Source: a virus
IMG/VR virus record: IMGVR_UViG_3300042300_000380
Coordinates: 1 to 49,858 of that record
Length of the DNA: 49,858 bases
Strand: one strand, 5' to 3'
Within the stretch, counting starts at the first letter, position 1. Every line of letters begins with the position of its first letter. Under the pieces are notes generated by a model, which saw only the letters and a program-made list of their open reading frames with translations, was not told where the DNA came from and made no database searches. Positions 1 to 49,858 of this stretch are shown here, one piece after another. The position numbers and the translations under genes are program-made.

Positions 1-2241
1 CGCTTTCTTTTTAGAAATGTGTTTTGAAGCCCCATCAACAAATTGATCCTTGAACTGGTCGAACTCTTTTGCATCTTTCTTCTTTCCAATAATCTTGCGG
101 ACCTTGTCAGCCTCTGACCAAGACATACCACCTAAATGTACGCAAGCCTGCATAACCTGCTCTTGATATATGATAACACCATATGTATTCTCGGTAAAAG
201 GTTTCATTATTTCATGAACATAGCTAACTGCTTCTAGTCCATGTTTTCTACTAATGTATGAGGCACCCACTGTATTCATTGCTCCTGGTCTAACTAAAGC
301 GTTAGATGCAGCAAGGTCTTCAAATTTGTCTACTCCCATTTTAATTAATAGATTTGTATAGGGAGTTGCTTCAGCTTGGAATACTCCTTTTGTGTATCCT
401 TCGCTCAATGTTTTATAAACATCTTTATCATCAAATGGTAAACTAGATAAAACAATTTCTTTATTGTGTCTTTCTTTAACTGCTTTTATTGTATCTGAAA
501 TTACCGATAATGTCTTTAATCCTAGAGCATCTAATTTAATTAAACCAATATCTGCTACAGTATCCATATCGTAAGCAACAACTGGTATTCTTCCTGAAAC
601 TTTATCTTGAGCATCCTCACGAGATTCAATAGGTGCAAAATTTCTTAAATCATCTTTTGCAACTACAACTCCAGCAGCATGAACTCCAACGCTTCTAATC
701 TTTCCACGTAATCTTTCTGCAAGCCATACAACTTCTGGATACTTCATTCTAAATTCTTTTGTGTTAGGAGACTCTATAAAATCTTCAAATGTATCAATTG
801 ATTTCATGGCACGATTAACATCTGAAAGCGGGACCATAAATACACGAGCAGCGTCTCTAACAACACCCTTGTCTTTAAAATAAGTATAAGTTGAAATAGA
901 GGCTACGTGCTTAAATTTCTTTTTAAGATAATCTTTAACCTCTTTACGGCGACGATCTTCAAAGTCAGTATCAATATCTGGGAAGTCATTTCTTTCAGGG
1001 TTAATAAATCGGAAAAACAATAGGTCATATTCAATTGGATCTACATCGGTAATTCCTAGCGCATAACATACTAGTGAGCCTGCAGCAGATCCACGTCCAG
1101 GACCAACCATAATATTATTTTCTTTAGCCCAATTAATCATATCGGCTACAACTAGGAAATACGAAGCAAATGATTTATCTTTAATTATTTCTAACTCTTC
1201 AACTAATCTTTGCTCATATGTATCGTTGCCTAGCCATGACGAGGTCAGGTGTAGTGTTTCTAAGCCTTTGAAGGCCATCTGGGAAAGCTTTTCATCTGCA
1301 TCTGTCTTAGGTACTGGCAGGAGGTCTAGACCCCTGTTAAAATCGTATTCTCCAATTTTTTCAGATATCTCAATAGTATTATCATAAATGTCTGTTCGTT
1401 TAATATTACATTTATTAAAATCAGATTCTATTTCTTCTCTACTCTGAATAAATAAATTGTAATCTTGAAATGATATTCTTCTATCTGGGTAAAGATAATT
1501 AAATCTATCTAACATATTATTCATATTTCTGGACATTTCAAAGTCTGCTTCTTTATCTGATTTAGGTGATGTAGACAATATAAGCATTGCCTCTTCTAAT
1601 ATTTTATCTTCACCCTTAGCATAATGAGCATCACCTGTTGCCACTGGCTTTATATCTAGTTTATCCGCTAATTCTAACAGCTTACTATTTATTTCTTCGG
1701 GGTTATGAGATTGAACCTCAATATAAAAATCTTTGCCAAAAGTTTTCTTAAAGTCTTTAAGTATATTTTCCGCTTCCTCAAATTCTCCCTTTTCAATGCA
1801 TTTACTAATAAGGCCATTAAGGCATCCAGAAAGAACAATAATATCTTCTGCATATTCTTTTAGAACCTCCCTATCAATTCTAGGCTTGTGATAAAATCCT
1901 TCATTCCAAGCCAATTCTTGAAGTATGTTTATATTCTTTAAACCGTTTTGATTTTTAGCCAATAAAATAATGTGATTGTATGCCTGAATACTCTTATCTG
2001 TTTTTGAAGATCTATCAAATCTATCTGTTGGTGATATGTATGCCTCTACGCCAAGTATTGGCTTAATGCCAATTTCTTTACAGGCCAATTGCATTTCTCT
2101 GTGTGAGGCCAGTGTGCCATGATCTGTTATAGCAATAGATGTTTGACCAGCATCTTTTGCAGCCTGTGCTAACTCTAGTGGAGAATTTAATCCATCCATA
2201 AGGCTATAGTAGCTATGTACGTGAAGATGTGTAAAACTCAT
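1..2241 (-). CDS. dnaE: DNA polymerase III alpha subunit (DnaE-type), C-terminus cut by window edge
   Basis: This is the replicative DNA polymerase of the phage. The frame is open from ATG at 2241 to base 1, giving 747 visible residues; bacterial DnaE is usually about 1100 or more, so the C-terminus lies outside the window. The N-terminus is a PHP domain with HLHVH at residues 5-9 and a following ITDHG motif. The C-family polymerase catalytic motif PDIDTDFED lies near residue 423 and supplies two metal-binding aspartates, preceded by a GPGRGSAAGS motif. A later helix-hairpin region reads YQEQVMQACVHLGG. The start overlaps the stop of nothing upstream; rather, its ATG shares one base with the TAA of the 68-residue gene that precedes it in transcription (TAATG), so the two are probably translationally coupled. 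The identification as a C-family polymerase is firm. Whether the PHP domain proofreads is inference. Confidence 0.95.
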   Translation of the reverse strand, partial: MSFTHLHVHSYYSLMDGLNSPLELAQAAKDAGQTSIAITDHGTLASHREMQLACKEIGIKPILGVEAYISPTDRFDRSSKTDKSIQAYNHIILLAKNQNGLKNINILQELAWNEGFYHKPRIDREVLKEYAEDIIVLSGCLNGLISKCIEKGEFEEAENILKDFKKTFGKDFYIEVQSHNPEEINSKLLELADKLDIKPVATGDAHYAKGEDKILEEAMLILSTSPKSDKEADFEMSRNMNNMLDRFNYLYPDRRISFQDYNLFIQSREEIESDFNKCNIKRTDIYDNTIEISEKIGEYDFNRGLDLLPVPKTDADEKLSQMAFKGLETLHLTSSWLGNDTYEQRLVEELEIIKDKSFASYFLVVADMINWAKENNIMVGPGRGSAAGSLVCYALGITDVDPIEYDLLFFRFINPERNDFPDIDTDFEDRRRKEVKDYLKKKFKHVASISTYTYFKDKGVVRDAARVFMVPLSDVNRAMKSIDTFEDFIESPNTKEFRMKYPEVVWLAERLRGKIRSVGVHAAGVVVAKDDLRNFAPIESREDAQDKVSGRIPVVAYDMDTVADIGLIKLDALGLKTLSVISDTIKAVKERHNKEIVLSSLPFDDKDVYKTLSEGYTKGVFQAEATPYTNLLIKMGVDKFEDLAASNALVRPGAMNTVGASYISRKHGLEAVSYVHEIMKPFTENTYGVIIYQEQVMQACVHLGGMSWSEADKVRKIIGKKKDAKEFDQFKDQFVDGASKHISKKKA

Positions 2242-2447
2242 TAGTATCCGCCTAAACAAATATTTCTTGTATGACTAAGCCTAGTTTTAGTTATTGTTTT
2301 TTTACTTGGAGCATGTAGTACATCTAGGCAAGTACTGCATTTATAACTCCACTCTTTAGCAAAATAATCGTATATTGCTCCAGACAATTTAAGATTTCTA
2401 TTTTTAACAAACTCCATAAATGGATCTGGTATCTCGTAATTTTGCAT
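2241..2447 (-). CDS. small hypothetical protein with CxxC motif
   Basis: I do not recognise this 68-residue protein. It begins MQNYEIPDPF and contains CSTC near residues 37-40 and one more cysteine near 63, which could be part of a metal site but is not a full zinc ribbon. It is rich in lysine and arginine towards the C-terminus. It sits between the ssDNA-binding protein terminator and the polymerase gene, sharing one base with the polymerase start. The location argues for a role near replication, but that is inference from context only. The region just upstream of its ATG has a weak ribosome binding site. Confidence 0.7.
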   Translation of the reverse strand: MQNYEIPDPFMEFVKNRNLKLSGAIYDYFAKEWSYKCSTCLDVLHAPSKKTITKTRLSHTRNICLGGY

Positions 2448-2460
2448 ATATTGATTCTAC

Positions 2461-2494
2461 TAAATAAAATGGGGGATGGCAATAGCCAGCCCCC
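2461..2494 (-). terminator. intrinsic terminator after the ssDNA-binding protein gene
   Basis: On the minus strand GGGGG-C-TGGC, a TATT loop and GCCA-T-CCCCC form a nine-pair stem with one internal mismatch, followed by ATTTTATTTA. It lies 12 nt past the stop of the ssDNA-binding protein gene. It probably ends or attenuates the strong ssb transcript before the 68-residue gene and the polymerase. Confidence 0.8.
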
Positions 2495-2505
2495 AGATTA
2501 TTAAA

Positions 2506-3174
2506 TTACCACTCTACGCTACCTGATGAGCTTTGAGTTTCTTCATTATTGCTATCTCCCATATAAAAAGCTTCTTGCTCTGCATACGGAACATGTCTTA
2601 CGGCAGTTTTTTCAAGATCAAATAATTCAAGCGCTGAGAAATCAAAAGGTGTTTCATCTTTTGCTAGCGGGATGATTGTGTAGCTTGTATCTGTTTTACT
2701 GCCATTTCTTTTAATACGCCACATTAAATTTGTGATGCTTCCCATTTCACCAGCATACTCAATAAGGGTAGGAGTAATTGTTTTTCCACTGGTTCCTTGA
2801 GATAGTATTGCAACGTATGGCTCGTTCTTTCCATCATCAACTAATACATTTATATAAATACGTGTTCTGGCTTTCCATCCAGCCTTTGGATCTTTGCGAT
2901 GTTGTTCATTGGCCCAGTCACGTCCTTCTGTTTCCATTGTGTCTAAAGCTTTACGTCTGTAATCTTTTGGGTTTGTGTGCTCTAATGCAATAAATCCGCA
3001 TCCAAGCTTATTATTATAGTTGGGAGAGTCTGCATCCAACTCTTGGAGAAATCTAACCTTTACGCTTTCTCCGTCTTCAATCTTTAACCAACGACCTTTG
3101 TTTTCTTCTCCACCTGAATATACAGGTTTGTCTAACGCTTTGTTTAGGTCTTTTAGACCCTTTACTATACTCAT
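2506..3174 (-). CDS. probable phage single-stranded DNA-binding protein
   Basis: A 222-residue protein begins MSIVKGLKDLNKAL and has a central beta-rich region containing KARTRIYINVLVDD and YVAILSQG. This is the type of core seen in phage replication ssDNA-binding proteins. The C-terminus, from about residue 205, is an acidic and serine-rich tail ending in VEW. SSB proteins typically end in an acidic tail with an aromatic residue, for example T7 gp2.5, and that tail recruits polymerase and helicase. The gene has its own promoter, a good ribosome site (AAAGGAGATAAA before ATG) and its own terminator, which fits an abundant protein. Neighbours are primase upstream and polymerase downstream. The assignment rests on tail, fold impression and context, not on a unique motif. 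Confidence 0.7.
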   Translation of the reverse strand: MSIVKGLKDLNKALDKPVYSGGEENKGRWLKIEDGESVKVRFLQELDADSPNYNNKLGCGFIALEHTNPKDYRRKALDTMETEGRDWANEQHRKDPKAGWKARTRIYINVLVDDGKNEPYVAILSQGTSGKTITPTLIEYAGEMGSITNLMWRIKRNGSKTDTSYTIIPLAKDETPFDFSALELFDLEKTAVRHVPYAEQEAFYMGDSNNEETQSSSGSVEW

Positions 3175-3189
3175 TTTATCTCCTTTGGT

Positions 3190-3206
3190 GATGGTATATA
3201 TCCATC
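3190..3206 (-). promoter_or_regulatory. inverted repeat in the leader of the ssDNA-binding protein gene
   Basis: GATGG, a seven-base A/T spacer and CCATC form a perfect five-pair inverted repeat between the -10 box and the ribosome site of the ssb gene. It could be a leader hairpin or a protein operator. Autoregulation through such leaders is known for T4 gp32, but here it is only a suggestion. Confidence 0.35.
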
Positions 3207-3215
3207 TGTACGGTT

Positions 3216-3244
3216 ATTATATCATTAACTCCAGGATTTGTATT
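3216..3244 (-). promoter_or_regulatory. extended -10 promoter for the ssDNA-binding protein gene
   Basis: The minus strand reads TGATATAAT, a perfect -10 with extended TGn, at 3216-3224. The -35 17 nt upstream is poor (AATACA). The predicted start lies about 35 nt before the ssb ATG. It lies across the end of the primase gene. Confidence 0.55.
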
Positions 3245-4220
3245 CCACATCAGAAACTGCATTCTTAACACAAGATTGAATTTCTGCTTCGGTCATGTCT
3301 CCTGAATCTTTTGCGTCATGAGGATATATCTTACCATAAGTATAAGATGCCCACAAGATGTCTTTATTCTTTAATTTATTAGAAATTGATAGCCCTAACG
3401 CTCTTCCAGCTTCGTCTGCATCTGTCATAATAGTAATTTTATTAAAATATCTATTTAATAAATTAATGTTGTCTGGAGATATATGGCCACCAAGAGTGGC
3501 GACCACGTTTGGAAAACCAGATTGATGCACACGGATTGCATCAAAACTTGATTCTACAATTATGACATGGTCGCCAATTTTTTTAGCACGATGTATATTA
3601 AACAAAGTTTTATTCTTAGGAAGGTTTGTACTATTTTTAAATTTCTTTTCAGTAATAGATCTACCTACTAAGCCAACTGGAATTCCGTCTGGACTATGCA
3701 CTGGGACAATTACCATACCTTGTGCTTCAGAATACCCTAATTTAAAATAAGTCATTGATGCCTGATTAATTCCACGAGATTCAAAATAGTCTCTTGCTTG
3801 TTTATTTAATGTAAGTTCAAGTGTTAAGTCATCTAATTTCTTTTGATCAAATTCTATAAAGTCAGGCTTTTCTTCAAACATTTGATTTAAAACTTCATCA
3901 AAATTATCTAGTCCTTCTGCTTCTTTTGAAGATATAAGTCTAATTGATTCAAAATCATTTTTACCTGTAACCTTTTTAATTAATTGAATTATATTTCCAG
4001 TTTCTCCGCAGGCAGGATTAAAGCAAAGCCACGCCCCATTTTCTTCGCTAATATAAAAGCTAGGGCTATGTGTATTATTATGGAACGGACAATATATAAC
4101 TAAATTATTATTAGACTCGCTAATTATTCTTAAACCAATTTCTTTTACTATTGCTTTTATATGGTTTGGTGCATATTGCGTGGAACTAACTTCCCTTGTG
4201 TTATTCCCTCTGATTCCCAT
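3225..4220 (-). CDS. DNA primase with CHC2 zinc finger and TOPRIM domain
   Basis: This DnaG-type primase makes RNA primers for the replication fork. The CHC2 zinc site is CPFH followed by CFNPAC, giving C-x2-H and C-x4-C ligands. The TOPRIM domain shows VIIVESSFDA (catalytic Glu) and MTDADEAGR (DxD pair). A GLVGRS motif before it belongs to the catalytic core. It is 331 residues from the chosen start, short for DnaG, and has no helicase domain because a separate DnaB-type gene lies just upstream. I chose ATG at 4220 because AGGAAGG sits 8 nt before it and it reduces overlap with the upstream gene. ATG at 4271, with AGGAG close by, is an alternative that adds 17 residues. Confidence 0.92.
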   Translation of the reverse strand: MGIRGNNTREVSSTQYAPNHIKAIVKEIGLRIISESNNNLVIYCPFHNNTHSPSFYISEENGAWLCFNPACGETGNIIQLIKKVTGKNDFESIRLISSKEAEGLDNFDEVLNQMFEEKPDFIEFDQKKLDDLTLELTLNKQARDYFESRGINQASMTYFKLGYSEAQGMVIVPVHSPDGIPVGLVGRSITEKKFKNSTNLPKNKTLFNIHRAKKIGDHVIIVESSFDAIRVHQSGFPNVVATLGGHISPDNINLLNRYFNKITIMTDADEAGRALGLSISNKLKNKDILWASYTYGKIYPHDAKDSGDMTEAEIQSCVKNAVSDVEYKSWS

Positions 4221-4456
4221 GCTTTCCGCCTTCCTGTATGTATTCCATGTAGAGTCATTAAGAATCTCCATGTCTCTCCTGTAAATTCTACTGAAAATGC
4301 AGTGTCTATGTCAAGTACCCTTGAATATCCCTTATCTCTCATTTGATGAGTTAACATATTTTCATATTGATTTCTAAGTCTAATTAGATCTGAATCGTCT
4401 TTAAACTGTACATCAATTTGAAATCTTTTAATTGGTTTGTGGTGGTACATAATCAT
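4157..4456 (-). CDS. conserved small phage protein between helicase and primase
   Basis: A 99-residue protein overlaps the end of the helicase gene by 29 nt and the start of the primase gene by 64 nt or more. It begins MIMYHHKPIKRFQ and ends with WESEGITQGKLVPR. I know of no function; proteins with a similar FTGETWRFLMTLHGIH...WESEGIT pattern occur beside phage replication genes, from memory only. The translation has balanced, non-repetitive composition unlike a shadow frame, and the gene fills what would otherwise be a gap between two replication genes. The ATG at residue 3 is an equally likely start. Confidence 0.7.
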   Translation of the reverse strand: MIMYHHKPIKRFQIDVQFKDDSDLIRLRNQYENMLTHQMRDKGYSRVLDIDTAFSVEFTGETWRFLMTLHGIHTGRRKAWESEGITQGKLVPRNMHQTI

Positions 4457-5666
4457 ATAACTCTTTAATAATACCTCTGTTAATATCCCAGTCTAAATGA
4501 AAATCAAACTCATGACCATGACGATTTTTTCTAGAAACAATTTCAATTAAATTAGTTCCTGGATATCTATGGACAGCCATAGCCATATCAGCATCATATT
4601 CAATAGCTTTAGACCATGCAACTTGACTCATCATTGGGGGATTATCTTGATCAGAAATATCATCTGCCGTTGCTGCGGTAATATCTATGACTGGTATGTT
4701 ATTTGTCACAGCCAATAATTTAAATTCACGAGATACGTTTCTATTTCTTTCTACTTCGGAATTGCTTCTTTTATTGTCATTAAACAATTGATGATAATCT
4801 AAAATAACTAAATCTGGTTTATGCTGATCAATTTTGCCTTGAATAGTTGCTGGAGTTACATCTCCTGCTCCCTCATTTGATACTAAAACAAAACTATTTT
4901 TACCTTCAAATTTTTTCTTACCCCATGACTTAAAGTCATCAATATTAATGTCACCCTTTGATAAATCACTTGCTTTAAATAAACCTGATCCAAGCATTGT
5001 GTAAATACGATCACGCATATTTTCTGGAGACATTTCGAGAGAGATAATCATTGGCTTAAATCCTTGCTCCCATGCTTTACATGCAAGGTATGAAGTAAAC
5101 CATGTCTTACCTTTTCCTGGCCAACCAATTGCAACAATTAAATGTCCTGGAGCCATGCCAGTTGGGTATGCTGTATCAATTGCTTGAAACCCTGTTTTAA
5201 TTCCTGGACTTCCACCCATTACTAATGATCTATCTTTAACAGACATAAAGTGTCTTTCTGCTGCATCTAAGTCTGTGACATCTAAGTCTCTTACATTGTT
5301 TGTAAATCTAGAAAGACTAGCAAGTTTGCTTTGCATGTCTGCCAATACTCTAGATGCTGCATCTTCTTTTAGTGCAGAGCCACCTTGAAGAATAATGCTT
5401 TTTAATCTTGCTGACAAATACTCATTTTTTAATTTATCTAAATAATATCCAGTTTCAGCTTTTGCATTTAAGTCTGGTTCTAGGTCTTTAAACTTTTCTT
5501 GCAATACTCCAATTTCAGGAACTGCTTTAAACTTATAATAGTATGACTTTAAGCCTTCCCATATATCTCTATGTGAAGTAAATAGGTCATCAACGTTATC
5601 TGCAAGCAATGTACTGATGTCTTTGTTTTTACATACTGCCGATATTAACGTTGCTTCTGTATTCAT
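4428..5666 (-). CDS. replicative DNA helicase (DnaB-type, RecA fold)
   Basis: This 412-residue protein unwinds DNA ahead of the polymerase. The N-terminal 130 residues are a DnaB-like helical domain (NTEATLISAVCKNKDIS). The RecA core has Walker A GWPGKGKT at about 181-188, the DnaB signature PMIISLEMSPENMRDR near 205-220, Walker B LVILDYHQL near 286-294, and a C-terminal SRKNRHG arginine-finger or linker motif near 378-384. DnaB from bacteria is about 450-470 residues, so this is slightly short. It overlaps the following 99-residue gene and takes 4 nt of the preceding one (ATGA), consistent with a coupled replication operon. Confidence 0.93.
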   Translation of the reverse strand: MNTEATLISAVCKNKDISTLLADNVDDLFTSHRDIWEGLKSYYYKFKAVPEIGVLQEKFKDLEPDLNAKAETGYYLDKLKNEYLSARLKSIILQGGSALKEDAASRVLADMQSKLASLSRFTNNVRDLDVTDLDAAERHFMSVKDRSLVMGGSPGIKTGFQAIDTAYPTGMAPGHLIVAIGWPGKGKTWFTSYLACKAWEQGFKPMIISLEMSPENMRDRIYTMLGSGLFKASDLSKGDINIDDFKSWGKKKFEGKNSFVLVSNEGAGDVTPATIQGKIDQHKPDLVILDYHQLFNDNKRSNSEVERNRNVSREFKLLAVTNNIPVIDITAATADDISDQDNPPMMSQVAWSKAIEYDADMAMAVHRYPGTNLIEIVSRKNRHGHEFDFHLDWDINRGIIKELYDYVPPQTN

Positions 5667-5983
5667 TCGTTTTCGCCTTCTACTAATTTTTTAGTTGCTT
5701 CTTGAAGAATGCGACGATTTGTTTTATCCTTCTTAATTTCTCTTTCCATTATATCAATTTTATCAAAGTTAAAAAAGAAAAATTGTAACGGATGTCCATT
5801 TTTCCCTGTAATAAAATAATACTCTATCAGCTCTTTTGCACGACTATATCCCACGCTATCAATTACATCTTGCATTGCCCATTTTTCTCTATATTTATTT
5901 AACGATGGCATCTTGCCATATTTGTTTTGATACATATTTTGATATATGCTTAATAGAATATAGGGCTCTTTGCTATTTGCCAC
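5663..5983 (-). CDS. small replication-module protein, possible helicase loader
   Basis: A 106-residue, mostly helical, charged protein starts MANSKEPYILLSIYQNMYQ and contains KYGKMPSLNKYREKWAMQDV and a run of aromatic residues (FFFFNFDKID). I recognise no catalytic motif. It lies immediately before the helicase gene with a 4-nt ATGA overlap. Small helical proteins in this position often load the helicase, so that role is possible, but it is inferred from position alone. Confidence 0.7.
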   Translation of the reverse strand: MANSKEPYILLSIYQNMYQNKYGKMPSLNKYREKWAMQDVIDSVGYSRAKELIEYYFITGKNGHPLQFFFFNFDKIDIMEREIKKDKTNRRILQEATKKLVEGENE

Positions 5984-6176
5984 TCTTTAACTCTTTTTCT
6001 ATATCTTGAGTTTTTTCTATTAATTTATTTTCAACAAATTTATATACTCTTTCAGTAGCATCATTAACAGTTTCGCCATCTCTAACAGAGTCTTCTACTC
6101 CAACTCCAATTTTAATACTTTCAAAATTACCAAGATTTCTAGTAAATGATAAATCTATTTTAACTACTGTTTTCAT
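5973..6176 (-). CDS. small hypothetical protein in replication operon
   Basis: A 67-residue protein begins MKTVVKIDLSFTRNLGNFES and ends in a lysine and glutamate-rich helix. It shows no cysteine or known motif. The ATG overlaps the stop of the 36-residue zinc-finger gene (ATGA), and its own end overlaps the following gene by 11 nt. It is clearly part of the polycistronic replication run. The function is unknown. Confidence 0.65.
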   Translation of the reverse strand: MKTVVKIDLSFTRNLGNFESIKIGVGVEDSVRDGETVNDATERVYKFVENKLIEKTQDIEKELKSGK

Positions 6177-6283
6177 TTATGCTCCGCCTTTCTATGCCTG
6201 CTTAAAGTATCGCTTCCAAAAATAGCCCACCGTAATTCTATTTCTTTGTTGCAAATATCACATACAACAAATCTACTAGACAC
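6173..6283 (-). CDS. 36-residue C2H2 zinc-finger-like protein, GTG start
   Basis: This short gene closes the only apparent gap in the replication operon. Translation from GTG at 6283 gives a 36-residue protein containing VCDICNKEIEL and then HRKAEH, a C-x2-C...H-x4-H pattern with 18 residues between the cysteine and histidine pairs. The GTG shares its G with the TAG of the upstream helix-turn-helix gene (TAGTG), and its TGA overlaps the next ATG. GAAGG lies about 7 nt before the start. The double coupling and the zinc pattern both support a real gene. It may bind nucleic acid. The product name is inferred from the motif only. Confidence 0.7.
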   Translation of the reverse strand: MSSRFVVCDICNKEIELRWAIFGSDTLSRHRKAEHK

Positions 6284-6762
6284 TACTCCGCCTTCCATAC
6301 TGGTACAAATCCAGAGTCGGTCTTAGTATACAATATAATATTGTTTTTGAGAAGTGCCCTTAGTTCTGCCTTAGAAGGTATATTTTTTGTGTAACCAGCT
6401 TCTAATATATATTCATGTAATTTAAGTATGTCAGATTCACTAAGCATAAACTTAGACCACCTGCTACTTGGATTGCTTATTGGATATACTCTTTGAGGTT
6501 TTTGTATTTTACCCTGCAAAATATATTCTTCAATTGTTACTTTGTGTCTACCTAATATTTGACCAACTTGTTTTATAGTATAAGCAGTTTCCATATTTTT
6601 TTCGGCATCGGAGTATGAGTACATTACCCTTTTTTTATCTGGGTAGCACCATGCAACAATTTCATCTTTAGCCCTAGACAACCTAATTACTTTATGTAAT
6701 TTATTGTTTAAGAAGAAATAGAGAAATTTTTTGCGTACTCTCGATCTTTTTTTTCTAACCAT
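6283..6762 (-). CDS. helix-turn-helix DNA-binding protein
   Basis: A 159-residue protein has a very basic start (MVRKKRSRVRKKF) and a MerR-like helix-turn-helix, TIKQVGQILGRHKVTIEEYI, near residues 62-81, followed by a wing-like stretch reading GKIQKPQRVYPI. It probably binds DNA as a regulator or replication accessory factor. The segment VIRLSRAKDEIVAWCYPDKK upstream of the HTH looks conserved in type, so the long N-terminus is kept although it overlaps the zinc-ribbon gene by 55 nt. Its TAG stop provides the G for the next gene's GTG start. Confidence 0.8.
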   Translation of the reverse strand: MVRKKRSRVRKKFLYFFLNNKLHKVIRLSRAKDEIVAWCYPDKKRVMYSYSDAEKNMETAYTIKQVGQILGRHKVTIEEYILQGKIQKPQRVYPISNPSSRWSKFMLSESDILKLHEYILEAGYTKNIPSKAELRALLKNNIILYTKTDSGFVPVWKAE

Positions 6763-6893
6763 TTTCCAAATCTATTCGTTTCTTTATTGATCATCCATCT
6801 TTTTCCGCATAGGAGACAAAAAAGCTCTACGTGCAATTTTTGGGAAAAAACTCTATCTACAAAAACTCTGCCGTTGCATTTTGCACACCACAT
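6708..6893 (-). CDS. zinc-ribbon protein
   Basis: A 61-residue protein begins MWCAKCNGRVF and has a second pair CLLC near residues 26-29, making a C-x2-C...C-x2-C zinc ribbon, with a basic C-terminal tail (KWLEKKDREYAKN). Such ribbons usually bind nucleic acid or a partner protein. The ATG shares one base with the TAA of the metallophosphoesterase gene (TAATG), and the 3' end overlaps the helix-turn-helix gene by 55 nt, so both are kept as real. Confidence 0.75.
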   Translation of the reverse strand: MWCAKCNGRVFVDRVFSQKLHVELFCLLCGKRWMINKETNRFGKWLEKKDREYAKNFSISS

Positions 6894-7708
6894 TATAAAG
6901 TAAACAACTTTCCGTCAACAACACAAGTATACTCTGGAGATACGTGAATCATGTTAACGTGTGGATATTTGCCACCTTCAATATGTGCTATGGCAAATCC
7001 TTTTTGCCAATCGTGATGCTGGGTGTACTTCATTCCTGGTCCTTTTTCATCGCACATATGACCAATCTCATATCCACGCAAAGTTTCCCCCTTGCCTTTA
7101 TTTCTTAATTCATAAGTAACTAAATGAGATGCAATCCTATGAGAATGTCCTCTAATTAAAGATACTTGTAGATCTTCCATGTCTTTTCTAACCGACCCTG
7201 TTGCTGAAATTGAAATTCCATGATGGACGTGGATATCTCCAAAACGTTTCTTTGGCAATTCATTATAATAAATATAATCATATCCTAATGAATCTAAACT
7301 CCATAAAGCTTCTGGGGTAACATGCTTTGCATATTCAGGAATTTTCTTATCTAAATAATCAAAAATTCTAATATCATGATTTCCTAACGCTGAGAATAGC
7401 TGTGCGTTGGGAAGCATCTTTCTTGTTCTTTCATAAAATTCACGGGCACCACTTGCCTCAAACTTCATGTCTTTTAGCATTAACTCTAAATCATTTGTTA
7501 CGTCGTCATTCTTGTATGCCTTTAAAAACTCTGTTGGCTTTCCTTCTGTAAATCTACTGTAGCAAGCCTGATCATCTGTGTCGCCAAGATAGTCTACAAC
7601 ATCTGGCTTAAACCACTTCATAACCTTAAACCAAAGCTCAATCATTTTATCATCTTGATATGGAAATTGCTGATCCGATGACAGCATCCACTTTAAATCA
7701 TTAGACAT
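6893..7708 (-). CDS. metallophosphoesterase
   Basis: This 271-residue protein is a calcineurin-like phosphoesterase. Visible metal-site motifs are D12 in SSDQQ (the usual DxH has glutamine in place of histidine), GD at 42-43 in LGDTDD, GNHD at 109-112, HH at 162-163 and RGHSH at 187-190. Substrates in phages are uncertain: nucleotides, RNA ends, or cell-wall and signalling phosphates are all possible. It is the first gene of the replication operon, following a hairpin terminator and a ribosome site (AAGGATATTAA). The substituted histidine in the first motif could alter metal choice. Confidence 0.88.
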   Translation of the reverse strand: MSNDLKWMLSSDQQFPYQDDKMIELWFKVMKWFKPDVVDYLGDTDDQACYSRFTEGKPTEFLKAYKNDDVTNDLELMLKDMKFEASGAREFYERTRKMLPNAQLFSALGNHDIRIFDYLDKKIPEYAKHVTPEALWSLDSLGYDYIYYNELPKKRFGDIHVHHGISISATGSVRKDMEDLQVSLIRGHSHRIASHLVTYELRNKGKGETLRGYEIGHMCDEKGPGMKYTQHHDWQKGFAIAHIEGGKYPHVNMIHVSPEYTCVVDGKLFTL

Positions 7709-7720
7709 TTAATATCCTTA

Positions 7721-7748
7721 AATTAAAAAAGTCACGGTTTCGTGACTT
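7721..7748 (-). terminator. intrinsic terminator separating small-gene operon from replication operon
   Basis: On the minus strand AAGTCACG, loop AAAC and CGTGACTT form a perfect eight-pair stem followed by TTTTAATTT. It lies after the stop of the gene ending at 7795. A promoter-like sequence just upstream would start transcription only about 10 nt before this hairpin. Confidence 0.85.
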
Positions 7749-7763
7749 TATTGAACATGCTAT

Positions 7764-7791
7764 ATTTTAACATATTCTTATAACCTGTCAA
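7764..7791 (-). promoter_or_regulatory. sigma70-like promoter before the replication operon
   Basis: TTGACA (perfect -35) at 7786-7791, 16 nt spacer, then TAAAAT at 7764-7769 with an extended TGT in front. The predicted start is near 7757, so the transcript meets the terminator hairpin almost at once. It may drive the metallophosphoesterase-to-polymerase operon through partial readthrough. Confidence 0.65.
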
Positions 7792-7794
7792 GCA

Positions 7795-8220
7795 TTAAAT
7801 AGTTTTAAGTTGAGTTGCTATCCAATTAACACTTATTGTTGAGGTAGTTGCCTTATTGCTTACTGCATATATTGTTCCGCCTGTTTTATCTGTATTTAAA
7901 ACTGCTGATACTGATACATTTCCAGTTGTAGAAGTTAAAGCTTGTGCCATTGAAGCAACAAATCCAGTATCTGTACCTGCTGTAAATGACGGAGTAAATG
8001 TTACTGATACGGATGCTGGGGTTGTACCTTTTAATATTATTGATGCTGTGCCTTGATCTGTGACTGCTACTCTATTTTGACCACTAGAGTCTTTTGTAGC
8101 ATTTAATAAGCTTGTAGATTTTGTAAAAACATCTGTTAAATTATCTTGTAATTGATTTAAATCATTTGGGTCAAATGGGGCACCCTCATTAAATGTTACA
8201 ACTTTCCAATTTGCTGCCAT
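7795..8220 (-). CDS. probable phage structural or fibre-associated protein
   Basis: A 141-residue protein begins MAANWKVVTFNEGAPFDPND, a type of N-terminus seen in small phage fibre or tail-tip proteins. A Thr/Ser/Val-rich beta sequence follows (SASIILKGTTPASVSVTFTP-like composition) that would suit a surface domain. It has no cysteine. It is the last gene of the small operon and follows the preceding gene with a one-base overlap, then a strong terminator. The structural role is inferred from composition and position. Confidence 0.6.
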   Translation of the reverse strand: MAANWKVVTFNEGAPFDPNDLNQLQDNLTDVFTKSTSLLNATKDSSGQNRVAVTDQGTASIILKGTTPASVSVTFTPSFTAGTDTGFVASMAQALTSTTGNVSVSAVLNTDKTGGTIYAVSNKATTSTISVNWIATQLKTI

Positions 8221-8624
8221 TATAAATTTTCTCCTAATTCATGTGAATTTATTTCCGATTCGCTTACTTCTACAATATTAGACCTATTAAGTCCATATTT
8301 AGAAAATGAATCTGGGTTCACAATATGACGCTTTTTATTTTGCGATATTAAATACATTTTACCATCTGCAATGTTCTTGATCAAAGCGCCATCTCTAAAC
8401 CCTAATTTACCAGACTGTTTAATTAAAGATAAGGCAGACTCTGTAGCATTTACTGTAGTAAAAGACCAAGACTCCTCTGCTCTTTTAGATATCAACTTGT
8501 ATCTTTTTCCGTCTTTAATCCAGTAAGTACCCTTGTCTGTCTTAACAGCAATTCCTGAAGGGAAATCAGTCGGAGAGGTTATTAAGATGCTCTGAGTATT
8601 CTTCTTTTGCTTGATCTTTAGCAT
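8220..8624 (-). CDS. small protein with KxYxI/NGKKRH-type repeats
   Basis: The recognisable part is a tandem of short beta repeats: GTYWIKDGKRYKLI and GKMYLISQNKKRHIVNP. These resemble the aromatic 'visible surface' repeats of some bacterial envelope proteins and phage tail proteins, so attachment to a surface is possible. I chose ATG at 8624 (134 residues). The frame is open to GTG at 8699, but that would bury the N-terminus entirely in the coiled-coil gene. Even at 8624 it overlaps that gene by 59 nt in another frame. A frameshift fusion of the two is conceivable but unsupported. Confidence 0.6.
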   Translation of the reverse strand: MLKIKQKKNTQSILITSPTDFPSGIAVKTDKGTYWIKDGKRYKLISKRAEESWSFTTVNATESALSLIKQSGKLGFRDGALIKNIADGKMYLISQNKKRHIVNPDSFSKYGLNRSNIVEVSESEINSHELGENL

Positions 8625-8754
8625 TTTCCTTTTCCACAAGTTGTGTAATCTCTGCACGTAATATTGCAATTTGAGTTTCATAATTTGATACCAATTCACC
8701 TATTCTTTGTTGCAACGCTGTAATGACTAAACTTGCTTTATTCTCCTGGTTCAT
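8566..8754 (-). CDS. small coiled-coil protein
   Basis: A 62-residue protein begins MNQENKASLVITALQQRIGE and is predicted to be one long heptad-rich helix (ITALQQRIGELVSNYETQ, then AEITQLVEKENA). Such short helical proteins are common near phage tail-fibre genes and may trimerise or act as chaperones. It overlaps the preceding gene by 17 nt and the following by 59 nt. No specific function is claimed. Confidence 0.65.
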   Translation of the reverse strand: MNQENKASLVITALQQRIGELVSNYETQIAILRAEITQLVEKENAKDQAKEEYSEHLNNLSD

Positions 8755-8962
8755 TTGTTACCTTTTCTAATTCGCTTTGTAATGCTTGTTTTTTTGCAAA
8801 TGCATTTTCTAGCTGTAATTCTAAAGCATCTACTGAGTCTTGATTAATTGGAGTCACTGCAGACTCTTGAATAATTAACATATTTATATTAAAAATATTA
8901 TTTACAATGCTTTTTAAGTGCACATTAATAATATCAATTTTTTCTTGTTTTTCTAAATCCAT
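8738..8962 (-). CDS. small helical protein
   Basis: A 74-residue protein begins MDLEKQEKIDIINVHLK and ends in a helix of coiled-coil type, LQLENAFAKKQALQSELEKV. The ATG touches the stop of the zinc-binding gene (one-base overlap). It and the next gene form a pair of small coiled-coil proteins. I do not recognise a family. Confidence 0.65.
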   Translation of the reverse strand: MDLEKQEKIDIINVHLKSIVNNIFNINMLIIQESAVTPINQDSVDALELQLENAFAKKQALQSELEKVTNEPGE

Positions 8963-9237
8963 TAAATAACATCCTTAGTCTCTGTTACTGGTCCCCATTT
9001 TCCGAGAGGGCATCCAGCATGAGGAAGCTTTGCTTTTTCTGTCATAAAGCATCCACACTTTTTGCAAGTTTTTGTTGCTTTAATTAATGACGGACAATTT
9101 AAACAATGATTTTCATATCTATATTTAAATGTATCATCATCTACTCTTCCAATTTTTGGATTTAATAAATCCCAGGGTCTGACTTTATCCCCAGCATTTT
9201 TTTCTTTCCATATTTGAAAAGGTGTTTTTTGTGACAT
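8962..9237 (-). CDS. cysteine-rich zinc-binding small protein
   Basis: This 91-residue protein has six cysteines in a compact block: HCLNC (45, 48), CKKCGC (58, 61, 63) and GCPLGKW (76), with a conserved-looking GCFMTEKAKL between. This CKxCGCFM...CPxGKW pattern resembles small proteins found in cyanophages and other marine phages (possibly the DUF6171 type; recalled, not searched). It would bind one or two zinc ions. The N-terminus PFQIWKEKNAGDKVRPWDLL is typical of the same proteins. Its role is unknown. Confidence 0.75.
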   Translation of the reverse strand: MSQKTPFQIWKEKNAGDKVRPWDLLNPKIGRVDDDTFKYRYENHCLNCPSLIKATKTCKKCGCFMTEKAKLPHAGCPLGKWGPVTETKDVI

Positions 9238-9239
9238 TG

Positions 9240-9470
9240 CTATTCCGTTGGCTCTGTTATTTCTTCTGGCTTTGGACCAAATTCATTTGTTTCTGAATTA
9301 TAAGTAGATCCTACCTGAACAATTCCATCATCTGTAATTAATTGTCCAGTAACATTTTTAATAATTGGATTGCTTGTAAATATTGCACCTAATCTTTCAT
9401 CTGTGTGCAAAATATCTATTACTTCTCCGTCAATAATAAATGCTATTTTAACTGGTGGTAATTCTGGCAT
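9240..9470 (-). CDS. small phage protein, first gene of the small-gene operon
   Basis: A 76-residue protein begins MPELPPVKIAFIIDGEVIDI, followed by LHTDERLGAIFTSNP, and ends in an acidic proline-rich tail (PKPEEITEPTE). The IDGEV..VLHTDERLGA pattern resembles small proteins associated with phage tail or fibre clusters, but no activity is known to me. The strong ribosome site AAGGAGGAACT before the ATG and the promoter directly upstream indicate substantial expression. Confidence 0.7.
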   Translation of the reverse strand: MPELPPVKIAFIIDGEVIDILHTDERLGAIFTSNPIIKNVTGQLITDDGIVQVGSTYNSETNEFGPKPEEITEPTE

Positions 9471-9490
9471 AGTTCCTCCTTGTTTCTTAT

Positions 9491-9519
9491 ATTATACATA
9501 ATCTATGTATATTTGTCTA
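9491..9519 (-). promoter_or_regulatory. sigma70-like promoter for the small-gene operon 9470-7795
   Basis: TAGACA at 9514-9519, 17 nt spacer and TATAAT at 9491-9496 on the minus strand. It occupies the 55-nt gap after the cysteine-repeat protein gene. The same TAGACA-N17-TATAAT arrangement occurs before the oxygenase cluster. Confidence 0.75.
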
Positions 9520-9525
9520 CAGCGA

Positions 9526-12060
9526 TTAGGCTGAGAAATTGTCTAACGTACTTCCTTGATTTGTTACTGCTGCCATAGCAATTACACCCACATATGATCC
9601 TTTAGATCCCCCATAAATATAGCTTACGCTACCCGAAGAGCTGCTTGTTTGCCCAGTTGCAGTAATTGTATTTCCTGAAGTTTCTGCCTGTACGCTATTT
9701 ATTGGAATATAATAAGTTGTATTAAATTCAAGTCCAGGCTCATTTTCAAAAGTAGCTATAATTTTTGAATCAATTAAGGTTGGACTAGCGCCGACAAATT
9801 GATAAAGTTTTAATTCTGAGTAATAAGTATACACATCTGCAGAAACTTCTTCTACTGCATAATATGTTTTTCTAGTAACTTCTTCAGTAACAGTATCTCT
9901 CTTAGTGTATATGTATCCAAGTGCTGTATCTCTTACCTGATATGTATAAGTATATGTTGTAACATTTTCAAGCGCATTTGTTGACCATGTATATCCTTGT
10001 TGTCTAATTGCATAAGTATAATATATTATTGTTTGATTTTGATAAGCATTAGTTGAATAAGTATAAGCTTGTACTCTAACTGAATAGCTATAGCTTGTTG
10101 TTGTTATGGTTTGAGATTGATTTGTTGACCAGCTATAGGTTGTTGTTGTTACACTTTGTCTTATAGCATAAGTATTTGTTGTAGTGCTATTTGCTCGACA
10201 TAATGTATAGTTATATCTTAACCTATCTCCAGTTCCAGATGTTCCAGTAAATGAACATGCCAGGTTTACTCTACTTGCGTTACAACCTCCCGTTGATTGT
10301 GGTGATGCAAATGTACCTGATCCAGTACATGAATAAGATGTTGAAGTGCTAGAAGAACATGCACCGCATCGGTCTCCAGCATTTGGCCCAGTGCCTGGAC
10401 AAGATGCTGAGCTGCTAGAACCAGTACAAAGATTTGAAGTTGATGTAGATGAACTACATGATGAACATCTTTGTCCAACACTACTTCCAGTACCTGGGCA
10501 AGATCCTCCAGAGCTAGAACCAGAACAAGTTATTGTAATGTAAGAATCTATATTTGTTGAACAAGCACCACATCTGTCTCCTACGTTTGGTCCAGTATCT
10601 GGACATGAACTAGTTGTAGTAGAACCACTACATGATGCAAAAGAGTTACAAGCACCACATCTTTGTCCTACAGAACTTCCAGTACCTGGGCAAGATGTCG
10701 AACTATCAGATCCAGAACAGGTTAATACAGAAATTGTTTCTGGTTCTCCTGAACAAGATCCACATCTATCTCCTACGTTTGGTCCAGTATCTGGACAGGT
10801 TGTAGAAACTTGTGATCCAGTACATGCTGCAACAGAGTTACAAGCACCGCATCTTTGTCCTGCTAAGCTTCCAGTTCCTGGACAAGTGCTTCCTGAATTT
10901 GATCCAGAACAAGTTAACTGCTCTGTTATAGTTGCATTTTCTGTACAAGCAGTGCATCTATCTCCACCTATTGATCCAAAATCTGGACAGGTTGAAGTTG
11001 TAACTATGCTTCCAGTACATGGATAGCTACTAGAAGTTGCACAAGAAGTACACCTATCTCCGCCTAATGGACCAGTGTCTGGACATGAGTATGATGTTGC
11101 TGAAAGTGTGCATGGATAAGTTGTTACATTTGTTGTTGATGTAGTACATGCACTACATCTTAATCCAACATCACTAAATGTATATCCTTCAGATTGTGGA
11201 TTTGATCCTAATATTGCTAAAGGTGGACAATCTTCATTTGGATCGTATATTGTAGTTAAATTAGTTGAACATCTATAAACAAAGCCATCACCTGGATTTA
11301 ATATATATGTATAATCTGGTACTACTGACCAAAAAGAAGATGTTGATGCTACCCATACTGCTGCTCCAAGGCCACCACCAAAAGTATCAACAGAAACCGA
11401 TTGGTTAAAACTACCTGCATCAACAGTTTTCATTGGGTTGTCGCCTAAATCGCCAGAAGAATTTACTGCCCTGCTTCCATTTACACTCCAGGTATTGTTG
11501 CCTCTTGATGGTCCGCCATAAGTAAATCCACCACTTGCAGTACCTAATCCAACCGATACAGTTCTATTAAAATCATCTGACAAAGATGGAACTTGTGCTT
11601 CAATTGGAGGTGTGCTGTAGTAATAATAGGTTACATTATCTACTCCAACTACTTCATCTCTTGCATAAAAATAATATGGCGGTGGATTTGCATCGTATTC
11701 AGTAATTGTATATGGATTTGTAGATGTTACATTTCCTCCACTAGGATCATCGGTAGACCCAGAAGATTGAACAGCAACTTCAGTTGTATAAAATATTCTA
11801 GTAATTAATGAATTATAATTGCTATATGTTCCAGAGGATCTAGTTACTGTAGTTCCAACTCTACCAGTTCCAGTTAATTTAGGTCTAGTTATTTGTACTG
11901 GTGAGTTATCGGCGCCAAATGTAGCTTTCCATAAATTTTGTGTAACTTTGACATAAATTCTATTTACTTGTTTCCATAAATTTTGTGTAACTTTAACATA
12001 AATTCTATTTGCTGGCTTCCACAAATCTTGTGTAACTTTAACATAAATTTTTGCTGACAT
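9526..12060 (-). CDS. large repeat-rich minor tail/surface protein with cysteine superrepeats
   Basis: An 844-residue protein of unusual make-up. Residues 5-45 are three copies of IYVKVTQxLWKxxNR. Residues about 50-160 form a beta-rich Ig-like segment. Residues 264-621 hold 40 cysteines, and no cysteine occurs elsewhere. Eight clear units match C-P-[DG]-x-G-x3-G-[DQ]-R-C-x2-C, with GDR and GQR types alternating at 35- and 29-residue spacing. Residues about 622-720 contain Tyr-rich repeats with YxxR and STN motifs at 24-28 spacing. The C-terminal part is a beta-rich Ser/Tyr domain. It follows the fibronectin-type tail protein with overlapping TAATG-like junction, so it is probably on the tail tip or side fibres. 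Disulfide or metal binding by the repeats is inference. Confidence 0.8.
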   Translation of the reverse strand: MSAKIYVKVTQDLWKPANRIYVKVTQNLWKQVNRIYVKVTQNLWKATFGADNSPVQITRPKLTGTGRVGTTVTRSSGTYSNYNSLITRIFYTTEVAVQSSGSTDDPSGGNVTSTNPYTITEYDANPPPYYFYARDEVVGVDNVTYYYYSTPPIEAQVPSLSDDFNRTVSVGLGTASGGFTYGGPSRGNNTWSVNGSRAVNSSGDLGDNPMKTVDAGSFNQSVSVDTFGGGLGAAVWVASTSSFWSVVPDYTYILNPGDGFVYRCSTNLTTIYDPNEDCPPLAILGSNPQSEGYTFSDVGLRCSACTTSTTNVTTYPCTLSATSYSCPDTGPLGGDRCTSCATSSSYPCTGSIVTTSTCPDFGSIGGDRCTACTENATITEQLTCSGSNSGSTCPGTGSLAGQRCGACNSVAACTGSQVSTTCPDTGPNVGDRCGSCSGEPETISVLTCSGSDSSTSCPGTGSSVGQRCGACNSFASCSGSTTTSSCPDTGPNVGDRCGACSTNIDSYITITCSGSSSGGSCPGTGSSVGQRCSSCSSSTSTSNLCTGSSSSASCPGTGPNAGDRCGACSSSTSTSYSCTGSGTFASPQSTGGCNASRVNLACSFTGTSGTGDRLRYNYTLCRANSTTTNTYAIRQSVTTTTYSWSTNQSQTITTTSYSYSVRVQAYTYSTNAYQNQTIIYYTYAIRQQGYTWSTNALENVTTYTYTYQVRDTALGYIYTKRDTVTEEVTRKTYYAVEEVSADVYTYYSELKLYQFVGASPTLIDSKIIATFENEPGLEFNTTYYIPINSVQAETSGNTITATGQTSSSSGSVSYIYGGSKGSYVGVIAMAAVTNQGSTLDNFSA
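10198..11271 (-). repeat. cysteine-repeat region with 64-residue superperiod
   Basis: Eight units of C-P-x-x-G-x3-G-[DQ]-R-C-x2-C begin at residues 326, 358, 393, 422, 457, 486, 521 and 554 of the 844-residue protein. From 358 to 521 the spacing alternates 35, 29, 35, 29, 35, so the repeated block is 64 residues (192 nt). This indicates duplication of a two-unit block. Confidence 0.85.
11926..12048 (-). repeat. three 45-nt repeats encoding IYVKVTQxLWK
   Basis: Three tandem copies encode residues 5-45 of the 844-residue protein. The nucleotide copies are nearly identical, suggesting recent expansion. Similar short beta-hairpin repeats head other phage tail proteins. Confidence 0.8.
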
Positions 12061-14021
12061 TAGGCCCAGCTAATCCAGATATCTCCAACAACTCCTGTGG
12101 TAGGAGATGGTTCTGCTTGTGCAGTAGTTCTAGTTCCGTAGTACACGCCAAAACCTCTTTTTAACATGTTATTATTGTAAGGATCAGAAACAATCATTCT
12201 TTGTCTTGCAGCTGATCCGTACCCTGTGCTTGCTGGATACTCAGACCCATACTGAGTGATTGCCGTATTTGGTGCTCCGCTAGTTCCATCTGCATTTAGT
12301 GTTAGTCTACCTATTGCAGTTACATTATTTCCAAGAGTAGGAATATTATATATTTTTAAACCAGATGTACTTAATTCTATTTTTGAATCAAGATAAGTAC
12401 CAGCGCCTCCGCCTTCAATATCAGCAGGTAGTTGTCCTGAATATAATGTTATTACTCCAGTAGCATTTATAGATTCAATTTTTGTATTTGAATCTCCAAT
12501 TCTAAATCTTGTAGTATTCCATACATTGTCAGTGCTTCCTTCTACTAATGTAAAAGAAGATCCTGTAATTGTTGAGCCAGTTATATTTCCAGACATAGAT
12601 AAATGTGAGTCTCCAGTTCCAGGAGATGCTGTTAATGTAAATTTACCAGTTGGAGATCCGCCATTATAATGAGAGATGGAAGATGGGGTTAATCTAAAAT
12701 GATACCCAGAACTACTTCCTAAAAATATATTTGGATCTGTTCCGCTATTTATTTTTAAAGTTCCTGTAGAGTTTTGTAGGTAAGACTCTCCTAAATTCCA
12801 TCCACCAATATCTCCATATGTTGCTGTAATATATCCGCTATTAGATACACGGAATGGAGCGCTTAAATAGTTAGCATTTCCTAACCAGATTCCAGTTGCT
12901 GGCACAGCTTTAAATATTGTGTTGCCTGATCCTATTTCTAAATCTCCAGTAAATGTTCCAGATCCTTTTATTGCAAGTGTCCCAGTAGTTCCAGATGTTA
13001 AATATTCTAATAATTTTGTAGTTCCGTCTGTTCCATAGATAATAAATGGAGAGGAGCTTCCAGATATAACAACTCTTTGACCTCCGCTAACTCCTGCTGT
13101 AATTGAGTTATCTGCAGTTAATGTACCAGTACTTATTTCGCTAGCTGGTAATTTTAATACAGTAATTGGGTTACCGTCTGCAGAAACTGGTTGCCCATTT
13201 GCAACCCCATTAGCATTTATTGTATCTATTTTAATATAATACGGAACTCCATATTGAAGAAGTGTTCCTAGTGTTTTATCAATAATAGTTCCAACACCTA
13301 TTGAAACTTTATTTGATCCATTTGCAAAATTTAATGTGTGAACCCAGTTATCGTTACTTGGTGTAAAGTTAGATGCTGTTCCTATAAATACTTTTGCTCC
13401 AGCAAAACTACCTTTAGTAAAGTCTACTGGGTCGCCATTTGTATCTAAACTTTTACCGCTCCATTCAACAATAACAGAAGCTAGTCCTGCAGTTACTATT
13501 GGTGTGTCTGGATCTTCTGGAGATAAAACAATTTCTCCAACTGCTGGAACCAATATTGACCTTGGTAAACTTACTGCAGATCTACTTCCATAATTTGATA
13601 TAGCATATAATGCTACTGCATACTCTCCTGCTGGTGCTGCAATTGTTTGTGTGCCTGCAGCTTTAAAACTTCCTGCTGGCTTTGTTCCATCGAATGGAGA
13701 ACCATCAATATATATATCAATTCTATCTATATTTGTAATTGCTCTGCCAGCTGCATCATTTCCGTTCCAAGTTATTTTAATTAAACCTGGCTCTGCAGTT
13801 ACACTGCCAACTGGTAGGTCTGGAGTTCCTGGAAGAGTTTCTCCTGGAGTAGTTAAAACTTTTGATGCAGACCATAATCCAAATGTTCCATCTTTATATT
13901 TCCATCTAAGTTGAATTGGGTAGTTTGTATTTAATTCAAGATCTGTAATAGTTACGACAAAATAATTACCGTTTTCTACGGCAACTGAGGTGTCTTTTAA
14001 TAAATCTTGATATGCTGCCAT
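12060..14021 (-). CDS. tail fibre or minor tail protein with fibronectin-III-like domains
   Basis: A 653-residue protein whose first 300 residues look like two or three fibronectin type III domains (for example PIQLRWKYKDGTFGLWS and GLIKITWNGND). A middle segment reading SEISTGTLTADNSITAG leads into a beta-helical or fibre-like half rich in Gly, Ser and Thr (ATYGDIGGWNLGESYLQNST). The C-terminus ends with GVVGDIWISWA. It probably forms part of the tail tip or a receptor-binding fibre. It overlaps the next gene's start by one base, placing it within the tail operon. No enzymatic motif is visible. Confidence 0.75.
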   Translation of the reverse strand: MAAYQDLLKDTSVAVENGNYFVVTITDLELNTNYPIQLRWKYKDGTFGLWSASKVLTTPGETLPGTPDLPVGSVTAEPGLIKITWNGNDAAGRAITNIDRIDIYIDGSPFDGTKPAGSFKAAGTQTIAAPAGEYAVALYAISNYGSRSAVSLPRSILVPAVGEIVLSPEDPDTPIVTAGLASVIVEWSGKSLDTNGDPVDFTKGSFAGAKVFIGTASNFTPSNDNWVHTLNFANGSNKVSIGVGTIIDKTLGTLLQYGVPYYIKIDTINANGVANGQPVSADGNPITVLKLPASEISTGTLTADNSITAGVSGGQRVVISGSSSPFIIYGTDGTTKLLEYLTSGTTGTLAIKGSGTFTGDLEIGSGNTIFKAVPATGIWLGNANYLSAPFRVSNSGYITATYGDIGGWNLGESYLQNSTGTLKINSGTDPNIFLGSSSGYHFRLTPSSISHYNGGSPTGKFTLTASPGTGDSHLSMSGNITGSTITGSSFTLVEGSTDNVWNTTRFRIGDSNTKIESINATGVITLYSGQLPADIEGGGAGTYLDSKIELSTSGLKIYNIPTLGNNVTAIGRLTLNADGTSGAPNTAITQYGSEYPASTGYGSAARQRMIVSDPYNNNMLKRGFGVYYGTRTTAQAEPSPTTGVVGDIWISWA

Positions 14022-14022
14022 T

Positions 14023-15150
14023 TTAGTTCCAGTCTAGGTCTAGTTTATATTCTATATCCAAGGATCTACCAGCAATTTTTTTAATTCCATAAAAAGATCC
14101 ACTACCAGATACTGTTGCAGTATTATTTTTTGAAAGAGTTACCGTGTTATTTAATATACTTGAAATTAATGCGCCAGACGCTATTCCAGTTCCAGAAACT
14201 GGTTGTCCTACAAATAAATTATTTATTGATCCAACCGTTATAGTATTTTGTCCAGATGTTCCAGATATTGATGTTGAATTAATAACAACAGATCTACTAA
14301 TTAATCCAAAGAATGGATCAAAAGTATCTTCATCGTTAATTCTTAATCCATCAAAGCCAACATATGTAGTAGAACTTCCAGATGGGGTTATTGTAATTCC
14401 AATTTTATTAATAGATGATTTGTCTGGTGCCGACACGCTTGCTCCAGAAAAAATTAAAGACATTGGGATGTCGCTTGTAATAGTATGTCCTAAGCTAGAT
14501 GGTGCGCTTATTTGATACTGAAAATACTGAGTAGGAGAACTATAAAGTCTAATCTTAATAGAACTTAAATTCGCATCTAATTTGTTGTATGCTAATCTTA
14601 AAGTATCATTTGTACTATACCCAGATAAATCAATTGGTGAAATGTTATAAAAATATTCATTTGATGCTGATCCGTCTGACTGCATTACTACTAAGTTATT
14701 TCCTATTCTTGGATTGTCAGTAGAAAAATCTGCTTTAAATAAATCCTCGTCAGTCCAATCTAAATAGCTAGAAAAATCTGTTAAAAATTTACTATCAAAA
14801 TTATTTATAGAAGAACGAGTTGATGGATATAAACCTATTTCATTAATATGTCCCTCTACATCTTGTGGTATAGATGTTTTAAAAATTGCAGAATATGTAG
14901 ATGCTCCTTCTACTGTCTGTATGTCAGATGATCCAAAAAATACTGGTACTCTGTAGAATTCAAATCCAAGTTTGGTGTCATTTTCTGTGGCAGATATGTA
15001 ATCAATTCCTACCGCTATATCTTTTTTTAAATTAGATACATTACCAGCAATTGTATTTGTTAAAAATCTTTTACCAAATTTTGTAATAACATTTGAAGAA
15101 CGGGCAATTTCTTTTCCGTCTTGATAGTATATATATGTTCCTTTAATCAT
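14023..15150 (-). CDS. minor tail/structural protein
   Basis: A 375-residue beta-rich protein begins MIKGTYIYYQDGKEIARSSN, followed by a KFGKRFLTNTIAG segment and a middle carbohydrate-binding-like stretch (NDTLRLAYNKLD). Near the C-terminus VGQPVSGTGIASGALI is a module seen in phage fibre proteins. It lies among other tail genes, one base from the fibronectin-type protein, and has a clean ribosome site (TAGGAGAAAA). The N-terminal half resembles phage minor tail proteins that report 'IGLYPS'-type sheets, but I cannot name a family. Confidence 0.7.
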   Translation of the reverse strand: MIKGTYIYYQDGKEIARSSNVITKFGKRFLTNTIAGNVSNLKKDIAVGIDYISATENDTKLGFEFYRVPVFFGSSDIQTVEGASTYSAIFKTSIPQDVEGHINEIGLYPSTRSSINNFDSKFLTDFSSYLDWTDEDLFKADFSTDNPRIGNNLVVMQSDGSASNEYFYNISPIDLSGYSTNDTLRLAYNKLDANLSSIKIRLYSSPTQYFQYQISAPSSLGHTITSDIPMSLIFSGASVSAPDKSSINKIGITITPSGSSTTYVGFDGLRINDEDTFDPFFGLISRSVVINSTSISGTSGQNTITVGSINNLFVGQPVSGTGIASGALISSILNNTVTLSKNNTATVSGSGSFYGIKKIAGRSLDIEYKLDLDWN

Positions 15151-15157
15151 TTTTCTC

Positions 15158-15952
15158 CTAAATTGGTGTGGAATATGCAGAGGAATATTCCGTTCCGTTT
15201 GTTCCTGTTACTACAGCTTTTACTCTGAGCCATCTAGATGAAGATGTTGCTAATGTGTCTCCGTCTCGTGAGTCTACTCTATAAGTTTTTATAACATTGC
15301 TACTTCCAATATTATTTGAATTTGTTGTAGAGTAAGTTTTTGATCCACTGTTTAAAGCAGTGGCGGATGATCCACTTGATGAACTTATTATCCAATCATA
15401 TCTTACACTTGAATATGATCCAAGTCCAGAAACATTGTCCCATCCCCAAGAAATTCTTGTCCCATCTCTTTTAAAGTATACAGAAGGCACACTGGGGGTT
15501 GGAGTAACAAATGGAACAGATAAAGATGATTTGCTTGCAACTTGAACAATTGTAGTAGGATTTGATATTCTAACATCTACCCCATCTACATTAGTTTTAT
15601 TTTGGCTTGAATTTCTAACTCTTAATATAGCTCTAACCTTTTGAACTTTTGTTGCAATGTCATAATATGGTTCATAAGTTATACTTTCTATATCTGAAAG
15701 CTCTGGTATATCCAATAGATCTTCTAGTGTTGGAGTGTCCGTTAATGTGTCACCATCTTTGTTTACATAGCCTGATGCCCCAGATGAATACAAGTTTGCG
15801 GTTAAATATTTAGAGTAATCTATTCCGCTTCCCTTTAATATTAAATATGTGCCTGGAAATGCTAGTACTGTTTCTGGGCTGGAATCGGTAAGAACAAAGA
15901 CTTGACCTCTATTAAGGTCACTTACACTTAGTCTTTTATTTGGAGTATTCAT
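15158..15952 (-). CDS. tail protein with fibronectin-like C-terminal domain
   Basis: A 264-residue protein begins MNTPNKRLSVSDLNRGQVFV. Residues about 85-150 contain a beta region with VQKVRAILRVRNSSQNKTN, and the last 100 residues are fibronectin-like (TRISWGWDNVSGLGSYSSVR, then WLRVKAVVTGTNGTEYSS). It is probably a minor tail component. A -10 box only 8 nt before the ATG and no obvious ribosome site suggest a leaderless or nearly leaderless transcript. Confidence 0.7.
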   Translation of the reverse strand: MNTPNKRLSVSDLNRGQVFVLTDSSPETVLAFPGTYLILKGSGIDYSKYLTANLYSSGASGYVNKDGDTLTDTPTLEDLLDIPELSDIESITYEPYYDIATKVQKVRAILRVRNSSQNKTNVDGVDVRISNPTTIVQVASKSSLSVPFVTPTPSVPSVYFKRDGTRISWGWDNVSGLGSYSSVRYDWIISSSSGSSATALNSGSKTYSTTNSNNIGSSNVIKTYRVDSRDGDTLATSSSRWLRVKAVVTGTNGTEYSSAYSTPI

Positions 15953-15960
15953 ATCTTTTT

Positions 15961-15990
15961 ATTATACCATTTTAAAACTATAAAGTTCTA
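15961..15990 (-). promoter_or_regulatory. extended -10 promoter giving a near-leaderless transcript
   Basis: TGGTATAAT on the minus strand at 15961-15969, with a weak TAGAAC 18 nt upstream. Only eight bases (AAAAAGAT) separate the -10 from the ATG at 15952. Confidence 0.6.
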
Positions 15991-17654
15991 CAGGTAATTG
16001 ATGTCTCCAATCCTTCAGAAAATGAATGTTTTACTTCTGTAACAATAAAATTCTCTGTTCCAGCAAGTCCTTGGTATGTATTTTTAATTGAGACTATATC
16101 TCCGACTGAAACTAGAGGGTTTCCAAAGATTGTCATATTGACAATTCTTCCTTTATTTATAACATTTGATTTAATCCAATTAGCAAGAGATTTTACATCT
16201 GATTCGTTTTGCAACCAACTAGAAATAAATACTGCTGGTTCTTTTGTTACATAATCATTTAACTCATCTGTGACATACTCTAAATCTCCTGAACTACCTA
16301 AGCTGTTTCCTAATAAAAGAAATGATGCTTCTGCTCCATTTGATAGCGGAATTGTTTGTGAAGTATTATTCATAACAAATATTTGTGACCCAAAATTAGA
16401 AATCTTTTTGCCAAGTATTTTTGCAAAAGGATTTATTCCAGTACTCCACATTGTTGGATAAGCTGGCCTTTTATTAAAGGATACGTCTCTTTTAATAATT
16501 TCTCTTACCACTGTTCCAAATTCGTCTACGGCTACTGCCTTTTTGTTATTTGCTGCTATCTCGTCAGCTTGATAGTTACTCATATAAATTAAATCGCCAT
16601 ATGATGCATTTATTAAATCGTTATTGAATTGACCTTGATATATATTTAATTCTGAAAGCCTGTCGTTATACTGAAATGGCGTTAGGGTATTGGCATATGC
16701 ATAGTCAAAGGCAACTTCACCTCTAGTGCAAACTAATGACATTTTTTTAGTAGGAGGTAAAATTGTGGATTTTGCTTCTACCTTATTATTTATTTTATAT
16801 GTTGTATCAGTTACTGTAATGCCGTATCCATTTATGAATGCTGTAATAGTAACAGATTGATTTTGTATTTTAACCTTAATATCAACATTATATGTTCTTC
16901 CGCCAAATATTCCTTCTATGGTAGATTCAGTTCTTGTTCCTACTTCTTTTAATGGTATTTTGTTACTTCCTATCCACTTTTCAATTCTTACAGATTTTTT
17001 ATCTAAAATTGCAGCAGACGAGGAAGTTGATTCCATAATTATATAATAGCCACTTGTTGCTGATTCATTTAAAAAGAATCCTAGTCCTCCAGCATGTAAT
17101 GTATTTTCTAAAGTATCTTTCATTATTAGACTTGTTCCAAAAGAAAAATACCCAGCATTATATGAATTTCCGTTAGTTGTTGAAACTGCTGACGTGGTTG
17201 GAATTGTTAATGAATCAAAATTTCTATAAAAAACAGCAGACTGTTTATTTTTATATTGGGCTGCAGTTACTGCTAATTGTAAATAAGATTTGCTAACTTT
17301 AAAATCTTGCCTTGTTGAAGAAACTGTTTGTCCCCCATAACTAGATGTAGTACTAAATTTCTTTGTCCAACGACCCCGTGGATCAAATACACCGTTTAAG
17401 GATGGAATAACAACAGCCTCATATGAAGTTCCAGCTATTAAATTGCTTACAGTAATTGGTTGTGAAGATACATTAAAATTTTGTACCTCTTCTTGACCTT
17501 GATCTGTTATTTTATTTATAATAACATTATAATTTGTAGGATTAGATAATCCTGGGTATGTTGCTGCATTGATAGTGGCTCCAGTTTGAGAAGCCTCTAC
17601 AACTAAATCAATAATTGCTGTATAGGTGCTCATCCTACTAAAACTCCTGTCCAT
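15978..17654 (-). CDS. minor tail protein, probable tail-tip hub component
   Basis: A 558-residue protein. The first 110 residues are fibronectin-like (YNVIINKITDQGQEEVQNFN). Residues about 120-300 look like a concanavalin-type sandwich (NAGYFSFGTSLIMKDTLENT). The C-terminal part ends with FGNPLVSVGDIVSIKNTYQG and VTEVKHSFSEGLETSITCR, which resembles the closing strand of gp27-like tail hub proteins and of minor tail proteins in many siphoviruses. It overlaps the 677-residue gene by 25 nt. A structural role at the tail tip is likely, the exact position uncertain. Confidence 0.72.
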   Translation of the reverse strand: MDRSFSRMSTYTAIIDLVVEASQTGATINAATYPGLSNPTNYNVIINKITDQGQEEVQNFNVSSQPITVSNLIAGTSYEAVVIPSLNGVFDPRGRWTKKFSTTSSYGGQTVSSTRQDFKVSKSYLQLAVTAAQYKNKQSAVFYRNFDSLTIPTTSAVSTTNGNSYNAGYFSFGTSLIMKDTLENTLHAGGLGFFLNESATSGYYIIMESTSSSAAILDKKSVRIEKWIGSNKIPLKEVGTRTESTIEGIFGGRTYNVDIKVKIQNQSVTITAFINGYGITVTDTTYKINNKVEAKSTILPPTKKMSLVCTRGEVAFDYAYANTLTPFQYNDRLSELNIYQGQFNNDLINASYGDLIYMSNYQADEIAANNKKAVAVDEFGTVVREIIKRDVSFNKRPAYPTMWSTGINPFAKILGKKISNFGSQIFVMNNTSQTIPLSNGAEASFLLLGNSLGSSGDLEYVTDELNDYVTKEPAVFISSWLQNESDVKSLANWIKSNVINKGRIVNMTIFGNPLVSVGDIVSIKNTYQGLAGTENFIVTEVKHSFSEGLETSITCRTL

Positions 17655-19663
17655 GAATAACTTGAAGATGGTGCGCCACTATAATTATGTGCAGCAGCAG
17701 TAGTTCCTAAAGCGCCTCTTGTTTTAATTCTATATCTACCATTTGGTTTTATATTTATTTGAATAGTTGTGCCTGTAGGTGGTTTTGATAAAGCAGTATA
17801 TTTACTTAAATCAGATGCCGATTCTACCCATATGTTTACAGGGTTTGTTCCATTATTTAAAACAGTGCCGTTAATTGCATCTGTAACCGTGGTGTTTGTT
17901 GTTTCTGATGGTATGTACTGATACCCCATTGCATCATATTCAATAATTTCTGAGTCTACTAAAAAATATCCTTCAAAATTAAATCCAGATATTAATTTAT
18001 TATATACACTAGGTCCAGATAAATCAATTGCAATATTGCTATTACCAGAAGCATTTAGTGACTCTGTAAGTCCGCCAGCAATTATAAATGACTCTGAGGA
18101 TTGCCATAAAGGATCTGATGATTGTAAATACTCACTAGTTGTTGGAGTACTCCATCTTATTTTAACTTGATTAGCAGATGGCATTTCCTTTTTATAAAAA
18201 TCAATAATGTTTGGTAAAGCACTTCCTTCTTTTTCTTGATAAAAATTCCAATCTTTTGTTGTTCGTGAATACATATAGTTTCTACTATAAAATTGCAACA
18301 CATCATTTTCATCTACAATAGCATTCATTTGAATATCTCTACATAGTTCTTGTATGTATTCCCATACTGTTTTTGAACCATCTGTCCAAAAATAATTAAT
18401 TAATGGTACGGAAGAGTCTGCTCCAGTAGACAAATTAAATTTATAATTAGTATATCCAACTGAATCTAACAATCTTCTAATAATTGCAGTAACTGGATAA
18501 GACTCACACAGTATGTCTGGGCATATAACTTCCATTAAATATTTTGCTGAATCTAGGGCTGTTAGTGATACTTCTCCTTGGCTAGAGATGTTAAATTCAT
18601 TTATATAAAAATCTCCTTGATTAATTTGATCATACTTTTCTGAGCCTTCTGTTACTGATCCATTTTCATGATATATTTTAAAAAATGGTATTAGTTTTGC
18701 ATTTTTTACCATATAGGTTAAAGATGAGTCTAAAGAAGATGCTCTATTGTATGAAACATAATCAAGTCTGGTTTGATTATATTTATTTAATTCTAAGTTA
18801 ATGCTATTTGCTGTTACCTTTCCTACTGGCAACAAGTCTTCTGAGCTAGAAGATGACTCTTTGCTTATTTCAAATGATACCACGTCTGTTGAAATATCTT
18901 TTATCCACCTAGCAGACACTTCAGTTACTCCAATTATTCTGTTAGACCCAGCACTTGGTGTTGTAACTATTATTGATTTAATTGTTACTGGTGTTGCAAA
19001 TAAATTTGATTCCACTGTTGACCATGATGTTCCATTATAATACAACTCAACTAATCCATTTGTTGGTGTTGTTAATGCATTGGCAATAGTTTCTTCTGTA
19101 TTGTTTGATTTAACTATTTTAATTGTGTATGTAGATGGAAGACTGTGCGTGCTTTCAAATTTTAAAACTATTTTATTTGTTAGTGCATATTGAGTAAGAT
19201 TAGTTAAATAATTAATAGTAATATTTACACCAGTATCTTTAGGTGTTACCCAATATTTATAATATGTGCTTTCCCCTGGATAATATATTCTAGGTTGATT
19301 TTCTGGATACGATACAGATCTATAGTTTGAAAAAGTATTTTTTTGTATTTCTGTTGGTCCACCGTTTGCAACTGGTTTTTCTAAAATAAAATATTTAATT
19401 CCAGATGCTACTGGTCTGAACGGTTTAATAATTGAGTCTACAGGAAATAATTTTTTATATGGATTTGGCCTACTGCTTGGCCAAGCAGATTGACCAATTG
19501 CATCTACAATTTGTGAAGTATAAGATGTGTCTGCTATATTATTAGAGGCAGAAACTCCATCTAACATTGTGTTCATATTATATTCAATATAGCATCCAGA
19601 ACCAATTTTAATATTTGTGCTATTGTATAATAAAGTTTTTAAATTTGCTGATCCTGCTATCAT
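17630..19663 (-). CDS. minor tail protein, tail-tip component
   Basis: A 677-residue protein typical in length and order for the gene after the distal tail protein. A galactose-binding-like sandwich occupies roughly residues 130-260 (KIVLKFESTHSLPSTYTIKI). Then comes a hub-like segment with VSLTALDSAKYLMEV and VWEYIQELCRDIQMNAIVDE, where many phage tail hubs have the same 'ldna.k.l......y.d' features. A Trp/Tyr-rich C-terminal part follows. It probably forms the baseplate hub or tail spike base with the 558-residue protein. Function is from position and fold impression. Confidence 0.72.
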   Translation of the reverse strand: MIAGSANLKTLLYNSTNIKIGSGCYIEYNMNTMLDGVSASNNIADTSYTSQIVDAIGQSAWPSSRPNPYKKLFPVDSIIKPFRPVASGIKYFILEKPVANGGPTEIQKNTFSNYRSVSYPENQPRIYYPGESTYYKYWVTPKDTGVNITINYLTNLTQYALTNKIVLKFESTHSLPSTYTIKIVKSNNTEETIANALTTPTNGLVELYYNGTSWSTVESNLFATPVTIKSIIVTTPSAGSNRIIGVTEVSARWIKDISTDVVSFEISKESSSSSEDLLPVGKVTANSINLELNKYNQTRLDYVSYNRASSLDSSLTYMVKNAKLIPFFKIYHENGSVTEGSEKYDQINQGDFYINEFNISSQGEVSLTALDSAKYLMEVICPDILCESYPVTAIIRRLLDSVGYTNYKFNLSTGADSSVPLINYFWTDGSKTVWEYIQELCRDIQMNAIVDENDVLQFYSRNYMYSRTTKDWNFYQEKEGSALPNIIDFYKKEMPSANQVKIRWSTPTTSEYLQSSDPLWQSSESFIIAGGLTESLNASGNSNIAIDLSGPSVYNKLISGFNFEGYFLVDSEIIEYDAMGYQYIPSETTNTTVTDAINGTVLNNGTNPVNIWVESASDLSKYTALSKPPTGTTIQINIKPNGRYRIKTRGALGTTAAAHNYSGAPSSSYSWTGVLVG

Positions 19664-20137
19664 TTAAACCTCTACCAGGGTTAACGACACACTCCAAAAT
19701 GGTTGAAGTCCTCTTTTTAATACAGAAAAATTACAGTCTCCAAATACAACTGTATATTCTTCGTAACCAGAAGATTCTTGATTTGAACCATTTTTTGCTA
19801 AATTAACTCTTATATTAAAAGAAGATTGTCCTTCTGCACTATTATAAAATGATCTTAAATCTTCTGCTCCCCAAGCTCCATCTACAGTTAAAGTTCTATA
19901 TGATGGTAGCATATCCCATGATAAAGAAAATGTTTTCTTATCTGCAATAAAGAATTTTCTTAATAGACCATTGGCCATTCTTGTACTTTTTTCAATTCTT
20001 TCGGTACTAATATCAAATGCAGATCTATTATGCTCTGTTACCTTGTTGTATTTAAGGGTTCCGCTTCCACCATTTAAAGATAAGTCATATGCCTGTATCT
20101 GTAGTATGGATCCTCTTGGCATTGATACTATACTCAT
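19664..20137 (-). CDS. distal-tail-like protein
   Basis: A 157-residue protein directly after the tape measure gene (4-nt overlap), the usual place of the distal tail (Dit) protein in siphoviruses. It begins MSIVSMPRGSILQIQAYDLS and contains TFSLSWDMLPSYRTLTVDG and FWSVSLTLVEV, beta strands like those of tail-tip ring proteins. It is shorter than classical Dit (about 250), so it may correspond to the ring domain only. Confidence 0.65.
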   Translation of the reverse strand: MSIVSMPRGSILQIQAYDLSLNGGSGTLKYNKVTEHNRSAFDISTERIEKSTRMANGLLRKFFIADKKTFSLSWDMLPSYRTLTVDGAWGAEDLRSFYNSAEGQSSFNIRVNLAKNGSNQESSGYEEYTVVFGDCNFSVLKRGLQPFWSVSLTLVEV

Positions 20138-23100
20138 GCTATTACCCTACTTGGTCCAGTTTTTGTATTTTCGAGTGCAAGTAGCGTTTTAAATTCTTTA
20201 AATAATTTTTTGCCATCCATCTCATGAACATTTTCAAACTTCATTGTTATGTCTCCAACATTATATACGGTTCCCATTGTAGCATTATTAGCGTTTGGAT
20301 TAAATGGATTCATGTTTGATGGAATAACCGCCTCGTTTTTATGAAGCAGTGCAAGCATATTTGCTGGTACACTATTTATGCCGTGTTCAAATTTAGGTAT
20401 CTGGACAGCCCCGCCATTAGCAAAACCAAGTCCTAATTTAATTTTGTTAAAGAGTTTACCAAAATCAATGCTTGAAGATAATTGGCCTCCAGATAAAGAT
20501 CCTCCTGAAAAATCAGACTTACCCGTTCCAGTTATCATTGCTGTATGCTTTTTAGGATTATATTCTGGATAAATTGTTTTATATTTATCTGGTAGGAATA
20601 GCTCTGCTCTTCTATTCTTAGCCATATTTTCAGAATTTGTATTTGGAGCAATAGGCTTATATTCGCCATATCCAACTGGAACAAAGCTTGTGCCAGGAAC
20701 TAGTTTTGATAAATATTCTGCAATAGCCTTTGCTCTATTTTGTGAAAGAATGTCATTATCTTTTTCTTTTCCTACTGAGTCTGTATGACCTTGAATAATT
20801 ATTGATTTTAATTGATTATTAATCAGATCTTTAGAAATTACTTCAAGCTCTAATTTTTGTTCTTTATTTAATTCAAAAGAGTTTGTATCAAAATTAGCTG
20901 TGATTGGTGGAATTTTAATTTGAATAACTTTTTTATTGGCTTCTTTCCATGCGGCTTTCCAATCCATTAACTGTCCGCCTTTTCCAGAAAATCCTGTTTT
21001 GGATACTGCGCTAGCCGAACCTCCCTCTGCAAACTTTTGTGCATTTACTGCATCAAAGAATGGGATTCCATATTTATTTACAGAAGATGATTTTACAACG
21101 TACTCTCCATTTGAAAGCATGGCTGGGATAGAATCGGATGTTGCGGTTCCTGGTCCTTTTACTCCTCCAGGTGAACCTTTTTCGTAATTTTTAACGTATC
21201 CGCCCATTGCAAAGTTAGATTTTTTAGATGCATCTAAAATTAATGTTTTTCCAATTGTATTACTATTGGTATCCCAGTCATAAACCATTCTGCTTGATGT
21301 TTCAATTCCATAAGCTCTATCATTCCATTTAAATAATCTATATGTTCTATTTCCAACTGTTGCACGTCCAGTGCTACTATCAGAAAATGCTTTTAATGCT
21401 GCAGATTTAATACTGCTAGCTGAATCTGTATAATTTTTAATTGTACCTACTGCGTAGGTTCCGCCAGCTGCAGTTGTTGCACCAGCATTTTGAGTCTGAT
21501 TTTGTGTTGGTGTATAAGTTTTACCTGGTTCATTTTTTAATACTGCAAGTATTTGTTGCAATACCACAAGCTGTTTGCCAGCTATAACATCTGACCCTTT
21601 CTTTAAAGAATTTAATAAAGCATTTCCTTGTACAGAATCTGTGTTTATTTTTCCAACAATAGTTTGACCGTCGTCACGAGTTATATTTTGAACAGATTCT
21701 GTTACTCCTAAATCTTTTAAGTATTTATTTCCTCCTGGTGTTCTTTCTAATTTTTTAATTAAATCATTTAATTGAGTAAGTGCTTCTTCTTCTGTTATGT
21801 TTTCTAAAGCCCTGTCTTTGTAGACACCTTGAATTTGTTGATAAATTCCTGTAAGTGGGGATTCTTTTGGCTTTGCTGTTGAAGCTGCGTTGCTTACTGC
21901 TGTAGATTTTTTATTTAAAACATCTATTTGTGCCTGTAAAGCATCAATCTTAGATTGTACTGCCTTGTCTATTGCATCTTCTGCTACCTTTAATTGTTGT
22001 GCTCCAACAAGTCTTTGAATACTAATTTGTGCTTGTGCGGCACCAACCATATCACCTTTAGCAAGAGCTGTTTGATAATTTAATTGCTCTTGCTGTATTT
22101 GAAGCTTAATATCTTCAGACTGTTGCTGATCTCTTAAAGCTTTCTTTCTTTCATCGCCTTCTTTTTTAATTTGTTCAATTTGTTTATTCTTTAAGCTAAT
22201 TTGAGTTTCAAGATTTTGAATTGCTGTTTTGCTTGCAGTTGCTTGTTTTTTATTAAAGGCGTCAATGTCTTTGGCCATTTTTCCAGTTAAGGAATTTTCT
22301 TGAGCTTTTTTGCTTGTAACATCTAATAATTTATTGTAGTTATTGGTTACTTCTTCTACTGCAAAAGCAAGTTTTTTTAATTGTCCTTTATCTAATCCGC
22401 TTAAATCTTTTTGAACTCCGCCAAGAACAATTCTCCATTTTGACAAAGCCGTTTCAACATCATCTGATGTGCTTAATATTTCAGCTAATCCTGGGGAAGT
22501 TTTTGATATTTCAACTATTAGATCTTGAGTTAATTTTACATTACCTTGTCCAGATTTTTCTATTGCATTATATTGTTCTTTTAACGCTAAAGATTTATCT
22601 GTGGCATTTTCTATGTAGTCTCCCATTGATGAAAATATTTGAAGTAGTCCAGCAGCCCTATCTTTGCTGTCTGTAAATTTAGACATAGCAACAAGCATAG
22701 ATTCAATTGCAGTTTTTGCACTTGTAATGCCAGCTAGCCCTTTATCTCCTAGTACTATTTGAATAAAACCAGACTTTCCAGATTCTGCAAGTAATGCAGC
22801 TATCTTTGCATTAGCTTGTGCTGCTGACTCTCCAGCAGCAACAAATTGAGCTTTTAATCCTTGTGCAACTGTGATTAATTTATCCGATGGTGTCTCTTTA
22901 AACAATTTAACTAATTCTGGATACGTAGACTTTACTTTTTCTCTTAAGTCAGCAAATTGTTTTATAGTTAATGTTAAACCAGATAGTCCAGCAGTATTCA
23001 TTTGTGCATGCAATAACGCTGCGGTTGCTCTGGTATCTTCTATTGTTTTTGTAACTTGCTTTAATTGTGAGTCAAAATCTTTAATTGGTTTTACACCACC

Positions 23101-26100
23101 AGAAAATGCTAGTCTATTTAACTTAGCAGATTCTTCTTGATTCTTTTTAAATTTAATTAAAGCTGCTGTTACTCCTACTATTGCGGCACCAGCTGCTACA
23201 TATGGATTTGCTAATAAAGGTCCAAGCCTTCCAAGTATTCCAGCAGTTGATGTTCCTTGTGCAGATACCTGGCCAAGCTTTTGCATAATAGATTGCAGTA
23301 TGGTTGGGACAAGTATCATTCCAGCTAAAGACCCTAAGTTTCCGCCAGCTTTTTGACCTAATGCTGCACCAGCAGTACTGCCACCTATATAAGCAGCTGT
23401 TGTTCCAAGATTCCCCATAACAGACGGTATTCCATAATTATTTTTTCCACGCTTTACTCGTCCACCAACAACTCCACCACGATTATATCCTCTAACTTTT
23501 CCGCCCATGTTCATAGCTGATAATAGATCGGAGTCTTCTTTGTTATATCTATTTTGTTGTGTTGATCTTATGCCTCTAATAAATGAACCGCCATGACTTC
23601 TTTTACTGCTATCATTTATGCCACCAATTTCAGCAGCATTTACGTATCTTCCCCAATCAGATTCTGTCATGGGGCCCTTATGTTTTGAAACAAAACCGTT
23701 TAGTCTAGTCCCTGCGTATTCAGATATTCTTTTTGCTTCAATTGGCATTACTCCCATTGATTTTAATTTTATAAGTAAACTTTGCATGCTTTCAGGGCCA
23801 ACAGGTTCCCAGTTGTCTCTCCAGCCAGTTCCATTTGTATTTGTTTCTGGTAAATTACTTTTTATAGCTTCATTAAATCTTTTTGAAGTTTTAACCCATG
23901 TACTAGATAAAGCTTTTAGAGTTACGTACTTTGCTCCAGATGGTACTGGTACGCCTATTGATTTTAAAACATCTACTGGAATATTATCGTCTGGACCGTA
24001 GCCCATTTTTTTAAGTCTTTTTATAAAAGAAGGACTATAGGCGTGAGTTAAAGTTTGTCCAGGAAGTGTGGGGGTTATTCCATAATTTTTATTACTTTCA
24101 TTTTTATAAACACTACCTCTAGTTAATCTGTAATCATTAAATCTCATTAAAGATCCAGGTTCTGAAAATGATTGAGTAGTAGAGCCAGTTCTATCCATAA
24201 CCCCTCTACTTGCTCTATAGTACTCTTTACCTGGAGATCTAAATCCTGAGAAAATTTTGGAGGCTGCTGCGTATTTTGCAACAAGAGAGGGAATTCCATA
24301 ATTATTTTTTGAAGCTACAACCCTGCCGCCAACTGCAAATTGATTGTTATAGGCTAATAGCATTTCAGATTCTGATGGTGTCGGATTATTAATTATAATT
24401 TCTCCAGGAGTTACCATTGCTGGTACTACTTTTCCACCTTGATTGTAACCCATTAAATTATCTGATGCTTTTCTATTTAATACAATATCTCCCTCTACCA
24501 AATTCATAAATTGAGTATCTGTTGTGTCTGATCTTGGCCCAGGAACAACCATTCCGCCTGTTGCAAATTTCTTTGGCATTGTTGTTTCTGTTGAATATCC
24601 TGCCCCGTATGTCCTTACCCCAAGAGATCTTGCAATTTTATCTATGATTTTTGATGCTGGCCTATTTGGTCTAAAAATTTCTTTAATGTTTGCTTTACCT
24701 GTAGGTCCAACTATTGGCTGATTAATTAAAGGAACTTGTGTTAAATTAGCGGTTCTTCCAAGATCTGCAGCAACTTGAGCAGTTGTTTGCGCCATCATTG
24801 CTTCTAGCTGTGAATTTATTGCAATAATTTTTGCACGAGCAGTATCTAACGTAATTTTTCCTGCTTGTAGTTGTTGAACAATTAATGCAGATTGTGATGC
24901 TGCATTGGTTGTTATTTTTGTCATTGCTGGAAGAAGCTGTCCGAATGTAGTATTTATTTCTGTGCTAAATGTTCCTGTTCTAGCAATTTCTTTCTTTAAA
25001 TCTGCAACTTCTCTTTTTGTCATCATAGACAATGTACCCATTAGAGAATGCCACTTTGCTGCTTCTCCAGCAACTATTCCCGTAGAAGCCCCTCTTGAAG
25101 ATGTTAATCCTTCAATTTTTGGCAGATCCCCTGCCATAAATATTTGAGGAACAGTTCCTATTTTTTGATTTACATCAATTGATCCTGGGGTAACAGAGTG
25201 AATTGTTTGAGCATCTCTTTGTCCTTTACTCATTAATGCTCTTGGATTATGGTGTGAAGCAGCTCTTGTGCCTACCTCTCCCACAAGCGGGTGATTAGGA
25301 TTTACTACTCTTTGTCCAGCAATAATATTTGTTCCACCCATAGTAGATACTCCTGGGTTTGTTTGAATTATTGCATTTGATGCATCTGCTGCTAATTTAT
25401 TATATGAAGCAGACAGTCTAGATATTGCTTGATTTAATATATCTGCTGCTTTAGCATCACTATAAAATGTTTGTTCTGCAAGTGACCCTGCTTTATTTGC
25501 TGCAAGTATTTCTGGTGTTAAGAGTCTCCAGCCTTCTCCACCTTTAAACATAGCTCTAAAATGAGATGCACCTTTAATTACATAACCAAAGAAGTTTGCA
25601 AGAACACCAGTAAGCATAATAAGTGGTCCAGCTACCGCAGTAAGTCCTCCAAAGAAAGCTAGAATTGTTTTTATTGGTCCAGGTAATTTATCTATAAATT
25701 TTAATATTCCACTAACAATATTTATTAGATGTGTATTTATTGTTAAAAACTGTTCGCCAACTACAGCTAGATCTGCCTTTAATCCTTCAAGAGCTCTCCT
25801 GTACTTACCAGAAGCGGATTCTGTAACCATACTTAATTCTCGACCAGCAATGTTTGCTAAATCTTGAGAACTTGCTTTCATTAAATCCATTACTTGTAAG
25901 GTTTGGCTTCCTTGCTTTCCAAGGTTTTCAAATAAAGCATTCATACGAGCAAATTGGAATTTACCAAATAATTGTTCTAATGCCTGTTGTTTTTGTAATG
26001 GATCTAAGTTGTCTAATGCTGATTGTAATGCCAATAATGTATTTGTTGTGTTTCCAGCATTTTTTTGAACAATGTCAGTTAATGATATTCCAAATCCAGC

Positions 26101-27276
26101 AAACATTTCTTTTGCTACTTTAGTTGGATTAATTAAAGATGCAAGTCCTGACTTTAAAGCGTTAGCGCCTTCTGATGCATTGATTCCGCCTTCTCTCATT
26201 GCAGTTAAATACAATGCTAAATCTTCTACGCTACCTCCAAGACCTTTAATAATTGGACCAGCTTTAGGAATTGCTTCTACTAAGTCATTAAGAGTTGTTG
26301 ATGTCTGGTTTTCAACTGCGTTTAAAAAGTTAATTGATTCTGCTAGTTCATCAGTATTTTGTTTGAATGCAGATTGAATTGCTAATGTTGCCTTCATTGC
26401 ATCTTGTCTATCTACTTCACCAAGAACTGCTAGACGAGTTGTTTCTTTAATTGAGCCTAATAATTCGTTACCTTGCTTTCCAGTTGCAGCAATGTCAGCA
26501 CCTAATGCAATTGTTTCTTTAAATGAAGAACCGTATGCTTTAGATAATTCAGATGCGGTTTCAGTAACTTGTTTTCTTATTTTGCCTAAATCACTTGCTG
26601 ATGTAGCAGCTAAACCACCATAAACCTTTGTTAAACGAGTTAACTCTTGATCGGCTTCTCGAAATGCTTTTGCAGATGCAGCTCCAAATGCTGCTAATGG
26701 AACAGTTAATCCTACGGTTAATTGACGACCAGCCCACTGGGTATTCTTACCCCAATTAATTAATGAGTTTGCTCCTTCTTGAACTACACGATTCATAATT
26801 TGTAGTTCTTGTCTTGCTAAAGCTGTTTTGCTTTTTACCTTATCAAGGCCAGTTGGAATGTGAACATTGTACTGCATCAAACCTTCGGCATTTTTGCCAA
26901 GAGGTTGAAGAATTGCATTTTGTAGCTGAACTTGTTGTTGAGCTAATTGTCTAATTAATCCGCCATTAGTTTTTAAATGTCCTTGATATACTTGAAAAAA
27001 TTGTTTTAATTTGATTTGGCCTTTGTCTAATTGAGATCCAAATTTATCTACATCAGATGTTAAATTTACAAAGTGTGTGGAAAATTGTCCAGTGCTTCTA
27101 AGTGTGTCTGCAAAAGAACGATTCATTACAGCAACTTGTGCTGCTAAATTCTTATTTGTTGCGTTTAATTTTGTTTGAAGATTAGTTAAGGCTGAAGATA
27201 CCTTACCGAGATCTGCGATAAGATTTGAAAAGTCGGACGTGGCGACTATTCGGGTGACTATCTGTTCTTCAGCCAT
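20134..27276 (-). CDS. tail tape measure protein with OmpA-like domain
   Basis: This 2380-residue protein sets tail length and is ejected ahead of the DNA. The N-terminal part has a coiled coil and the TP901-type core (LTRLTKVYGG, IAATGKQGNELLGS, LAVLGEVDRQDAMKATL, ALEQLFGKFQFARMNALFEN), near residues 190-470. Several GG-rich stretches carry the tape-measure motif 'VVPGPRSDTTDT...VEGDIVLNRKAS'. NNYGIPS occurs twice and a related YGIPF once. Near residues 2125-2231 is an OmpA-type domain: GHTDSVG, then ILSQNRAKAIAEYLS, and NRRAELFL at its end. At about 0.15 nm per residue the tail would be about 350 nm. It follows the chaperone gene closely and overlaps the distal-tail gene by four bases. Confidence 0.95.
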   Translation of the reverse strand: MAEEQIVTRIVATSDFSNLIADLGKVSSALTNLQTKLNATNKNLAAQVAVMNRSFADTLRSTGQFSTHFVNLTSDVDKFGSQLDKGQIKLKQFFQVYQGHLKTNGGLIRQLAQQQVQLQNAILQPLGKNAEGLMQYNVHIPTGLDKVKSKTALARQELQIMNRVVQEGANSLINWGKNTQWAGRQLTVGLTVPLAAFGAASAKAFREADQELTRLTKVYGGLAATSASDLGKIRKQVTETASELSKAYGSSFKETIALGADIAATGKQGNELLGSIKETTRLAVLGEVDRQDAMKATLAIQSAFKQNTDELAESINFLNAVENQTSTTLNDLVEAIPKAGPIIKGLGGSVEDLALYLTAMREGGINASEGANALKSGLASLINPTKVAKEMFAGFGISLTDIVQKNAGNTTNTLLALQSALDNLDPLQKQQALEQLFGKFQFARMNALFENLGKQGSQTLQVMDLMKASSQDLANIAGRELSMVTESASGKYRRALEGLKADLAVVGEQFLTINTHLINIVSGILKFIDKLPGPIKTILAFFGGLTAVAGPLIMLTGVLANFFGYVIKGASHFRAMFKGGEGWRLLTPEILAANKAGSLAEQTFYSDAKAADILNQAISRLSASYNKLAADASNAIIQTNPGVSTMGGTNIIAGQRVVNPNHPLVGEVGTRAASHHNPRALMSKGQRDAQTIHSVTPGSIDVNQKIGTVPQIFMAGDLPKIEGLTSSRGASTGIVAGEAAKWHSLMGTLSMMTKREVADLKKEIARTGTFSTEINTTFGQLLPAMTKITTNAASQSALIVQQLQAGKITLDTARAKIIAINSQLEAMMAQTTAQVAADLGRTANLTQVPLINQPIVGPTGKANIKEIFRPNRPASKIIDKIARSLGVRTYGAGYSTETTMPKKFATGGMVVPGPRSDTTDTQFMNLVEGDIVLNRKASDNLMGYNQGGKVVPAMVTPGEIIINNPTPSESEMLLAYNNQFAVGGRVVASKNNYGIPSLVAKYAAASKIFSGFRSPGKEYYRASRGVMDRTGSTTQSFSEPGSLMRFNDYRLTRGSVYKNESNKNYGITPTLPGQTLTHAYSPSFIKRLKKMGYGPDDNIPVDVLKSIGVPVPSGAKYVTLKALSSTWVKTSKRFNEAIKSNLPETNTNGTGWRDNWEPVGPESMQSLLIKLKSMGVMPIEAKRISEYAGTRLNGFVSKHKGPMTESDWGRYVNAAEIGGINDSSKRSHGGSFIRGIRSTQQNRYNKEDSDLLSAMNMGGKVRGYNRGGVVGGRVKRGKNNYGIPSVMGNLGTTAAYIGGSTAGAALGQKAGGNLGSLAGMILVPTILQSIMQKLGQVSAQGTSTAGILGRLGPLLANPYVAAGAAIVGVTAALIKFKKNQEESAKLNRLAFSGGVKPIKDFDSQLKQVTKTIEDTRATAALLHAQMNTAGLSGLTLTIKQFADLREKVKSTYPELVKLFKETPSDKLITVAQGLKAQFVAAGESAAQANAKIAALLAESGKSGFIQIVLGDKGLAGITSAKTAIESMLVAMSKFTDSKDRAAGLLQIFSSMGDYIENATDKSLALKEQYNAIEKSGQGNVKLTQDLIVEISKTSPGLAEILSTSDDVETALSKWRIVLGGVQKDLSGLDKGQLKKLAFAVEEVTNNYNKLLDVTSKKAQENSLTGKMAKDIDAFNKKQATASKTAIQNLETQISLKNKQIEQIKKEGDERKKALRDQQQSEDIKLQIQQEQLNYQTALAKGDMVGAAQAQISIQRLVGAQQLKVAEDAIDKAVQSKIDALQAQIDVLNKKSTAVSNAASTAKPKESPLTGIYQQIQGVYKDRALENITEEEALTQLNDLIKKLERTPGGNKYLKDLGVTESVQNITRDDGQTIVGKINTDSVQGNALLNSLKKGSDVIAGKQLVVLQQILAVLKNEPGKTYTPTQNQTQNAGATTAAGGTYAVGTIKNYTDSASSIKSAALKAFSDSSTGRATVGNRTYRLFKWNDRAYGIETSSRMVYDWDTNSNTIGKTLILDASKKSNFAMGGYVKNYEKGSPGGVKGPGTATSDSIPAMLSNGEYVVKSSSVNKYGIPFFDAVNAQKFAEGGSASAVSKTGFSGKGGQLMDWKAAWKEANKKVIQIKIPPITANFDTNSFELNKEQKLELEVISKDLINNQLKSIIIQGHTDSVGKEKDNDILSQNRAKAIAEYLSKLVPGTSFVPVGYGEYKPIAPNTNSENMAKNRRAELFLPDKYKTIYPEYNPKKHTAMITGTGKSDFSGGSLSGGQLSSSIDFGKLFNKIKLGLGFANGGAVQIPKFEHGINSVPANMLALLHKNEAVIPSNMNPFNPNANNATMGTVYNVGDITMKFENVHEMDGKKLFKEFKTLLALENTKTGPSRVIA
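20585..20905 (-). other. OmpA-family peptidoglycan-binding domain inside the tape measure protein
   Basis: The segment shows NFDTNSFELN, the strand-helix IIIQGHTDSVG, LSQNRAKAI and the closing NRRAELF. These are the conserved OmpA C-terminal residues, including the Asp and Arg used by the family to bind diaminopimelate peptidoglycan. The domain boundaries are approximate. Confidence 0.85.
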
Positions 27277-27287
27277 TTACTATAATT

Positions 27288-27946
27288 TTACTCCTTAGAG
27301 TATCCTAAACCTGCGTTTATTCCGAATCCTGCTTCTGAGGCAAAGCTTCCTTGTAATGATAGTACATCACTACCGCTTGCTTTTACTCCAAGAGCCCTTC
27401 TTCGTATGTCGTCAAATGTAGGACCTTCTTTTTCTTGTTCATCATTTAAGTTTACTCCCTGAAGAGATGCTAAGAATTTTCTTTTCTCATCTTCAGTTTT
27501 TTGCATTGCCTTAAATGTTTGTATCAGTTCTGGCATTGAGAGGCTTTCTTCTAATTCTTCGTAATTTTTCCAATTACCTAAAAGAAAAACTTCTCCTAAT
27601 AAAGCGGCTAAATCTAGTTCTGACCAGCCAGAACCGCTGCCGCTAGAAGGTTTGGGTCGTCAAGTTTAATTCCACCACATACTTCTAGAATTCTATTAAT
27701 GGTAGGCATGTCTAGTGCATCTTCCAGTTTATCTTTATCAGCTACCAATTCTGGTACCTGAGATTCAATTGCAATTCCGCATGCTGTAATTAGAATTGTA
27801 AGTGTTTCGTCTTCTCCTGACGAAGTTTCTGTTTTTTTAATTTCTGCCATGAACTTTCTTAAAGCTTTAATAGTCAATGGTTTTAGTTTTACCTTTGAGC
27901 CATTTTGAAGTTCAATTTCTTCTATGTCGTATACTGTTGTAGCCAA
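27288..27946 (-). CDS. tail assembly chaperone fusion (gpGT-like) made by -1 frameshift
   Basis: This is the long form of the tail assembly chaperone. Ribosomes reading the 110-residue frame slip back one base at CCCAAAC (27650-27656), after Asn99, and continue for 120 codons to the stop at 27288, giving about 219 residues. The -1 frame is open through the junction and reads PSSGSGSGWSELDLAALLGE and MPELIQTFKAMQKTEDEKRK, ending SKE. The ATG at 27536 is therefore internal, not an independent start. As in lambda G/GT and actinophage pairs, the long form would bind the tape measure protein. The coding join is 27946-27650 and 27650-27288. Confidence 0.85.
27614..27946 (-). CDS. tail assembly chaperone, short form (gpG-like)
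   Basis: A 110-residue protein begins at TTG 27946 (read as Met) with a strong ribosome site TAGGAGGATAAA, and contains VKLKPLTIKALRKFMAEIKK, typical of siphovirus tail chaperones. The region between the two stops is where slippage gives the long form. Such proteins coat the tape measure before the tail tube polymerises. Position between tail tube and tape measure genes fits exactly. Confidence 0.85.
   Translation of the reverse strand: MATTVYDIEEIELQNGSKVKLKPLTIKALRKFMAEIKKTETSSGEDETLTILITACGIAIESQVPELVADKDKLEDALDMPTINRILEVCGGIKLDDPNLLAAAVLAGQN
27650..27656 (-). other. programmed -1 frameshift site CCCAAAC
   Basis: C-CCA-AAC in the zero frame becomes CCC-AAA-C after slipping, a standard X-XXY-YYZ heptamer. 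It is the only heptamer of this form I noticed near the end of the chaperone gene, and the -1 frame downstream is open for 120 codons. Confidence 0.85.
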
Positions 27947-27972
27947 TTTATCCTCCTAGGATTGTCTTAATT

Positions 27973-28001
27973 ATTATAACATAATGGTATTATCACTACA
28001 A
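27973..28001 (-). promoter_or_regulatory. extended -10 promoter for chaperone and tape measure genes
   Basis: TTGTAG, 17 nt, TATAAT at 27973-27978 with extended TGT on the minus strand. It lies immediately after the tail tube terminator. Confidence 0.65.
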
Positions 28002-28031
28002 ATAGAAAGGCCCCCAAATTAATGGGGGCCT
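28001..28031 (-). terminator. intrinsic terminator after the tail tube gene
   Basis: AGGCCCCC, an eight-base loop and GGGGGCCT form a perfect eight-pair stem, followed on the minus strand by TTCTATTT. It lies 22 nt past the tail tube stop. Confidence 0.85.
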
Positions 28032-28052
28032 CTATAATTTAAATTAGTTAAA

Positions 28053-28760
28053 TTAAACTGTTAACACACGGTCAATAATCTTACCGTATTCTGAGCCAGA
28101 GTAGTTAGCATCTGGTAGAAGACGGAATGTTACTGGGAATGTGGTTGGAGTGGTACGTGCAAGTGAGAATTGTGACTGTTGTACAGACAATACTCGACGA
28201 GCATAATATACACGCTCTGATGCGGTTGAGCTAGCTGTTGGAGCTAGACCTACTGCAATTAATTGACGCTCTGTTGGAGCCGCTCCTAGGGAACCTGCCT
28301 CAAGACCTAAAACGTCTTTCTTAGTTAGTCCAGTTCCTGATGTTGATAAAGATGATGCATTCTGTCCGAATACCGCTACAATGTTTTCTAGAGTACCTTC
28401 TGACATTTCTGTTGCAATCATAACCTCCATTGCAGATTTAAACAGCTTAGCTGTATCTAGCAATTGGTCAACGGTTACTGAATCGTATGTTGGGTTGTAA
28501 GTAATTTGAAGACCGTTGTTAGTAAAACCAACGTTACGATATCCAAACTTACCTGCTTCTTGATCTACTGCATTTAATGAAGTTGTGTATGAAACTCCTG
28601 ATGCGAAAGCTGGTACACCAACTGTTGTTGCACCTGAAGCTACCGCTACACCTGCTTCTGCGTTAGCAATATAATCTGCATCGTTTACGTCAACTGTTGA
28701 TAAAAACAGTGGTGACGCACCAACGAGAATATTTTTTGCATTACCTACGGATTGTGCCAT
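28053..28760 (-). CDS. major tail (tube) protein
   Basis: A 235-residue protein in the standard tail tube position, with strong ribosome site GGAGGAAACAAAACT, its own promoter and its own terminator, consistent with very high expression. It has the alternating beta composition of tube proteins (QEAGKFGYRNVGFTNNGLQI and STASERVYYARRVLSVQQS), ending in a long strand near FPVTFRLLPDANYSG. It polymerises around the tape measure protein to make the tail. The identification is from position, length and composition. Confidence 0.85.
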   Translation of the reverse strand: MAQSVGNAKNILVGASPLFLSTVDVNDADYIANAEAGVAVASGATTVGVPAFASGVSYTTSLNAVDQEAGKFGYRNVGFTNNGLQITYNPTYDSVTVDQLLDTAKLFKSAMEVMIATEMSEGTLENIVAVFGQNASSLSTSGTGLTKKDVLGLEAGSLGAAPTERQLIAVGLAPTASSTASERVYYARRVLSVQQSQFSLARTTPTTFPVTFRLLPDANYSGSEYGKIIDRVLTV

Positions 28761-28841
28761 AGTTTTGTTTCCTCCTATATTTCAATATATATATATTTAA
28801 ATCTTAAGTTCAAGCTGGCTAGGCTTCTTTCCTCATGTCCT

Positions 28842-28870
28842 ATAATACGGCATAATGAGGTCTAAAGCAA
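28842..28870 (-). promoter_or_regulatory. promoter for the tail tube gene
   Basis: TTGCTT, 17 nt, TATTAT on the minus strand. The long leader of about 75 nt ends in an AT-rich stretch and the strong ribosome site. It starts two bases before the stop of the upstream tail terminator gene. Confidence 0.6.
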
Positions 28871-28871
28871 T

Positions 28872-29384
28872 TTAAAGAAATCGACCAGTTTGGTCTGTTA
28901 TTCTTGAATATTTAGCCTCTAAAATAATGTCTGTTGACAGGAAGCCTTTTAGCTCTTCGGATGGTTCGGTAGGGGATATATCGGCTATAAAAATACTATG
29001 GAATTTAAACTTGTTATTTAGGGACTCAAACCTATTTACATCTTTTGCAGAGTCATCCATTCTCCTAAATAGGTCGGTCATAAAATTTCTTATTTCATTA
29101 ATTTCTGAGACATCTGTGGAGTAAACTGTAAAGAGAATTTGCTCACAGCATATTAGCCAGTTGTCCTCGTATGAAAGACCAATCTTGTCATAAATTATAT
29201 GCTTTTTTCCACTCAAGAATTGGTTCATTTCTGGAGATTGTTGGACTGGAATAATAGGGACTATTGCACTTCCTACGTTATCGCTATAATAATCATCCTC
29301 ATCAAATATCTTTGCCTCTAATAGTTCTGCCCATAAGAATTTTCTTATTTCTAGCATAGCGTCTAATTTAAAATTGGCTGTCAT
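28872..29384 (-). CDS. probable tail terminator/completion protein
   Basis: A 170-residue protein just before the tail tube gene, the normal place of the tail terminator. It begins MTANFKLDAMLEIRKFLWAE and contains ILFTVYSTDVSEINEIRNFM, typical of short ring-forming neck proteins. The start is coupled to the upstream stop (ATGA). No unique motif is visible; position is the main evidence. Confidence 0.65.
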   Translation of the reverse strand: MTANFKLDAMLEIRKFLWAELLEAKIFDEDDYYSDNVGSAIVPIIPVQQSPEMNQFLSGKKHIIYDKIGLSYEDNWLICCEQILFTVYSTDVSEINEIRNFMTDLFRRMDDSAKDVNRFESLNNKFKFHSIFIADISPTEPSEELKGFLSTDIILEAKYSRITDQTGRFL

Positions 29385-30169
29385 ATCATTGACGCTCCAA
29401 ATGCTTTTTCTGATGCTGCGTCCGCCATTGATCTAATTAAATTTGGAGAAAATGAGTACTTAACTGTTCTGATTGTGGCTGGAATTCTTAGAGCCCTTAG
29501 TGACTCTGAATTAAATAGTTCTTTAAATCCAGATTTTTTAATAGAACTATTTACCAATTCCCCACTAAAGAATCTTGAATATTGTAATTTAAATTGATTC
29601 ATTACACTAGTTCCTCCTGGCCTTTTAACGGTCACTGAGGCACCTTTAGGCATAAACACTGTATTACCATCAACTTCAAATACTAACCTCTCAGAATGGC
29701 GTGGAGCAATTTTAAGGGGCATGCCAGCTTCCATGATAGAAGCTTTTGCTGCAAATACATGTCTACGTTTACTATTTGATGCTGGGACTAATGACTTAGA
29801 CATAAGGAATTCAAAATCAATTTTAAACGATATTCCTTCAGAATCTATAGATGTTAACTTAAATAATCTAGCATTCTTATTTCCAGACTTTTTCCATTCA
29901 TATACATGGTGAAATGATTTAGGCTTTGTTCTTGCCTGAGCATCTATATAATTTCCAAAATCTTTTTCTATTTGAGTAAATACTATTTTTTTAAAAGAAT
30001 TTTTAAACTTTTTGCTATTGCTTAGTTTGGCAATTACATTAGCTTGGTAATATAAGGCTGCTGATATTTGCGCCACATTACTATCATTAATAGCCCCCTT
30101 TGGATTTTTATTATACATTAATCTTTCAAGACCAGAAGCAGCCTGGAGAAGCATTGCGTTAGATTCCAA
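29381..30169 (-). CDS. head-tail connector protein (neck)
   Basis: A 262-residue protein in the neck cassette, with TTG at 30169 as the proposed start (read as Met). It has FKKIVFTQIEKDFGNYID and a long basic middle, followed by VTVKRPGGTSVMNQFKL. It may correspond to HK97 gp10-type tail completion proteins. ATG at residue 5 (30157) is an alternative start. The role is inferred from gene order. Confidence 0.6.
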   Translation of the reverse strand: MESNAMLLQAASGLERLMYNKNPKGAINDSNVAQISAALYYQANVIAKLSNSKKFKNSFKKIVFTQIEKDFGNYIDAQARTKPKSFHHVYEWKKSGNKNARLFKLTSIDSEGISFKIDFEFLMSKSLVPASNSKRRHVFAAKASIMEAGMPLKIAPRHSERLVFEVDGNTVFMPKGASVTVKRPGGTSVMNQFKLQYSRFFSGELVNSSIKKSGFKELFNSESLRALRIPATIRTVKYSFSPNLIRSMADAASEKAFGASMI

Positions 30170-30587
30170 TTTGCTGGTTCTCCGATCTCTTTAATGTTGA
30201 GTTGTATGCTAAAACTTGTCCAAATGGATCTGTTATAGGGGTCGTTCCAATTATTTCAAAAACAGTTGGGGTATCAGATGGATAGTTTAATTCTGTCCAA
30301 ATTGCTTCTTCATTGCTATCTCTAATATTAGTAATTTTTTCTCTAGCCGTAAGTCTTTCTGAGGTGCGTACTTGAATTACCTGCTCGTTGTTATATTTAT
30401 TACTAAATATCTGTTTGTCCCCAGATCTTGTCGTTGCAGAGTTTGTTATTACTCCTTTTGCATGACAATCTAATGTTTTATAATAATTCCATTCTTTTAT
30501 TATAGCCCCAGTATCTGGGTTTTGTACATCCAATTGTTTATATATATCCATTTTCATGGATAGCACTGCTTCCATGATATCGATCAT
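30159..30587 (-). CDS. head closure or adaptor protein
   Basis: A 142-residue protein resembling the SPP1 gp16-type stopper in size and order. It begins MIDIMEAVLSMKMDIYKQL and contains RTSERLTAREKITNIRDSNE. It is coupled to the upstream stop (TAATG). It probably closes the capsid after DNA packaging. Position and size are the evidence. Confidence 0.6.
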   Translation of the reverse strand: MIDIMEAVLSMKMDIYKQLDVQNPDTGAIIKEWNYYKTLDCHAKGVITNSATTRSGDKQIFSNKYNNEQVIQVRTSERLTAREKITNIRDSNEEAIWTELNYPSDTPTVFEIIGTTPITDPFGQVLAYNSTLKRSENQQIGI

Positions 30588-31582
30588 TAGATAAGCACCA
30601 TGTTTGTTATAACATACGGGGCAAGTAATTTATCTACATATGCAGAGCCAGTTCCAGAAAATGCATTACTTGAGTATTCAAAGTCCCAGTCAAATGTTGA
30701 AACGCTCTTTAAGTATCTATCTGTCCACATTCTATCTTTTGCAAAATATTGTCCAATTAATTGAACTGCTGCTTGCTCAACTTCATCTGGGACAGATTCC
30801 CAACCAAATGTTCCAACTACTCTATACCTAACGTTTTTTCTAAAAGCTTGTCCTGTGTACAAATCATTAATTGATGGCGGTATCATTCCATTTGCTACAT
30901 ATACAGTATTGTCAATAAGTTCAGTTCTATCTAGTCTAATACCAAATCCAGTTTCTGATATTACTGGTGTGTATCCCCAGTTATTTACTTGAGGGCTAGA
31001 TAAGTTATCAATTAACAAAAAGTCGTCTGCATATAATTTGTGTATTTGATTTATTTTATGAGGCATAGGAAGAATGTCTGATCCATTACCGTATATTACT
31101 TCTTCTTCTTGATATAAATAAAAATTCTGCCCAGTAAAATCTTCTATTATTTTACGAGCATATTTTTCTGCCATGGACAGATCATGATAATTTTTATACT
31201 TAGGATCGGATGGATCGCTTCCAATTTTTAAATCATCTATTGCTTCGGCAAAGCTACAATATGGAGTTACAATATCTAAATAGGTTGCATGTTCTCCATT
31301 TAATCCGCCAATATTGTAACTCCATATAATTTTAAATTTTCTATTCCTAGATGTATAAAATGTAGACAGTGATACTTGATACGTTCCAATATCAGATTCT
31401 ACTTTATCAGCAGTGCTTGTAGAAATTACTGTTGTTGGGCTTATAGATGGACTAATAGTAATATCATTAGTTATGTCATAAATTCTAGCCGTAACTAAAT
31501 CGTCATCAGCATCAACTATTTCATTATTCCAGAATATCTTAGTTTTTACTGGTGTTACCGTATCTTTGTATATCTCTGCCAT
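30587..31582 (-). CDS. head-tail adaptor protein
   Basis: A 331-residue protein. The first 120 residues form a beta domain (IWSYNIGGLNGEHATYLDIV), then a helical connector-type part with DLSMAEKYARKIIEDFTGQN, the usual signature of phage head-tail connector (adaptor) proteins, and a C-terminal helix LIGQYFAKDRMWTDRYLK. Adaptors of the gp15 type attach to the portal. The long N-terminal beta domain is unusual for that family. Confidence 0.65.
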   Translation of the reverse strand: MAEIYKDTVTPVKTKIFWNNEIVDADDDLVTARIYDITNDITISPSISPTTVISTSTADKVESDIGTYQVSLSTFYTSRNRKFKIIWSYNIGGLNGEHATYLDIVTPYCSFAEAIDDLKIGSDPSDPKYKNYHDLSMAEKYARKIIEDFTGQNFYLYQEEEVIYGNGSDILPMPHKINQIHKLYADDFLLIDNLSSPQVNNWGYTPVISETGFGIRLDRTELIDNTVYVANGMIPPSINDLYTGQAFRKNVRYRVVGTFGWESVPDEVEQAAVQLIGQYFAKDRMWTDRYLKSVSTFDWDFEYSSNAFSGTGSAYVDKLLAPYVITNMVLI

Positions 31583-31596
31583 ATTAAAGGCTTAGA

Positions 31597-31992
31597 TTAG
31601 TTATAGAAGTCTTGAACTTCCTTTGGTGTGGCTAATCTAAAACCTTCCTCCCTATCAAAAATTTCTTGAGCTTGTTCCTCAGACATTGCTACAAATGGGT
31701 GTGTACTTGTAAATGTAAATCCCATAGCATCGTATCTATGATTTGCTCTTTCCATTCTAACTAAAACTGAATCTTTATCTTGACTCTTTTTAGCATCAAA
31801 TCTTGGTAAAACTTCAATCTCTTCTTTATTGTCGTCTATATCTTTAATAGTCTTTTGATATATTGACCATGTCACGCCCTCTTCAGCTAATGATGCAATA
31901 ATATCGTTCTTGCTTTTTAGTGTTTGTATATCTACGCCAAAGTCTTCGGCTATTTTTTTTATCTCAGATAGTTTTAATGTCTCAAATGACAT
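31597..31992 (-). CDS. head-associated protein with Rho-N/SAP-like N-terminus
   Basis: A 131-residue protein starts MSFETLKLSEIKKIAEDFGV, a HeH/Rho-N-like helix pair often present in small proteins beside capsid genes, followed by QTLKSKNDIIASLAEEGVTW. The rest is hydrophilic. It follows the capsid terminator and has its own promoter and ribosome site (AAGGAGAATAT). It is probably a head completion or decoration component. Confidence 0.65.
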   Translation of the reverse strand: MSFETLKLSEIKKIAEDFGVDIQTLKSKNDIIASLAEEGVTWSIYQKTIKDIDDNKEEIEVLPRFDAKKSQDKDSVLVRMERANHRYDAMGFTFTSTHPFVAMSEEQAQEIFDREEGFRLATPKEVQDFYN

Positions 31993-32017
31993 ATATTCTC
32001 CTTAGTCTAGTTATTTA

Positions 32018-32046
32018 ATTATATCATTACTAAATTCAAATGAAAA
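32018..32046 (-). promoter_or_regulatory. extended -10 promoter after the capsid gene
   Basis: TGATATAAT on the minus strand with a TTTTCA -35 17 nt upstream. It lies just after the capsid terminator and restarts transcription of the neck genes. Confidence 0.6.
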
Positions 32047-32072
32047 GCCCCCAAGATTAATTGGGGGCTTTT
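32043..32072 (-). terminator. intrinsic terminator after the major capsid gene
   Basis: AAAAGCCCCCAA and TTGGGGGCTTTT form a perfect twelve-pair stem with a six-base loop. The T-rich arm makes it active in both directions. Confidence 0.9.
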
Positions 32073-32090
32073 ATTTAGACTAATTCCTAA

Positions 32091-33149
32091 TTAGGAAGCA
32101 ATCTTAACGTTCTTTACTACTACCCAAGCGTCTGCTTGCTCAATTTGAACGCCAACACGAGTATACATTGTGTACTCGATTGAGTCCTTCTTTGGCCAGA
32201 AGAATCGGTATACAGTTACATCACGCTTGATACCAATAACTACGTTATTTGGGAATGTCAAGTGGACGTCACCGTGTGATCCTGTTGCTCCTGAGTATGA
32301 GCCAGTTTGTGTCTCGCTTAATAGCGGAACTTCAACAATTGGAATACCAAATGCGAAAGGTGCTACGTATCCTGCTGGACCGCCTAGTGGCTGTACGCCT
32401 CCACGGATAACGCTTGAAGCGATATCTTGTGGGTTAGCTGATCCATCTGCACCAAGTAATGATGCTGAGTATAAATAATCTTGAATCAAGTTTGAACCTG
32501 ACAAGAAGCGAAGGTCTGTACGACGTTGCTTGTACTTACGTGGAAGTGCCTTTAATGCGCTATTAAATGTAGCACGACTAATTGCGGCTCCACCTGCATC
32601 TACTACGTGACCGTTTGCTTTTGCAAGCTTAACTGTTCCGTCAAATGCTTTGTAAAGTTGATCAGATGATAGAGCTGTGTTTCCGTTAAGAACCAAGTCT
32701 TCAATATCATTACCAGCCTGTGTTGCCATCAGACGTGCAATATGATCTTCTAGATCTGCACCTTCAATGTTGTCTTCTAGAGACTCAGTTGAAAGTTCCC
32801 AATCTAGACGTAACTTCTTTGTTGTCAAAGAAATTTTTGAGAATGTCACAGCAGAGTTGCCACTGTTTGCGTCATCTCCTTCTGTCGCAAGCTTCATAAG
32901 CTTTTCGCCTACGCCCATGCGATCAATTTCAGTTGTATCAGATTTCATTCTAACGGTACGTGCGACTTTACCAATTACGGTTGCGTCGAACATGTAGTCT
33001 AGAAATCGAGCTGATTGTTCTGGATTAAGTAATCCACCATTGCCACTTTCTGACCCTGTGTGAATTCCTTCTCCTCCAGTTGTTGAAGCGAAAGTGCCTG
33101 TGGCTGTTGTGCCAGTTGCAATTGCCTTTTCTAATAATTCATTGCTCAT
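32091..33149 (-). CDS. major capsid protein (HK97 fold)
   Basis: A 352-residue protein forming the icosahedral shell. Typical elements are the N-arm (EGIHTGSESGNGGLLNPEQ), the spine-helix region LATQAGNDIEDLVLNGNTAL-like stretch, and the C-terminal P-domain strands (FPNNVVIGIKRDVTVYRFFW). It is followed by a strong terminator and preceded by the protease-scaffold gene, the standard order. Its codon use looks slightly more GC-rich than its neighbours, as expected for the most abundant protein. No crosslinking residues can be assigned by eye. Confidence 0.9.
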   Translation of the reverse strand: MSNELLEKAIATGTTATGTFASTTGGEGIHTGSESGNGGLLNPEQSARFLDYMFDATVIGKVARTVRMKSDTTEIDRMGVGEKLMKLATEGDDANSGNSAVTFSKISLTTKKLRLDWELSTESLEDNIEGADLEDHIARLMATQAGNDIEDLVLNGNTALSSDQLYKAFDGTVKLAKANGHVVDAGGAAISRATFNSALKALPRKYKQRRTDLRFLSGSNLIQDYLYSASLLGADGSANPQDIASSVIRGGVQPLGGPAGYVAPFAFGIPIVEVPLLSETQTGSYSGATGSHGDVHLTFPNNVVIGIKRDVTVYRFFWPKKDSIEYTMYTRVGVQIEQADAWVVVKNVKIAS

Positions 33150-33167
33150 AATTTATTTACCTACCCT

Positions 33168-34472
33168 TTATTTAAATAGTTCGTTTACGGAACCGAGGAA
33201 AGAACCATTCCATTTTGATTTTTGGATTTTTACTTCCTGAGACCCGCCAAGGTCTGAGGACTTCTTAATTGCAGTCTCTGATTCTACTGCATCGACACGC
33301 TTTTCTACACCATCAATCGTGTTTTTGATGTTCTCAACAGTTTTGTTGAGTTCTGAGTGTTGTTCTGCCAACTCTGATATTCTGGCTTCTACGCTCTTGC
33401 TAAAAGATTCAACTGTTTCTTTAATAGTTGTAACTTGTGCTGCATTTGCTTCTGAAGCCTTGCTTAGAGTTTCTGAGAAAAAGCCTTTTAGGTCACCTAA
33501 CATTTTTGCAAAATCAGGTTCATCAACGACGACTTCTGAGACGTCTGCTGCTTTTTCAACGATTTCGGCAGAAGCATCTGCTACTACATCTTCTGTAACA
33601 GCTTTTTCAATTACTGCTTCTGCAGGGATTGAAACTTCTACTGGAGCAGTTTCTTCAACTGCTACTGTTTCTGTGTTTTCTGACACTTCATTACCTCCTT
33701 TTGCGTTTGCCTGTTTTGCTATTTGTGTTTCAGGCAACGTAAATCTTGACTTCTTAAATGAAGCAAGAATTTTATCTATTTCTTTTGCTTTGTTAACATC
33801 GTTAGTTTCTACCCAGCCAATTAAACTTGCTAGTTTGCCAGTTACTGGTGAGGTATAGGTTGCTTCTGTTGACATAAATACGGAATCACTATCTTCACAA
33901 TAAAAAATATTTTCCGTAATGGTATCTGCTGCTATTCCTTTAAAAATTAATTGTCCATTCATTTTTTGAATAGATAAAATATTACATAATTCATTTGCTG
34001 GTGAATCTACAACTGATAGTTCTATCAATGAGTATTCTTTAATAAATCTTACTGGATTTCCTGTAGACTTATTTACTTCGTTTTCTGAATCTACAATCTT
34101 TCCGCCAATTGAAAATCCTTGAAGAGTTCCGTCTAAAACTTTTTCCCAGGTATCTTGTGCGCCTTTTGATATGTATGCATCTACATATACTCCATTATAA
34201 AATTCACCTGATTTTGTATCATAATAAGTTTCTGGTCTAAATGAAACCATTTTGCCAACTGCATTGGATGAATGCATTTCTCTGATATTGCCTCTAAAAC
34301 CTTCAAAAGCTTTTAAGCTTGCTTCTGCGGTTACAACATCTCCTGTTTGATCAATGTTGTCTAGTGTTGCAAAACCAGAAACTGTTCTCTTTTCACGATT
34401 GACTTTTGTGAAAGGAATAGATAAACTAATATCATCGCCATTACTGGACCAATAAGATTTTTCGATATTCAT
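33168..34472 (-). CDS. capsid maturation protease fused to scaffold
   Basis: A 434-residue protein (from ATG 34472) that processes the prohead. The N-terminal 160 residues are a HK97-type serine protease: His67 in REMHSSNA, Ser121 in GFSIGG, and Glu/Asp in IELSVVDSPANE. The central part is acidic and alanine-rich (VEVSIPAEAVIEKAV), and the last 130 residues are a coiled coil (VESFSKSVEARISEL) ending in WNGSFLGSVNELF. Such fusions act as scaffold and are then cut away. An upstream TTG at 34508 would extend the frame by 12 residues; neither start has a strong ribosome site. Confidence 0.9.
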   Translation of the reverse strand: MNIEKSYWSSNGDDISLSIPFTKVNREKRTVSGFATLDNIDQTGDVVTAEASLKAFEGFRGNIREMHSSNAVGKMVSFRPETYYDTKSGEFYNGVYVDAYISKGAQDTWEKVLDGTLQGFSIGGKIVDSENEVNKSTGNPVRFIKEYSLIELSVVDSPANELCNILSIQKMNGQLIFKGIAADTITENIFYCEDSDSVFMSTEATYTSPVTGKLASLIGWVETNDVNKAKEIDKILASFKKSRFTLPETQIAKQANAKGGNEVSENTETVAVEETAPVEVSIPAEAVIEKAVTEDVVADASAEIVEKAADVSEVVVDEPDFAKMLGDLKGFFSETLSKASEANAAQVTTIKETVESFSKSVEARISELAEQHSELNKTVENIKNTIDGVEKRVDAVESETAIKKSSDLGGSQEVKIQKSKWNGSFLGSVNELFK

Positions 34473-34527
34473 ATGCTTAATTTTATCTTTGTATACATAA
34501 AAAGGCAAATAACTAGTTGCCTAATAA

Positions 34528-36114
34528 TTAAGCTGTGGTTCTACCCTCACCTTTTGGATTTCTGGCCTCCCCAGAAATATCGGGAGAATTTGCAGATCTC
34601 TCCTGAGTTCTTTGTCTTGAATTACCAGCCTGGGCTCTTTGCTCTGCCGCTCCCTGTGCTTTTAAATCAACGACATCATCTCCGCCATCTCTAGGAACCA
34701 TGCCCTTTCTAATTCTAACTTCATTTGGGGTAATTACTTGCATTCTTAAATATCGCTCATCAATTTTAGACTGAGTGTCCTCATCTGTTAAAGTTAATTC
34801 ATTAAATTTAAGCATTAATGCATCTGTTTTTTCTGAAATAATTCTATTTATTTTTTTCTCTAAAATATCTTGTGCTGGTCTACATACTTGCTCTTTAAAC
34901 ATTTTATCTGCATCACGAGCAGACGCTAAACTAATTCCTTCTGGAACTCCTATTTTATTTATAGGAACTCTATGGGCTAATAGTATTTCATCTCTATTTG
35001 CTTTTCTATAAACATTAAATGAAGACTCTTGAGAGTTTGCCTCAATTGGCTCCATTTTAAATTCAACCTTTGAGTCTGGACTGTCTGGTGGAAGTGGTAC
35101 ATATAATGATCTGTGGTTTTTACCCTTTAGCCCTACTTGAAAAAACTCCAATAATTTTCTTTCAGATTCTGGTGAGAGCTTTGCGCCCTTAACAGTAATT
35201 ATATATCTTGGAACTGCTTTATTTTCAAAATAATCTAAATTATATTTACCAGCAAACTCATTGCCAGCCATTGATGTTTGTGCTGCGACTATATCTGGAA
35301 GGCCATAGTAATTGTTCATTGGTGTATATTTCTTTAAATGAATAATTTCATTTGGTCTATCTGTTCCGTCGGCTATTGGATTAGGAGTTTCTTGATCACC
35401 GAAATTTCTAAAGTATACGGCTTTTCCGTATAACAATTGAATAAATCCATCACGCAAACGACGAACACGCATGGTCTTAGCTGGGATATGTCCGACATAT
35501 CCTATGTTTCCTGAAGTAGTTCTACCAATTTCAATAAATCCATTACCCGTAGCTTCTAAATCTGTATAGGCTTTAATTAATGTTTCTGTAAATGTTTCTT
35601 CTTCATTTGTTTCTTCTAGCCAATTATCTAAATCTTGGCGAAGCTTGTTTAATTTTCTACGTGCTCTATCTAATTGTTTGTCGTCTGAAATATTGTCTAA
35701 AGCATCATTTGCTTTTTTTGTTTCTATAAATGTATACCCAAGTCCTACAATATTTGCAACCTTTGCATTAATTGCTGCGTAGTTGTACGGTGATATTTCA
35801 TAAATTTTTGAAAGGTATTCTAGGTTATAGACTGGTTGAACCAAATCGAACATTGCATATCCAGTAACTGCCTGTTGCAATAAATTTTGTTGCGTTCCAG
35901 TTCCGTCTTGACCAATAAATCTTTTTGAAAACTCTCTAGACATTTTTCGTCTAAAATTAGTGCTAAGGCCATTAACTTTTTTTAATTCTGATTCTCCGAT
36001 ATTAAATGGGTCATTATCTACTACAACCTCTTTGCTATTAAATCTTACCCAATCAGCAGAATTTGATATATCTATATTTTGAACAAACTCTGTATCATCA
36101 TTAATAAATTCCAT
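34528..36114 (-). CDS. portal protein
   Basis: A 528-residue protein forming the DNA entry ring. Characteristic segments are SKIYEISPYNYAAINAKVAN, the crown-clip region with FTETLIKAYTDLEATGNGFI, and HRVPINKIGV after the stem helices. The C-terminal 50 residues are basic, polar and disordered (RAQAGNSRQRTQERSANSPD). Order before protease and capsid is normal for HK97-like phages. It overlaps the 111-residue gene by one base. Confidence 0.92.
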   Translation of the reverse strand: MEFINDDTEFVQNIDISNSADWVRFNSKEVVVDNDPFNIGESELKKVNGLSTNFRRKMSREFSKRFIGQDGTGTQQNLLQQAVTGYAMFDLVQPVYNLEYLSKIYEISPYNYAAINAKVANIVGLGYTFIETKKANDALDNISDDKQLDRARRKLNKLRQDLDNWLEETNEEETFTETLIKAYTDLEATGNGFIEIGRTTSGNIGYVGHIPAKTMRVRRLRDGFIQLLYGKAVYFRNFGDQETPNPIADGTDRPNEIIHLKKYTPMNNYYGLPDIVAAQTSMAGNEFAGKYNLDYFENKAVPRYIITVKGAKLSPESERKLLEFFQVGLKGKNHRSLYVPLPPDSPDSKVEFKMEPIEANSQESSFNVYRKANRDEILLAHRVPINKIGVPEGISLASARDADKMFKEQVCRPAQDILEKKINRIISEKTDALMLKFNELTLTDEDTQSKIDERYLRMQVITPNEVRIRKGMVPRDGGDDVVDLKAQGAAEQRAQAGNSRQRTQERSANSPDISGEARNPKGEGRTTA

Positions 36115-36449
36115 TAAGGCTTTCCTCCATTTTTAATTGAATCTTTGTATACGCCGATATCTAGCGGATCTGGTGTTAGACCCCAATCTAATCTTTGTTT
36201 TTGGTGTTCAAATTCTTCATCATCAATTTTACGTCTACCTGATAAAAATTTAGGCTGACCTTCATATATTCCAAATGATCTTACTTCTCTGGCTAGCAAG
36301 TCTATCTTTGACCGATTACCTTTTTTAGATGTTATTGATAAAAAATTTCCATCGTCATCGCCAATCCATCTTCCGTCTGGCATTTCCCACACGTATATTC
36401 CTAGAGTTGTTTCTTCTATTACTTTTTGATTAACATTTTTAATATCCAT
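36114..36449 (-). CDS. small conserved phage protein before portal
   Basis: A 111-residue protein with an N-terminal beta sheet (LGIYVWEMPDGRWIGDDDG) and a hydrophilic remainder (HQKQRLDWGLTPDPLDIG). Similar WxMPDGRxIGDDxGNFL proteins lie upstream of phage portals, as I recall, but no role is established. It is the first gene of the portal-to-capsid operon and is translated from ATG at 36449. Confidence 0.7.
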   Translation of the reverse strand: MDIKNVNQKVIEETTLGIYVWEMPDGRWIGDDDGNFLSITSKKGNRSKIDLLAREVRSFGIYEGQPKFLSGRRKIDDEEFEHQKQRLDWGLTPDPLDIGVYKDSIKNGGKP

Positions 36450-36470
36450 TAGGTATTAATTCTACCATTA

Positions 36471-36498
36471 CTTGTAGTTAAAGTCCATATTTTGTCAA
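36471..36498 (-). promoter_or_regulatory. possible promoter for the portal-capsid operon
   Basis: A perfect TTGACA (-35) at 36493-36498, 16 nt spacer and a weak TACAAG. A better-looking TAGAAT lies at 36459-36464 but with a 28-nt spacing. The -35 sits in the inverted repeat GTCAA-N5-TTGAC (36494-36508), which could be an operator. Confidence 0.45.
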
Positions 36499-36512
36499 GA
36501 CAATTGACAGAA

Positions 36513-38387
36513 TTATGAGTTTTGTATCACAAGCCAGTCATTATTATATAGGTTTACTGAATTTTCGGACAAGGTTATGGAAGATCCGCTGGTTTGATAG
36601 GACTGCCTAGAGGTATATAAATCATAATGATTAATAATCTTATTATAATCTAATGAATTTTGGTAAAATGACATATATTGATATAGAGCCTTTACCGATC
36701 CATTAGATTTATGATTTATAGTTAATTCCCCTTCTACTGGCTCCGTTAAGTTAATGACTACATGATATAAATTATTATATTTAAATATATTAGAAATATT
36801 AGTTTCTGGGGTCGCATCCACACCATTTACGTATATAGAGTCAATATTATCTTTATTGACATTTCCTAGACTATCCCAATAATACCCAGTTTCTGTTGAA
36901 TCTTGTAAAATTAATCCGCTAAATTTAGGAAGTAGGTCTACCACTTCTGCTGGGTTTACGTCTATAGTTTCTGTATTTGGATTAATTTCAGCATTAATAA
37001 CATTGTTTTGAGATAAAGGAATGTTTACAATTTCTGCATCGGTTACTGGAAGCAGGAAAAATGGGGTATAAAAAAACTCAATGCTTTTTATTTTATTAGT
37101 TAAATTAATTTTAAATCCAGATTCGCTTGGCGATAATATCCCATTTCTTAAATCTCTAGATACAACTGAATATTTTTTTGATCCCAAATAGTATTCTAAA
37201 TTTTCAATTTTGGATAAATACCCTGATCCATTTTTTGAATACATAATTTGATTATTATAAAAGCTAATATTTAAATTATATAATTTTGGTAAATATTTAG
37301 ATATATCTTCAGAAGAGATTGTTATTCTTATATTTAAAAGTCTACTATCATTAAATTCTAAAGAATTATATTGTGGTATAGATTCTCCATTTGAACATAA
37401 AAAATAATTTATTCCGTCTGTGCTAGTTTCTACAGTAACTCCACTGTCTCCAAACCAATCTATTTTTGAAGAATTCATTGTTATTGCAGCTGGCAAAAAT
37501 ATAGTGTCTTCTAAAACAATACTTTTTTCTTCTGGGATTTCACTACTTTTTATTTGTATATATTGATTTGTTTGATCATAATAAAGATCTTCTGTTATTA
37601 ATTCTTGCCATGATCTATTAAATGGATATGAATATGAAAAAACTTTACTAATGTCTGTATCATAGAACTCAAAAATTTCTCCGTTGTCAGATTGTGATAT
37701 TTGTGCTGGACTGGTGTAACTATCATTTAAATAATGATCTAAAATTTTTGTACTTGGTAGCCCATATCTATATATTGCTACATCATCTATCAAAAAAGTA
37801 TCTTGTGTGTCAGATGTAGGGCCAGATGATATTAATACTTGAGTATTTGTAAATGGATTGCCTTCTATATTTTTACTAATACATAATATGCCGTCTATAT
37901 AGATATGAGCCTCTTTGACTAAATAAACACATACAATGTGAATTGATTTATTTACATATGGAAGATTATACTCTAAAGACTCTTGGTCTAATTTAAAAAT
38001 TATATTTTTATCTTTATAGAATATTCCAATATTTTTAGAAGCATCTCCAAGTATTTTTGTTATTTTATCCGTATATATTTTAGGATATATCCAGCATTCT
38101 AATGTAAAATCATTATCTCCGTAATAAACTGTGCCGAATCCTCCTGGGAAATTATTCTGGTAGTACCCGTTTATTATTGGAAAATTTATATTATTGTCTG
38201 AATTAACCTCTAAACAGTTTTGTCCGCCTAATGATAATGGTATCATTTTGGTTGATGTATCAAAAATTCCACTATATGATGCATCATTATTGCATCCAGA
38301 AAAATCTTTTAGCGTGCCATTTTGAGCACTATCAAGTGTCCAGAATCCTATTGGGTTATCTTTCATAACCATTAATTTATTAGACAT
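36513..38387 (-). CDS. LamG/concanavalin-like surface structural protein
   Basis: A 624-residue protein whose first 230 residues form a LamG-type jelly roll: NPIGFWTLDSAQNGTLKDFS, the FTLECWIYPKI strand, and LIDDVAIYRYGLPSTKI ending the fold. The second half is beta-rich (RSWQELITEDLYYDQTNQ). LamG domains bind sugars or other surface ligands. It lies between the oxygenase array and the portal gene with a promoter at its start. It is probably a capsid or tail surface protein and so also a possible oxygenase substrate. Confidence 0.8.
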   Translation of the reverse strand: MSNKLMVMKDNPIGFWTLDSAQNGTLKDFSGCNNDASYSGIFDTSTKMIPLSLGGQNCLEVNSDNNINFPIINGYYQNNFPGGFGTVYYGDNDFTLECWIYPKIYTDKITKILGDASKNIGIFYKDKNIIFKLDQESLEYNLPYVNKSIHIVCVYLVKEAHIYIDGILCISKNIEGNPFTNTQVLISSGPTSDTQDTFLIDDVAIYRYGLPSTKILDHYLNDSYTSPAQISQSDNGEIFEFYDTDISKVFSYSYPFNRSWQELITEDLYYDQTNQYIQIKSSEIPEEKSIVLEDTIFLPAAITMNSSKIDWFGDSGVTVETSTDGINYFLCSNGESIPQYNSLEFNDSRLLNIRITISSEDISKYLPKLYNLNISFYNNQIMYSKNGSGYLSKIENLEYYLGSKKYSVVSRDLRNGILSPSESGFKINLTNKIKSIEFFYTPFFLLPVTDAEIVNIPLSQNNVINAEINPNTETIDVNPAEVVDLLPKFSGLILQDSTETGYYWDSLGNVNKDNIDSIYVNGVDATPETNISNIFKYNNLYHVVINLTEPVEGELTINHKSNGSVKALYQYMSFYQNSLDYNKIINHYDLYTSRQSYQTSGSSITLSENSVNLYNNDWLVIQNS

Positions 38388-38393
38388 CTTTTA

Positions 38394-38423
38394 ATTATAC
38401 CCTAAATTTTAAAAAATTGTAAA
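38394..38423 (-). promoter_or_regulatory. strong sigma70-like promoter with leaderless start
   Basis: TTTACA, 18 nt, TATAAT at 38394-38399 on the minus strand. Only six bases (TAAAAG) separate the -10 from the ATG at 38387, so the transcript probably starts at or next to the ATG. No Shine-Dalgarno is present. Confidence 0.75.
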
Positions 38424-39026
38424 TTACCAAAATTTCTCTTTAAACCAAAAAAGAGGTATCATATATTTTAAACCAGATTTTGTTGGTTTTGGATCATGCA
38501 TATATGGCTGATAAGATGGAAAAATTACTAAGCTTCCAGCAGATGGCTTAATCTTAATTCCTTGATTTGGAAACTCTATTTCTCCACCCTCATAATCATC
38601 GTTTAAATAGAATACCATTGAAATTGATGGTTGCTTAATGTTATAAATATCTTCCGTATCTACGTGAGGACCCATGTATGCACTTGTATTATATTTTCTT
38701 ATTGTAAAATGGTCTGGCATGTACCCAGAATCTTGATTAGTTTTTTTACAATAATCCTCTACACAAAAATCTATTAAGTTTTTAAGAGTTTTTGCAATAA
38801 TAAAAGAACTTGATTCTTCATTACAATTATTTAATATATTTGTAAATGAAGCCTCTCTAAATTCTCCATATAGCACATTTGCATTACTAGCATACCATGG
38901 CTTCCAATTAGAAAAAATATTTGCATTTTCTTGTTCTACATCATTAATTAAATTAATAAAATGATTTAAATCATCAATTAAATTTTCATAATATACAACA
39001 TTATCACATAGTATTGTTGTTTTCAT
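38424..39026 (-). CDS. 2-oxoglutarate/Fe(II) oxygenase (prolyl hydroxylase type) 6
   Basis: A 200-residue protein, the last gene of the array. Iron ligands are H121 and D123 (GPHVDTED) and H177 (YMHDPK); K187 would bind the 2-oxoglutarate carboxylate. The central strand reads VFYLNDDYEGGEIEFP, the hallmark of viral P4H-like enzymes. It would hydroxylate a protein side chain or another substrate using O2 and 2-oxoglutarate in the cell cytoplasm. It overlaps the preceding oxygenase by 23 nt. Confidence 0.9.
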   Translation of the reverse strand: MKTTILCDNVVYYENLIDDLNHFINLINDVEQENANIFSNWKPWYASNANVLYGEFREASFTNILNNCNEESSSFIIAKTLKNLIDFCVEDYCKKTNQDSGYMPDHFTIRKYNTSAYMGPHVDTEDIYNIKQPSISMVFYLNDDYEGGEIEFPNQGIKIKPSAGSLVIFPSYQPYMHDPKPTKSGLKYMIPLFWFKEKFW

Positions 39027-39822
39027 TATTTTTCATTTTTTCTGAATACTTTATTTGTTTTCCATCTTCAAAATAAAGCATTGCTTCTGGCATTTCTCTT
39101 TTAATTCTTTCTTCTTCTATTTTAAGCCATTCTCTAGGTCCATAAATTTTTTGACTATTTAACCAAGATTGTGACCCGTCTGAAATATAGGTAATAAAGT
39201 TTCTTACAAAAAACTTTTCTCCTTTTTTAATTGTTTTTACTCCATGAAAATATGGTGGCACTGAAGGGAAGACTAAAATGTCTCCCGCTTTTGGCTTGTG
39301 TGAAACAAATTGTCCATCTATAAAAAATTCAATATCTCCACCATCATAGTCGTCATTAATGTATGTTGTGCATGTTAAAAAAAACTTTGAACCTGGCCAT
39401 TCAGCTTCAAATATTTTAAAATCTGTGTGATACTGCATTGCTAGATTATTTTCTAAAACATCTAAATCTTTTTTATATTTTGAAAATGAGGAAGACATTA
39501 ATTGCGCTCCCTCTGGCATAACAACATTATTGTTTTTTATATATTCATTTATTGCAATGTTATATGCTTCATAAACACTATCAGATAAAAGTTTTTCTTT
39601 ATCATACATTTCGCCATACTCTCTAGCTTCTGAATCTTCGTGTTTTTGTTGAGTATAGGTTCCAAAAACTGACCACTTATCCCATTTTCTTAAATAGTAT
39701 TTGCCATCAGATGTTTTTTCAGATTCTTTCATAGTTTGATATAAATCTTCTACATTTGGCAATAAATTTCTATATACCTCTATTTTTGGATAAATTACTA
39801 TTCTTTGATACTGGTTACTCAT
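39004..39822 (-). CDS. 2-oxoglutarate/Fe(II) oxygenase (prolyl hydroxylase type) 5
   Basis: A 272-residue enzyme with H132 and D134 (YHTDFKIFE), H193 (YFHGVK) and K203 as the predicted 2-oxoglutarate anchor. The core sheet contains CTTYINDDYDGGDIEFF. It has a long N-terminal helical part with aromatic residues (KWDKWSVFGTYTQQ) not shared in detail with its neighbours, so substrate choice may differ. ATG overlaps the previous stop as ATGA, with AAAAGGAG eight bases before it. Confidence 0.9.
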   Translation of the reverse strand: MSNQYQRIVIYPKIEVYRNLLPNVEDLYQTMKESEKTSDGKYYLRKWDKWSVFGTYTQQKHEDSEAREYGEMYDKEKLLSDSVYEAYNIAINEYIKNNNVVMPEGAQLMSSSFSKYKKDLDVLENNLAMQYHTDFKIFEAEWPGSKFFLTCTTYINDDYDGGDIEFFIDGQFVSHKPKAGDILVFPSVPPYFHGVKTIKKGEKFFVRNFITYISDGSQSWLNSQKIYGPREWLKIEEERIKREMPEAMLYFEDGKQIKYSEKMKNNENNNTM

Positions 39823-40544
39823 GCATTTTTCTCCTTTTCGTATTTACTCTTATATGTTGGAATTATTCCATTTTGTCTATCTTGTTCCCATTTTTTATAC
39901 ATTAAATCTTGTTCTGATCTTATTCCCTTTAGTTCCACTTCCCATTTAGCTTTTTCTTCATCTGTGTAGACTGCATCTGCATCGTCCCAAAATGATCCAA
40001 TAGTATATCTCTCTCCATTTTTAACTGTAGTTACTTCGTGCTCATTCTTATATCCACCTTTAAATATTGAAATCATTCCAGTTTTTGGTTTTATATTAAT
40101 TGGATAATGTTCAAAATTTAAATTTCCACCATCAAAATTATCATTTAAATATAAAAATATTGCATATTTACTTCTTTGAAATGCTGTAGGGTTACCGTGT
40201 TCATCAGAGTTATCGGAATGAAATCCTGCAAATGCTCCTTCTGTCCATTTTTGTGCATGATAACTAATTTCAGACAGCTTATTGTTAAAACAAATTTCTC
40301 CAGCATTTTTTATTTTTTCTTTAAGGCTGTGAAAATATTTTGGGTCAAAACCAAACGGAATTAAATTATTATCATATTCCCAAAAACCCATAGCATACGA
40401 TTCATAAAAAGAAATTTGATTCCATTTTATGTAATCATTCTGCACAGACATTTCTAAATAATCTATAATTCTTTTGCATTCGTCTTCATTTAAAAAGTTA
40501 TCTATTGTAAAAACATCGTCTTTATGTTGTTTTATATCATACAT
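39819..40544 (-). CDS. 2-oxoglutarate/Fe(II) oxygenase (prolyl hydroxylase type) 4
   Basis: A 241-residue enzyme (from ATG 40544). The iron ligands are in GFHSDNSDEHG (H112, D114 of the longer numbering) and EHEVTT (H172), with R182 as the 2-oxoglutarate anchor. The core strand reads FLYLNDNFDGGNLNFE. I chose the internal ATG because AAAGGA lies eight bases before it. ATG 40553 would place that ribosome site at the start codon. A C-terminal helical tail of about 50 residues (EEKAKWEVELKG) is extra. Confidence 0.9.
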   Translation of the reverse strand: MYDIKQHKDDVFTIDNFLNEDECKRIIDYLEMSVQNDYIKWNQISFYESYAMGFWEYDNNLIPFGFDPKYFHSLKEKIKNAGEICFNNKLSEISYHAQKWTEGAFAGFHSDNSDEHGNPTAFQRSKYAIFLYLNDNFDGGNLNFEHYPINIKPKTGMISIFKGGYKNEHEVTTVKNGERYTIGSFWDDADAVYTDEEKAKWEVELKGIRSEQDLMYKKWEQDRQNGIIPTYKSKYEKEKNA

Positions 40545-41256
40545 TATTGTCATCCTTTAATTTAGTTATGGTCCAAAACCAAGGAGATGTGTATCTACAT
40601 CCTTCTTTAACAACATTAACCCCGTGAATATAATTCATATCTCCAGGGAAAAAATATGCTGCTCTAGCTTTTGGTTTAAATGATATATTTTGTTTTGGAA
40701 AATGTAACTCCCCGCCTTCATAGTCATCATTTAAATAAAATATTGTTCCTAAATCGTACCATGGGAAGTCATTTTCTTTTCCTGCGTCTGGGCCCTCGTG
40801 TAACTCTTTATCTGCATGGGGGAATTGATATGTTCCTTTTGGCCAACGTACAATAGCTGGGTGGGTAGACATGGCCTCTACATTATAAAATGATTCAATA
40901 ACAGGTTTTAATCTATCTATAATATTTCTTAGCATTAGAACAACATCTTGATTTGCTTTCATTAAAGTATTAAGTGTGGCTACTCTATTTTCCCATACCC
41001 TATGATCATAAATTATTGTTCCATTTTCATTATAATGGGATTCTGTAACATCCCAAATTTTATTATTTTTAGCAAAATTTAATAAAAATTCTTGTTCTTC
41101 ATTTGTTAAAAAGTTTTCTATTTCTTGTATCATATCTGAAGATGATCCGAAATAGCCAGAAGGTGTTATTGATTGCCTTGCTGTTCTAATATACTTATTA
41201 TCGTTTATAGAATCAACATTTTGAATTATGTCTTTTCCTTTAGCGTTTTCAAACAT
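40537..41256 (-). CDS. 2-oxoglutarate/Fe(II) oxygenase (prolyl hydroxylase type) 3
   Basis: A 239-residue enzyme with H147 and D149 (FPHADKE), H211 (YIHGVN) and R221. The core strand is IFYLNDDYEGGELHFP. A 50-residue N-terminal extension (VDSINDNKYIRTARQS) precedes the fold. An excellent ribosome site GGAGGCACAT precedes the ATG. It is the first of four consecutive oxygenases and follows the DUF6065-like pair. Confidence 0.9.
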   Translation of the reverse strand: MFENAKGKDIIQNVDSINDNKYIRTARQSITPSGYFGSSSDMIQEIENFLTNEEQEFLLNFAKNNKIWDVTESHYNENGTIIYDHRVWENRVATLNTLMKANQDVVLMLRNIIDRLKPVIESFYNVEAMSTHPAIVRWPKGTYQFPHADKELHEGPDAGKENDFPWYDLGTIFYLNDDYEGGELHFPKQNISFKPKARAAYFFPGDMNYIHGVNVVKEGCRYTSPWFWTITKLKDDNNV

Positions 41257-41265
41257 ATGTGCCTC

Positions 41266-41985
41266 CTATTTATATTCCTTTGGTACCCAAATATTTTTTT
41301 TATAAATTCCTCCGCCTTTTACTCTAAAATTTTTAGCAGTCTTAACGTGTTTTTTTACCATTTCTTTTTTTTCATGAAGGACTGGATCCATCGACCAATC
41401 CTCTCTTTTAAATGGAATTACTTGTGCATACGGAGTTCCTTTTGGAATTAACCCGACAAAATCATTTTTTAAAAAAAATGGAATAAGGCCAGATATAGTA
41501 TACATATCACTATCTATAATACCATTAGTTGTTAAAAATGGTAAATCAAATCTATTAAGGGGATTTAAAACTAATAAGCTATATCCTTTGGGGGTCTCCA
41601 TAGCCCAATTTGGCCACCAATGAAAATGAGTTTCTCTATATCCACTTGGTACCACAAACTCTGGCATTTTTTCTCTTCTTGCACAAAACTCTTCATATCC
41701 TTTTGGCGTTTCTACGTATATCTCACCTTTATATTCGTAAAAAGCTAAATCACATGGAGTTTTTAAAAGATACCCTAAAGAAAATGAATCTAGTAACGCT
41801 GGGCAAGACTTAAATCCAAGTCCTCTTTCTCCAAAATTATCAGTTACATAAGATCCATCATCGTTTTTCCAATATTTACTTGCTTGGGAAAACCAATTGG
41901 GAATGCTTAATTTTGCTGGTACTGGCAAAAAGTCTTTTGAGTCTTTGTTATATGGCCTTGAAGAATGAAAAATAATTTTATTCAT
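41266..41985 (-). CDS. protein related to DUF6065 (unknown function)
   Basis: A 239-residue protein (ATG 41985; ATG 42000 is an in-frame alternative). It contains FKSCPALLDSFSLGYLLKTP, ETPKGYSLLVLNPLNRFDLP and FVGLIPKGTPYAQVIPFKRE. These resemble the pattern of DUF6065-type phage and bacterial proteins, which I believe adopt a cupin-like sheet. No HxD iron site is present, so it is not one of the oxygenases. Its place inside the array suggests work on the same substrate. The family relation is recalled, not tested. Confidence 0.65.
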   Translation of the reverse strand: MNKIIFHSSRPYNKDSKDFLPVPAKLSIPNWFSQASKYWKNDDGSYVTDNFGERGLGFKSCPALLDSFSLGYLLKTPCDLAFYEYKGEIYVETPKGYEEFCARREKMPEFVVPSGYRETHFHWWPNWAMETPKGYSLLVLNPLNRFDLPFLTTNGIIDSDMYTISGLIPFFLKNDFVGLIPKGTPYAQVIPFKREDWSMDPVLHEKKEMVKKHVKTAKNFRVKGGGIYKKNIWVPKEYK

Positions 41986-42682
41986 TTTTATTATTAACAT
42001 AAAGTCTTATTGCTTTTACTTCATGCTCTCCTATTTTTTGACCTTTATAGTTTACTGCATCTCTGTAAAAATTAGTCCACTTACCGCTATCTGTTTTTTC
42101 TTTAACAATTTTAACGTGCTCTTCTTCTTTTAAAACTACATTATTTTTTATATTTTTATAATTGTCAATTTCAATTATAGAGTTTTGTAAATATGATAAA
42201 GATATTGGAACAATTGATATAAATGGTTGATTAGCTTTTATAGTAATTTTTGTAAAAGGTTTAGTAATTCTTAATGCACAGGGAAACTCTCCTTTAAAAA
42301 ATGATGTACTTATAATTGTAGTAAATGCTTGTGCCCCATCTATAAACATATTTGGAACTGGCATTTGTAACAAACTAACATCTTTATCTGTTTCAAATAC
42401 TATTCCAGTTTTAAAACTTATTGTTGCATTAGCTCTTTCTGTATAGCAGTATTCTTCGCCTTCTAATATTTTAACATGATTTCCAGATGTGTCTGATATT
42501 CCGTCCCATACAAAAGAAATATCTTTTGGAAATGAAAGGCCCCACCCTAAGCCATTTGCTAATGTTACTGGAAAACACTTATATGCATGACCATCTACTG
42601 TATTGTCCATCCAGTCTCTTTTAATATTTATTTGAGAAATATTTGCAGAGTTATTATTTTTATAGGCTGTAACTTTATACAC
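41978..42682 (-). CDS. DUF6065-like protein (unknown function)
   Basis: A 234-residue protein starting at GTG, which shares a base with the stop of the preceding oxygenase (TAGTG). It contains KRDWMDNTVDGHAYKCFPVT, LANGLGWGLSFPKDISFVWD and NMFIDGAQAFTTIISTSFF, in the order I recall for DUF6065 proteins (RDWMD...aYrClPl..AN..GW). No enzyme activity is known. It is coupled to oxygenase 2, showing the operon is one unit. Confidence 0.75.
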   Translation of the reverse strand: MYKVTAYKNNNSANISQINIKRDWMDNTVDGHAYKCFPVTLANGLGWGLSFPKDISFVWDGISDTSGNHVKILEGEEYCYTERANATISFKTGIVFETDKDVSLLQMPVPNMFIDGAQAFTTIISTSFFKGEFPCALRITKPFTKITIKANQPFISIVPISLSYLQNSIIEIDNYKNIKNNVVLKEEEHVKIVKEKTDSGKWTNFYRDAVNYKGQKIGEHEVKAIRLYVNNKNE

Positions 42683-43377
42683 TATGCATAATTTTCTGTA
42701 TATTTTTTTTCTATTTCTCTATATTCTGGAGTATGTGGTGCTTCTAGATAGTCTAACATAGTTACTATAGAATACTTAACACCTTTTGTGACTGGCATAG
42801 CTGCGTGAGAATATATATAAGATGAAGGAAATAGGTATAGATCGCCAGCCTTTGGTTTAATTTTTAAATTAAATTTATCAAAAAATAACTCTCCGCCTTC
42901 ATAATCGTCATTTATATATCCGACTGATGAGAGCACACAGATATAAGAATATCCGTGATCAGAATGAACTTGGAAATGTTGATCTTCTCCGTATTTAACA
43001 AAATTAAAGGATTCCCAATAATTTAAAGGAGCAAGCCCAAACATTTTGCTATAGTCTTTAACTGGATCTATCTGTGCTACGTATGAATCTTCCCAAATTT
43101 TTTCTAAAGCATATTCAGTTTCTTTTTTATTTTCTGGGGGGACGCTTTCTCCGCCTAGCATCAAATATCCATTAGGATTACTTTTTATTTTAAAATCGGC
43201 ACAATCTCTATATCTTTTATCTTCTAGATTATATCCTGTTTTTGCAGTTTTCCATTTATATGGGTTGTTTTCTTTTGATAATTCATTTTCTAATCTTGCA
43301 ACTAAATTCATTGACTCTGTAAAAACATTTCTATAGACCATAATTCCTGGTGCTAAGTATTCTGCATTTTCTAACAT
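42682..43377 (-). CDS. 2-oxoglutarate/Fe(II) oxygenase (prolyl hydroxylase type) 2
   Basis: A 231-residue enzyme with H138 and D140 (FQVHSDHGYS), H191 (IYSHAAMP) and K201. Core strand VGYINDDYEGGELFFD. It is a clear paralog of the gene before it: both read NYWESFNFVKY before the first iron ligand, SDHG after it and KPKAG..YLFPSS..YSH near the second. It starts directly after the upstream stop (TAA-ATG). Confidence 0.92.
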   Translation of the reverse strand: MLENAEYLAPGIMVYRNVFTESMNLVARLENELSKENNPYKWKTAKTGYNLEDKRYRDCADFKIKSNPNGYLMLGGESVPPENKKETEYALEKIWEDSYVAQIDPVKDYSKMFGLAPLNYWESFNFVKYGEDQHFQVHSDHGYSYICVLSSVGYINDDYEGGELFFDKFNLKIKPKAGDLYLFPSSYIYSHAAMPVTKGVKYSIVTMLDYLEAPHTPEYREIEKKYTENYA

Positions 43378-43995
43378 TTATACTCCTTTATGATGCTTAT
43401 CGTTATAATCAAACATTGTTACTATCGAATATTTTGTACCAGATTTTATTGGTAGCGATTTATGAGAATATATAAAAGAAGATGGGAATAAGTATAATTG
43501 CCCAGCTTTTGGTTTAATGTATATGTTTAATTTTGGAAAATATAATTCGCCACCATCATAATTATCATTTAAATAACCTACTCCAGAAACTGTACAAACA
43601 TATGCGTCGCCGTGATCTGAGTGCTCTTCAAAATGATGACCCTCTGTATATTTAACAAAATTAAATGATTCCCAATAATTTAATTTAATATTATACATAC
43701 TTGAATAGTCTTCTAAACATTCCTTTTGAGCATTATAAGAGTCCTGCCAAATAGATTGTAATTCTAGACTACTTTTATTTTTTATAATAGAAAAATTATT
43801 GGATTTTGCAATTTTAAAATCTAAACAATTTCTATATTCTGGAATTTTTTTCTTCCATCCTACCATTGCTTCTTTCCAGGAATATATTCCGTTGCTTTGT
43901 TTTATTGTACTCTCTACTCTTTCAATTAAATTAAGAGAATCTGGAAATACGTTTTCATACAGCCAAATACCATATCCTACTTCTATTTTTTGCAA
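43378..43995 (-). CDS. 2-oxoglutarate/Fe(II) oxygenase (prolyl hydroxylase type) 1
   Basis: A 205-residue enzyme, first gene of the array, starting at TTG 43995. Iron ligands H125 and D127 (FEEHSDHGDA) and H178 (IYSHKSLP), with K188 for 2-oxoglutarate. Core strand VGYLNDNYDGGELYFP. The TTG start is chosen because it aligns with the start of its paralog (VGYGIWLYENVF versus APGIMVYRNVF) and because no ATG lies nearby. A promoter with TAGACA-N17-TATAAT precedes it. Confidence 0.92.
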   Translation of the reverse strand: MQKIEVGYGIWLYENVFPDSLNLIERVESTIKQSNGIYSWKEAMVGWKKKIPEYRNCLDFKIAKSNNFSIIKNKSSLELQSIWQDSYNAQKECLEDYSSMYNIKLNYWESFNFVKYTEGHHFEEHSDHGDAYVCTVSGVGYLNDNYDGGELYFPKLNIYIKPKAGQLYLFPSSFIYSHKSLPIKSGTKYSIVTMFDYNDKHHKGV

Positions 43996-44021
43996 AATAA
44001 ATTCTTTCTACTAGTTTATTT

Positions 44022-44050
44022 ATTATAGCAAAATAATCTAAAAATGTCTA
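44022..44050 (-). promoter_or_regulatory. promoter of the oxygenase array
   Basis: TAGACA, 17 nt, TATAAT at 44022-44027 with extended TGC on the minus strand. It lies three bases after the stop of the PPG-repeat Hint protein gene, so the array can be expressed apart from the fibre genes. Confidence 0.8.
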
Positions 44051-44052
44051 GG

Positions 44053-44544
44053 TTATTTATTATGCGTTAATATGCCATTGGCATAAATTAAATCATATGG
44101 TTCTGCGTTGAAGGTATGAACAGTACATTCTTCGGTAATTACCTCTAAAGATATAATTTCTTCTGAAATAATATTACCGTTCGAATCATGTTTAGATAAT
44201 ATGTCTCCAACCTGAATTGATCCAGCCAAAATAAAACTATTTTGTCCGTTTCTAGTAATAAACATTGGATGCTCTGCTGTAAACCTAGAAGAAGGATCAT
44301 TATTAATAATAATTGTTTCTTCTGCTAGAGAAGTATATTTATTAATAACTTCTGTTTTTACCAGCTCTCCAAATGTTGCTGTTGGACTTGACCAAAATAA
44401 TGATGAATAAGCAGCTTCATCTGCTGGCAGTTCTTGAATATCTACTGCCCATATCCAGTCACCTTCTTGAACATCTTTTGCTGATTTATACTCAATAGAA
44501 TCATTTTCACCAACAACTGTTACTGGCGTGTCATCATGTAAGCA
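44053..44544 (-). other. Hint (hedgehog/intein) domain
   Basis: It starts at the catalytic-type Cys of SKC-LHDDTPV and ends in ILTHN plus one Lys. The TxxH-like FTAEHP and the terminal His-Asn are the usual self-processing residues. The +1 residue is Lys rather than Ser, Thr or Cys, which argues for cleavage or ligation to another nucleophile rather than normal splicing. Confidence 0.8.
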
Positions 44545-45414
44545 TTTGCTAAAGTATGGTGGGCCAAAGAATCTTGGAGGTGCAAAGAATCCTGGAGGTG
44601 CAAAGAATCCTGGAGGACTAAAGAATCCTGGAGGACTAAAGAATCCTGGAGGTGCAAAGAATCCTGGAGGTGCAAAGAATCCTGGAGGTGCAAAGAATCC
44701 TGGAGGTGCAAAGAATCCTGGAGGTGCAAAGAATCCTGGAGGTGCAAAGAATCCTGGAGGACTAAAGAATCCTGGAGGACTAAAGAATCCTGGAGGTGCA
44801 AAGAATGACGGTGGAGAAAAGAAAGTAGTTACTGAGTTCGTGGAAGCACCAGTAGATGTTCCATTAGCATTAATTGCATAAACGGTATAACTTTGTGTCT
44901 GCCCACCAGTTTCGTCAATATTACGTGATGTGACTGTAATATTTTCATATGATGGCCCATCACTTGATACAACGGTATATGATGAAATTGCTTTACCGCC
45001 AGTTTCTGGGGCAGTCCATGTAACATCATCTCTGTTTGCTACAGAAGAAGATACTGACGGAGAAACTGGTGCCTGCGGTACTGTAGTTACCAATATAGAT
45101 GAAGATGGGTCTGAAGATACAGAGTTTCCGTATGAATTAGTTCCATAAACTGTAAATGTATAACTTGTATTTGATGCTAGTCCAGTCATTGTTAATGGAG
45201 AAGACGACCCACTAACTGTCAATCCTGTAGGACTTGAAGTTACTGTAAAAGAAGATGCTTCTGGTGATCCTGCTGGCAATTCAAAAGAAATAATAGCGGA
45301 TCCATTATTATATGCTCTTCCCGTTCCTACATCTGAAACAGAATTAATTATTGGTTTTTGCGGCTCTAAGAAATCGTTTGTCGCTTGTGATTTTCTACCA
45401 GATCTTTTGCTCAT
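44053..45414 (-). CDS. surface protein with fibronectin domains, PPG repeats and C-terminal Hint domain
   Basis: A 453-residue protein. Residues about 20-195 are two fibronectin-III-like domains (SSFTVTSSPTGLTVSG and AISSYTVVSSDGPSYENITV). Residues 198-287 are fifteen hexapeptides of the form FF[AS]PPG, twelve of them exact. From Cys291 begins a 163-residue Hint domain: C-LHDDTPVTV at its start, the block-B-like FTAEHPMFI, HTFNAEPYDLIYANG, and final HN just before the last Lys. Such domains cleave or transfer the protein at the first Cys. It lies between the fibre genes and the oxygenases. Hydroxylation of the PPG array is a hypothesis. Confidence 0.88.
   Translation of the reverse strand: MSKRSGRKSQATNDFLEPQKPIINSVSDVGTGRAYNNGSAIISFELPAGSPEASSFTVTSSPTGLTVSGSSSPLTMTGLASNTSYTFTVYGTNSYGNSVSSDPSSSILVTTVPQAPVSPSVSSSVANRDDVTWTAPETGGKAISSYTVVSSDGPSYENITVTSRNIDETGGQTQSYTVYAINANGTSTGASTNSVTTFFSPPSFFAPPGFFSPPGFFSPPGFFAPPGFFAPPGFFAPPGFFAPPGFFAPPGFFAPPGFFSPPGFFSPPGFFAPPGFFAPPRFFGPPYFSKCLHDDTPVTVVGENDSIEYKSAKDVQEGDWIWAVDIQELPADEAAYSSLFWSSPTATFGELVKTEVINKYTSLAEETIIINNDPSSRFTAEHPMFITRNGQNSFILAGSIQVGDILSKHDSNGNIISEEIISLEVITEECTVHTFNAEPYDLIYANGILTHNK
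44554..44823 (-). repeat. fifteen 18-nt repeats encoding FF[AS]PPG
   Basis: Perfect or near-perfect 18-nt tandem units; units 2-13 all encode FFAPPG or FFSPPG, with the serine codon restricted to two pairs of units. The ends degenerate (PPS, PPR, PPY). Such a simple array can change copy number by slippage. Confidence 0.95.
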
Positions 45415-45427
45415 TTATAATATCTCC

Positions 45428-48091
45428 TTATGCCTTAAGATCTCCGTATACTACCCAAGAGTTGGTTGCTCTCTTGAATAATGTACATGATGACCATTGA
45501 GTACGTAATTTTAATCCAGGAGTAGCATTTACAGTTACCCCAGTATCTCCTGCAATTGTAATTAAGCCAGTATTTGTACCAAGTATATCTAGAGTTGTTC
45601 CAATTGGATAAGCAACTGCTGAGTTAGTTGGGATTGTTATTGTTACTGGGCTTGTAGAATCTACCTCTATTAATGAGTCTCTTTCAGATAGTTCAGATAA
45701 TGTGTAGTTTGCAGTTTTTGAAATAATTGGAGTTCTTGAAGGAACGCCTTCTTTTGTTTGGGTACCATCTGAAAATGCTACTCCAGAAGATGCTGTTATT
45801 ACTCCTGAGAATGTTGGTGCATTTTCTACTGCAATTGTTGCACCATCCTTTGTAATGTTTGTGCCAGCAATTACTGCCTCAGAAGCATTAAACTGTACGT
45901 AGCTAATATTTGTAGTTCCGATTGTAATTGTTCCTGTTGTACTAACAAGGAAGCCTTTAGAACCATTTGATGAGCCAGATGTTACGAATACGAAGTCTCC
46001 AGTTGAAACTTCTCCCGCAGGACTATTATCGCTGTCTGCTGCACGAGTAATTTGCCAAGGATTTGAACCATCTCCTACAGCGGTAATTGTGTAAATACCA
46101 TTTTCTTTAGCATCAGTTTGTGCACGAAGAAGAATTCTATCTCCTACAGCAACTGCTGCTCCGTCGATAGTTCCTATAGATCCATTTGTTGCTTTTGTTA
46201 ATGTTGCTCCCACTCCAGAAGTACCATTGTTATATGTTCCAGCAAGGTTTCCTGCAGTTGCTGCAATTACTGGTTGATGAAAGTTAATTCCAGCTGCAAG
46301 TCCATCAACATACTGTTTAGTTACTGCGTGGAGATCTGACGTAGGTGCACCTGAAAGTGTTAGTGCTCCTGTCATTGTTCCACCAGCAAGTGCTAGTTTA
46401 GCGTCTAAAGCTGTTTGTGTAGCAGTTGATACTGGTTTGTTGGCGTCAGATGTATTATCAACATTTCCTAATCCAACCATTGTTGCTGTAATTCCTGTTG
46501 CTGTTGTTGTTACTGAAAGCGTAGGTATTGTTACGGTACCAGTAAATGTTGGTCCTGCTATATTAGACTTTAAATTGTCTGCGTCGTCTACATATGTCTT
46601 TGTAGCAAGAGCAGATGTGTCTGCAATACCGTGTACAGATGTAGTTGCAGAATTGTGATTGGAAACTGCTGTTCCTAGATTTGATGCCGTGGTGATTGCT
46701 TCTTGAGTTACAGCATTGTCTGCATATGTTTTTGTAGCAAGAGCAGATGTGTCTGCAATACCGTGAATATTTGTAGTATCTGATTCGTGGGTTGAAACAG
46801 CGCTATCTGCATATGTTTTTGTAGCAAGAGCAGATGTGTCTGCAATACCGTGAATATTTGTAGTATCTGATTCGTGGGTTGAAACAGCGCTATCTGCATA
46901 TGTTTTTGTTGCCAATAAAGATGTATCTGCAATACCATGAATATTAGTTGTATCAGATTCGTGTGTAGATAAGTCAGTTGATGACGCCTTACTATTTAAT
47001 TGTGTTTGTATAGAAGATGTAACGCCGTCTACATAATTAAGTTCTGTTGTAGATAATGTTGCACCGTAAAGTATATTTAACTCTGTAGCGCTTGCTGTTA
47101 AAGGCACATCCTCATTAATTTTAGGGGAATTTAAAGTTTTGTTTGTAACGGTTTGTGTTCCATCTGTTGTAAGAAGCTTAGATGTGTCTGCAATACCATG
47201 AATATTTGTAGTATCTGATTCGTGGGTTTGAACAGCTCCAGTAGTAAAGCTTTCTAGCGTACTTTGTAATGAATCTAAATTATCTAGAATTGCTAATTCT
47301 TTTGAATTTGCTGCTCCATAATTAGCTACCCATTTATCATTTACTTCATCCCATTGAATAAATGCTGGTAGTGAAGATCCTCGTCTTACAGAGAATGCAG
47401 CACTAAGAGTCGGAGCTCCAGTAGATACATTTGAATTTAAAATAATTTCATTATCTTCTACAAGAAGTTCTGCAGTATTTAATGTTGTTGTATCTCCAGA
47501 AACTGTCAAATTTCCAGGAACTACTAAATCTCCAGAACTTGTAAATACTGCTACTGTTCCTGTAGCATTTGGAAATGTAATTGTTTGATCTTCTGTAGGA
47601 TTTGTTACTGTAAGGGTTGTTTCATATGCGTCTGCAGATGATCCCTCTAAAATAATGCTTGATTTTGGAACCAATAAGTTTCCATCGACATCTAACTTTG
47701 CTGGTCCGCCTGCGTTACCAACATCTGCTAGTAATACATAATCTGCTGCTGCTGCGTTGTCTAATCCAGTTATTTGATCATCGACATAAGATTTAAGTGC
47801 AACAACTGATGAGTCAATATTAAGAGAAATTGTATTTGTGCCATCATTGTAAGATTTTGTAAGACCTGCTCCCATTGAAAGTGCTGAGTCGATTGCATCT
47901 TGTGCAATTTCTGTAATTCCTGGTGCATCTGATGCAATGTATGCAAGGCTAGTCCATGCTGTGTTGCCAGTTCCAACTTTAATTTTTCTGGTGTCTGTTT
48001 CAACACCCATTTCACCTGCGGCTAATGTAGGATTTGCTGAGGTCCATTCTGATGCTGTTCCTCGTCTTACTTGAATTCTTACTGTTGACAT
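45428..48091 (-). CDS. tail fibre protein with Mtd-like N-terminus and HESDTTNIHG repeats
   Basis: An 887-residue fibre. The N-terminus (MSTVRIQVRRGTASEWTSAN, AAGEMGVETDTRKIKVG) is the Mtd_N-type repeat that begins many phage receptor-binding fibres. The middle contains four copies of HESDTTNIHGIADTS plus one diverged copy, within nearly identical 87-nt units, and the module ELNYVDGVTSSIQTQLN shared with the next fibre. The C-terminal region reads GAATVAVGDRILLRAQTD-like, then a beta domain ending with TQWSSCTLFKRATNSWVVYG. It probably forms trimeric fibres on the tail or head. Ribosome site AAGGGGTAATAAAT precedes the ATG. Confidence 0.85.
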   Translation of the reverse strand: MSTVRIQVRRGTASEWTSANPTLAAGEMGVETDTRKIKVGTGNTAWTSLAYIASDAPGITEIAQDAIDSALSMGAGLTKSYNDGTNTISLNIDSSVVALKSYVDDQITGLDNAAAADYVLLADVGNAGGPAKLDVDGNLLVPKSSIILEGSSADAYETTLTVTNPTEDQTITFPNATGTVAVFTSSGDLVVPGNLTVSGDTTTLNTAELLVEDNEIILNSNVSTGAPTLSAAFSVRRGSSLPAFIQWDEVNDKWVANYGAANSKELAILDNLDSLQSTLESFTTGAVQTHESDTTNIHGIADTSKLLTTDGTQTVTNKTLNSPKINEDVPLTASATELNILYGATLSTTELNYVDGVTSSIQTQLNSKASSTDLSTHESDTTNIHGIADTSLLATKTYADSAVSTHESDTTNIHGIADTSALATKTYADSAVSTHESDTTNIHGIADTSALATKTYADNAVTQEAITTASNLGTAVSNHNSATTSVHGIADTSALATKTYVDDADNLKSNIAGPTFTGTVTIPTLSVTTTATGITATMVGLGNVDNTSDANKPVSTATQTALDAKLALAGGTMTGALTLSGAPTSDLHAVTKQYVDGLAAGINFHQPVIAATAGNLAGTYNNGTSGVGATLTKATNGSIGTIDGAAVAVGDRILLRAQTDAKENGIYTITAVGDGSNPWQITRAADSDNSPAGEVSTGDFVFVTSGSSNGSKGFLVSTTGTITIGTTNISYVQFNASEAVIAGTNITKDGATIAVENAPTFSGVITASSGVAFSDGTQTKEGVPSRTPIISKTANYTLSELSERDSLIEVDSTSPVTITIPTNSAVAYPIGTTLDILGTNTGLITIAGDTGVTVNATPGLKLRTQWSSCTLFKRATNSWVVYGDLKA
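46719..46979 (-). repeat. three 87-nt repeats in the tail fibre gene
   Basis: Copies beginning at 46719 and 46806 appear identical over 87 nt. A third from 46893 differs mainly at silent sites. Each encodes a 29-residue unit with HESDTTNIHGIADTS. Such repeats allow fibre length change by recombination. Confidence 0.9.
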
Positions 48092-48113
48092 ATTTATTAC
48101 CCCTTATTTGCTA

Positions 48114-48141
48114 ATTATAGCATTTATTTTTTATTAGACTA
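48114..48141 (-). promoter_or_regulatory. extended -10 promoter for the tail fibre gene
   Basis: TGCTATAAT on the minus strand with TAGTCT 16 nt upstream. The predicted start lies about 16 nt before the fibre ATG. Confidence 0.6.
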
Positions 48142-48490
48142 TAACTCCAGAATCAAATGTTAACCCATATGTTGAAGTTGATGGGTCTCCACCGTCTGCG
48201 AATTTAGTTGCTGTTGTACTTACTCCATTTGCCTGAACTGTATAGACTGGAAGACCATTGTAGTCAATAGCTAATCCAATATCCATAAAGCCTATTTCTG
48301 CTGTCATGTCTGGAATGTCTGCCACAAATGCAATTGGGCTCCAGGTTCCATTTAATTGGATCTGTAGTTTGTTTGTTGTTGTGTCAAATCTAAGGGGGGT
48401 TGAACCTAATACGACGTTAGAATCAAATGTAGCATCTCCTGCGACATTTATTCCATTCTTAACTTTAAAGTTTTTATTCTCTGTTGCCAT
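48134..48490 (-). CDS. small fibre-associated protein
   Basis: A 118-residue protein begins MATENKNFKVKNGINVAGDA, a 'VKNGxNVAGxATFDSNVVLG' type pattern common to phage fibre bases. A middle beta segment PLRFDTTTNKLQIQLNGTWS is also typical. It may be a fibre chaperone or a short fibre. It follows a hairpin and the end of the large truncated fibre gene. Confidence 0.75.
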   Translation of the reverse strand: MATENKNFKVKNGINVAGDATFDSNVVLGSTPLRFDTTTNKLQIQLNGTWSPIAFVADIPDMTAEIGFMDIGLAIDYNGLPVYTVQANGVSTTATKFADGGDPSTSTYGLTFDSGVIV

Positions 48491-48521
48491 TTAAGTTCAC
48501 ATATCCCCTAATTGTTTTTGT

Positions 48522-48542
48522 GGGGAGATTCAGGCTCTCCCC
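48522..48542. terminator. hairpin between two fibre genes
   Basis: GGGGAGA, seven-base loop and TCTCCCC form a perfect seven-pair stem. The T-rich tract (TGGCCTTTTATTT) follows it on the plus strand, not on the minus strand where all genes lie, so its role as a terminator is uncertain. It may instead be an RNA processing or pausing hairpin. Confidence 0.45.
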
Positions 48543-48557
48543 TGGCCTTTTATTTAA

Positions 48558-49858
48558 TTATACTAACAGTGTACCAGTGATTAATACTTCGGTATTGTCA
48601 TTTGCAGGTGTTACACGAATTCTTACATCTGTTCCGCTTACATCTGCTGAAACTGTTTGAAGTGCAACTCCACTTGTTGATGACATTCCATATTCTGTGA
48701 TATAGACGTTATCTGAAGAGTCTAGAGTTACCATAATTTTTGCAACTTCTGTGTGATTTCCACTTTTTGACTTAACAAGGAATTCTCCGCTTCGGTATGA
48801 AGCCTTTGCCCATGCATAAGCTGTGGTTGCGGCTGCGGTAGCAATATTACCTGTGGTTGCAGCAATTTGCTTAGCTACTGAGTTAACATTTACTGCTGTA
48901 AACGCTGTGGTTCCTGCAGTTACTCCAGAAAGAGCAGATGATGCTGTGGCTTCTGCTGCTGCTTGAGCGGCGTTAGCCTTTGATGTTGCATCTGCTGATG
49001 CTGTGGCTTCTGCTGCTGACTGTGCTGCGTCTGCTTCTGCTTTAGCAAAAGCTGTTGTAGCTATTTGAGTAGTATTTGTGTCTGCTGCTGCTGTTGGAGC
49101 AGTAGGTACTCCAGTTAATGCTGGTGATGCTAAAGGAGCTTTTGTTCCTAGAGCTGTTGTAATAGTTGTTGTGTAGTTAGCATCATCATTAATTGCTGCT
49201 GCTAATTCATTAAGAGTATTAAGAAGGTCTGGTGCGCCGTCTACTAAATTGCTAACTGCTGTTGAAATTGCAGCATTACGATTTGATACCTCTGTTGTAA
49301 TTACTCCGTCAACATAGCCTTTAGTTGATGCGTCTGTTGCATCTGTTGGTGTTGCAAGGCCAGTAATCTTTTGACTGTTTAAATCTACTGCTGCAGATGG
49401 TGCGCCGATAGAGTTTAATGTAAACTCTGAAGGGTCTACAGAAATTGCTCCTGTTGCATCATCATAATCAAGACCATTGCCTACAGAGTTTCCTACAGCA
49501 TCTTGTGCTCTTTCGTCTGTAAAGTAGAGGTTTGTGCCTTCTGAAATATTTGTTGTTGAAGCATTTGCTGAATCAAATTTATTGTTTAATTGTGTTTGAA
49601 TTGAAGAGGTTACGCCATCTACATAGTTAAGTTCTGTTGTAGAAAGTGTTGCACCATCAAGAATGTTAAGTTCTGTAGCGGTTGCTGTAAGGGCTACGTT
49701 TTCATTTATGTTTGGTGATGTTAAAGTCTTATTTGTTAATGTTTCGGTTTTGCTTGCAGTTGACTTATCGTCTAATTGTGTCTGAATTGAAGATGTTACG
49801 CCATTAAGGTATCCAATTTCAGTGTCAGATACATCTGCGACACGAGCCTGAATTGTGG
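48558..49858 (-). CDS. large tail fibre protein, N-terminus beyond window
   Basis: The frame is open from the window edge to the stop at 48558, about 433 residues. It contains the fibre module ELNYVDGVTSSIQTQL twice in part, NISEGTNLYFTDERAQDAVG, the typical APLASPALTGVPTAPTAAAD fibre motif, an alanine-rich helix of coiled-coil type (AKAEADAAQSAAEATASADA), and a C-terminal domain ending FLVKSKSGNHTEVAKIMVTL with YITEYGMSSTSG, which closely resembles cyanophage and actinophage fibre tips. It is a receptor-binding or side fibre protein. Confidence 0.85.
   Translation of the reverse strand, partial: TIQARVADVSDTEIGYLNGVTSSIQTQLDDKSTASKTETLTNKTLTSPNINENVALTATATELNILDGATLSTTELNYVDGVTSSIQTQLNNKFDSANASTTNISEGTNLYFTDERAQDAVGNSVGNGLDYDDATGAISVDPSEFTLNSIGAPSAAVDLNSQKITGLATPTDATDASTKGYVDGVITTEVSNRNAAISTAVSNLVDGAPDLLNTLNELAAAINDDANYTTTITTALGTKAPLASPALTGVPTAPTAAADTNTTQIATTAFAKAEADAAQSAAEATASADATSKANAAQAAAEATASSALSGVTAGTTAFTAVNVNSVAKQIAATTGNIATAAATTAYAWAKASYRSGEFLVKSKSGNHTEVAKIMVTLDSSDNVYITEYGMSSTSGVALQTVSADVSGTDVRIRVTPANDNTEVLITGTLLV

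What the first reader, a model, noticed from the sequence alone, without database searches (positions are those of the whole stretch)
38424..43995. Six intact 2-oxoglutarate/Fe(II) oxygenases in one phage operon
Six separate genes each keep a full HxD...H...K/R active site (for example H121/D123/H177/K187 and H125/D127/H178/K188), none looks decayed, and two DUF6065-like genes are placed among them. Phages commonly carry one or two such enzymes; six retained in tandem, with a dedicated promoter at 44022-44050, suggest a specific modification system working on a repeated or varied substrate. The enzymes differ in N-terminal regions, so they may act on different targets or in order.
Basis: partly seen in the sequence, partly recalled or inferred. 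Interest (0 to 1): 0.88.

Follow-up and report, generated by a model that had tools for sequence, protein, structure and literature searches.

The report
Phage hydroxylase operon with repeat-protein partner
Related uncultured phages carry a conserved set of usually five or six protein-hydroxylase-like enzymes beside a gene for a protein built of repeated phenylalanine-proline units, which suggests what these common but unexplained phage enzymes act on.

Summary
Six ORFs within 38424-43995 (minus strand) pass Pfam's cut-off for 2OG-FeII_Oxy_3, keep HxD...H...K/R and are under purifying selection. The two genes among them are DUF6065 and a distant relative; both models resemble dUTPases.

In IMG/VR relatives a repeat ORF lies upstream of the first oxygenase in 78 of 78 testable loci (37 after merging near copies). 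Starting from the repeat alone, 55 of 57 testable loci carry an oxygenase and 54 of 57 DUF6065; an unmatched comparison set gave 10 and 2 of 120.

Best explanation: the enzymes hydroxylate residues, most likely prolines, of the FFxPPx repeat of a phage protein, probably a fibre or adhesin. The genetic link is shown; the chemistry, and that the repeat is the substrate, are inferred. Six enzymes is usual for this group (5 to 9 in 66 flanked loci). New variant of a known kind.

The parts
44053..45414 (-). Repeat protein P (453 aa): fn3 domain, FF[ASG]PPx repeat, Hint/intein-like C-terminus; proposed substrate
   Evidence: ORF; fn3 2.7e-8 and Intein_splicing 0.0012, the latter under cut-off; 12 PPG
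44551..44823 (-). FF[ASG]PPx hexapeptide repeat of P
   Evidence: sequence read directly; unit composition in relatives
44056..44544 (-). Hint / bacterial intein-like domain of P, from Cys291 to the terminal HNK
   Evidence: phmmer to 2lwy, bacterial intein-like domain, E 2.4e-4; start by reading the sequence
44022..44050 (-). promoter-like site between P and S1
   Evidence: 11 of 12 matches with TG; kept in close relatives
43378..43995 (-). S1, 2OG-Fe(II) oxygenase (TTG start)
   Evidence: PF13640 1.2e-11; best solved relative bacterial P4H 1.3e-6
42682..43377 (-). S2, 2OG-Fe(II) oxygenase
   Evidence: PF13640 2.3e-12; bacterial P4H 2.3e-7
41978..42682 (-). DUF6065 protein, dUTPase-like fold
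   Evidence: PF19541 3e-28; model pLDDT 93.4; Foldseek and VIA-align
41266..42000 (-). phrog_7084 protein, distant relative of DUF6065, dUTPase / dCTP deaminase-like fold
   Evidence: phrog_7084 3.4e-30; model pLDDT 90.6; Foldseek
40537..41256 (-). S3, 2OG-Fe(II) oxygenase
   Evidence: PF13640 1.7e-6; bacterial P4H 0.0014
39819..40553 (-). S4, 2OG-Fe(II) oxygenase
   Evidence: PF13640 1.1e-10; prolyl 3-hydroxylase 1 at 7.8e-6
39004..39822 (-). S5, 2OG-Fe(II) oxygenase
   Evidence: PF13640 6.6e-7; only solved match prolyl 3-hydroxylase 1 at 0.14, not significant
38424..39026 (-). S6, 2OG-Fe(II) oxygenase, the most divergent slot
   Evidence: PF13640 1.1e-11; P4H 0.016, weak; median identity 39% in relatives

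Best explanation
A dedicated protein-modification module of tailed phages. Several non-redundant prolyl-hydroxylase-like 2OG-Fe(II) oxygenases, with dUTPase-fold DUF6065 partners, modify the FF[ASG]PPx hexapeptide repeat of a phage protein encoded next to them, probably a virion fibre or adhesin. Most likely the two prolines are hydroxylated (4- and/or 3-hydroxyproline), possibly also Phe or the variable residue, so that a hydrophobic repeat becomes a stiff, hydrated stalk; where present, the Hint domain then cleaves or ligates the chain. Shown: intact and selected enzymes, the repeat protein, and two-way genetic linkage. Inferred: the substrate, the residues modified, any order of action, the virion location, and the roles of DUF6065 and Hint.
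For: Repeat ORF upstream of the first oxygenase in 78 of 78 loci with at least 3.5 kb upstream, window included, 37 after merging loci that share 10% or more of 21-mers. Reverse scan by repeat alone: oxygenase in 55 of 57 loci with at least 4 kb downstream, DUF6065 in 54 of 57; comparison set 10 of 120 and 2 of 120. Nearest oxygenase median 613 b away and under 2 kb in 95 of the 99 loci that have one; those 99 oxygenases make 62, 34 and 10 groups at 90, 70 and 50% identity. Repeat ORFs form two groups with no BLAST link outside the repeat (162 and 12 ORFs, plus one fragment), and both groups sit with oxygenases. FF and PP are kept while positions 3 and 6 vary and Pro codons change. Nearest solved relatives of S1 and S2 are bacterial P4H and of S4 prolyl 3-hydroxylase 1.
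Against: No chemistry is shown. Linkage by shared descent is only partly broken: loci are related, some share a contig, and 162 of 175 repeat ORFs fall in one single-linkage group. My oxygenase and DUF6065 profiles were trained on the relatives and the comparison set is not matched. P4H/P3H similarity is weak for S3, S5 and S6, and PiuC is also matched by S2 and S3. A named cyanophage has oxygenases beside tail fibres without FxPP repeats in the stretch read, so the repeat does not explain phage oxygenases in general. Two of 57 repeat loci lack an oxygenase in the stretch read (L229, L246); three tail-like repeat ORFs (L208, L213, L216) have their nearest oxygenase about 10 kb away. The chlorovirus review cites an analysis that found no hydroxyproline in PBCV-1 particles (reference entry).
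Confidence: 0.5

Rival explanations
1. The enzymes modify other virion proteins (for example the tail-fibre-like product of 45428-48091) or host surface molecules, and the repeat protein is a neighbour in the same adhesin locus that is inherited with them.
For: The locus lies beside a tail-fibre-like gene; in cyanophage S-MbCM7 two oxygenases lie directly after tail-fibre genes with no FxPP repeat in the stretch read; relatives share descent.
Against: The reverse scan used only the repeat and still found an oxygenase in 55 of 57 loci, including a second group of short repeat proteins with a different gene arrangement.
Confidence: 0.22
2. Metabolic or regulatory role: the enzymes consume 2-oxoglutarate or serve iron uptake (PiuC-like), acting on host metabolism.
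For: Proposed for cyanophages (PMC3037559, passage) and by PiuC similarity for lagoon viruses (PMC13184970, passage); S2 and S3 match PiuC at 1.7e-4 to 3.4e-3.
Against: Bacterial P4H is the better match for both; neither proposal predicts linkage to a repeat protein or five to nine conserved paralogues.
Confidence: 0.1
3. Nucleic-acid or nucleotide modification: oxygenases plus dUTPase-fold proteins make or protect modified bases.
For: DUF6065 and phrog_7084 models resemble dUTPases and dCTP deaminases; 41266-42000 keeps a GIIDSD stretch like dUTPase motif 3 (motif recalled); a phrog_7084 relative lies beside ribonucleotide reductase in halophages HF2 and HRTV-22.
Against: Tet_JBP and 2OG-FeII_Oxy_2 are matched only far below cut-off; DUF6065 reads STSFFKGE where the recalled motif has its Asp and Tyr (register by eye); DUF6065 is tied to the repeat (54 of 57).
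Confidence: 0.08
4. Peptide maturation: the repeat protein is a precursor whose repeat is oxidised (RiPP-like) and released by the Hint domain as a secreted or diffusible product.
For: S4 weakly matches NCBIfam YhhC, a peptide-maturing oxygenase, 24.5 bits against a cut-off of 150; Hint-like C-terminus.
Against: Some repeat proteins lack the Hint domain (for example L012 and L015); the repeat also ends tail-like proteins of 785 to 892 aa.
Confidence: 0.08

Closest known systems
PBCV-1 viral prolyl 4-hydroxylase (Eriksson et al. 1999; only reference entries seen; its proline-rich peptide substrates are recalled)
   Same: virus-encoded P4H-like enzyme; proline-rich repeats as likely substrates
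   Different: one enzyme of an algal virus; no dedicated neighbouring repeat gene known to me, no DUF6065
Cyanophage and pelagiphage 2OG-Fe(II) oxygenases (PMC3037559 and PMC9599517, passages; PHROG 61)
   Same: same PHROG family; several per genome; eight distinct kinds in pelagiphages
   Different: pelagiphage genes are described as near but not adjacent and paired with ferrochelatase; no FFxPPx repeat in the two named or single-cell records read
Collagen with prolyl 4-hydroxylase and prolyl 3-hydroxylase (recalled; solved relatives)
   Same: Pro-Pro-Gly stretches; enzymes of the P4H and P3H kind
   Different: unit is six residues with FF; Gly is not required at position 6 (45% of units), so it is not collagen
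Bacterial intein-like / Hint domains (2lwy)
   Same: C-terminus of the repeat protein matches
   Different: ends at HNK without a C-terminal flank; lacking in some relatives
dUTPase / dCTP deaminase superfamily
   Same: fold of both DUF6065-type models
   Different: about 8-19% identity in the listed structural matches; DUF6065 seems to lack the motif-3 Asp and Tyr (motif recalled)

Membership tests
2OG-Fe(II) oxygenase superfamily (PF13640) | profile match over curated cut-off | tested here: met
   6 of 6
2OG-Fe(II) oxygenase superfamily (PF13640) | HxD...H iron triad and basic 2OG-binding residue | tested here: met
   all six
Prolyl 4-hydroxylase / prolyl 3-hydroxylase | closest solved relatives are prolyl hydroxylases | tested here: inconclusive
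   clear for S1, S2 (P4H) and S4 (P3H1); weak for S3 and S6; not significant for S5
Prolyl 4-hydroxylase / prolyl 3-hydroxylase | hydroxylates peptidyl proline | not testable with these tools
   needs assay
Collagen-like proteins | Gly at every third residue | tested here: not met
   hexapeptide FF[ASG]PPx; Gly 868 of 1920 at position 6 and 295 of 1920 at position 3
DUF6065 (PF19541) | profile match over curated cut-off | tested here: met
   41978-42682 99.3 bits against 26.6; 41266-42000 has no Pfam match
dUTPase | dUTPase fold | tested here: met
   DUF6065 model: listed rows are dUTPases, VIA Z up to 10.8 over 117 residues, rmsd 4.6; phrog_7084-type model weaker, E 5.7e-4
dUTPase | catalytic motif-3 Asp and Tyr | tested here: inconclusive
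   DUF6065 consensus STSFF.GE in that place by eye; 41266-42000 keeps GIIDSD; motif recalled
Hint / bacterial intein-like domain | sequence match | tested here: met
   2lwy E 2.4e-4; Pfam Intein_splicing 19.1 bits, under its cut-off of 35.8
Hint / bacterial intein-like domain | self-cleavage or splicing | not testable with these tools
   needs expression

The most novel reading that the evidence does not exclude
A new class of viral post-translational system: a self-contained module of a portable FFxPPx repeat tag, one to nine dedicated oxygenases, a DUF6065 dUTPase-fold carrier and often a Hint domain, in which the different oxygenases write different hydroxyl marks on one hexapeptide (two prolines at C3 or C4, Phe, the variable residue) to mature phage fibres.
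Probability: 0.22. Interest if true: 0.9.

Novelty: new variant of a known kind. Interest (0 to 1): 0.7.

Why it matters
2OG-Fe(II) oxygenases are common in aquatic phages and their use is unexplained: one paper that counts the viral prolyl 4-hydroxylase gene among its abundant auxiliary genes says how viruses use it 'remains cryptic' (PMC9301287, passage), and another calls the relevance of viral 2OG oxygenases 'less clear' (PMC13184970, passage). A genetically linked repeat protein turns part of that question into a plain co-expression and mass-spectrometry test, for this branch of phages at least. It also gives DUF6065, which no paper in the searched library names, a fold and a context.

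Tried and rejected
Collagen reading of the PPG stretches: rejected, the unit has six residues and position 6 varies. Chance or decay of the six ORFs: rejected by conserved order and dN/dS. Cellular origin of the repeat: the pattern found 11 stretches in genome contigs, 0 of 11 with an oxygenase, and the ORFs printed look like low-complexity chance reading. A named phage with the repeat: none found; tblastn of DUF6065 and of the repeat protein against the phage collection gave no match (BLAST's low-complexity filter may hide the repeat); L401 and L402 had no repeat. phrog_7084 relatives of halophages HF2 and HRTV-22 have no oxygenase in the 12.7 kb read, so that family is not tied to oxygenases. 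'At least three unrelated protein contexts' was my first reading; a BLAST check joined the tail-like proteins to the fn3 group, leaving two groups and one fragment, and I lowered the best explanation from 0.55 to 0.5 and the novel case from 0.25 to 0.22 for it. Printed repeat strings: four searched, no paper. No tree was built; orthology rests on best BLAST matches to the window slots. Host was not established.
Full report
The window is a virus record of 49,858 bases. On the minus strand it carries replication genes (2.5-5.7 kb), tail genes with a 2,380 aa tape measure, head protein, head protease and portal (32-36 kb), and then the region of interest. The head protease is about 46% identical to that of Streptomyces phages such as Mildred21, so an actinobacterial host is possible but not shown.

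Observation. Eight ORFs fill 43995 down to 38424. Six are 2OG-Fe(II) oxygenases over Pfam's cut-off with iron triad and basic residue. S1 and S2 are 51% identical; the other four are 24-34% identical to S1. dN/dS (NG86) against L008 is 0.047-0.132 for the six. It is higher against distant relatives: 0.37 for S6 against L016, and 0.81 and 0.62 for S5 and S6 against L011; L011 lacks slot 5, so that S5 pair is probably not orthologous.

Relatives. Searches with S2 and DUF6065 in IMG/VR returned 80 (of 169 found) and 79 loci. After dropping 21 repeats of a contig and the pieces of the window, 128 loci plus the window were analysed. The order S1-S2-DUF6065-phrog_7084-S3-S4/S5-S6 recurs; by best BLAST match to the window slots the commonest patterns are 123546 (24 loci), 123456 (14) and 12346 (14). 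In the 66 loci flanked on both sides the number of oxygenases is 5 in 19, 6 in 37, 7 in 7, 8 in 2 and 9 in 1.

The missed partner. Upstream of S1 lies a 453 aa protein with an fn3 domain, an FF[ASG]PPx repeat (44551-44823) and a Hint-like C-terminus. All 78 loci with at least 3.5 kb upstream of the first oxygenase have an upstream coding-strand ORF with 7 to 29 FxPP; the ten highest values for minus-strand ORFs were all 1. In two of the 78 (L138, L139) the gap exceeds 2 kb. The 78 include the window and near copies; 37 remain when loci sharing 10% or more of 21-mers are merged.

The reverse test. Of 119 loci analysed, 57 have at least 4 kb downstream; 55 of these hold an oxygenase, 54 DUF6065 and 27 the phrog_7084 type. 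Of all 119, 99 hold an oxygenase; the nearest is at a median of 613 b and under 2 kb in 95 of 99. The nearest oxygenases form 62, 34 and 10 groups at 90, 70 and 50% identity. Exceptions among the 57: L229, where a second repeat ORF is cut by the end of the stretch, and L246 have no oxygenase; L243 has one but no DUF6065. Three tail-like repeat ORFs outside the 57 (L208, L213, L216) have their nearest oxygenase about 10 kb off; L216 lies on the same contig as L043, which holds the cassette. Some loci overlap the forward set or share a contig, so the two tests are not fully independent.

Comparison set. 120 viral loci found by a Gly-Pro-x pattern: 10 with an oxygenase, 2 with DUF6065, 1 with an ORF of at least 3 FxPP. 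This set is not matched for habitat or G+C, and the oxygenase and DUF6065 profiles were trained on the relatives, so the contrast is indicative rather than a measured background.

Contexts of the repeat. Of 207 repeat ORFs in both sets, 175 have at least 40 residues before the repeat. BLAST of those parts joins 162 (158 to 892 aa, tail-like ones included) into one group by single linkage, 12 (102 to 217 aa) into a second, and leaves one fragment alone; 141 of 155 loci of the first group and 11 of 12 of the second hold an oxygenase in the stretch. The second group has another arrangement: repeat protein, an oxygenase on the other strand, an oxygenase, DUF6065. In 1,920 units from 147 distinct ORFs, F is 93% and 99% at positions 1 and 2, A, S and G dominate position 3, and position 6 is G in 45%, else S, A, R, L, V and others (units were anchored on PP, so positions 4 and 5 are fixed by the choice of units). 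Proline codons vary, so the peptide is kept rather than the DNA.

Mechanism. The nearest solved relatives are bacterial P4H for S1 and S2, more weakly for S3 and S6, and prolyl 3-hydroxylase 1 for S4; S5 is unresolved. I therefore propose hydroxylation of the prolines of the repeat, with different enzymes taking different positions; this step is inference. DUF6065 and phrog_7084 models resemble dUTPases and dCTP deaminases. DUF6065 seems to lack the catalytic motif-3 residues (motif recalled); a trimeric carrier role is speculation. The promoter-like site between repeat gene and S1 is kept in close relatives, while a looser pattern was seen in 17 of 39 distinct gaps.

Known work, passages seen only: cyanophages with 0-5 such genes and a 2OG/nitrogen or DNA-repair proposal (PMC3037559); P4H among abundant viral auxiliary genes, use cryptic (PMC9301287); PiuC similarity in a lagoon (PMC13184970); eight distinct oxygenases of pelagiphages, often with ferrochelatase (PMC9599517); structural similarity of phage oxygenases to human EGLN3 (PMC12774648); oxygenases listed as auxiliary or DNA-repair genes elsewhere (PMC10611076, PMC11288001, PMC5628999, PMC6359870). 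None of these passages names a repeat substrate. Paper searches, in their listings and these passages, showed no description of this module; the library holds open-licence papers only.

Noticed in passing
window 36513-38387: Laminin_G_3 (concanavalin A-like) protein downstream of the operon, before the portal gene, with a promoter-like site (11 of 12) at 38423-38394 in front of it.
   Followed up: no
window 45428-48091: 887 aa tail-fibre-like protein with several partial PHROG tail matches, upstream of the repeat protein.
   Followed up: no
L399 6001-6654 and L400 6001-6657: phrog_7084 relatives (about 28-31% identical) in haloarchaeal viruses HRTV-22 and HF2, beside ribonucleotide reductase and without oxygenase in the stretch read.
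   Followed up: partly
L294 5775-13773: Very large collagen-like ORFs (Gxx runs up to 88) in a viral contig that also has two oxygenase-like ORFs at 2729-5736: perhaps a true collagen-like case.
   Followed up: no
L378 1341-3261: Three oxygenase ORFs and a DUF6065 match in a locus found by the comparison pattern, without an FxPP ORF passing the threshold.
   Followed up: no
L402 5346-7676: Cyanophage S-MbCM7: two 2OG oxygenases directly after short-tail-fibre genes, no FxPP repeat in the stretch.
   Followed up: partly
window 44528-44881 (+) and 44520-44801 (-, other frame): Long overlapping ORFs across the repeat caused by its periodicity; not counted as genes.
   Followed up: no
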